IMG/VR virus record: IMGVR_UViG_3300042691_005946
Location: 1 to 33,792 of that record
Origin: a virus
DNA: 33,792 nt
Strand: one strand, 5' to 3'
A program made the translations under genes and the position numbers. The notes beneath the pieces were generated by a model. It searched no databases, had not been told where the DNA came from, and saw only the letters and a program-made list of their open reading frames with translations. Shown piece after piece: positions 1 through 33,792 of the stretch (position 1 is its first letter; the number at the start of each line of letters is the position of its first letter).

Positions 1-153
1 GGTTTTATACTGTTTTACTTTATAAAATATATAATTTAAACCATCCTATACACTTTTTAGAACGGTCCTAGGCCAAGGTAGATGTCTATGGTGTTGTAGA
101 ATGTATATATTGTAGCGTTATGGTTGTTAGAATGGTGGGGGCGTCCTACGCTA
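1..153. repeat. Terminal direct repeat, left copy
   Basis: Bases 1-153 are identical to 33640-33792 at the other end of the window. An exact end-to-end match of this size is the usual sign of a circular or circularly permuted genome whose assembly overlaps itself. A genuine short direct terminal repeat is the alternative. The repeat is non-coding and lies between convergent gene blocks. It contains short TAGAA(C/T)G repeats described separately. Confidence 0.95.
58..135 (+). repeat. Spaced TAGAAYG repeats (iteron-like)
   Basis: Three related words lie in the same orientation: TAGAACGG at 58-65, TAGAATG at 97-103 and TAGAATGG at 128-135. An inverted partner, AACCGTTCTA, lies at 33614-33623, just left of the repeat on the circle. 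Short spaced repeats in a non-coding gap resemble replication-initiator or packaging-protein sites. The copies are short and degenerate, so the functional reading is weak. Confidence 0.35.
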
Positions 154-192
154 TAATTCTTATAATGTTTGTGATATGCTCTGCCAAAATTT

Positions 193-230
193 CCACCCAA
201 AATCGGGCCACCCAAAAAAATTCGCCACCC
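193..230. repeat. Three CCACCC repeats separated by A-rich spacers
   Basis: CCACCC occurs at 193-198, 208-213 and 225-230, each followed by an A-rich stretch. On the minus strand this reads as GGGTGG followed downstream by T-rich runs. It lies just past the stop codon of the leftward operon, so it could act in transcription termination there or be a protein-binding array. No stable stem was found. Confidence 0.4.
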
Positions 231-245
231 TAAAATCTGGAAACC

Positions 246-764
246 TTAGTCCAAATAACTATATCGACCTTTTTTAATGCGATATTTAATTGTATCTGGG
301 TGACAGCCCAAGGCTTCTCCAGCCTTATAGATAGATTCAAAGATTCCTTGATCTGTCTGCACTCTGCGTTGAGTCTTTGCCCACCTAGCACGAGCACTTG
401 CTTTCATTTTTTCTATTGTTATTTCACTGTGTTTCTCGATATAACCGAAAAGGCGATTACGTTCTTCAATTCTACCTTCATTTTTCAACTGTTCACCTAA
501 TTTTTTCCGTTTTAGACTACCTTTTCTGTTAGCCTCTAACCAATTAGGATCTTTACTTAATTCTAAATTTTTTTCTGTTACTTTTTCAATCCAATCTCGA
601 CGTCCTGCAAGTTTTCTATTTCTTATTGTGCTTTGTTTTCGGTAATCATCTGATGTTTTGTCATAGGATGATATACGAGCAACAACTTGTCTAGGTCTTA
701 GTTCTGTTAAAGGACTATCTTTCTTAGCATCTTCAATTAATTGTTGCAATGTTTTATTTGACAT
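246..764 (-). CDS. NUMOD1-type DNA-binding protein, no nuclease domain seen
   Basis: The protein has 172 residues. The last ~37 (about 136-172) match the NUMOD1 pattern of homing endonucleases: a segment around FESIYKAGEALG, then an H-x-DTI-x-YRIKKGRY helix-turn-helix. The middle (about 45-95) is rich in Arg/Lys/Asn, with DPNWLEANRKGSLKRK resembling NUMOD3-like repeats. No HNH, GIY-YIG or LAGLIDADG motif is visible. It is therefore probably a DNA-binding protein left from, or derived from, a homing endonuclease. It could regulate transcription or bind the adjacent repeat-rich gap. It is last in the leftward operon and overlaps the ATPase gene by 11 bases. Confidence 0.7.
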   Translation of the reverse strand: MSNKTLQQLIEDAKKDSPLTELRPRQVVARISSYDKTSDDYRKQSTIRNRKLAGRRDWIEKVTEKNLELSKDPNWLEANRKGSLKRKKLGEQLKNEGRIEERNRLFGYIEKHSEITIEKMKASARARWAKTQRRVQTDQGIFESIYKAGEALGCHPDTIKYRIKKGRYSYLD

Positions 765-1620
765 ATTCTTGTTCCCAAATGTCTAAGTAATTATTAGGAT
801 ATTGAACAATTTTTTTAGTCATTTTTTCTATGATACTGAGATTTCTTTCTGTTATGCCTTTATCCCATTTTTGATAACACCAAAGCAGAATTTGTTCTTT
901 GTGTGCTTGTTTTATACCTGGGAAATGTTTTTCACAAATATGTTCATTAAGCACCACATCTGCCACATAACCCCAAAGTTCTAAACTTGGCATTTCTATT
1001 TCTTTGTATTCTGTTCTGCGACGTATTGCATAACGACTATTATATTTTGACCATTTTGGGCTACCATCTTCTTGTGCTTCTACTTCATCTACTGTGTGGA
1101 GATGACAATTAGTCAAAGTAATAAAAGTTACGTTTTTTACATCTATATCCAAACCTGCTCGTGCATCATCTGCAAAACTTTGCACTGCCAGCCATTGTGT
1201 GTCACTACAAAGTGGTCGTAGACTACGATAGTTTTTTCCGTAGCGTAGAATTCTAGTGTCGTCAAACATTTTCTTAGTGGTGTTAATTATCTTATCTTCA
1301 AACAATACATCACAATCATCATTAACAACAACCAATTTATTCTGCGGACCACCATTAAGGTATATGGCAGTTGTTATATCTAAAAAATAACCAAAAAACC
1401 CATTATCGCCTTTAAAAATCAAAGGAGGATTAGTCATTCGGTTTATAGCCAAATCCATTTCATAACTTTTACCCAAACCAGGCAAACTCGAAATAATAAA
1501 GTTATCACCAAATTGGTTATTGTTAAGGGCTTGATCAATTTCATTTTTCAAAGTTTGTCTATGAATTTGACCTTTTTTGATTAAAAATAATTGATCTGTG
1601 TTAAAAACCTGAATAGTCAT
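754..1620 (-). CDS. AAA+ family P-loop ATPase
   Basis: The protein has 288 residues. Walker A is SLPGLGKS at residues 45-52, and a Walker B-like strand LVVVNDDCD spans about 96-104. The acidic pair after a hydrophobic strand, followed by a segment with Arg/Lys (about 115-130), resembles phage AAA+ ATPases of the 'DDCD...' type, often found with replication genes. The role is unknown: helicase loading, origin remodelling or DNA transposition-like functions are possible. It is the only clear P-loop ATPase besides the large terminase. Its start overlaps the lipoprotein stop by four bases, and its end overlaps the NUMOD gene, so the three are probably co-translated. Confidence 0.8.
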   Translation of the reverse strand: MTIQVFNTDQLFLIKKGQIHRQTLKNEIDQALNNNQFGDNFIISSLPGLGKSYEMDLAINRMTNPPLIFKGDNGFFGYFLDITTAIYLNGGPQNKLVVVNDDCDVLFEDKIINTTKKMFDDTRILRYGKNYRSLRPLCSDTQWLAVQSFADDARAGLDIDVKNVTFITLTNCHLHTVDEVEAQEDGSPKWSKYNSRYAIRRRTEYKEIEMPSLELWGYVADVVLNEHICEKHFPGIKQAHKEQILLWCYQKWDKGITERNLSIIEKMTKKIVQYPNNYLDIWEQEYVK

Positions 1621-1826
1621 CGTTTTACCTCGTAGATTCGTCCAGTGGGTTGATTATGTCTAAGTTCTTCTATACGTGTAGGTCTGATTGGGTAAGGATT
1701 TTGACTACTAGTCTTATAGTCACCCTTTTTCATCAAAGCCTGTTCACAGAGCCAATCACTACCACATAGTCTAGACGTGCCACTAGCACAGCCCGCTAAT
1801 AATATGCTTAATATGATTATTCTCAT
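1617..1826 (-). CDS. Small lipoprotein, possible outer-membrane spanin
   Basis: The protein has 69 residues with a short signal sequence (MRIIILSILLAGC). The lipobox LAGC puts the lipidated Cys at residue 13. The mature part is short (~57 residues), polar and Pro-containing. Small lipoproteins of this kind include the Rz1-type outer-membrane spanins, which act with an inner-membrane partner in the final lysis step. No adjacent i-spanin or endolysin was recognised, so lysis is an inference. A role in surface exclusion is an alternative. It is the first gene of the leftward operon, with a weak AGGA-type ribosome site upstream. Confidence 0.65.
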   Translation of the reverse strand: MRIIILSILLAGCASGTSRLCGSDWLCEQALMKKGDYKTSSQNPYPIRPTRIEELRHNQPTGRIYEVKR

Positions 1827-1891
1827 TTATTCCTATCCTGTTAAGTTCGCAGAAACAGATAATAGCAAATATATTATTCTATGTCTTTACT

Positions 1892-1914
1892 AATTGGCTA
1901 TCAGATAGCCAATT
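1892..1914. promoter_or_regulatory. Perfect 23-bp dyad in the divergent gap (operator candidate)
   Basis: The arms AATTGGCTATC and GATAGCCAATT are exact reverse complements around a single central A. A one-base centre is too short for an RNA hairpin loop and there is no T-run, so a DNA operator fits better than a terminator. It lies between the divergent genes at 1826 (-) and 1964 (+), where one regulator could control both. No repressor gene is obvious; the NUMOD protein is one candidate. Confidence 0.6.
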
Positions 1915-1937
1915 TCCGCTAGTAGTCTACAACCAAT

Positions 1938-1945
1938 AATAAATA
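1938..1945 (+). promoter_or_regulatory. AT-box AATAAATA, promoter candidate
   Basis: AATAAATA lies 18 bases before the ATG at 1964, in the divergent gap. The same ATAAATA core recurs at seven other + strand sites, all in gaps or gene junctions. No convincing -35 element is seen. Confidence 0.4.
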
Positions 1946-1963
1946 ATTCAAAATATTTACATT

Positions 1964-2314
1964 ATGGAACCACGTTATCGATATCAGGGCAAGGATCGCC
2001 CATATATTAGATCCATTAGATTATGGTATATTCGTAGTCGTTGTCAGGCTCGTTTTAGGGGTGAGGAATTCGCTGTATCCTGGACACATTTTCTGTCATT
2101 ATGGCTCACAGACAACCAGTGGCAGAGTCACGGCACTGGCAGTCTTGATTTATGTTTTGGTCGTTGGGATTGTGATTTACCCTGGACTGACTCAAATACA
2201 CTAATTATTTCACGACAGGATTACCTAAAAAGGAGATTTAGTCGTGAGAATAATTCAATACCAAAAAATCGAACCCGCCACAAGCAGAACCTGGTTCGCA
2301 AGATTGAAGCCTGA
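1964..2314 (+). CDS. Conserved phage protein, HNH-like in layout
   Basis: The protein has 116 residues, is rich in Trp/Arg, and starts at ATG after the AT-box. The order is an N-terminal WYIRSRCQARFRGEE segment (about 22-36), then SWTHFLSLW, then LCFGRWDCDLPWTDSNTLIISR (about 63-84). This is a recurring phage family pattern: 'RC..RFRG..', 'F..LW', then 'R.D...PW...N..IISR'. The final part resembles the D...PW..NV.I.S element of small HNH-type proteins, but the paired catalytic His residues are not evident. Function is unknown. The 3' end overlaps the next gene by 71 bases in another frame and stops at TGA. Confidence 0.7.
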   Translation: MEPRYRYQGKDRPYIRSIRLWYIRSRCQARFRGEEFAVSWTHFLSLWLTDNQWQSHGTGSLDLCFGRWDCDLPWTDSNTLIISRQDYLKRRFSRENNSIPKNRTRHKQNLVRKIEA

Positions 2315-2621
2315 GGATAGATCTTGGCTACAGGCAGAGATTGTTAGTTTTCTTGTAGCAGTAACAGAAACCAGTAGTCAAACTACTCGGGATCCTTGGT
2401 TCACAGTGTCAAGTCCCTGTCGGGAGTTATGGGGCCGAAGTCAGCAGTATCCTGGTGCCAATACTATGTTAAGTGTATTAAGTGGTGTATATCGTAAACT
2501 GGAGCGTAGTAGTGATATCAGTGCTCGTCAGGTTGAATTTGTCAATCGCATTGGCAGCATAATAGATCAATTAGGCACTGACACAGAACAATTTAAACCA
2601 TTTAGGTTAGACAGTGTTTAG
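2244..2621 (+). CDS. Hypothetical phage protein
   Basis: The protein has 125 residues. It starts at GTG with AAGGAG at 2230-2235, eight bases upstream, which supports the start despite the 71-base overlap with the preceding gene. The product is probably soluble and has no membrane segment. It contains WFARLKPEDRSWLQAE near the N-terminus and a helical C-terminal half. No family is recognised. Its position immediately before the glycosyltransferase-like gene, with an 8-base overlap, suggests coupled translation. Confidence 0.7.
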   Translation: MRIIQYQKIEPATSRTWFARLKPEDRSWLQAEIVSFLVAVTETSSQTTRDPWFTVSSPCRELWGRSQQYPGANTMLSVLSGVYRKLERSSDISARQVEFVNRIGSIIDQLGTDTEQFKPFRLDSV

Positions 2622-3150
2622 CAGTGTAGTCGTATTAAATGGTCCCAGCAGCCTGCGTTGGTCTGGTCGAGATATCGCCTTAGAGACCTATGGTTGTAAT
2701 TTAGCCTATAAGGATTTTAGATTGGATCACTGTGTCATAGTGGATGTTGAGGCTGTGCGTAATCTTCGTCATGAACAGCGTCCAAGTCACACACGTTTTT
2801 ATACTAAAACCGCATGTCCTGACAGTTATCTTTGGCCAGGACTAGAACGTATCCCTATTCCGGGCATAGATTCGGGCACAGCAGCCTGTGATCTGGCACT
2901 AAAACGTACACAAGGTTGGGTTTTGGTCATAGGAGCAGATGGTCAATTTGGAGAAACACAAACAAGATATCAGTATCCTTGGCAACGACGACAGCCCACA
3001 GAACGTGTGTATAGCATTCATTATCAAACCTGGCTCAAATTACATTCGAGTCATCGTGTTATATTTTGTAGCGAACAACGTCATCCTGTATTTCTAACCT
3101 TGGGCTTTGAGGGCTGTCTAAACCTGGTTTGTCGTAGTCAAAATAAATAA
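2614..3150 (+). CDS. Glycosyltransferase-like protein (GT42/DUF115-type NGPS motif)
   Basis: The protein has 178 residues and a probable GTG start. VVVLNGPSSLRW (residues 5-16) matches the N-terminal 'GNGPSL' nucleotide-binding motif of GT42 sialyltransferases and DUF115/MAF-like proteins. SGTAACDLALKRTQGWVLVIGADG (about 88-111) matches their central 'SG..A...A...G...I.LIG.D' motif. It is shorter than typical GT42 enzymes (about 250-300 residues), so it may be a minimal phage version. Likely role (inference): modification of host surface glycan or virion sugar. It may act with the glycan genes at 30497-33019, which lie nearby across the contig join on the circle. Confidence 0.6.
   Translation: MFSSVVVLNGPSSLRWSGRDIALETYGCNLAYKDFRLDHCVIVDVEAVRNLRHEQRPSHTRFYTKTACPDSYLWPGLERIPIPGIDSGTAACDLALKRTQGWVLVIGADGQFGETQTRYQYPWQRRQPTERVYSIHYQTWLKLHSSHRVIFCSEQRHPVFLTLGFEGCLNLVCRSQNK
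3142..3149 (+). promoter_or_regulatory. AT-box AATAAATA before the first fibre gene
   Basis: AATAAATA overlaps the stop codon of the preceding gene and lies 19 bases before the ATG at 3169. It shares the ATAAATA core seen at the other gene junctions. The ribosome site after it (GTTGGAGCC) is modest. Confidence 0.35.
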
Positions 3151-3168
3151 AGTTGGAGCCCAAACACA

Positions 3169-6100
3169 ATGGTAAAACCCGTTATAGTTAAGAGACTGGT
3201 CAAGGGCAGTCATCTTACATTTACAGAATTAGATCAAAATTTTCAAAATCTGCGTGATGCCACTATAAATTTCACTGATGGAACACAAACACTCAGCATA
3301 GATCTCAATGACACTGTGGTCATTGAAGGCCAGGCTGATCATAACATACAGGTCACTGTGGATGATACTAGCAGTCTTGACCAAACCATAACCATAGATA
3401 ATCTTCTAGGTGATTATACCAAGGAGCCCATGGGGTTTGAAAATCGCACAGACAGCACTGTGAGTTTTAATGCTGGATCAAGGCAGTTTAGTATTGCACC
3501 TACCACTAGCAGTTATCGTATTTGGGTGCAGGGTCGTATGTTTATAAAAACTACTACACTAACTTCAACAATACCCAATACCAGTGATCTATATTATTTT
3601 TATTTTGACAGTGCAGGCCTTTTACAGTATGGGACTAGTTTTAATTTTGGCCAACACTGTCCTATCAGTGCTCTGCAATGGAATGCCAACACAGGCAATT
3701 ATTATTTCCTAGGTGAAGAGCGTCACGGCGTCACAATGGACTGGAGCACACATCAATACCTCAATGAAACAAGGGGTATGCAGTATGCGTCAGGTTTTGC
3801 TGCTACAAATTATACAACTACTGGTTCAGGTGCCTTGGATGCAGATGCACAATTGGATCTAACTGATGGTGTGGTCTATCAGGAAGACATAAGAATTAGT
3901 GTTAGCCATAGCAATACACCTACATATAGTCTATTTCAACAGGACATAGCAGGACCAGGTCGTTTTCCTGTGACCTATCACAGTGGTAGCACAGGTGAAT
4001 GGGTCAAAGATTCAGCAACCGATTTTCCTGTCAAGGCTGGCACTAGTCGCATAACCTATAACTTAAACACAGCAGGCACTTGGACCACTCCGGATGTAGG
4101 AGCCAATCAATTTGTGGCCTATTGGTTAGTGGCCACTAGCAATATTTTAGATGGCCCTATTGTCAGTGTTATGGGACAAAGAACAGACAGTAATATTGGT
4201 AATGCACAGGATAACAATACTTTTAGTGAATTAGACCTTACTAATTTCCCTGGTGCAGAAAGCAGACCATTATATCGTTTGATATTTCAAACAGGCAGTT
4301 ATGGCAATACTGTAAATGCACGACTGGTAGATATTCAGGACATTAGATTAGACACTGTTAGAGCCACATTAGGCTCAACTGCCGCAGGACTGGCCAATGT
4401 TGTAGAAGATTTGAATCCACAATTGGGTGGTGACCTAGATGTAAATGGATTCAGTATTGTTAGTATAAGCAATGGTAATATACCTATAACACCTAATGGC
4501 ACTGGCAGCATTATTCTAGATGGCCTTAGTTGGCCACAAACTGATGGATCAGCCAACTATGTGCTAAAAACTAATGGATCAGGACAATTAAGTTGGGTAG
4601 CACAGACTGTGGATACCAATACCACTTATCAATTGTCGGCTATACAAGATGGTCTAGATGCCAACATAAGACTAACAGGCAGTGACGCAAGTACAGATGA
4701 CATACAATTAGAAGCAGGTTCAAATATCGCATTAAGTGTGACCAGTACTGGTGCTATACAAATTAGAACTAGCGCAGATCAGTCAGTGGACAATCTAGCA
4801 GCCACTTATAATCTTACAGCAGGTGGTTATACACAATCATCAAATCAATTGTATGCTTTTAGTAGTGTTGGTGCAGATGGCACACAGTCAGGTAGCACGC
4901 CTCATAGAGGATTAGGTGTTAGTAATGCAACCTCAGGTAGTCGTGCTGTTGTATATGTTAGAGCACACGGACAAAATGAAAGTGGTGGCACTGGCACTAC
5001 CTCAGGCCTTGCTCAATTAACATTAGAAGGCACAAGAGGTACACATACTGCGCCCACTGCCTTAACCACAAATAATAATTTTGCTATTATTAGTGCAGGA
5101 GGATATGATGGTGCCAAATACACTGTCTCTGACAGGGGTGCAGGCACAGCACAGATAATTTTCCAAGCAGATGAACCCTGGGCCAATGATGGCACATATA
5201 CCACAGATGCTGGAACTGTTATGGTAGTTAGAGCACAGCCCAGTAATATGCGTTTGACCAGTAATAGTCGTCAAAACATTTTTATCACTGATTGGGATAC
5301 AACAGTAACGGGCAGTGGCCCTGAGCAGTTTATTTTATTTGGTTATCCCAATAGTAATACACAATATACCAACACAGGTGTTCAATATACGGGCACTGCA
5401 AAAACTAAAACGCAATTTATCAATACCGCTTTGGCCAATATTGGTGTAACTGGTCAGGATGGTGCAGAATTTACAGCAGATATTACAGGAACCACAATGA
5501 CAGTCACTGCTGTCGCCAGTGGTATTATAAGCCTAGGACAAAGAATTTATACCAACAGTGATGGAACCTGGGGCAGTGTTACACAATTAACTACAATTAC
5601 AGCCCTAGGCACTGGCACAGGTGGCACAGGAACTTATACTGTTAGTGTTAGTCAAACAGTCGCAAGTATGACCATGTATAGCGGTCCTGATAATCATAGT
5701 TTAAGATTTAGTAACAGTATTGCTTTAGTTGCCAATCGACGTAATGGCCTAATTGGTCGTAGAAATAAAATTAAAAATAATGACATAATTCATACTATTG
5801 ATTTTTATGGCCAAACTACAAACAGTAGTAGTGGATTTGGTGGTAAAACGGCCACTATAGGTGTTACTGCCGTAGAGGATTTTGAAACCACAGCCTATGG
5901 TAGTCGATTTGCAATTGAAACAGTAGCACCAACAACTACCACAATGTCAACTAGATTAAGTCTGCAAAGCACTGTGAGCACAATTAACACAGATAGTTTA
6001 ACAGTGGAAAATGTCGCAGGCACAGATATCTTAACCTTGTCTACAACCGCAGCAGAATTAACCAGTCAATCTATTGACCTTACTACAACCAGCACAGGTA

Positions 6101-6615
6101 ATATCACATTAGATATAAATGATCAAATTTTAGTAAATGGTAGAGCGGGCAGTCCTGTTATACAAAGTACAAATTCCAGTTATCCAGGGCTAATCTTACA
6201 AAGTCAAACAGATTATATAAGTTATATTAGAATAGCAGGTGGACAAAATGGCGACATCACCATATTTCCTCATGGTACCGGTAATGTTAACATGCTTACT
6301 GATACACTACGCCTTGGTGACAATGGTGAAGATTGCGCAATTACAACCTATGGCAGTTATGATCTAACATTGAACACCGACAGTGGTACCAGTAGTGGTA
6401 GTATAAAAATTAATGCAGGTGCCAATGGTAATATAGAAATTACACCTAATGGTACTGGTAAAATTGACCTTGCTGGTGCTATAAAAACTAATGCTACCAC
6501 AGGCACGCCCACAAATTATGAAAATGGGTATTTTGAGGATATGTTGGCCACTCCTGTAAGTTGGCTCAAAATAAATGTTGGTGGCAGTGACTATTATATG
6601 CCACTATTTCAATAA
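3169..6615 (+). CDS. Large tail fibre / appendage protein
   Basis: The protein has 1148 residues, is rich in Thr/Ser/Asn/Gly and has few charged residues, as in beta-structured fibres. The N-terminus has HLTFTELDQNFQNL, the 'LT..E.D.NF.NL' element common at the start of phage fibre proteins. Around residues 406-428 it has the NVVEDLNPQLGGDLDVNGF element, and it has repeated (T)PNGTG or HGTG beta-turn repeats (about 440, 1035 and 1090). Both elements recur in the smaller paralogue at 7684-8787. It probably forms a trimeric adsorption fibre or baseplate appendage. No tailspike enzyme motif and no intramolecular chaperone domain was recognised at the C-terminus. Confidence 0.85.
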   Translation: MVKPVIVKRLVKGSHLTFTELDQNFQNLRDATINFTDGTQTLSIDLNDTVVIEGQADHNIQVTVDDTSSLDQTITIDNLLGDYTKEPMGFENRTDSTVSFNAGSRQFSIAPTTSSYRIWVQGRMFIKTTTLTSTIPNTSDLYYFYFDSAGLLQYGTSFNFGQHCPISALQWNANTGNYYFLGEERHGVTMDWSTHQYLNETRGMQYASGFAATNYTTTGSGALDADAQLDLTDGVVYQEDIRISVSHSNTPTYSLFQQDIAGPGRFPVTYHSGSTGEWVKDSATDFPVKAGTSRITYNLNTAGTWTTPDVGANQFVAYWLVATSNILDGPIVSVMGQRTDSNIGNAQDNNTFSELDLTNFPGAESRPLYRLIFQTGSYGNTVNARLVDIQDIRLDTVRATLGSTAAGLANVVEDLNPQLGGDLDVNGFSIVSISNGNIPITPNGTGSIILDGLSWPQTDGSANYVLKTNGSGQLSWVAQTVDTNTTYQLSAIQDGLDANIRLTGSDASTDDIQLEAGSNIALSVTSTGAIQIRTSADQSVDNLAATYNLTAGGYTQSSNQLYAFSSVGADGTQSGSTPHRGLGVSNATSGSRAVVYVRAHGQNESGGTGTTSGLAQLTLEGTRGTHTAPTALTTNNNFAIISAGGYDGAKYTVSDRGAGTAQIIFQADEPWANDGTYTTDAGTVMVVRAQPSNMRLTSNSRQNIFITDWDTTVTGSGPEQFILFGYPNSNTQYTNTGVQYTGTAKTKTQFINTALANIGVTGQDGAEFTADITGTTMTVTAVASGIISLGQRIYTNSDGTWGSVTQLTTITALGTGTGGTGTYTVSVSQTVASMTMYSGPDNHSLRFSNSIALVANRRNGLIGRRNKIKNNDIIHTIDFYGQTTNSSSGFGGKTATIGVTAVEDFETTAYGSRFAIETVAPTTTTMSTRLSLQSTVSTINTDSLTVENVAGTDILTLSTTAAELTSQSIDLTTTSTGNITLDINDQILVNGRAGSPVIQSTNSSYPGLILQSQTDYISYIRIAGGQNGDITIFPHGTGNVNMLTDTLRLGDNGEDCAITTYGSYDLTLNTDSGTSSGSIKINAGANGNIEITPNGTGKIDLAGAIKTNATTGTPTNYENGYFEDMLATPVSWLKINVGGSDYYMPLFQ

Positions 6616-6625
6616 GGAATAAACT

Positions 6626-7159
6626 ATGCCTACTTGGCCTTCAACTACAATTAGTACAACACATCTTGATGCCGGAGGCGATCGTCCCAGTCTTGCTCGT
6701 GCTGACATAAAACAAATGGCAGATGTGGTTAATGAATTAGTAAATTATGGTACACCACAAGGTGGGTATCCATTTTTTATTATCTATCCTAATTTAGGAA
6801 CAGGACAAAGTGTCGGTGGACAATATCGTTGGTCAATAACAGAAGAATATGATGCAGGTGGATTGACTACGCTGTCGGATAGCAATTATAGATTTAGTTT
6901 AGATGCAGGAACTTGGATATTCAATCCATTGTCAGGTTATCAAGGATTGGATACTAAAGAAAGTTTAATAATTTATAATTATACAGGATCTACTACATTG
7001 GGCACAATGGAAAATGATGAAATAGGCACAACAGGCACTACAATTATTCAAGGTACATTACCTATTGTTGTAGCCAGCAACATAGTCTGTGAATTAAGAA
7101 CAGCCAGTGTGACTGGACCTAATAGCAGTCATTACGTTTTCTGCATAAAAGTAGCCTAA
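6626..7159 (+). CDS. Tail-appendage protein with PSLAR-type N-terminus
   Basis: The protein has 177 residues, with AAGGA upstream of the ATG. The N-terminal 35 residues (TISTTHLDAGGDRPSLARAD) are shared with the protein at 27456-27905 (NISTTNLDNANDDPSLARND). This suggests a common attachment or oligomerisation element with different C-termini. The C-terminal ~130 residues look like a compact beta domain with TTTIIQGTLPIVV, a possible fibre tip or head-binding domain. It lies ten bases behind the large fibre gene in the appendage module. Confidence 0.7.
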   Translation: MPTWPSTTISTTHLDAGGDRPSLARADIKQMADVVNELVNYGTPQGGYPFFIIYPNLGTGQSVGGQYRWSITEEYDAGGLTTLSDSNYRFSLDAGTWIFNPLSGYQGLDTKESLIIYNYTGSTTLGTMENDEIGTTGTTIIQGTLPIVVASNIVCELRTASVTGPNSSHYVFCIKVA

Positions 7160-7182
7160 AAACGCCCTATAAAAAATAACCC

Positions 7183-7207
7183 AATAAATATAATTGTAAT
7201 TACAATT
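7183..7207 (+). promoter_or_regulatory. AT-box followed by a 16-bp perfect palindrome
   Basis: AATAAATA at 7183-7190 is followed directly by AATTGTAATTACAATT at 7192-7207, a perfect palindrome. A strong ribosome site (AAGGAG) and the GTG start at 7231 come next. The arrangement suggests a promoter with an operator at or just after the start of transcription. A similar ACAATTGT palindrome follows the box at 28355. Confidence 0.45.
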
Positions 7208-7230
7208 TAGTAACCCTTAAGGAGATTCCA

Positions 7231-7671
7231 GTGAGCAACGCTTGTTCCAATTATTTAGAACGTAAAATTCTTGACCACGTATTAGGTGAAGGTGCTAGAA
7301 ATTATACTAGTCCTACACTTTATGTGGCCTTATTCACAGCCGTAACAGGACTTGAAGGCAATAGCCCAACCAGTGAAGTATCAACATCAGGCACTGCCTA
7401 TGCTCGTGTAGCAGTAAACTTTGCCGCAGCAGACACTACCAGTGATGCTTATACATTTGCCACAACCAGCGGTGATGTAGAATTTGCCGCTGCTACAGGT
7501 GGTGGATTTGGTACAGTCACCCACGTGGCCATTGTTGATCATCAAACAAACACCAACTGGGGAACCGATGTCAATGTGCTGTTTTATGGACAACTAAGCA
7601 CCAGCAAGACAATTAGTGCATCAGATATTTTCAAAATTACCGCCGGCAACCTAACAGTTCAGTTGGCCTAA
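7231..7671 (+). CDS. Phage virion protein of the 'NYLE-KILDHVLG' family
   Basis: The protein has 146 residues and a GTG start with AAGGAG nine bases upstream. The N-terminus SNYLERKILDHVLGEG, the TLYVALFTA strand, and the C-terminal LFYGQLSTSKTISASDIFKITAGNLTVQLA match a small beta-rich protein family frequent in marine phage tail modules. Its exact role is not established, but it is probably a structural component of the baseplate or fibres. It is likely transcribed from its own AT-box and sits between fibre genes. Confidence 0.75.
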   Translation: MSNACSNYLERKILDHVLGEGARNYTSPTLYVALFTAVTGLEGNSPTSEVSTSGTAYARVAVNFAAADTTSDAYTFATTSGDVEFAAATGGGFGTVTHVAIVDHQTNTNWGTDVNVLFYGQLSTSKTISASDIFKITAGNLTVQLA

Positions 7672-7683
7672 TAGGAGGTCACA

Positions 7684-8787
7684 ATGGCTACAATAGTAAC
7701 CAGGACTGGTAAAGGCAGTGCCTTAACCTGGGCAGAAGGTGATGCTAATTTTAATAACCTAAATTCTGACAAGTTAGAAAATGTAACATTACGTGGTGAC
7801 TCAGGCACGGATGCTGCCATAACCAGTAATGAAATTGTTCGAATCAGTGGCGGCACTGGACTTAGCAGTGTGGTCAGTACTGAAAGCACAGGACAGAGTA
7901 CTGTTACACTTAATTTAGACAATACCACAGTTACACCCAATACCTATACACTAGCAACTATAACAGTTGATGCTCAAGGACGTATAACCAGCGCCAGTAA
8001 TGGTACTGGTGGTGGAGGTCTCAGCAATGTTGTAGAAGATCTAACACCTCAACTTGGTGGTAATTTAGATGTCAATGGTTTTACTATTACCAGTGTGTCA
8101 AATGCTAATGTTGAAATTTCACCCAATGGTACAGGTGATGTTTATCTAACTGCTGACACTATAAGAGTTGGTGATAGCAATACCAATGTAACAATTACGA
8201 CTAATGGAACTGGTGATCTAATTCTTAACACAAACAGTGGCAGTAGCAGTGGTAGCATTACTATTGCAGACGGAGCCAATGGAAATATTTCTATAGCACC
8301 TAATGGCACTGGTTTTGTTGAAATACCTGGAACAGCCAGCACTAGTGGTCGTATTAAATTATATGAAGAATTAAGCAGTGCTGCTAATACAAATAGTGTA
8401 ACATTAAGAGCACCACAAATATTGCAGGCTGATGTAACTTTAACATTACCTAGCACTTCAACCTCAGCAACATTAGGGTATTTGAACATACCAGCAGTTG
8501 GAGCGAAATCAGGCAGTTATACATTGACCACAGCAGATGTGGGAGAGTATGTAGAAGTTCAAAGTGGTGGCAGTATAACAATACCAAATAGCACATTTAG
8601 TGCAGGTGACATTGTGGTAATTGTTAATAATCATACTGCTGCAATTACCATAACTTGTACTATTACAGATGCTTATATTGCAGGTACTGATAGTGATAAA
8701 GCCACTGTTAGTTTGGCCACAAGAGGTATAGCAAATATCTTTTTTGTAAGTGGTACTCGTTGTATTATTACAGGAAATGTTTCATAA
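7684..8787 (+). CDS. Tail fibre protein, paralogue of the large fibre
   Basis: The protein has 367 residues, with a strong AGGAGG ribosome site. The N-terminus has ALTWAEGDANFNNL, the same 'LT..E.D.NF.NL' element as the 1148-residue protein. Residues about 117-137 have NVVEDLTPQLGGNLDVNGF, and PNGTG/TNGTG turns recur about 145-215. The C-terminal ~100 residues (from SYTLTTADVGEYVEVQSGG) resemble the beta-domain often found at the end of phage fibres. It is probably a second, shorter fibre or fibre adaptor. Its stop TAA overlaps the next start as TAATG. Confidence 0.8.
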   Translation: MATIVTRTGKGSALTWAEGDANFNNLNSDKLENVTLRGDSGTDAAITSNEIVRISGGTGLSSVVSTESTGQSTVTLNLDNTTVTPNTYTLATITVDAQGRITSASNGTGGGGLSNVVEDLTPQLGGNLDVNGFTITSVSNANVEISPNGTGDVYLTADTIRVGDSNTNVTITTNGTGDLILNTNSGSSSGSITIADGANGNISIAPNGTGFVEIPGTASTSGRIKLYEELSSAANTNSVTLRAPQILQADVTLTLPSTSTSATLGYLNIPAVGAKSGSYTLTTADVGEYVEVQSGGSITIPNSTFSAGDIVVIVNNHTAAITITCTITDAYIAGTDSDKATVSLATRGIANIFFVSGTRCIITGNVS

Positions 8788-9509
8788 TGGGTGGAGCACT
8801 TGCGAGTTTATTAGGTAGTCATCCTATTGCAGCAGGTAGAAGTGCTATAACTTTAACTGCCAGTGGTAATGCTCAAATCGACACTGGATCTTTCAAGATA
8901 GGATCTAGTAGTGGTTTATTTGATGGCACAGGTGACTATCTAACTACTGGTGATCTTTCCACTGTTTTACCAAATACCAGTAACTTTACCTTGGAATTTT
9001 GGGTAAGATTTAATGTACTACCTACAAGTGGTAATTTTAGAATGATATGGGGAACTAGTAGTCCTAATCAATATTGGGGATTATGGAACAGTAGTGGAAC
9101 ATATAGAATAGCAGTAGCAGTGACTGGATCAGATGGAACATTTTATAGAGATTGGTCTAATGGAGGAACACCTAGCACAACCACGTGGTATCATTATGCT
9201 ATGGTTAAAAATGGCACTAGTTTAGATGTATACAAAGATGGCACTGCACTAACCAGTCCTACTAGCACAGGCACAATGACCGCAAACAAAGGTATAGCAG
9301 GCAGTACCTCATATATTGCCCGTTGGAGTAATGCCACCTCATATCAACACAATGGATGGATAGATGAACTTAGATTAAGCAAAACTGCAAGATATACTGC
9401 TAACTTTACTGCTCCAACCTCGGCATTTACTAATGATAGTAATACAGTTTTGTTAGTTCATTTTGAAGGTGCAGATGGCACCACTACATTTACAGACGAT
9501 AACGCATAA
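8787..9509 (+). CDS. LamG / concanavalin A-like lectin-fold protein
   Basis: The protein has 240 residues from ATG 8787, which overlaps the previous stop (TAATG); reading starts further upstream is unlikely. Residues about 35-235 have the LamG_3/concanavalin-like pattern: LFDGTGDYLTTGD, FTLEFWVRF, TTTWYHYAMVKNGTSLDVYKDG, then GWIDELRLSKTARYTANFTAP. Such domains bind carbohydrate or protein, and in phages they occur as fibre-tip or capsid decoration modules. Here the setting suggests host glycan recognition. Confidence 0.85.
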   Translation: MGGALASLLGSHPIAAGRSAITLTASGNAQIDTGSFKIGSSSGLFDGTGDYLTTGDLSTVLPNTSNFTLEFWVRFNVLPTSGNFRMIWGTSSPNQYWGLWNSSGTYRIAVAVTGSDGTFYRDWSNGGTPSTTTWYHYAMVKNGTSLDVYKDGTALTSPTSTGTMTANKGIAGSTSYIARWSNATSYQHNGWIDELRLSKTARYTANFTAPTSAFTNDSNTVLLVHFEGADGTTTFTDDNA

Positions 9510-10714
9510 TGGCTGACCAATACTATATTGACCCAGGATATTTTACTCCAGAAGAGTATTTTGCCTATGTGGCAGAAGCCGAAGCCAATATACAATCTAT
9601 TACAATTTTAACTAGCACAGGTAATCGTGCTCAAACAGGCAATGTTGTTATAGAATCGTCAACAATAATAAGTGTTAGTGCCAGTACTGTAATAGAAATT
9701 CCTACAAGTGTAATAACTTGGGATGAAACAGGAACTTGGGATGATTTTACTGGAGGATATTGGGATCCAGTAGGATTTGTAATTCCTAGCACATTTGTGG
9801 TTACAGCACAAGGTGCCAAATTATTTTCTTCAACGGCAAATATACAGTCTACATCAAACGTGGTTGTTGACGCCAATCTAGTACAATCCGGCAGTGCTAG
9901 TATAGAATCTACAACGCAGGTACAGGTTGCAGGATTGCGTTTACCAACTTCAACCAGTCAATTAGAATCAACCTCAGCGGTAACTGTCAGTGGCACAAGA
10001 ATAAGTTTAGGCCAAGTTGTTATGGCCAGCACATCAACTGTGACTGCTAGTGGAACTAAGGCCGGTGAAATTGTTGTTACATTATTTGATACACTTGCAC
10101 TAATAGCAACTGCTACTGTAACTTCATTTGGACAGGCAAATGTACAATCTAGTACAGCAACCACTGTTATAGGTAATAGACTACAATTAGCAGACGTTAA
10201 TATACAAACTAGTACAAATTTAGATATTATATTATCTCTAATACAACTTAACTCTAGTGTATTAACAGGCTCAAGTAATTTAACTGCCATAGGCAATCGC
10301 GTAGAAACAGCAGCCTCAACTATTATCAGTCAAGCCACTGTAGAATCTTTTGCAGCAAGAATAAGAACTGGCTTGGCCAATATCAGTGTTGATTCAGCAT
10401 TGGATCTAACACCAGCAAGGATTAGACTAGGTCAGTCACAATTAGCAGTTACAAGTTTTGTAATAGTTAATCCTATAGGTGTTATTCTAGACGGTCGTGC
10501 TAATCTCAGTGCATTTTCTGTTCAGGTTGTTATAGGTGATGTAATTGGTATTGTTCCATACTTTACCATACGTGTATTACCAGAAACAAGAACGATTGTA
10601 GTAGATGAGGCCACAGGCACGATAACAGTTTTACCAGAAACAAGAACTATAATTACAGAACAAGAAACAAGAAATATAATGGTCATTCCTGAATCCAGGA
10701 CCATAGTTTATTAG
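9509..10714 (+). CDS. Repetitive beta-rich structural protein with PETRTI repeats
   Basis: The protein has 401 residues and starts in a TAATG overlap. Most of it consists of imperfect ~22-28-residue repeats of the form 'aniqStsnvtvsg.r...', about a dozen copies from residue 27 to 340. The C-terminus carries a second repeat, VLPETRTI / VLPETRTI / QETRNIMV / IPESRTIVY (about 355-401). It has almost no Cys and few Lys. This looks like an extended beta-solenoid fibre or surface protein with a separate C-terminal strand repeat. No enzyme motif is seen. Confidence 0.7.
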   Translation: MADQYYIDPGYFTPEEYFAYVAEAEANIQSITILTSTGNRAQTGNVVIESSTIISVSASTVIEIPTSVITWDETGTWDDFTGGYWDPVGFVIPSTFVVTAQGAKLFSSTANIQSTSNVVVDANLVQSGSASIESTTQVQVAGLRLPTSTSQLESTSAVTVSGTRISLGQVVMASTSTVTASGTKAGEIVVTLFDTLALIATATVTSFGQANVQSSTATTVIGNRLQLADVNIQTSTNLDIILSLIQLNSSVLTGSSNLTAIGNRVETAASTIISQATVESFAARIRTGLANISVDSALDLTPARIRLGQSQLAVTSFVIVNPIGVILDGRANLSAFSVQVVIGDVIGIVPYFTIRVLPETRTIVVDEATGTITVLPETRTIITEQETRNIMVIPESRTIVY

Positions 10715-10722
10715 GAGGCAGT

Positions 10723-11052
10723 ATGGCAACCCTAACAGGTTTTCAACAAGATAATACAGGTGCATATATAGAAAAAGATCCTAACGCCAAACTTACTTAC
10801 ACAGTGAGTTGGGTAGATTGGTTGCCTACAGGACAGACTGTGTCAACCAGTAGTTGGACTTTGGAAACAGACAGTGGCGACGGTAGTCCTTTGGTCAATC
10901 ACGCTACAAGTGCAACAACCACCACAGCCAGTATTATTATCAGCGGTGGCAGTGCAGGCTCAATATATAAAGTTTATAACACAATAACAACCAGTGGAGG
11001 CTCCATAGAAAGGCGATATTTTAGACTAAGAGTAAAGGAGAGATCACTGTAA
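10723..11052 (+). CDS. Small Ig-like virion protein
   Basis: The protein has 109 residues, with AGGAGG upstream. LTYTVSWVDWLPTGQTVSTSSWTLE followed by IIISGGSAGSIYKVYNTITTSGG and RRYFRLRVKE is a small beta-sandwich pattern. It is common in phage structural modules, where it is often annotated only as hypothetical. A role as a tail or head decoration protein is likely but unproven. Its stop overlaps the terminase small-subunit start (TAATG), which links the appendage and packaging genes. Confidence 0.7.
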   Translation: MATLTGFQQDNTGAYIEKDPNAKLTYTVSWVDWLPTGQTVSTSSWTLETDSGDGSPLVNHATSATTTTASIIISGGSAGSIYKVYNTITTSGGSIERRYFRLRVKERSL

Positions 11053-11405
11053 TGCTTAAATTAGTCAAAGAAGAACAAGAAGAAGATTTATCAAGACCTG
11101 CTGCTGCACCTAGGGTCAGAGACATTGATAAAAATATGGTATGGAAGTTGGCCACAATGATGTGTTCCTACAAAGAAATAGGAGACATTTTTGGCCTAGG
11201 CGAAAGTACAGTTCGTAGACACTTTGGCAGTCTTATTGAACAGGCCTATAGCATAGGTCGTCGTAGTCTGCGTCGTGCTCAGTTTCAAAAAGCCCTTGAA
11301 GGCGATACTCGTATGCTTATATTTTTAGGCAAACAATATTTGCAGCAAAAGGATACGCCAACAGAAACAGAAACAGTGCAGCCTTTGCCTTGGAAGGATG
11401 ACTAA
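11052..11405 (+). CDS. Terminase small subunit (DNA recognition)
   Basis: The protein has 117 residues. A helix-turn-helix at about 37-62 (MMCSYKEIGDIFGLGESTVRRHF) is followed by a helical segment, AYSIGRRSLRRAQFQKALEGDTRMLIFLGKQYL. This layout of HTH plus oligomerisation helices, ending in 'FLGK..L', is typical of small terminases. It would bind the packaging site and regulate the large subunit. The gene is one small gene upstream of the large terminase, as expected. Confidence 0.85.
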   Translation: MLKLVKEEQEEDLSRPAAAPRVRDIDKNMVWKLATMMCSYKEIGDIFGLGESTVRRHFGSLIEQAYSIGRRSLRRAQFQKALEGDTRMLIFLGKQYLQQKDTPTETETVQPLPWKDD

Positions 11406-11406
11406 C

Positions 11407-11586
11407 ATGACACTGAAAGAATTAGCACAAGAAATTAAAAATATTAAAGAAAATCACCTTGCTCACATAGAACAAGATGTCAGTAAATTAGAACGTCGTG
11501 TGGAAAGCATTGATGGGCGTATATGGGCAGTGTTAGTAATTTTAGTGGGCAGTGTTATAGGTTTTATTTTTAAGGGCCTTGTCTAA
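11407..11586 (+). CDS. Small coiled-coil membrane protein (XhlA-like, possible holin component)
   Basis: The protein has 59 residues from ATG 11407; an in-frame ATG at 11398 lies too close to GGAAGG to be preferred. Residues about 1-35 form a charged amphipathic helix (LKELAQEIKNIKENHLAHIEQ), and the C-terminal ~22 (WAVLVILVGSVIGFIFKG) form one membrane segment. This layout matches XhlA-type proteins and other small phage membrane proteins that associate with lysis. Its position between the terminase genes is unusual for a holin. A very similar layout occurs at 27912-28067. Confidence 0.7.
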   Translation: MTLKELAQEIKNIKENHLAHIEQDVSKLERRVESIDGRIWAVLVILVGSVIGFIFKGLV

Positions 11587-12827
11587 TGCCATTAACAGTT
11601 CCGCAAAGAACTATAGCAGATAATCCTGCCAGATTCAAAGTCTTGATTTCAGGACGTAGATTTGGCAAGACTCACCTTGCTATTAGAGAATTGTGTAAGA
11701 TGGCTGCAAAAAAGCCAGGTAGTATATGCTGGGCCATTTGTCCAAGTTATCGTATGGCCAAACAAATTTGGTGGATACAATTAAAAAGTAAATTACATGA
11801 TCTACGTTGGGTAGAAAAAAGTAATGAAGCAGAATTAACAATCACACTCAAGAATGGTAGCCTCATTGCCTTGAAGGGCGCAGACAACTTTGACAGTCTA
11901 CGAGGTGTTGGTCTTGATTTGGTTATTTTTGACGAGTTCCAGGATGTTCCTAAAGAAGCGTGGTCTGAAGTTATAAGACCTACACTAAGTGATAAGCAGG
12001 GCAGTGCATTGTTCTGCGGCACGCCTCGAGGTGTGGGCAGTTTTAGCCACGAACTTTATACAAAGGCTCTGACCGAACAAGACTGGGCCGCCTTCCAATT
12101 TTCTACAATCGAAGGCGGTAATGTTCCCATAGAAGAAATCGAAGCAGCCAAAAGAGACTTAGATGAAAGAACATTTCTTGCTGAATATTGTGCTAGTTTT
12201 TTAACCTATTCTGGAACTGTATATTATAACTTTGATTATCAGCGCAATGTTATAAAAATTCCAGAAATAGACCAAGGCGTTATAAATGTTGGAATGGACT
12301 TTAACTATGATCCAATGTGTGCCATCATAGCACAGATCAAAGGTGAGCATATACACATCTATGATGAACTACACATTAAAGGTTCAAACACAGAAGAAGT
12401 CTGTGATGAACTAAAACGTCGTTATCCTTATAGCAAGATCAATGTATTTCCAGATCCTGCTGCAAGACAAAAACGAACAAGTGCAGGAGGTAAGACTGAT
12501 TACTCCATATTAGTCAATAATAATTTTACTGTACGAGCACGAAACTTTCATACTCCTGTGAGAGATCGTGTTAATGCTGTCAACGCTAAACTTAAAAATG
12601 CAGCAGGACTAACCAGTCTTACTGTTGATCCCAAGTGCCGGCATACAATTGACAGCCTACAGAGATTAACCTATAAAGAACAAACTAATCAAATAGACAA
12701 AGAAAGTGGCCTGGATCACCAAAGTGATTGCGTGGGCTATCTTGTTGATTATTTGTTCCCAATTAAGACTAAAGTTGAACAGGTCGAACCACAAAGATGG
12801 ACCTTTAGCACAGTAAGGAAAAAATAA
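11586..12827 (+). CDS. terL: Terminase large subunit (packaging ATPase and nuclease)
   Basis: The protein has 413 residues. The ATPase half has Walker A SGRRFGKTH (residues 22-30) and Walker B VIFDEFQ, with D116/E117 as the catalytic pair. The nuclease half has GMDFNYDP with D238 as the first metal-binding acid, FPDP around D290, and a late HQSDCVGYLVDYL segment that supplies another acid. Length and motif order fit a standard TerL, which pumps DNA into the prohead and cuts it. It starts in a TAATG overlap with the small membrane protein. Confidence 0.97.
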   Translation: MPLTVPQRTIADNPARFKVLISGRRFGKTHLAIRELCKMAAKKPGSICWAICPSYRMAKQIWWIQLKSKLHDLRWVEKSNEAELTITLKNGSLIALKGADNFDSLRGVGLDLVIFDEFQDVPKEAWSEVIRPTLSDKQGSALFCGTPRGVGSFSHELYTKALTEQDWAAFQFSTIEGGNVPIEEIEAAKRDLDERTFLAEYCASFLTYSGTVYYNFDYQRNVIKIPEIDQGVINVGMDFNYDPMCAIIAQIKGEHIHIYDELHIKGSNTEEVCDELKRRYPYSKINVFPDPAARQKRTSAGGKTDYSILVNNNFTVRARNFHTPVRDRVNAVNAKLKNAAGLTSLTVDPKCRHTIDSLQRLTYKEQTNQIDKESGLDHQSDCVGYLVDYLFPIKTKVEQVEPQRWTFSTVRKK

Positions 12828-14527
12828 TGTATAGCAAATATGACATTGAACAAGCACACCCAGAATGGTCTAATAACATTGATCGTTGGCAATTTTTAAT
12901 TGACAGTTATTATGGTGGCAAAGAATATAGAGATGGAAAATATCTACTTGGCTATCTTATGGAAGCACAAGAAGACTATGAAGAACGATTAGACAACACT
13001 GCATTAGACAATCACGTAAGTGCAGTGGTCAGTATCTATAATGCTTTTCTTTTTAGACAGCCACCTAAACGCGACATGGGTAGTTTGGCATTAGATCCTG
13101 GACTAGAAGCATTTATGGCCGATGCTGACTTAGAAGGTAGAACATTCAGTGCCATTATGAGAGATGTATCAACCTATAGTAGTGTATATGGACATGTTTG
13201 GTGCGTTATAGACAAACCTGAGACCACAGCCTATACTCGTGCTGAAGAATTAGCACAAGGATTACGTCCATATATCAGTTTGTTTACACCTGAGAATGTT
13301 ATAGATTGGTCTTACAGTCGTGCTAGTAATGGTGCTTACTATCTTACCTATTTGAAAGTTATAGAAAGTCGCAGTTCAGATCGTATTGTATGGCGTATCT
13401 ACAGGCCAGATCGTATAGAAGTTGTCTATATGGAAAAAGGTGCACGAGATCCTGTTATAGAAAGTGTAACTATGAATGCTCTTGGTCGCGTGCCTGCTCT
13501 ATGTGTCTATACACGTCGTAGTCCAATAAGAGGCATAGGCGTAAGTGATGTAGGTGATGTAGCAGACCTACAACGCAGTATCTATAACGAACTTTCAGAA
13601 TGTGAACAGTTAATTAGATTAACCAATCATCCAAGCCTCGTAAAAACCGCATCAACACAGGCCGCAGCAGGCGCAGGTGCAATCATACAAATGCCAGAAG
13701 ATTTGCAAGCAGATCTCAAACCATACCTACTACAACCTAATGGCAGCAGTTTAGATGGCATTCTAAATGCTATGAAACATAAAATTGAAGCCATTGATCG
13801 CATAGCACATATGGGTGGTATTCGCAGTATAGAAAGTCGTAGACTATCAGGTGTGGCACTGGCAACAGAGTTCCAACTTTTGAACGCAAAGTTAGCAGCC
13901 AAAGGTGAAGAGATGGAATTTGCTGAAGAACAAATTTGGCGTCTTTATGCTCAATGGCAGGGTATGGTTTGGGACGGAAGCGTTGATTATCCAGATAGTT
14001 TCAATATTCAAGACAAGTATAACGATATGAATATGCTTAAATTGGCCAAAGATGCCGGACCTAAGAGTCTAGTTGTGCAGCAAGAAATTGAACGTCAAAT
14101 GTTGAGAATATTGGTTGAAAACGAAGACCGTTATGAAGAACTAGTAACAGAAATAGGCGAAGAAACTGAAAAAGATGAAGCCAGTTTAATCATGGACAGT
14201 TTACAGGTCTATGAAAAAGTTAAACAAATTATTGCAATGCCTTCAACAGGCAATGCAGATATTGATCGTGCAATTCATAACGAAGTATTAGATGAAGCCA
14301 TTGATGATCCAGCAGTTAAACAACAGTTAGGCATTGTTCACGAAGAAGAGGAAGAAGAGGAAGAAGAGCATCCTAGCCTAGAAGGCATGAGTCCAGAGGA
14401 TAGACAAAGCCATTTGCAGTCAATGTTAATGGAAGGTTATAGCAACGATGAAATTATAGAACTTCATCCCGAAGTCGATGTAGAAGAAATTGTAGCAGCA
14501 GCGGCAGCAGCAGCAAGAAGTAATTAA
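12827..14527 (+). CDS. Portal protein
   Basis: The protein has 566 residues and directly follows TerL, overlapping it at TAATG. The N-terminal WSNNIDRWQFLIDSYYGGKEYRDGKYL, the VVSIYNAFLFRQPP segment (about 66-79), and SGVALATEFQLLNAKLAAKGEEMEFAEEQIWRLYAQW (about 343-379) are typical of portal proteins of the SPP1/DUF4055-like type. Twelve copies would form the DNA channel at one capsid vertex. The C-terminus carries low-complexity tracts: nine Glu around residue 510 and an Ala run before the end. Confidence 0.92.
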   Translation: MYSKYDIEQAHPEWSNNIDRWQFLIDSYYGGKEYRDGKYLLGYLMEAQEDYEERLDNTALDNHVSAVVSIYNAFLFRQPPKRDMGSLALDPGLEAFMADADLEGRTFSAIMRDVSTYSSVYGHVWCVIDKPETTAYTRAEELAQGLRPYISLFTPENVIDWSYSRASNGAYYLTYLKVIESRSSDRIVWRIYRPDRIEVVYMEKGARDPVIESVTMNALGRVPALCVYTRRSPIRGIGVSDVGDVADLQRSIYNELSECEQLIRLTNHPSLVKTASTQAAAGAGAIIQMPEDLQADLKPYLLQPNGSSLDGILNAMKHKIEAIDRIAHMGGIRSIESRRLSGVALATEFQLLNAKLAAKGEEMEFAEEQIWRLYAQWQGMVWDGSVDYPDSFNIQDKYNDMNMLKLAKDAGPKSLVVQQEIERQMLRILVENEDRYEELVTEIGEETEKDEASLIMDSLQVYEKVKQIIAMPSTGNADIDRAIHNEVLDEAIDDPAVKQQLGIVHEEEEEEEEEHPSLEGMSPEDRQSHLQSMLMEGYSNDEIIELHPEVDVEEIVAAAAAAARSN

Positions 14528-14535
14528 GGACACTT

Positions 14536-14907
14536 ATGTTAGACATTCATAGACTACTACTTGAAGATGATCCAAATTTAGATTATAAAAAATATAGCCC
14601 TGAAGTATTGAATAGATACTTTGGCTATAAAGTTAGACCCAGCGAGCATCATTTTAGAATTCTCAAGTTGGCAGAGTTATACTATGTCAATAATGAAAAA
14701 TTTATGAAGAAGGGCTATTTGGAACCTGGTATTCGTGCTCGTGAAGCATTAAGAGAATTGCGTAAGTTAGTGGTCACTAGACGTATAGAAATATTAGAAG
14801 ATATGTATCGCATTCGTGCAGAATATCGAAGACTTCGCCAACCTGAAAACTATAAGGAGAATGTATATGCCCTTAAAAAAAGGATACGGAAAAAAGACGA
14901 TCAGTAG
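14536..14907 (+). CDS. Hypothetical protein in the head cluster
   Basis: The protein has 123 residues, highly charged (many Lys, Arg, Glu), and predicted mostly helical. It contains [30 protein letters not shown] and a C-terminal [27 protein letters not shown] helix. No family is recognised. Placement between portal and scaffold suggests a head-assembly or packaging accessory. Its final 41 bases overlap the next small gene. Confidence 0.7.
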
Positions 14908-15037
14908 AAATATTGCCGCAGAAGTAAGAGCAGGTCGTCCAGTTAAGCAGGCAGTGGCAATCGCTTATAGCATGGCCAGAAAGTCAGCACCAAAAAATAA
15001 ACGTGCTGCATTATCAAGAAGAAAGGGGAGAGCATGA
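14867..15037 (+). CDS. Small basic phage protein ([13 protein letters not shown] family)
   Basis: The protein has 56 residues from ATG 14867, chosen because AAGGAG at 14854-14859 lies seven bases before it and only one base before the alternative ATG 14861. The sequence [23 protein letters not shown], then [15 protein letters not shown], is a recurring small phage protein family of unknown role found near head genes. It is strongly basic and might contact DNA or nucleate capsid assembly. Confidence 0.8.
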
Positions 15038-15081
15038 AATACGGTAAGAAAAAGCCCAAAAAACGTGGTAAAAAATACTAG
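15034..15081 (+). CDS. 15-residue Lys-rich micropeptide
   Basis: The reading frame begins in an ATGA-type overlap at the end of the preceding gene and encodes [15 protein letters not shown] before a TAG stop. AGGGGAG lies just upstream, a good ribosome site. Tiny Lys/Gly-rich peptides of this kind are often seen beside phage head genes. The composition suggests nucleic-acid binding. Its stop lies just before the TATAAATA box. Confidence 0.55.
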
Positions 15082-15084
15082 TAT

Positions 15085-15092
15085 TATAAATA
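15085..15092 (+). promoter_or_regulatory. TATAAATA, promoter candidate for scaffold and capsid
   Basis: TATAAATA matches the T4 late-promoter core. It lies 60 bases before the scaffold start, in the only gap between the packaging and capsid genes. No -35 element is apparent. A strong AAGGAGG ribosome site precedes the downstream gene. Confidence 0.5.
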
Positions 15093-15152
15093 ATATTACA
15101 TTAACAGAATTATCTGGTTGGTGTTACTCTTTCACCTAATAAGGAGGCCATA

Positions 15153-15824
15153 ATGAGTGATGAGGTTACTGGTAAGCCCACTGTTGAAGCAGACTTCACA
15201 ACAGAAACCCAGGATCGGACAGGATTTACACAGGAAGATGTTGATCGCATTGTAAAAGAAAGATTAACTAGAGAAAGATCAAAAATTCTTAAACAGTATG
15301 AAGGTGTTGACGTAGAACGTTATAGACAACTTACTGCCAAAGAAGAACAATTGCAATTGGAACAAGAAAAAGCCAAGGGTAATTTTGAAAAGGTCTTGCA
15401 GGAAACAGTTAGTAAGAAAGACAGTGCCATACAGCAACTTCAAAGAGAGTTACAAGCAATTAAGGTTGATGGTAGTTTGTTATCAGCGGCATCAGGTCGC
15501 AAGGCAATCAATCCTCAACAGGTGGTAAGGTTATTGAAAGACAATATTAGATTGACAGCCACAGGTGAAGTTGAAGTTGTAGATGAACAAGGTAATGTTC
15601 GTTATACAGAAACAGGTTCAGCAATGTCAGCAGAAGATCTAGTAAATGAATTTCTAAATACCAATCCACACTTTGTCAGTGCAGGTCCTAGTGGATCAGG
15701 CAGTCAAAGTAGTATTGCTCAAAACAAACAAGGTGTAATTGATCCTGCCAAGTTGAATATGAATGACCCTAAAGACAGGGCCCTTTATAGAGAACATATG
15801 AAGTCTAAAGGTATAAAAATTTAA
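15153..15824 (+). CDS. Capsid scaffolding protein
   Basis: The protein has 223 residues, acidic and Gln-rich. TQEDVDRIVKERLTRERSKI (about 26-45) and the following ~70 residues form a long coiled coil, then come a short SLLSAASGRKAINPQQVVRLL element and a Ser/Gly-rich tail. This is the usual form of DUF4355-like phage scaffolds, which guide shell assembly and are then lost. It lies directly before the major capsid gene, with a matching AGGAGGCCA ribosome site on each gene. Confidence 0.88.
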   Translation: MSDEVTGKPTVEADFTTETQDRTGFTQEDVDRIVKERLTRERSKILKQYEGVDVERYRQLTAKEEQLQLEQEKAKGNFEKVLQETVSKKDSAIQQLQRELQAIKVDGSLLSAASGRKAINPQQVVRLLKDNIRLTATGEVEVVDEQGNVRYTETGSAMSAEDLVNEFLNTNPHFVSAGPSGSGSQSSIAQNKQGVIDPAKLNMNDPKDRALYREHMKSKGIKI

Positions 15825-15845
15825 CATAACTTTTAGGAGGCCATT

Positions 15846-16730
15846 ATGGCAACAGGTGCAACAACTTCGGGTACCGCAGGTAGTAATCAAAACCTAGCAG
15901 CCCTTTATTCAACAATTCAACAGACCGCTCTCTTCACTATGCAAGAAGTGGCATTTATGCGTCCTTTAGTACGCAACTTTAACTTGGTAGGACAACCAGG
16001 TAAAACTGCTCGTGTTGGTATCTATCCAACATTGGCAACTAGCCTTATTACCACAGGTGAAGGCACAGACATCAGCGCTGCTCAGCGTATTGATGCCACT
16101 GAGAAAGAATTCTCAGCAACAGAAAAAGCCATCATGGCTACACTAACTGACACTGCTCGTGATAGCACAGCAGATGATTCAGCGGCTGCTATTGGTCGTG
16201 TTCTTGGTGAAACTCTTGCCAAGAAAATCGATGAAGACATTGCTGCATTATTCACAGGTTTCAGTTCAGCAGTCGGTGGTGGAAGTGGAACAGAATTAAC
16301 ACCAGATGATATCCTTGCTGCTATTGCCACACTACGTGGTAATTCAGTAACAGGTCCTTTTGTTGGTGTATTTCATCCATATCAGACCTACAACCTACGC
16401 AAAGTTTTAGCCAATGCTGGTGCTGCTACAGTCCCTGCACTAAGTGATGTAGGTAATGCTGTTTTACAAAGTGGATATATCGGACGCTTGTTCGGTGTAG
16501 ATATCTATGAGTCAGCAGTGGTTACTGGCACAAGTGCTGGTGCTTACATTGGTGCTGTGATGCATCCAGATGCTCTTGCTTTCTGCTTGAAGAAAGATCT
16601 AGGCATTGAAACACAACGTGATGCAAGCCTACGTGCTACAGAAATTGTGGCAAGTTGCACATACGCAGTTGGTGAATTATTTGACCTACACGGCGTAAAG
16701 ATCATCACTGATGCTTCAATTAGCAACTAA
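15846..16730 (+). CDS. Major capsid protein
   Basis: The protein has 294 residues, with AGGAGGCCATT before ATG. The sequence contains MQEVAFMRPLVRNFNLVGQPGKTARVGIYP and a SGYIGRLFGVDIYESAVV segment near residue 210-228, which fits the E-loop and A-domain of HK97-fold shells. The C-terminus ends with FDLHGVKIITDASISN. Position after the scaffold, high-quality ribosome site and a terminator directly behind it all agree with a highly expressed shell protein. Confidence 0.93.
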   Translation: MATGATTSGTAGSNQNLAALYSTIQQTALFTMQEVAFMRPLVRNFNLVGQPGKTARVGIYPTLATSLITTGEGTDISAAQRIDATEKEFSATEKAIMATLTDTARDSTADDSAAAIGRVLGETLAKKIDEDIAALFTGFSSAVGGGSGTELTPDDILAAIATLRGNSVTGPFVGVFHPYQTYNLRKVLANAGAATVPALSDVGNAVLQSGYIGRLFGVDIYESAVVTGTSAGAYIGAVMHPDALAFCLKKDLGIETQRDASLRATEIVASCTYAVGELFDLHGVKIITDASISN

Positions 16731-16746
16731 TCATTATTAGTTCTAT

Positions 16747-16771
16747 AAGGGGGTTATCAAGCCCCCTTTTT
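16747..16771 (+). terminator. Rho-independent terminator behind the capsid gene
   Basis: The stem AAGGGGG (16747-16753) pairs with CCCCCTT (16762-16768), the loop is eight bases, and a run of T follows. It lies 17 bases after the capsid stop codon and would limit read-through into the connector and tail genes, giving higher capsid expression. Confidence 0.88.
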
Positions 16772-16779
16772 CTATATAC

Positions 16780-16814
16780 AATAAATATAACAACGAGAGA
16801 AGAAGGACTTCTCT
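16780..16814 (+). promoter_or_regulatory. AT-box and leader hairpin before the connector genes
   Basis: AATAAATA at 16780-16787 restarts transcription just beyond the terminator. Downstream, AGAGAAG (16796-16802) pairs perfectly with CTTCTCT (16808-16814) around a five-base loop. In the leader RNA this hairpin would sit near the 5' end, where it could stabilise the message. A strong AAGGAGG ribosome site and the ATG at 16848 follow. Confidence 0.5.
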
Positions 16815-16847
16815 TACCCTATAAGTAGGACTTAAGGAGGCCAGTTA

Positions 16848-17297
16848 ATGGCTATATTCGCAACTATTGATGATGTCACAGATTACGAACCTCAGGTATT
16901 GGACTATGGTCTGCTTGAATTCGATGACGCATTAACCAAAGCACAAGGCGATGTAGAAAGATATCTACGCATACATTGGTGGCCTACCAAACAAATAGGC
17001 AAATATGATATAACAGTTATTGGCACATTCAGCGAAATGGAAGTGGCCAAATTAACACCAAGCCAATTGACTCGTGCCACAGTTTATTGTGCCCTGGGCT
17101 ACTACATCTATCCCAGACTAAGCAAGTTTGAGCCAGATATGGATGTGTTTCAAATTAAACTAGATTATTATAAAAAAATGTATGCTGAAGAAATAGATTT
17201 GGTTATTCGCGACGGTGTAGAATATGACATTGATAATAGTGGCACAGTTTCAGAATCAGAAAAGGCGCCTACTTATTTCTTAAGACTTAAGAGATAA
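16848..17297 (+). CDS. Head-tail connector (adaptor) protein
   Basis: The protein has 149 residues. FDDALTKAQGDVERYLRIHWWP and LTPSQLTRATVYCALGYYIYPRL are helical elements like those of gp6/gp15-type adaptors, which sit below the portal. An additional DIDNSGTVSESE stretch (about 126-137) resembles a calcium-binding EF loop but is isolated. It is the first gene after the capsid and has a strong ribosome site. Confidence 0.75.
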   Translation: MAIFATIDDVTDYEPQVLDYGLLEFDDALTKAQGDVERYLRIHWWPTKQIGKYDITVIGTFSEMEVAKLTPSQLTRATVYCALGYYIYPRLSKFEPDMDVFQIKLDYYKKMYAEEIDLVIRDGVEYDIDNSGTVSESEKAPTYFLRLKR

Positions 17298-17299
17298 CA

Positions 17300-17725
17300 G
17301 TGAGCCTACGCGAAGACTTTGCCAAGAATATAGTAGCCGTCCTTAAAAATATGCAGGACCCTAAACCTGCCTTGGTTACTAGAGAACCATTTGATGTTGA
17401 AAAAATTGCTATTACGCAATTTCCTGCCATACTAGTTCAAACTACCACAGAAGTTCGTAATGACATATCAATGAATATTAGCCGACAAGGTTATATAAGT
17501 TACACTGTTCGTGCTTTTGTAAGAGGCACAGAATTAGACACTAAGGTCAATGACATTGTAGAACGCATTGAAGAAACATTAGATGAGGACAGAACAAGAG
17601 GAACCAATAATCGAGACATGGTTACTCGAGTCAGCAGTATTCAACGAATAGAACGATTAAGCCCATTGGCTGAGGTTATAGTTAATGTGGATGTGCGTTA
17701 CCGTTATAATAAAGGATCAACATAA
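17300..17725 (+). CDS. Probable tail terminator / head-tail joining protein
   Basis: The protein has 141 residues, with a GTG start and weak ribosome site three bases after the preceding stop. It contains TQFPAILVQTTTEVRN, a YISYTVRAFVRGTELDTKVNDIVERIEETLDED segment, and a VNVDVRYRYN C-terminal strand. This alpha-beta layout fits small tail-terminator proteins (lambda gpU-like), which cap the tail tube. No strong signature is present, so the call rests mainly on order and size. Confidence 0.65.
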   Translation: MSLREDFAKNIVAVLKNMQDPKPALVTREPFDVEKIAITQFPAILVQTTTEVRNDISMNISRQGYISYTVRAFVRGTELDTKVNDIVERIEETLDEDRTRGTNNRDMVTRVSSIQRIERLSPLAEVIVNVDVRYRYNKGST

Positions 17726-17946
17726 TGATCATAGTTCACAAAAATGGAGAATCTAAAGTTATAAAACAAAGATATCTCAATAGACATTTAGATGATGGTT
17801 GGAGTCTTGAGCCACCTAAATCTAAAGCACTTCAGAAACTACGAGGTAGTATTACTCGTGCTGTTCCGGAAGTGATTCAGCCTCCAGTTCAGGAAGAACC
17901 AGAGGCTTTGCCACAACTAAAGGAGACAGAAGATGGCAACCTATGA
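17725..17946 (+). CDS. Hypothetical protein before the tail tube gene
   Basis: The protein has 73 residues and starts in a TAATG overlap. The N-terminal MIIVHKNGESKVIKQRYLNRHLDDGWSLEPPK has the 'D.GW' form of short phage proteins that carry a lysine-rich N-terminus. The C-terminal ~35 residues are Pro/Glu-rich and probably disordered. Function is unknown. Its end overlaps the next gene by 14 bases. Confidence 0.7.
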   Translation: MIIVHKNGESKVIKQRYLNRHLDDGWSLEPPKSKALQKLRGSITRAVPEVIQPPVQEEPEALPQLKETEDGNL

Positions 17947-18352
17947 AGGCTCCAACGGAGCAGTTAAATTGTTAAGTGGAACAGGCACATTAACCAATGT
18001 GGCCGAAGTTCAAAGTTGGAGTGTTGAAGTTACTCGTGACACAGTAGAAGATACTGTAATGGGAGACAACTTCCGCACTTATAAGAAAGGTTTACAGGCT
18101 TGGTCAGGCAGTATGGACATTGTTTATAGCGATAGTTCAGATGCTGAAGTCAGTAGCGCACTAGATCCTAGCACAGATGCTGCTATCAGTGTTGAATTAT
18201 TTCCAGATTCAAGCCAATCAGGAACTAAATTTGCTGGCACAATCGTTGTTACAAGTTTTAGCATAACCGCAAGTTATGATGGACTGGTAACTGCGTCAGT
18301 AAGTTTCCAGGGAACTGGTGCTCCAACAACTTGGAAGTTTGGCGGTATCTAA
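17933..18352 (+). CDS. Major tail tube protein
   Basis: The protein has 139 residues. It begins MATYEGSNGAVKLL and contains VAEVQSWSVEVTRDTVEDTVMGDNFRTYKKGLQAWSGSMDIVY, the typical 'W....D....T......G....G....W.G' pattern of siphovirus tube proteins. It ends with TASVSFQGTGAPTTW, also typical. It would polymerise around the tape measure to form the tail tube. AAGGAGA lies just upstream. Confidence 0.9.
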   Translation: MATYEGSNGAVKLLSGTGTLTNVAEVQSWSVEVTRDTVEDTVMGDNFRTYKKGLQAWSGSMDIVYSDSSDAEVSSALDPSTDAAISVELFPDSSQSGTKFAGTIVVTSFSITASYDGLVTASVSFQGTGAPTTWKFGGI

Positions 18353-18660
18353 TGCGTATTAATGTGGAACTAGAAGGTTTTGATAAAGCCAATCAAGAAC
18401 TTGACCGCATCATTACACGTTTTGTAGCAGATGCCAGTTCCACATTGACTAATAATCTACGCAGTCGCACACCCGTAGATACAGGCCGTGCTCGCCGAGG
18501 CTGGACTAATAGAACCAGTGGCAAAACAGCCAGTATTGAAAATCGTGTGCCTTATATTGATTATCTTGAACAAGGACATAGCCGGCAAGCCCCCACTGGC
18601 TTTGTTCGTCAGGCCATATCAGCCACAGTAGCAGAAATGAATAGAAAAGGAAAATTATGA
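18352..18660 (+). CDS. HK97 gp10-like minor tail / joining protein
   Basis: The protein has 102 residues from ATG 18352, which overlaps the tube stop (TAATG). FVADASSTLTNNLRSRTPVDTGRARRGWTNR (about 21-51), then a 'YIDYLEQGHSRQAPTGFVRQAI' segment, is the well-known gp10-family pattern ('PVDTG.L..S', 'Y....E.G....P.GF'). Members usually occur near head-tail joining genes. Its stop TGA overlaps the following ATG. Confidence 0.85.
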   Translation: MRINVELEGFDKANQELDRIITRFVADASSTLTNNLRSRTPVDTGRARRGWTNRTSGKTASIENRVPYIDYLEQGHSRQAPTGFVRQAISATVAEMNRKGKL

Positions 18661-19013
18661 GTAGTAAAAATTTAAGCCCAATACAAAGAGTTCAAAATCA
18701 CTTCCAAGCAAAATTGGCAGGTGGTTTGAAAAAAACACACGTCGAAGAATGGAATATGGATGTTTATTATAGAACAACCACCACTCTAAAACAAGAAGCC
18801 CAGATTGTAGAACTTAGCACACAGGGTAAAAGTGTAGAAGCATTAGTTGTAGCAGTTATCAACAAGGCCTTAGATGAACACGGCAAACCTTTATTTCAGG
18901 CCGCGGATAAGGCAGCACTAATGAATGAAGCAGATCCTGGTGTTATTCTAAACCTGGCAAGAATATTAAATGGAGGAGAACTTCCCACTGTTGAGGAACT
19001 GGAAAAAAACTAA
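18657..19013 (+). CDS. Tail assembly chaperone, short form (gpG-like)
   Basis: The protein has 118 residues and starts in an ATGA overlap. It lies exactly where lambda-type phages encode gpG, between tail tube and tape measure, and is helical and soluble. Its final codons are GAA AAA AAC TAA, placing the slippery heptamer A AAA AAC in the correct frame just before the stop. A minority of ribosomes would therefore continue into the -1 frame. The chaperone is expected to bind the tape measure during assembly. Confidence 0.85.
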   Translation: MSSKNLSPIQRVQNHFQAKLAGGLKKTHVEEWNMDVYYRTTTTLKQEAQIVELSTQGKSVEALVVAVINKALDEHGKPLFQAADKAALMNEADPGVILNLARILNGGELPTVEELEKN

Positions 19014-19189
19014 GTCAAGATCCTGATACACATTTTTTATTGTATTTGGGTCAACAACTTCATAAAAGTTTAGACGAAGTTTTGAATATGACAACCTTAG
19101 AGGTAAGACTCTGGGCTGCATATTTCAGCAAACAAGAAAAACAGAAAAAGAAGTCAATGCACAATGGCAGAAACAAGCATAACCGTTAG
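18657..19189 (+). CDS. Tail assembly chaperone, -1 frameshift long form (gpGT-like)
   Basis: After the slip at AAAAAAC (19004-19010), reading continues from CTA at 19010 in the -1 frame to TAG at 19187-19189. This adds about 59 residues, for about 177 in total. The extension contains HKSLDEVLNMTTLEVRLWAAYF, the typical W-A-Y segment of gpT-like extensions, and then a Lys-rich end. It overlaps the tape measure start (19164) by 26 bases. The otherwise unexplained 150-base gap after the short form is thus fully coding. Confidence 0.85.
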
Positions 19190-22100
19190 GCTGATTGATG
19201 AAACCCGAGCAGGGTTCGCCACAATCAATAGTAACCTAGATCGCATAGACAGTAGTGCCAGTAGTTTAACCAAGACAATGAAAGGTCTTGAAACTGCTGC
19301 ACTAGGATTTGCCGCTGCCCTTGCAAGCCGTCAAGTTTTTGATTTTATAGACGGTATACAAACTATGGAAAATCGTCTAAAACTTGTAACAAAAAGTCAG
19401 GACGAATTTAATGATCGGTTCAGAGAATTATATGATGTTAGTCAAAGAACAAGCACTCCATTATCAGAAAATATTGATCTTTATAGCAAACTTGCACAAA
19501 ATCAAAAAGTAACCGGTCAGACCAGTGAAGATCTAGTCAAAGTCACAGAAGCATTTAGTGCTGCCTTAAAAATTAGTGGTGCCAGCGGTAATGCTGCCGC
19601 AGGCGCAATCACACAATTTGCACAGGCAATGGCATCAGGAAAATTTCAAGGCGATGAATTCCGCAGTGTTGCTGAAGCAGCACCTAAAGTATTAGATGTC
19701 CTAAGTCAAAGAACAGGAATTGCTAGAGAAGAACTTAAAGAATTAGCCAGTAAAGGTTTTCTCAATGCGAAAATAACCAGTCAGGCTTTAATAGAAGCAT
19801 TACCTGACTTACAACGTGAACTAGATAAAACTGGTAAAACAGTTGGCCAGGCTGCTACACAAATGGTCAATGAATTCAAACGTATTTCTCAGGAATTCCT
19901 TGAGACCAGTGGCCTAAGCGGTGCTTTGGTTAAAGCCATAGATCATATAACTGCTAATATGGAAAATCTTATTCCTATTGTTAAAGTTGTTGGTGCTGTA
20001 TTAGCAGGTCTGGCTGTAGTTTTTGCTCCTATGGCCACGGCAGTTATAGCAGTTACAGCAGCAGTGGTGGCCTTTGCTGATGTTATAGGTCCTATGTTAA
20101 AACCTGTGGTAGATGCTGCTGAGGCTGCTCTAGGTGCTTTAATTAGAACTGTAGTTGGATTTGGCAGTGCTATAAAGGCCATAATTAATTTTGAAAATCC
20201 CTTTACTGCTTTTACTAATGCTACACAAGAATATGATGCTAAACAAAAAGAAACCAACAAAACGGTTACAGCCTATAATTCTGTAAGCAAAGAAGCATCA
20301 GGTGTCAGTGAAGAAATGGCCAAGCGTATGAAGGAAAATGGCTTGGCCACAGCCTTGGTGAAAACCGAATACGGTGATTTCATTAACAAACTTAAAGAAA
20401 GTGTAGCAGTCAGTCAGTTGGATAGTAAAGAACGTGCTATTGCTACAGAAGTTAATAAGGCCTATGAAGCCAAGGCCAAAGATCTCAAACTCAGTGTGCA
20501 GGATCTCAGTGATACACAAAAGGCTGCAATAGCAGAAGAAGTGCGTGGTCTTGTTCAAAGTCGTCAGGCCAATGAAGAAGCCGCTGCTGCTCGTAAAAAA
20601 CTTATAGACGAAAGTATTAATTTACTAAAACAATATAGTGATGAATTTAAGAAACGCAATAGTGCATTATTATCAGATGAGCAACAATACATTGCTGACA
20701 GCAAAAAGATATCTGATGCTTATTTGGTATATCAAAATAATCAGGCTCAATTTAGTGCTGACGAACGTCGTCGTATTGAAGAAAATTACAGAGACAGTGT
20801 TAAAAATATTCAAACCAAGGCCTTAGATGCTCTTACTGCTGAATACAGCAAATATATTCAAAGTAATAAAACAGAAGAACAAAAATATAGAGATGACCTT
20901 ACACAATTAGAAACTGCCTATAGAATTGCTCTAAAAGACAGCACAGTTTATAGTCATGCTGAATTAACTAAATTAGAAAAAGATTATAGAGATAATTTAT
21001 ACGCACTTAATAGTAGAGCATTAAATGAACTTTATAAAGAATATGAAAAATATACTAGAGATACTTTAGACGAAACACAAAAATTTACCAATGAAAAAGA
21101 TAGGATTGAAGCAGCCTATAGATTGGCTTTAACCAATGCTGAAAATTTAACTGCTGAACAATTAAAAAGCATTGAAGACAAAAAGAATACCGCAATATTA
21201 GGTCTTCAAACACAGTTTCAACAAAAGTATAAGAGTATTATTGACGCAGCAAGAACAATAGGATTTACCGATGCAGAAATTTATCTTGACAAACTGGCAA
21301 CTCTTGAAAAAGAATATCAAGCAGGTGCTATTAAAGATCTTGAAACCTACGAACAAGTCAAATCAGCAATAACCAAACAGGCACAACAAAAGCGTGTAGA
21401 TGAAGCACAGGCATATCGTATAAGTGAAGGTGGAGCAGAGGCAGCATACACAGCCAACATTAAAAAATTAAATGAAGATCTCAACGCAGGCCTAATAAGA
21501 AGTGAAGAAGATAAAAACACTCTTCTAAGAAAATATAACAAAGAATACCGTGATGCTATAAGCAGCGAGTATTCAACTCTTTATAGCGACCTTAACAATC
21601 AAATATTAAAATTTACAGGCCAAACACAGGAACAATTTAATCGTACAAAAGAAATAGTTAAATTAGTATTTGGTGTAGATTTACAAGACCTAATCAAACA
21701 ATTTTTTGCCAGTGCTATCCGTTGGGTTATAGGATTTAGAGAAGGCACACAAGGTGAAATGAATCTTGTGCCCAGCATTATCAAATCTGCATTTGGAGAC
21801 AGTTCTACAAATACTATAAGTGGATGGATCAGTGGTGCAGTAAATTTGTTCAAAAGTTTTAGCAGTAGCGTAGGCGATATATTCAGTGGCATTGGTAGTT
21901 TTATCAGTAACATTTTCAGCAGTGGTGGTGGTCTATTAGGAACCATTAGTAGTTTTGTAGGCAGTGCTTTAGGCATATTAAAAGGATTTGGTAGTAGTGC
22001 TGCCAGTGCTATAAGTTCTACAGTAAGCACAGTAGGCAGTGCTTTAGGAGTTACTACAGCAGCCACTGGTGCTACTACAGCGGCCACATTAACAGCAGCA

Positions 22101-22958
22101 GAAAGTGGTATTGCACTTGGTGGTATGGGCGTAGGTGGAGGTGCCGCTGCGGCCGCTACTGGAGCAGGTGTTATAGAAACAATAGGAGCGGCGGCAAGTG
22201 GAGTGGCCAGCACAGTAGGTGGTATTATTGCTGCTGCTGCGCCGGTTGCTCTTGCTGTGGCAGGTGTATATGCAATTTATAAAGGTATAAGAAGTTTATT
22301 TGGTGGCGGCAGTAAAAACAAAGGTCCTAATGAAGCAGACGTTTATAGAGACAAAGTCTCACAGATACAAGATGCACTAAGAACTAATGCTATTGGTGTT
22401 GGACCTGGTAAAAGAGCAGATGGTAGTTATGATTACCTTACTCAACAGGCTTTTAACGGAAGAACTGGAGAAAGATATAACCAGCCAAGAAACTTTAATG
22501 AAAGTTTATTTTATACAAATACTGCTCCACAACTTAATGAACAAGGAACGCCAACTGGTGCAAATCCTGCAGGTGGTGAATGGGCCAAGTTAGTTTTTTA
22601 TGGACTAAATCAACAAGATGCTATGAAAGCATATTTGTTACAAACTGAAGATACTACATATGGTGCAAAAGGACTGGCATATTCAGCAGGTAATTTAATC
22701 AGTATGCCTACAATATTTGGCACAAATTCAGGTATGGCTGTAGGCGGTGAAATGGGCACAGAAGCAATTATGCCACTGGGTAGAGATAGCCAAGGACGAC
22801 TTGGTGTTAGTGCTATTGGTGGTGCAGGCAACATTAATATAAACTTTACAATTAACGCAGTAGACAGCAGAGGCATTGATCAATTATTAGTAGAAAAACG
22901 CAGTTTAATTACCAACATTGTTAGAACTGCTGTAGCAGATAGAGGAGGGCGTATCTAA
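19164..22958 (+). CDS. Tape measure protein
   Basis: The protein has 1264 residues. The N-terminal MAETSITVRLIDETRAGFATINSNL and the first ~250 residues fit the tape-measure N-domain. A hydrophobic stretch spans about 265-312, and charged coiled-coil repeats of ~66-70 residues with 'EYxKY...EEQKY...LExAYRxAL' run from about 480 to 700. An Ala/Gly-rich, partly membrane-active region lies at about 920-1047. The C-terminal SGMAVGGEMGTEAIMPLGRDSQGRLGV is typical of lambda-like tape measures. At ~1.5 angstrom per residue, the tail would be roughly 190 nm long. Confidence 0.95.
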   Translation: MAETSITVRLIDETRAGFATINSNLDRIDSSASSLTKTMKGLETAALGFAAALASRQVFDFIDGIQTMENRLKLVTKSQDEFNDRFRELYDVSQRTSTPLSENIDLYSKLAQNQKVTGQTSEDLVKVTEAFSAALKISGASGNAAAGAITQFAQAMASGKFQGDEFRSVAEAAPKVLDVLSQRTGIAREELKELASKGFLNAKITSQALIEALPDLQRELDKTGKTVGQAATQMVNEFKRISQEFLETSGLSGALVKAIDHITANMENLIPIVKVVGAVLAGLAVVFAPMATAVIAVTAAVVAFADVIGPMLKPVVDAAEAALGALIRTVVGFGSAIKAIINFENPFTAFTNATQEYDAKQKETNKTVTAYNSVSKEASGVSEEMAKRMKENGLATALVKTEYGDFINKLKESVAVSQLDSKERAIATEVNKAYEAKAKDLKLSVQDLSDTQKAAIAEEVRGLVQSRQANEEAAAARKKLIDESINLLKQYSDEFKKRNSALLSDEQQYIADSKKISDAYLVYQNNQAQFSADERRRIEENYRDSVKNIQTKALDALTAEYSKYIQSNKTEEQKYRDDLTQLETAYRIALKDSTVYSHAELTKLEKDYRDNLYALNSRALNELYKEYEKYTRDTLDETQKFTNEKDRIEAAYRLALTNAENLTAEQLKSIEDKKNTAILGLQTQFQQKYKSIIDAARTIGFTDAEIYLDKLATLEKEYQAGAIKDLETYEQVKSAITKQAQQKRVDEAQAYRISEGGAEAAYTANIKKLNEDLNAGLIRSEEDKNTLLRKYNKEYRDAISSEYSTLYSDLNNQILKFTGQTQEQFNRTKEIVKLVFGVDLQDLIKQFFASAIRWVIGFREGTQGEMNLVPSIIKSAFGDSSTNTISGWISGAVNLFKSFSSSVGDIFSGIGSFISNIFSSGGGLLGTISSFVGSALGILKGFGSSAASAISSTVSTVGSALGVTTAATGATTAATLTAAESGIALGGMGVGGGAAAAATGAGVIETIGAAASGVASTVGGIIAAAAPVALAVAGVYAIYKGIRSLFGGGSKNKGPNEADVYRDKVSQIQDALRTNAIGVGPGKRADGSYDYLTQQAFNGRTGERYNQPRNFNESLFYTNTAPQLNEQGTPTGANPAGGEWAKLVFYGLNQQDAMKAYLLQTEDTTYGAKGLAYSAGNLISMPTIFGTNSGMAVGGEMGTEAIMPLGRDSQGRLGVSAIGGAGNININFTINAVDSRGIDQLLVEKRSLITNIVRTAVADRGGRI

Positions 22959-23548
22959 TGCCTAGTTTTCCCAGTGTGGATTTTACAGATTGTAGTATTA
23001 GCAGCAATACTCCAACTTTAGTTACACGAAGTATAAATGGTGTTGAAGAACGTGCTACCATTGCTGGTCAATATTGGAGCGTGGCTGCTACATTTAGAAA
23101 TATCAGTGACAGTGAACGCAGACAACTCTTAGGTTTTATTATGAAAAGTAGAGGTCCGTATTCTACTTTTGATTTAACACTGCCTACTACACTAGATGAC
23201 AGCACAGGAAATTATACAGGCACAATAACAGTGGCCACTGCCACAGCAGGCAATTTAAGTTTTACTGCCACAGTCAGTGCCAGTAATACTTTAATATTAA
23301 AGGCAGGAGACTTTATAAAATTTAGTAATCATAACAAAGTCTATATGGTTACAGATGATGCGACCAGTGTAGGAACCAATCTCACTGTAAATGTATATCC
23401 TGCAATTAGAACAAGTGCAACTAGTAGTCATACTGTTACACATAAAAATGTTCCAATGACTGTGAGATTTGCCACAGACAATATTCCATTTAATCTAGAT
23501 CAAAAATTGTTTAGCAGTGTTGATATAGATTTTGTGGAGGTTCTCTAA
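22958..23548 (+). CDS. Distal tail / minor tail protein (gpM- or Dit-like)
   Basis: The protein has 196 residues and starts within the tape-measure stop (TAATG). RSINGVEERATIAGQYWSVAATFRNISDSERRQLLGFIMKSRGPYSTFDLTLPT is a segment seen in small tail-tip proteins behind tape measures. The C-terminus (LDQKLFSSVDIDFVEVL) also fits. It likely forms the ring that joins tube and tip. The exact family could not be decided by eye. Confidence 0.75.
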   Translation: MPSFPSVDFTDCSISSNTPTLVTRSINGVEERATIAGQYWSVAATFRNISDSERRQLLGFIMKSRGPYSTFDLTLPTTLDDSTGNYTGTITVATATAGNLSFTATVSASNTLILKAGDFIKFSNHNKVYMVTDDATSVGTNLTVNVYPAIRTSATSSHTVTHKNVPMTVRFATDNIPFNLDQKLFSSVDIDFVEVL

Positions 23549-24087
23549 TGCCAAGAACACTTAGTTCAAATAATCTTGCAGATTTGGCACGCAGCAGATT
23601 TGTTGTAGAAGATCTTATAGAATTTTATCTACCTGCTATAAGTTTGTTTTGGACAACAGGTAATAATAATATTAGTCTTGCCACAGCAACAAGTGGTGGA
23701 ACACAAAGTTTTGTAGTTAATAATGGTGTTCGAGTTGTTGGGGATCTTAAAGAAAGTTTTTTAATAACAGTAAATGAATTTACACTAATATTGCAAACTT
23801 TTGATAGTGCAAACACAATACTAAGTGGTTTAGACACAAATCTTAATCAATGTAGGTTAGTAGTATATAAAATGTTTAGAGATTCTGACACTAATGTGGC
23901 AGACAGTAGTAATTTAGTAAATGTTTTTGATGGATATGCAACAGCCTGTAGTATATTAGGTGGCACAAGTGCCCAAGTATTTCAAATACAATACCGTAGC
24001 ATTTTTAATAATTTTCTTGGTACTAAGGCTAGAACTAACAGTCAATTACAACCAAGCACAGGGCAAACTCTGCGTTGGCCGGCATAA
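23548..24087 (+). CDS. Tail tip protein (gpL/DUF2163-like)
   Basis: The protein has 179 residues and starts in a TAATG overlap. The N-terminal FVVEDLIEFYLPAISLFWTTG and the following strand-rich region, including CRLVVYKMFRDSDT and VFDGYATACSI, resemble the N-terminal part of gpL or DUF2163 tail-hub proteins. DUF2163 proteins are usually longer, and the Cys-rich iron-sulfur end of gpL is absent, so this may be a reduced form. Location between distal tail protein and J-like protein supports the call. Confidence 0.65.
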   Translation: MPRTLSSNNLADLARSRFVVEDLIEFYLPAISLFWTTGNNNISLATATSGGTQSFVVNNGVRVVGDLKESFLITVNEFTLILQTFDSANTILSGLDTNLNQCRLVVYKMFRDSDTNVADSSNLVNVFDGYATACSILGGTSAQVFQIQYRSIFNNFLGTKARTNSQLQPSTGQTLRWPA

Positions 24088-24096
24088 GGATATATT

Positions 24097-26700
24097 ATGG
24101 AAATTAATGAAACACTGTATACCGATCCTTATATAACGCCCTTTGTAAATGACTATTTAGGTGTTACCAGTGCTAGTAATCAAACAGATAGTCAATCAGG
24201 TATTGATGTTAATCCCAGCAATACAGTTGAATATATTCCTGTAGTTTATGGTTATAGGCAGGTTACAGGTATAAGACTTTACACCTATGTTGTTGGTAAT
24301 GACCTATATGTTGCCTATGCTCTAAGTGAAGGTTATTGTAGAGGCATTGATCGTGTCTATATAGATGATAATTTGATAGATTGTGATTATCCAAATCTAA
24401 CTCACAGAAATATAATAAGCAGGTGTGGTGGTGCATATGCTGGTCTGCTAAGTTTAGAGTTTATAGATGGCAGAGGAACTGCACATAGAAATAGCGTAAG
24501 TGGTGCAGGATCTAGCAGTTTATTAAGTCTAGCAGGACAGACAGTAAATTACGCTAATTTGGCTTATCTTGTTTGTAAATTTACCTATAATGGGCAATCT
24601 ACGCCTTATAAAGATGTGCCCAAAGTTTCGGTCAATATGTTTGGTCGTATTATGCCAGAATTTACAGGAGCCACAGCCAACACCTATTCAACTAACCCAG
24701 TTGATGTAGTATGGGATATATTGCAACATCCTACCTATGGAAAAAACATAGACAAATCATTTATTGATGATACAAGTTTTACTGCTGTAAAAAATTACTG
24801 TAATGCAGACATAACACGCCAAGGATTTACCTACGATACCTTTACTACTAATTGGGTAATGGATACAAGTCGTAGCACGTTTGAAAATTTACAAACATTA
24901 TTAGAAACATACAACATAACCTTAAACTATACCCAGGCACGTTGGGTACTAAGTATAGAGGCTTTAACTACTGCAAATCCTGTAACATTTAATGAATCTA
25001 ATATCATCAGTGATATAGAAATACATTATCCTAGTGTGCAAGAAAAATATAACAGAGTGTTTGTAACCTATCAAGATAAAGATAATAATTTTGCCACAAG
25101 AACACAGACATATCCTGCTGAAGGTGACAATAGTTTATTGACAGCAGATAGCAATATTGTTTTAGAAAATAGAATTAGTAATAATTTAATTACTGACAGT
25201 ATGCACGCCAATGATCTAGCACAAATGATGCTGCGTAAAAGCAGAAGTCAATTAATTTATAAATTTACTACTACAAAAATTGCATTACAATGTGTAGTAG
25301 GTGACACAGCCTACATAAACACAACCTATCCATATATAAACAATCAATCAGTAAAAATTATTAATCTAACTCTAAAACCTGATATGACGGTTGAATTAGA
25401 ATGTGCTTTATACAGCACAGGTTTTTACCCACCTACATTTAGTAATCAAGTTAAATTTGCAACTACAAATCCTCAGGCAGTACAAGGCACAATTGGTGTA
25501 TTAACAAATCCTATAACTACGCCAATATTACCACCTGAACCTAGCACACAGCCAACTTATAGTGTTTTTCCAAATAGAAGTATTCTTAATGAAGGTGATA
25601 ATGTAGTTTTTACTATATTTGCTCCCACAGTGGGTAATGGAACAGTTATTAATTATGAATTAGGTGCTTTGGCATCGACCACACTAACCACTAACGATGT
25701 AAATGGAGAAAGTTTAACAGGCACGGTAACCATACAAAATGGTAGGGCTAGTAAAACTTTTACTCTAAAAGAAGATTTATTAACTGAGAGTGTAGAAAAT
25801 TATTATTTTAGAATTAGGTTAGGTAATAGTATATTAGCCACTACACAGATAACCGTACAGGATACCAGTGTTACTCCAAGGTATGACGTTACATTTAGTA
25901 ATACCGCTAGTGTTCAATACGCCTTAATTAGTGATAATGATTTTTATATTGAAAAATATCCAATTGGTAGTACAGGAAGCACATTTGCAGAAGGTGATAG
26001 GGAAATTGTTGTATTAACAACCCCAGACAATTATAAAATCAGTGCTTTAAGAATAAGATTTATTCTACATGACAGACGTAATGGATTATATAAAAATTAT
26101 GACTTAAAATACATAACCTATGATGTTATAAGTCATCCTACTGTTCAAGTAGATAGTGTTTTATGTGGAACACTTGCTCAACACAGTTATGCTAAAAATA
26201 ATGTGTTATGGTGGAAATTTGATTATAATAATCCACCTGTAGGTGCTAATGCTAATAGATCTACTAGGGAACGTCCTACACCTATACAGTTTGATGAATA
26301 TATAAACTATTCAGTTAATACCAGTGATACACCTGGAGCACCTACATTCAATAGAACAATAACCCCGCAATATACCTATACATATTATAGCGAATATTTT
26401 TATGTGCCCTTAAGAGATACTCTAGGCCCTAATTGGAACACTTGGAGTTTTATGAGTCGCATGAATCCAAGGATCTTTACAGTAAGAACTGCCGTGGATG
26501 TTTTAGCCTCAAGTGGACAAGTTTACAGTGCTATAAAATTTAGATTTTGGGGAACAAATCGCAGTGATGGTAGTTTTAGAGAAGTGGCCACAACCACAGT
26601 TAATCTTGCTGCCACTTCAAGTTATATTTCTACTAACCGCCTTGTTACAAGTAATGCAGCACTAAGACAGGTCAGCGGTAGAACTACTAATTATTGGTAA
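24097..26700 (+). CDS. Tail tip attachment protein (J-like) with a Calx-beta domain
   Basis: The protein has 867 residues. The N-terminal half includes IPVVYGYRQVTGIRLYTYVVGNDLYVAYALSEG and NPVDVVWDILQHPTYGKNI, which are classic J/GTA-type tail-hub motifs ('.P..YG..RV.G', 'NPADVi.dll...YG'). A Calx-beta-like domain lies at about 488-590 (SVFPNRSILNEGDNVVFTIF, then TLKEDLLTESVENYYFRIRL and VQDTS). The last ~270 residues have no recognised family and may form the receptor-binding end. It would contact the host surface and open the tail. Confidence 0.85.
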   Translation: MEINETLYTDPYITPFVNDYLGVTSASNQTDSQSGIDVNPSNTVEYIPVVYGYRQVTGIRLYTYVVGNDLYVAYALSEGYCRGIDRVYIDDNLIDCDYPNLTHRNIISRCGGAYAGLLSLEFIDGRGTAHRNSVSGAGSSSLLSLAGQTVNYANLAYLVCKFTYNGQSTPYKDVPKVSVNMFGRIMPEFTGATANTYSTNPVDVVWDILQHPTYGKNIDKSFIDDTSFTAVKNYCNADITRQGFTYDTFTTNWVMDTSRSTFENLQTLLETYNITLNYTQARWVLSIEALTTANPVTFNESNIISDIEIHYPSVQEKYNRVFVTYQDKDNNFATRTQTYPAEGDNSLLTADSNIVLENRISNNLITDSMHANDLAQMMLRKSRSQLIYKFTTTKIALQCVVGDTAYINTTYPYINNQSVKIINLTLKPDMTVELECALYSTGFYPPTFSNQVKFATTNPQAVQGTIGVLTNPITTPILPPEPSTQPTYSVFPNRSILNEGDNVVFTIFAPTVGNGTVINYELGALASTTLTTNDVNGESLTGTVTIQNGRASKTFTLKEDLLTESVENYYFRIRLGNSILATTQITVQDTSVTPRYDVTFSNTASVQYALISDNDFYIEKYPIGSTGSTFAEGDREIVVLTTPDNYKISALRIRFILHDRRNGLYKNYDLKYITYDVISHPTVQVDSVLCGTLAQHSYAKNNVLWWKFDYNNPPVGANANRSTRERPTPIQFDEYINYSVNTSDTPGAPTFNRTITPQYTYTYYSEYFYVPLRDTLGPNWNTWSFMSRMNPRIFTVRTAVDVLASSGQVYSAIKFRFWGTNRSDGSFREVATTTVNLAATSSYISTNRLVTSNAALRQVSGRTTNYW

Positions 26701-26704
26701 CATT

Positions 26705-27445
26705 ATGACCACAGTAACCATAACAGCAGGAACATTAGATCCAATAACTGGTGCTTACAGAGGTGCCAATGCAGACTCTTGGAGTAGTTTAAGTAGCAGT
26801 CCATATGCTACATGGGCCAATTGGCGTCAATGGGCTACTAACCCACAGACATTACAACTTAGATTTGATGATGATTTGGTCACTAAAAAACTTAGAGCGC
26901 CAACATTACAATTTACAGACCTAGCAGGAACACTTAGTAGTGCTACATTAAAAATATCAGACACAGGTGCATTTAGTGGTGAAGAAACCACTTACACCTT
27001 AACATCAGGAGTAGACACTGAAGTAATAGCAGGTAGATATTATAGATGGACACTAACAATTCTAGGACTAGCACCCTACCCAGCAGAAGTTGGAGACTTT
27101 AATATAGAATATGTAGAAGATTTACAAACTGTATACTTACAAAATATAGATACTAGCACATTACAGTCTAGTAGTGGATATAGAATTGTAGATCATGATC
27201 TTGGATCAGTTGATACTTGTATTATTACAGCACATGATAATTATTCATGGGTAGATCGTGCCTATGCACTACCAGATGCATGGTCAGAAACTACCATAAC
27301 ACCTATACCTGGCATTATTAGTAAAAGTCCTTTAACCATAGTGCTTAGAGATCATTTTGGTGTAGAAGTAGATGGTCGTGTTGATATTCTAATAAGAGGA
27401 ATAAGACCTATAACACTAACAGCCACTGGTGTGGTATTAACATAA
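26705..27445 (+). CDS. Hypothetical tail-tip protein
   Basis: The protein has 246 residues, strand-rich and Thr/Ser-rich, with few Cys. It includes LQLRFDDDLVTKKLRAPTLQFTDLAG and VEDLQTVYLQNIDTSTLQSS. No known family is recognised. Its position immediately after the J-like protein (four bases) and before a fibre-type gene suggests a component attached to the tail tip. Confidence 0.7.
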   Translation: MTTVTITAGTLDPITGAYRGANADSWSSLSSSPYATWANWRQWATNPQTLQLRFDDDLVTKKLRAPTLQFTDLAGTLSSATLKISDTGAFSGEETTYTLTSGVDTEVIAGRYYRWTLTILGLAPYPAEVGDFNIEYVEDLQTVYLQNIDTSTLQSSSGYRIVDHDLGSVDTCIITAHDNYSWVDRAYALPDAWSETTITPIPGIISKSPLTIVLRDHFGVEVDGRVDILIRGIRPITLTATGVVLT

Positions 27446-27455
27446 GGAGAACAAC

Positions 27456-27905
27456 ATGGGATGGGGTAATGCCAGTAACATTAGCACCACAAATTTAGAC
27501 AATGCAAATGATGATCCAAGTCTAGCAAGAAATGATTTATACTTGGCCTTGTTAGAACTTGCAGCAGTTATTGGGGGGCGCAACACTAGCAATGGAGTTT
27601 GTCCATTAGATGCTAGCACCAAGGTACCAAATACAAATTTACCAAATACACTGATCAGTAGTAGTGGTAATAATCTTACACTAACACCTAATACAGGTCG
27701 TGTAATAATCAATGACATACTAAAACTAAATCCTAAAACTGTAAGTGAATTAGAAGCACTAACAGTGCAAGCCGGAGACATCGCCTATTGTTCAAATGGT
27801 GATGCTGGTAGTCCATGTATAGCAGTTAGTTTGGGTATAACAGATAGCAGTGGTCTAGCCGAATGGTATAGAATATCATTGGGCAGCATAATTAGTGCTA
27901 CATAA
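27456..27905 (+). CDS. Tail-appendage protein with PSLAR-type N-terminus
   Basis: The protein has 149 residues, with AAGGAGA upstream. The N-terminal WGNASNISTTNLDNANDDPSLARND is shared with the protein at 6626-7159. The middle has VCPLDASTKVPNTNLP, a motif seen in fibre shafts before a coiled tip ('LDA.gKVP..nLP'). The C-terminal part is a small beta domain, including VQAGDIAYCSNGD. A short fibre bound to the tail tip is likely. Confidence 0.75.
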   Translation: MGWGNASNISTTNLDNANDDPSLARNDLYLALLELAAVIGGRNTSNGVCPLDASTKVPNTNLPNTLISSSGNNLTLTPNTGRVIINDILKLNPKTVSELEALTVQAGDIAYCSNGDAGSPCIAVSLGITDSSGLAEWYRISLGSIISAT

Positions 27906-27911
27906 TATATT

Positions 27912-28067
27912 ATGAAAATTCCTGATATTGAACCCAGTAAAGAAACACTTGTTTTGTTTGCCCAAACACAAGAAATTAAACAAGAACTTGCTAATATAAA
28001 AAATTTAATCACCGGATGGGCCGTCCTCCTAATCTCAATAATCTTGATCTTGAACTACTTTGGTTAA
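27912..28067 (+). CDS. Small membrane protein with N-terminal helix
   Basis: The protein has 51 residues. The first ~30 form a charged helix (PSKETLVLFAQTQEIKQELA), and the C-terminal WAVLLISIILILNYFG is one membrane segment. The layout matches the small protein at 11407-11586. It may be a lysis or inner-membrane accessory. The ribosome site is weak, and 52 bases at the 3' end overlap the zinc-ribbon gene in a different frame. Confidence 0.6.
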   Translation: MKIPDIEPSKETLVLFAQTQEIKQELANIKNLITGWAVLLISIILILNYFG

Positions 28068-28252
28068 AATTTAAGTCTACAGATACATGTCCTAAATGCC
28101 ATGAATGGGATGTAGACATTAGGCTTATACCCAAAATTGAAAAGATTAGACCAAGTTTTCTAAAATATCAATGTAATCTATGCCGTCAAGAATGGGCAGA
28201 TCCTCAAGCCTTGGAGATGACGCATAAAAAAAGAAGAATTAGAGTTAAATAA
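28016..28252 (+). CDS. Zinc-ribbon protein
   Basis: The protein has 78 residues. Two Cys pairs, C25-P-K-C28 and C53-N-L-C56, are separated by 24 residues and form a clear zinc-ribbon or treble-clef-type knuckle pair. The flanks are Lys/Arg-rich, ending KKRRIRVK. Small zinc-ribbon proteins act in transcription or nucleic-acid binding, so a phage transcription factor is possible. It is the last gene before the terminator and overlaps the preceding membrane-protein gene by 52 bases. Confidence 0.75.
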   Translation: MGRPPNLNNLDLELLWLKFKSTDTCPKCHEWDVDIRLIPKIEKIRPSFLKYQCNLCRQEWADPQALEMTHKKRRIRVK

Positions 28253-28256
28253 TTTT

Positions 28257-28299
28257 GTAGTTGGGCAGACTACTCAGGGGCGAAAAACTCAATGAGTTT
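28257..28299 (+). other. Two small hairpins in the 3' untranslated region
   Basis: Directly behind the zinc-ribbon stop, GTAGT (28257-28261) pairs with ACTAC (28269-28273), and AAACTC (28285-28290) pairs with GAGTTT (28294-28299). Together with the terminator just after them they form a row of three hairpins. They could protect the transcript end or form a small RNA. Confidence 0.45.
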
Positions 28300-28301
28300 A
28301 T

Positions 28302-28336
28302 AAGGGTCTAAATCACCAGTTTGGACCCTTTTTTTT
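28302..28336 (+). terminator. Strong Rho-independent terminator of the structural operon
   Basis: An 11-base-pair stem with one G-U pair (28302-28312 with 28320-28330), a seven-base loop and eight T bases make this a standard terminator. It closes the long structural operon and lies 50 bases after the last stop codon. Confidence 0.92.
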
Positions 28337-28354
28337 AGGTATTTTTTCGTTGTG

Positions 28355-28370
28355 TATAAATACAATTGTA
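28355..28370 (+). promoter_or_regulatory. TATAAATA box with overlapping palindrome
   Basis: TATAAATA (28355-28362) is followed by the palindrome TACAATTGTA (28361-28370), which overlaps its last two bases. The box lies just after the terminator and 266 bases before the next gene, with a second terminator in between. It may drive a short RNA of about 200 bases that ends at 28571. The interval 28371-28537 has no gene I can support. Confidence 0.45.
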
Positions 28371-28537
28371 GAAACTGTTGGAACATAAGGGCTGTTCATG
28401 TTTTTTCATTTTCCGGTTTTTTTCGCAAATTCTCTTATAGGGTTCTAATGGTTCTACAGACGTTTAATCTCCGAAATTAACGTTGGTATTTTTAATCCGA
28501 AATTTTGAATTTATTGCCATGGATTCAAAAACTCTTT

Positions 28538-28571
28538 CCCCCTAAGGTAAAACTTAGGGGGTTTTCATTTT
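28538..28571 (+). terminator. Second Rho-independent terminator
   Basis: CCCCCTAAG (28538-28546) pairs perfectly with CTTAGGGGG (28553-28561) around a six-base loop, followed by TTTT, CA and TTTT. It isolates the downstream operon from the structural transcript and could end an RNA started at the 28355 box. Confidence 0.9.
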
Positions 28572-28604
28572 GCCGTTTCACTTTTAATACCTCTTTTGTT
28601 TCTG

Positions 28605-28615
28605 TATAATAAATA
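28605..28615 (+). promoter_or_regulatory. TATAATAAATA box five bases before a start codon
   Basis: This box contains a perfect -10 word (TATAAT) and the AATAAATA core. Only ACATT separates it from the ATG at 28621, so transcription would begin at or next to the start codon, giving a leaderless message. It is the only visible promoter for the replication-type operon. Confidence 0.6.
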
Positions 28616-28620
28616 ACATT

Positions 28621-28902
28621 ATGCGAAAAGAACAAAACAAACAAATAAACTTTATAGATCAGCACAAAGATTTATTAAAGCCTCACCAATTAATTCGTTT
28701 CACACGTTGGTCGGGTCATTTTCGCAACACAGGCGAATATTTACAGGCTAATTTTGATAGGCTTGAATCCAATATAAAAAAAGCACAGGCTCGATTACAA
28801 CCAGAACCAAAACCTAAAATTGAGGTTAAACCTCAGCCAACTATCATTTACAAAAAACGGAGAATAATAGATGATCAATTTAGAAGACAATCAAGCCCGT
28901 AA
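28621..28902 (+). CDS. Basic hypothetical protein, first gene of the replication-type operon
   Basis: The protein has 93 residues, with Arg/Lys/Gln-rich composition. The N-terminal half is helical (INFIDQHKDLLKPHQLIRFTRWSGHF), and the C-terminal half has Pro/Lys repeats such as EPKPKIEVKPQP. No family is recognised. It may bind nucleic acid or be an early protein. It starts without a ribosome site, five bases after the AT-box, consistent with leaderless translation. It overlaps the next gene by 32 bases. Confidence 0.7.
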   Translation: MRKEQNKQINFIDQHKDLLKPHQLIRFTRWSGHFRNTGEYLQANFDRLESNIKKAQARLQPEPKPKIEVKPQPTIIYKKRRIIDDQFRRQSSP

Positions 28903-29122
28903 GCATTTACATTGTCAAGATATAACACTAAAATGGTGGGGATCTCGACTGCGATGTTATTGCTCTACACATCAAAAATGGCTTCACACATTGTCAGAGT
29001 CTGAAACTACGTGGATGATGAACAATTATCCATATGATGTAGAACCAGAAATTCCCAGCCAAGATAAAATAAGAAGAATTCGAGATGAAGTTAGACAAAG
29101 ACAAGCAGCCTTATCAACCTAA
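28871..29122 (+). CDS. Small protein with a possible zinc site
   Basis: The protein has 83 residues, with GGAGA upstream. The N-terminal H12-x-H14-C15 and C29-x-C31-x2-H34, joined by WWGSRLRCYCSTH, could bind zinc. The C-terminal part is acidic then basic (DKIRRIRDEVRQRQAA). It lies between the basic protein and the polymerase-like gene, with 32- and 38-base overlaps, so it is probably translated with them. No family is recognised; DNA binding is a reasonable guess. Confidence 0.65.
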   Translation: MINLEDNQARKHLHCQDITLKWWGSRLRCYCSTHQKWLHTLSESETTWMMNNYPYDVEPEIPSQDKIRRIRDEVRQRQAALST

Positions 29123-30215
29123 CTTTAATGATCCAAGAGTAAGAAATAGATCTATTAGAGCCATAGGTTTTGTGTGTGGTGTAATGAGCCCGACTAAGAG
29201 CCAAAGTTGGAGTTCAAGATATATTGATAGATATTTAGGAAAAAGCAATAATCCATTGAGTCGCTATCTCAGAGAGAATTTGTTAATTGTGACAGATGAA
29301 TTTTATAGATATCACTCAAGTGCAAATAAATGCAAAGAATATAGATTAAATCAAAGAGGTTTGAAATCTCTTAGAGATTTAATGAAAATCAATAACAGCA
29401 TAACATACCCTAGTGTGCTACAAGTCGTTCAAAGTGATCACTCACAGGAACTGGCCACAGGTAATTTTCAGTATGAAGATAAATCCAATAGACTTTGGCA
29501 TCCTTTACAGCGATATAGGCGACAATACAAAAGCCAAATACTAGCCGATCACGGCTATATTCATCAATATGACATAAGCACCTGTGCTCCAACTTTAATA
29601 CATCAATATAGTCGAATGATTCCTCAAATAATCGATTATAGAGGACAATGGCTGCAAGGACCAATGGATTTACATCTATTTGCTCTTACTAGATATCTCA
29701 AAAACAAGAATAAGATTCGTAAAGAAATAGCCAAGGCAATTGAATTGCCTCAAGAAGCCGTAAAAGAGATAATCAATGCTTTATTTGCAGGTGCTATCAT
29801 ATCAAATAATAATCATTCGGATATCTATCAGATAGTAAATGCGGATCAGGCTCGCATTGTTTGGCTTAAACAAGATCCCTACATACAGGAATTAGTATCA
29901 GACATAAAGATCTGTTGGGAATATATTCGTCCTGTTATGTCAGTTCGAACTAAAACAACAAAGACAGGACAAGTAAGACGACTTCCGATTACTTGCAAAC
30001 AGAAGTGGTCACTTTACTTCGAACTAGAAAGATCTGTAATAAATTCAGTGAGAGATTATTTAGAGATGAATTCAATGAGATATTTTTTAGAGCACGATGG
30101 ATGGAGTTCAGATAGAGAAATTGATACAGAGGAATTGATAAAATATGTTAATACAAATACTGGGTTTGATTTGAGATTTGAATATGAGATTAAACAATAT
30201 AGTAACATACCCTAG
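29085..30215 (+). CDS. Minimal polymerase-like protein with family A palm motifs
   Basis: The protein has 376 residues. Motif A is YDISTCAPT with D163; motif B is AVKEIINALFAGA with K227; motif C is LEHDGW with H337 and D338. The D-to-D spacing is 175 residues, close to E. coli Pol I (177) and T7 DNA polymerase (179). Motif B keeps the Lys and the late Gly (236) but lacks the Tyr and the leading Arg. Position 168, where DNA polymerases carry the Glu steric gate, is Ala, which is more like T7 RNA polymerase. Residues about 40-100 look like a winged helix (PLSRYLRENLLIVTDEF, then CKEYRLNQRGL). No exonuclease or thumb is visible. It could be a minimal DNA polymerase, a primase or an RNA polymerase. 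Confidence 0.55.
   Translation: MKLDKDKQPYQPNFNDPRVRNRSIRAIGFVCGVMSPTKSQSWSSRYIDRYLGKSNNPLSRYLRENLLIVTDEFYRYHSSANKCKEYRLNQRGLKSLRDLMKINNSITYPSVLQVVQSDHSQELATGNFQYEDKSNRLWHPLQRYRRQYKSQILADHGYIHQYDISTCAPTLIHQYSRMIPQIIDYRGQWLQGPMDLHLFALTRYLKNKNKIRKEIAKAIELPQEAVKEIINALFAGAIISNNNHSDIYQIVNADQARIVWLKQDPYIQELVSDIKICWEYIRPVMSVRTKTTKTGQVRRLPITCKQKWSLYFELERSVINSVRDYLEMNSMRYFLEHDGWSSDREIDTEELIKYVNTNTGFDLRFEYEIKQYSNIP
29401..29421 (+). repeat. 21-bp direct repeat, inner copy
   Basis: A 21-base word, TAACATACCC followed by TAGTGTGCTAC, occurs here and again at 30203-30223. This copy lies inside the polymerase-like gene at about codon 106, just before the palm-coding part. Both copies are exact. Confidence 0.9.
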
Positions 30216-30223
30216 TGTGCTAC
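30203..30223 (+). repeat. 21-bp direct repeat, outer copy
   Basis: This copy is identical to 29401-29421 and spans the stop codon of the polymerase-like gene (TAG at 30213-30215). It is read in another frame than the first copy, so the identity is not due to protein conservation. The centre-to-centre distance is 802 bases. Confidence 0.9.
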
Positions 30224-30233
30224 TTCTTTTGAG

Positions 30234-30476
30234 ATGCAGATGAAAAAAACTAAAATAAGAACACTGAGGGTTATATCAGATATGGATATGATCATAGGCA
30301 ATGATGATTTACAAGAAATTTATGTATTCACCAATCACAAATTAATGCAGACCAAACAGGAGATAATCATTAATTTGGAAAATAAACGGGGCATAACCTA
30401 CGACGCAGTTCGTCAATGCTACCTAATAGAGATTGGCTCACCAGCAGATATTTGGCTTAGATTATATGGCCTATAA
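30234..30476 (+). CDS. Hypothetical protein at the end of the replication-type operon
   Basis: The protein has 80 residues. Two in-frame ATGs (30234 and 30240) are possible and the ribosome site is poor. The sequence is basic at the N-terminus, then alternates acidic and hydrophobic (MDMIIGNDDLQEIYVFTN), with a C-terminal ITYDAVRQCYLIEIGSPADIWLRLYGL. No family is recognised. It follows the second 21-bp repeat by ten bases. Confidence 0.6.
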   Translation: MQMKKTKIRTLRVISDMDMIIGNDDLQEIYVFTNHKLMQTKQEIIINLENKRGITYDAVRQCYLIEIGSPADIWLRLYGL

Positions 30477-30484
30477 TAGTGTAA

Positions 30485-30492
30485 TATAAATA
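30485..30492 (+). promoter_or_regulatory. TATAAATA, promoter candidate of the glycan cassette
   Basis: TATAAATA lies only four bases (GACT) before the ATG at 30497, with another TATAAT at 30472-30477. The tight spacing, the same as at 28621, predicts a leaderless message. No -35 element or ribosome site is visible. Confidence 0.55.
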
Positions 30493-30496
30493 GACT

Positions 30497-31465
30497 ATGA
30501 AAGGTAAAGACGACGACAGTGGTTTCAAGTGGGGACCATTTAATATAATAGGTCCCAAACCCTGGCGATTAAAGATAGTGCCTTGGCAGGGTAGTGTCGT
30601 CTATCCTTATAGTAATCCTGCATTTAGAGCCAAAGTAAGTCATGGCCCTCATCAGTTTGACCCCGATATGCCTGTTATATGTAAGGGCAATAATATGTCG
30701 GACTTTACGCATCCTGATACTTATCCTGATCATACAGAATGGTATTATTGGGACAATAGTCTACTTCCACAATTTATGACCAACTGTGCTGCTAATCCTC
30801 GAGGTGAGAAGGTATGGACACGTTTGGTATATAGAGGAATTTTTCCTGGCAGATATCGAGGCACTGAACAAGAATTAGAGCAAAGAGAACGGGAGATCAA
30901 CGACCTAATTCGTCGACTGGCCAATGGTGTTGCTTATCGTTGGCAGGACATTGTGCGTATAGATTATATAGAATATAACCCACGTCCTCGAATATTGTTA
31001 TGCTTGCCCAGTGCAGACATACCCTGGCACTACTATAAGCAGCCAATGAATCAAATTATAGATACTATAAGACAAATTGCAGACTACCGAGGTTTGCAAC
31101 TGGACATAAGACACAAACCTGCAAGACGGAATAGATTGGGACAGGCCAGTATAGACTATCAACTGGAACAGGGACAATACCTAGCAGTTATAGGCATACA
31201 CAGTGCCATTGGTGCAGAAGTTGTAGCACGAGGCGTTCCCTATGTCTCACTAGGTCAGCACAGCCTAGCAGATCTTGCCTACACGCTAGAGGATCTAGCC
31301 AATCTAGACCTAACGCCTAGACCCCAAGAGCAGGTATATCAAAGACTGAGACAATTATTATTACTAACTAGATCAAAACCCTTAGAACTAATATCAGGCA
31401 CATGGAGCCTAGATAATTATGAAAAATTATTTGAACCCCTAACCAATTGGAGAATAGAACTATGA
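30497..31465 (+). CDS. GT-B / KpsS-like glycosyltransferase
   Basis: The protein has 322 residues. The C-terminal half has RILLCLPSADIPWHYYKQP, LDIRHKPARRNRLGQ and GIHSAIGAEVVARGVPYVSLG (about 232-252), the donor-site layout of KpsC/KpsS-like and related GT-B capsule enzymes ('SS...EAL..G.PV...G'). The N-terminal ~100 residues have no clear family. It is the first of a cassette of surface-sugar genes. It may add Kdo- or other sugar residues to capsule or LPS, or glycosylate virion proteins. Confidence 0.65.
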   Translation: MKGKDDDSGFKWGPFNIIGPKPWRLKIVPWQGSVVYPYSNPAFRAKVSHGPHQFDPDMPVICKGNNMSDFTHPDTYPDHTEWYYWDNSLLPQFMTNCAANPRGEKVWTRLVYRGIFPGRYRGTEQELEQREREINDLIRRLANGVAYRWQDIVRIDYIEYNPRPRILLCLPSADIPWHYYKQPMNQIIDTIRQIADYRGLQLDIRHKPARRNRLGQASIDYQLEQGQYLAVIGIHSAIGAEVVARGVPYVSLGQHSLADLAYTLEDLANLDLTPRPQEQVYQRLRQLLLLTRSKPLELISGTWSLDNYEKLFEPLTNWRIEL

Positions 31466-32088
31466 AATTAATAAGAGGTTGGTATATGCCCGACCACGAA
31501 ACAGAACTACTACACGCCACTACAGTGCTAAAAGAAACTGGCTATCAAATTAATCAACGTCGTTGGAGCCTAGAAGGATTACAACAACATAGAACAGCCT
31601 TAGACATTGGAGCACACGTGGGACTTTGGGCCAGAGACTTATGCGAACTATTTGAACGAGTCATAGCCTTTGAACCACATCCAGAACATAGACAATGCCT
31701 AGCCATGAACGTTAAGGCACCAAACTTAGAAATTGTAGCAGCCGCAGTGGGTGAGCGTGATGGCACATGTAGTCTACAAATATATCCAGGACGCAGTGGC
31801 CATACACATAGAAAGGAGGGCACAGATGTCACATTGATTAGCATAGACACCTATGCACCTGAACAGGTCGACTACATTAAGATAGACGTAGAAGGATTTG
31901 AATACGAAGTCTTACAGGGCGCTAGAGAAACCATCATGCGTGACCACCCCCGCATTGTTATAGAACAAAAACAACAACATCATACAACAGATCAAGAACG
32001 CTATCGGGCCAGTGACTTATTGATATCTTGGGGTTACCAAAGACTACGACATCACGGTGACGATCACGTGTTTGGATGGAGCCAATGA
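31462..32088 (+). CDS. FkbM family methyltransferase
   Basis: The protein has 208 residues from ATG 31462, which overlaps the preceding TGA (ATGA). AdoMet motif I is ALDIGAHVGLWA (about 46-57), followed by VIAFEPHPEHRQCLAMN. The C-terminal motif VDYIKIDVEGFEYEVLQGA is the FkbM signature. Such enzymes O-methylate sugars or other small groups, often on surface glycans. It lies between two glycosyltransferase-like genes and probably decorates the same product. Confidence 0.92.
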   Translation: MKLIRGWYMPDHETELLHATTVLKETGYQINQRRWSLEGLQQHRTALDIGAHVGLWARDLCELFERVIAFEPHPEHRQCLAMNVKAPNLEIVAAAVGERDGTCSLQIYPGRSGHTHRKEGTDVTLISIDTYAPEQVDYIKIDVEGFEYEVLQGARETIMRDHPRIVIEQKQQHHTTDQERYRASDLLISWGYQRLRHHGDDHVFGWSQ

Positions 32089-32258
32089 AGATACAGTTAT
32101 ACTGGGATCAAGTGCCCACACATTGGCGTCCCGAAGACTATGTGGTCTTAGAAGATTATTGGGATGACAGTGAAGAATGGTTTGTTGCACGAGTAGACAG
32201 TGAATTCCTTAAACAGGAAATACTGCTACGTTATAGAGAATTTATAGTATGGGAATAG
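32085..32258 (+). CDS. Small acidic hypothetical protein in the glycan cassette
   Basis: The protein has 57 residues from ATG 32085, overlapping the FkbM TGA. It is Trp/Glu/Asp-rich (YVVLEDYWDDSEEWFVARVDS) with no signal peptide. No family is recognised. Overlaps on both sides, including ten bases with the GT9 gene, suggest coupled translation and a role tied to the sugar enzymes. Confidence 0.65.
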   Translation: MKIQLYWDQVPTHWRPEDYVVLEDYWDDSEEWFVARVDSEFLKQEILLRYREFIVWE

Positions 32259-33019
32259 GTGACGATGTCATTTGGTTGGGTGAAGCCTGGCATAGATATC
32301 AAACTACAGGGCAAAAAAGTAGACCCACTAGAGATGGAGTAGCCCACACATTCAAAGAGGCCTGGGCTAACTGTGATTACGTGGACATGCACGAGGGCGT
32401 GCCACTAGAAGAACGAACTAATGGAGTTAGGCCATATGCTGCCAGTATAGACTATGTGTGCAAGCCAGCAAGATTTGTTCTCAGTGAAGAGGAACAACGA
32501 CAAGCAGATCTTTTCCATCGCAATGAAGACTATTGGCTGATCTGTCCCGACGTTAAACAACGACTACACTATAAGAATAAAGATTGGGGTTGGCGCAATT
32601 GGGTTGACCTCGTGGGCCTAATAGGACAAGACAGACCCCAACAGCGATTAGTTAGACTACATCCCCCTACTAGTGTAATACAAATAGCCTATGTAGAGAA
32701 TATAACAACAAGATCAGTGCGTGATATGATCACTTTAAGTAGTAGGGCCAGTTTAATAATTACAACAGAAGGTGCTTGGCATCATATAGCAGCAGCACAT
32801 GGTATTCCTGCTGTTGTGCTCTACGGACATTGCACTAGTCCCCACCCCTCCCCTAAGCATACGCATAGTGGCACAGGATATTTAGGACAATGTAATATAG
32901 TAGATGCTACTGGCCCCTGCTATGATACTAAGGGAACCTGCACAATCTGCCCTGAAGTATGGCGACAAATAAAGCCTAAACTAGTTTATGAAAGAATCAA
33001 AGAATATGTACGAACATAG
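32249..33019 (+). CDS. Glycosyltransferase family 9 (heptosyltransferase-like)
   Basis: The protein has 256 residues. The C-terminal domain has TTEGAWHHIAAAHGIPAVVLYG (about 171-192), the GT9 signature ('s.dsg..HlA.a.g.p.v.lfG'), followed by a Cys-containing end (GPCYDTKGTCTICP) like the metal- or disulfide-bearing tail of heptosyltransferases. The N-terminal half is shorter than in bacterial WaaC/WaaF (~320 residues). It probably transfers a sugar to host LPS core or to a phage structure. Confidence 0.82.
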   Translation: MGIGDDVIWLGEAWHRYQTTGQKSRPTRDGVAHTFKEAWANCDYVDMHEGVPLEERTNGVRPYAASIDYVCKPARFVLSEEEQRQADLFHRNEDYWLICPDVKQRLHYKNKDWGWRNWVDLVGLIGQDRPQQRLVRLHPPTSVIQIAYVENITTRSVRDMITLSSRASLIITTEGAWHHIAAAHGIPAVVLYGHCTSPHPSPKHTHSGTGYLGQCNIVDATGPCYDTKGTCTICPEVWRQIKPKLVYERIKEYVRT

Positions 33020-33332
33020 ATGTTATAACTGGCCCTGGCATCTTATACACGATGAACAAACAATACTAGAACTTGATCAACTACTAGATCTATACCCCAG
33101 GGGCTTATGTGTATATGATGAACTGTATCACATACGAGTATACTTCTTAGAACTAATAGGACAAAGAGCAGACTTAGTCTATCGCAGTTCAAACCAACAG
33201 GGTAGAAGATATAGTGTATATGGCGTGGACTGGGACATAGTAAAGATGAAAAGATTAGAACAAAGGAGCGATGACAATGCCAGCACGAGGAAGAGGACAG
33301 TATCAAAGAGCAGGAACAAGCAGAACACGTAG
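33006..33332 (+). CDS. Hypothetical protein behind the GT9 gene
   Basis: The protein has 108 residues from ATG 33006 (MYEHRCYNWPWHLIHDEQT), overlapping the GT9 end by 14 bases. It contains a CVYDELYHIRVYFLELIGQRADLVYRSSN segment and a Lys/Arg/Ser-rich end. No family is recognised; it is soluble. Its last 56 bases overlap the following small gene in another frame. Confidence 0.65.
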   Translation: MYEHRCYNWPWHLIHDEQTILELDQLLDLYPRGLCVYDELYHIRVYFLELIGQRADLVYRSSNQQGRRYSVYGVDWDIVKMKRLEQRSDDNASTRKRTVSKSRNKQNT

Positions 33333-33453
33333 ACGTTTTAATGTGCTAAAGGCTGTAAGAACTAGTAGAGGAAGACGAGGCCCAAATTGGCAAGACTATT
33401 TGACGTCTACACAAAATGGACGTAAAGAATATACTAGTAAGAAGAAACGGTAA
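33277..33453 (+). CDS. Small Arg-rich protein
   Basis: The protein has 58 residues from ATG 33277; AGGAG at 33264-33268 is eight bases upstream, better than for ATG 33271. The composition is Arg/Lys/Gly-rich (MPARGRGQYQRAGTSRTRRRF), with a YTSKKKR end. Likely a nucleic-acid-binding protein. It is the last gene before the repeat-rich gap. Confidence 0.65.
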   Translation: MPARGRGQYQRAGTSRTRRRFNVLKAVRTSRGRRGPNWQDYLTSTQNGRKEYTSKKKR

Positions 33454-33639
33454 AAGGCCGCTGCGAGACAGAGTAGAGACAGGCTAGAGTTGGGCAAGCC
33501 TAAAGGAAACTCTTGGGTTGAGGGTAGAAAACCGTGCCCGTATGGTGGTAGAAGGGTTGGCAATTTTTGGGTTGGGCGGACCCCTATAGAAAAAATAACA
33601 TTCGACCCTATATAACCGTTCTATCTACCATAACAGACA
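33454..33639 (+). other. G- and purine-rich non-coding stretch before the terminal repeat
   Basis: No gene is seen. The stretch is visibly richer in G than its surroundings, with repeated GGGTTG/TTGGG words (around 33480-33590) and several short pairing arms such as GAGTT with AACTC and GGTT with AACC. This suggests a structured RNA, an origin or a packaging site. It does not fit tmRNA, RNase P or tRNA. AACCGTTCTA at 33614-33623 is the inverted partner of TAGAACGGT in the repeat. Confidence 0.5.
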
Positions 33640-33792
33640 GGTTTTATACTGTTTTACTTTATAAAATATATAATTTAAACCATCCTATACACTTTTTAGA
33701 ACGGTCCTAGGCCAAGGTAGATGTCTATGGTGTTGTAGAATGTATATATTGTAGCGTTATGGTTGTTAGAATGGTGGGGGCGTCCTACGCTA
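33640..33792. repeat. Terminal direct repeat, right copy
   Basis: Identical to bases 1-153; see the left copy. On a circular genome this region and 1-245 form one non-coding gap of about 430 bases between the end of the rightward cassette and the end of the leftward operon. Confidence 0.95.

What the first reader, a model, noticed from the sequence alone, without database searches (positions are those of the whole stretch)
29085..30215. Compact polymerase-like protein: family A palm motifs behind a possible winged helix
Seen: D163 in a YDIS motif, K227 and G236 in a motif B-like helix, and H337-D338 in a motif C-like HDGW. The spacing of the two Asp residues (175) matches Pol I and T7 DNA polymerase (177-179). 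Known: family A DNA polymerases have a Glu steric gate five residues after the first Asp; here it is Ala, more like T7 RNA polymerase (Gly). Inferred: a 376-residue protein without thumb or exonuclease may be a self-standing primase, RNA polymerase or minimal replicase. It may start at sites bound by its own N-terminal domain. It is the only polymerase-like gene in the genome.
Basis: partly seen in the sequence, partly recalled or inferred. Interest (0 to 1): 0.82.

Follow-up and report, generated by a model that had tools for sequence, protein, structure and literature searches.

The report
Phage mini-polymerase that marks its origin
A small, previously unclassified phage enzyme joins a stripped-down DNA/RNA polymerase core to a DNA-reading domain, and its key reading residues change in step with a short DNA repeat in and beside its own gene, so it probably starts copying the phage genome there by itself.

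Summary
ORF 29085-30215 (376 aa) folds (pLDDT 91) into an N-terminal winged helix plus a family A palm. T7 DNA polymerase is the best PDB match (Z 12.6). D163, K227, H337 and D338 are invariant in 67 diverse homologues; the steric-gate Glu is Ala in 63 of 67. No Pfam or PHROG family fits. No PolA, PolB, DnaG, DnaB or D5 gene was found in the window or 22 related ~30-40 kb records.

New here: the gene carries a DNA element, TACCCTA[GT]TGT-N5-A[AT][GC]T. One copy lies inside the gene, in the linker between the two domains; a second lies at the stop codon, 802 nt away. Thirty-four loci show such a pair. The variable bases match within a genome but differ between genomes. They co-vary with the N-cap of the predicted recognition helix: residue 56 sets base 8 (20 of 20 nearest-relative pairs concordant, p 6e-6, top of over 700 tests), residue 53 sets base 7, residue 55 more weakly base 9. 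So the polymerase's own winged helix reads the element.

Most likely this is a self-targeting replication initiator-primase that makes a primer, probably RNA, at an origin in and behind its own gene. Binding is strongly supported; polymerase chemistry and origin function are inferred. Rival: a mini RNA polymerase with its own promoters.

The parts
29085..30215 (+). gene of the winged-helix/palm polymerase, 376 aa
   Evidence: ORF; homologues in about 80 virus contigs and 3 bacterial contigs
29112..29399 (+). N-terminal winged-helix domain, residues 10-105
   Evidence: AlphaFold pLDDT 88.5, H-E-H-H-E-E-H; best 50 matches are mostly winged-helix proteins (VanR, LmrR/PadR, MarR, RTP), but Z only 3.2-4.1
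29241..29252 (+). codons of residues 53-56, N-cap of the predicted recognition helix (57-66), which co-vary with the DNA element
   Evidence: residue 56 with base 8, residue 53 with base 7, residue 55 with base 9: best column of 306 each; pair test
29406..29425 (+). DNA element copy 1 (TACCCTAGTGTGCTACAAGT), inside the gene, in the linker between the domains
   Evidence: exact 21-nt repeat 29401-29421 with copy 2; motif scan
30208..30227 (+). DNA element copy 2 (TACCCTAGTGTGCTACTTCT), over the stop codon
   Evidence: exact 21-nt repeat 30203-30223, spacing 802; motif scan
29460..30203 (+). family A-like palm and fingers domain, residues 126-373
   Evidence: VIA-align Z 12.6 to T7 DNA polymerase; Foldseek E 8.7e-4
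29490..29510 (+). R136-LWHPL-Q142, counterpart of the Pol I TGR...NLQ motif
   Evidence: R136 and Q142 67/67; register in profile alignment
29568..29588 (+). motif A, Y162-D163-ISTC-A168; A168 in the steric-gate position
   Evidence: Y162 and D163 67/67, A168 63/67; register with T7 D475/E480
29763..29792 (+). motif B, K227-EIINALFA-G236
   Evidence: K227 67/67, G236 66/67; register with T7 K522
30003..30029 (+). K307-xxx-Y311-xxx-E315 helix, likely counterpart of Pol I motif R841-N845-Q849
   Evidence: Y311 and E315 67/67, K307 62/67 plus 5 Arg; counterpart proposed from established Pol I motifs
30093..30104 (+). motif C, H337-D338-G339-W340
   Evidence: H337 and D338 67/67

Best explanation
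The protein is a replication initiator and primase in one chain. (1) Its C-terminal palm is an intact, minimal family A polymerase (fold and invariant residues shown; activity inferred). (2) Its N-terminal winged helix binds a DNA element present in two or more copies at its own gene, one usually in the linker between the domains and one or more at the gene's end; residues 53, 55 and 56 at the start of the recognition helix read bases 7, 9 and 8 of the element (shown by covariation, not by experiment). (3) The element is the phage origin: the bound protein opens or meets single-stranded DNA and makes a primer, probably RNA because the Glu that excludes ribose is Ala (inferred). (4) The host replisome, or the enzyme itself, extends it; these phages carry none of the replicative polymerase, primase or helicase families tested (inferred). 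Separate confidences: polymerase palm 0.97; own-gene element recognised by own winged helix 0.9; origin and priming role 0.6.
For: Fold: pLDDT 91.4, pTM 0.85; T7 DNA polymerase Z 12.6 over 262 residues, Pol theta/nu, Klenow and Taq 11-12, yeast mitochondrial RNAP 10.9; virophage polymerases among the best viral matches. Catalytic residues 67/67. Element: 34 loci with an exact 14-45 nt repeat pair linking gene interior and gene end; relaxed motif in 45 loci near the gene, and 0 plus-strand and 4 minus-strand matches in 1.03 Mb elsewhere in the same loci; two strict scans of 2.9 million viral contigs gave 16 stretches with two or more copies and all 16 hold the gene (L044 was already a known locus). 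Variable bases identical within genomes 146/150 against 68 after shuffling. Covariation: residue 56 to base 8 z 13.3, leave-one-out 36/39; residue 53 to base 7 z 10.0, 34/39; best of 306 columns. Disjoint nearest-relative pairs: residue 56 and base 8 change together in 11, neither in 9, discordant 0, p 6e-6; next best column 0.018. Loci not used to find the rule fit it: L244, L239, L060, L065, L053, and the downstream copy of L041. A Roseateles chromosome has one in-gene and three downstream copies of a diverged element. No PolA, DnaB, PolB, D5 or DnaG in 22 related ~30-40 kb records.
Against: No experiment. Nothing here shows replication starts at the element: GC skew is uninformative and no AT-rich opening site stands out. 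About half of the more distant homologues have no recognisable pair. The winged-helix match is weak, Z at most 4.1. L036, L043 and L038 break the residue 56/base 8 rule. Genes downstream mostly run the same way as the element, which a promoter would also explain.
Confidence: 0.6

Rival explanations
1. It is a minimal single-subunit RNA polymerase whose winged helix recognises its own promoters; the elements are promoters, transcription being the main product and replication priming at most a by-product.
For: Ala in place of the ribose-excluding Glu, as Gly in T7 RNAP (T7 RNAP from general knowledge); fold match to yeast mitochondrial RNAP Z 10.9; elements nearly always point in the direction of the gene, and genes downstream are co-oriented in 63 of 68 loci.
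Against: Only two copies in the whole genome, both at the polymerase gene, one in the middle of it. Upstream genes are co-oriented too in 39 of 52. Inverted second copies in L048 to L050. In L061 and L084 the downstream region is mostly on the other strand. The Tyr of T7 RNAP motif B is not conserved (A235 variable).
Confidence: 0.2
2. It is a TV-Pol-like DNA prim-pol that carries out bulk replication, not only priming.
For: Viral fold matches include virophage TV-Pols; no polymerase of the tested families in these genomes.
Against: No proofreading domain, truncated thumb and missing dNTP gate fit poorly with copying 34 kb; none of the D5 helicase that goes with viral TV-Pols (PMC2579912); RxxxK motif absent.
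Confidence: 0.15
3. The repeats are recombination or gene-conversion tracts with no binding role, for example remnants of module exchange.
For: Copies in a genome are identical over 20-45 nt even where bases are random between genomes.
Against: Bases 7 and 8 are predicted by residues encoded about 150 nt away from the in-gene copy; copies may be inverted or tandem; homogenisation alone predicts no such code.
Confidence: 0.04
4. The protein is only an autoregulator, the palm being a dead fold.
For: Winged-helix matches are mostly repressors.
Against: Eleven palm residues, including both metal-binding Asp, are invariant in 67 homologues down to 28% identity; no element at the gene's promoter in the window.
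Confidence: 0.03

Closest known systems
TV-Pol family (virophage, transposon and SCC polymerases; PMC2579912, PMC10061031)
   Same: Minimal palm related to family A without exonuclease; beta-hairpin with an invariant Arg; two invariant Asp; proposed primases; among the best viral fold matches
   Different: No RxxxK motif, no D5 helicase partner, dNTP gate missing, own winged-helix DNA-binding domain that reads repeats in and behind the gene; no sequence-family match
CCPol-MP with Cch2 of SCCmec (PMC7581432)
   Same: A family A polymerase acting as primase at repeats just downstream of the operon
   Different: There origin binding is done by the helicase Cch2 and template grip by MP; CCPol keeps E710 and F762 counterparts and makes DNA primers. 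Here one protein carries palm and DNA-binding domain, and the gate is Ala
ColE2 Rep (PMC4538821)
   Same: Works alike if the inference holds: one initiator that binds its origin and makes the primer there
   Different: ColE2 Rep is an archaeo-eukaryotic-type primase, an unrelated family; this one has a family A palm
T7 DNA polymerase and T7/mitochondrial RNA polymerase
   Same: Palm fold and motifs A, B, C
   Different: 376 aa, no exonuclease, little or no thumb, no promoter-recognition domain of the T7 type; winged helix instead
Lambda O protein and its origin (general knowledge)
   Same: Initiator whose repeats lie inside its own gene, between the DNA-binding and C-terminal halves
   Different: Lambda O has no polymerase; here the C-terminal half is a polymerase palm
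divPolA2 of barbaviruses (PMC11348598)
   Same: Phage PolA-like palm lacking exonuclease and normal thumb, with an unrelated N-terminal domain
   Different: Those phages also encode PolB and no element is reported; kinship to the present family was not tested

Membership tests
Family A DNA polymerase (PF00476) | match to the family profile | tested here: not met
   no PF00476 match in the record; no Pfam hit over cut-off
Family A DNA polymerase (PF00476) | right-hand palm fold of the superfamily | tested here: met
   T7 DNA polymerase Z 12.6, Foldseek E 8.7e-4
Family A DNA polymerase (PF00476) | motif A Asp and motif C His-Asp, motif B Lys | tested here: met
   67/67 conserved, register
Family A DNA polymerase (PF00476) | steric-gate Glu at motif A Asp+5 | tested here: not met
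   Ala 63, Cys 3, Ser 1 of 67
TV-Pol | beta-hairpin with an absolutely conserved Arg | tested here: met
   strands 131-133 and 136-138, R136 67/67
TV-Pol | two conserved Asp in an RRM-like palm | tested here: met
TV-Pol | RxxxK motif in the fingers | tested here: not met
   residue 223, four before K227, is not Arg (E, P, V, T, L); an invariant Arg sits 15 residues before
TV-Pol | two-helix thumb | tested here: inconclusive
   one helix 108-125 before the hairpin
TV-Pol | fusion or linkage to a D5-like helicase, or to an integrase or resolvase | tested here: not met
   no D5_N in 24 records; linkage to a large serine integrase seen only in the Roseateles locus
Single-subunit RNA polymerase (T7-like) | small residue in place of the steric-gate Glu | tested here: met
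   A168
Single-subunit RNA polymerase (T7-like) | motif B Tyr (Y639 of T7 RNAP) | tested here: not met
   A235 is A, C, Q, N, S or M in nearly all of 67
Single-subunit RNA polymerase (T7-like) | promoter-dependent RNA synthesis | not testable with these tools
   needs assay
Iteron-type replication initiator (by function) | repeats of one sequence at the initiator gene | tested here: met
Iteron-type replication initiator (by function) | initiator binds the repeats | tested here: inconclusive
   strong covariation of residues 53, 55, 56 with bases 7, 9, 8; no binding experiment
Iteron-type replication initiator (by function) | replication starts at the repeats | not testable with these tools
   needs replicon assay or start-site mapping
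ColE2 Rep type origin primase | archaeo-eukaryotic primase domain | tested here: not met
   palm is family A-like; no such Pfam match

The most novel reading that the evidence does not exclude
A previously undescribed class of replication initiator: a family A palm fused to a winged helix that is the phage's own origin-recognition factor, makes RNA primers at an origin embedded in its own gene, and reads it through a simple amino-acid-to-base code (residue 56: N reads T, H/R/E read C, T reads A, D reads G; residue 53: Q/V/I read T, M reads A, K/R read C) that has been rewritten many times in evolution.
Probability: 0.5. Interest if true: 0.88.

Novelty: new variant of a known kind. Interest (0 to 1): 0.82.

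Why it matters
Known primases are of two unrelated families, with CCPol-MP and piPolB as exceptions (PMC10061031). A family A primase that finds its own origin, in one 376-residue chain and without a helicase partner that we could find, would be about the smallest such initiator known. The recognition code makes its DNA specificity predictable and testable by single substitutions, gives a way to locate origins in uncultured phages, and shows how a replicon can change its origin specificity while keeping both copies matched. It also bears on how RNA-making and DNA-making family A enzymes are related.

Tried and rejected
Pfam and PHROG searches with the window protein and with 32 homologues gave only scattered weak hits, treated as chance. 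PDB sequence searches gave nothing credible. INPHARED and PLSDB tblastn: no match. hhalign against single T7 proteins was too weak to use alone; a nine-sequence PolA alignment gave the register but only P 0.004. GC skew and AT content showed no origin signature. The repeats as plain gene-conversion tracts or recombination sites were considered and dropped after the covariation. Diversity-generating retroelement considered: copies are identical rather than changed at A, and the palm is family A. Gene orientation could not separate origin from promoter. The ATPase at 754-1620 as helicase loader: relatives in only 2 of 23 other records, so not part of the system. The independent-pairs test on well-supported branches alone was too small to reach 0.05 (4 same way, 0 opposite); the disjoint nearest-relative pair test was used as well.

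Full report
OBSERVATION. It has no Pfam or PHROG family and no match in INPHARED phages. IMG/VR gave relatives in about 80 contigs, and the GTDB genome set gave three: a contig of a Legionella bin, the chromosome of Roseateles depolymerans DSM 11813, and a bin contig. In a 67-member alignment R136, Q142, Y162, D163, R212, K227, W278, Y311, E315, H337 and D338 never vary.

FOLD. AlphaFold on 32 homologues gave pLDDT 91.4 and pTM 0.85. Foldseek's best PDB match is T7 DNA polymerase, E 8.7e-4; VIA-align gives T7 DNA polymerase Z 12.6, Pol theta, Pol nu, Klenow and Taq 11-12, yeast mitochondrial RNA polymerase 10.9. These Z values are moderate, but nearly all leading rows are one superfamily and the motifs fall in register. 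Viral models that match include virophage TV-Pols. The N-terminal 105 residues alone fold as helix-strand-helix-helix-strand-strand-helix and match winged-helix regulators weakly, Z 3-4. The winged helix is thus supported by topology, by the kind of matches, and most of all by the covariation below.

CHEMISTRY. D163+5 is Ala in 63 of 67, where T7 DNA polymerase has E480; CCPol, a family A primase that makes DNA primers, keeps the counterpart of E710 (PMC7581432). This points to ribonucleotide use, by inference only. The motif B Tyr of T7 RNA polymerase and the RxxxK of TV-Pols are not kept.

THE DNA ELEMENT. The window has an exact 21-nt repeat, TAACATACCCTAGTGTGCTAC, at 29401-29421 (in the gene) and 30203-30223 (over the stop codon) and nowhere else within 3 mismatches of its 19-nt core; shuffles give 0.01. 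The same arrangement recurs: 34 loci have such a pair, spacing 755-867, one copy in the variable linker between the two domains and one around the stop codon. Others have two or more copies behind the gene (L002, L016, L027, L029, L035, L051, L076, L081), or an inverted second copy (L048 to L050). Roseateles has one copy in the gene and three behind it, of a diverged sequence. Copies are read in different frames or are non-coding at the gene's end, so the constraint is on DNA. The motif was found near the gene in 45 loci, with 0 plus-strand and 4 minus-strand matches in 1.03 Mb elsewhere. Two strict versions scanned over 2.9 million viral contigs gave 16 stretches with two or more copies, and all 16 hold this gene. 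Both scan patterns were built from known copies, so this shows specificity, not discovery of new families.

WHY IDENTICAL COPIES. Bases 6-10 are the same in both copies of a genome in 146 of 150 comparisons, against 68 when genomes are shuffled, though bases 7 and 8 are close to random between genomes. Either something copies one into the other, or one protein must read both. The second predicts that protein residues follow the bases, and they do. Of 306 variable columns, residue 56 is best for base 8 (z 13.3; leave-one-out 36 of 39), residue 53 for base 7 (z 10.0; 34 of 39) and residue 55 for base 9 (z 5.3; Arg gives G in 5 of 5). Columns 112-113 also score, trivially, since the in-gene copy encodes them. 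Residues 53-56 are the N-cap of the predicted recognition helix, encoded about 150 nt upstream of the in-gene copy. The pairings agree with usual contacts if residues 53 and 56 read the other strand (Asn-Ade, His-Gua, Arg-Gua, Asp-Cyt, Gln-Ade; general knowledge). Relatedness was controlled by 20 disjoint nearest-relative pairs: residue 56 and base 8 change together in 11, stay together in 9, never disagree (Fisher p 6e-6), and the next best of more than 700 column-base tests is 0.018. For residue 53 alone the same test gives p 0.06 and for residue 55 p 0.11, so those two rest on the column ranking. A tree of the palm alone shows 14 changes of base 8 and 13 of residue 56; independent pairs on well-supported branches go 4 the same way, 0 opposite. 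Loci outside the discovery set fit: L244, L239, L060, L065, L053 and the downstream copy of L041; L036 and L038 do not.

CONTEXT. The window is a 33.8 kb siphophage-like genome with terminase, portal, scaffold, capsid and tape-measure genes. No PolA, PolB, DnaB, D5 or DnaG family was found in it or in 22 related records of about 30-40 kb; some of these are fragments, and divergent forms could be missed. A 101-kb record with a distant homologue does have PolB and DnaB.

MECHANISM. Binding of the element by the protein's own winged helix is strongly supported. An intact palm bound at two or more sites in and behind its own gene, in genomes with no other replication enzyme found, is best explained as an origin-specific initiator-primase, like ColE2 Rep in function (PMC4538821) and like the CCPol-MP/Cch2 module rolled into one chain (PMC7581432). 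Priming, RNA product and origin activity are inferred. The strongest rival is a mini RNA polymerase with promoters; the two could be one thing, since T7 RNA polymerase transcripts also prime T7 replication (general knowledge).

NOVELTY. Fold and mode of action each have precedents; their union in one chain, the in-gene origin and the readable specificity code were not found in the papers searched. It fails two defining features of TV-Pols and is therefore not filed there.

Noticed in passing
window 1-153 and 33640-33792: Exact 153-nt terminal repeat: the record is a complete genome of about 33.6 kb, circular or with direct terminal repeats.
   Followed up: no
window 754-1620 (-): 288-aa protein with a P-loop-like GLGKS motif, weak match to phrog_1250; 55% identical relative in the L041 genome and 30% in L059's, absent from 21 other records.
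   Followed up: partly
window 246-764 (-): 172-aa protein with weak homing-endonuclease and NUMOD-like matches next to the genome end.
   Followed up: no
window 30497-33019: Sugar-modification cluster: FkbM methyltransferase and glycosyltransferase family 9, behind the polymerase gene.
   Followed up: no
L084 8207-11217: Roseateles depolymerans chromosome: large serine integrase beside the polymerase gene, which has four copies of a diverged element (CAGCTAATGGTTACTACAAGT); an integrated element in a culturable host.
   Followed up: partly
L041 near 10295 and 11055: Two element copies differ: the downstream one fits residues K53/N56 (ACTAC), the in-gene one (CATAG) has drifted at base 7, as if only downstream copies were needed there.
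   Followed up: partly
L019 372-1061: Polymerase gene broken by a frameshift or stop after 229 aa in this contig; its two elements disagree at base 7.
   Followed up: no
element bases 11-14 in all loci: The tail of the element is AAGT, ATCT or TTCT; the middle dinucleotide switches as a unit (AG or TC), also between copies of one genome. Cause unknown.
   Followed up: no
L079 record, 101 kb: A large phage record holds a distant homologue together with PolB and DnaB genes, so the enzyme can coexist with a full replisome.
   Followed up: no
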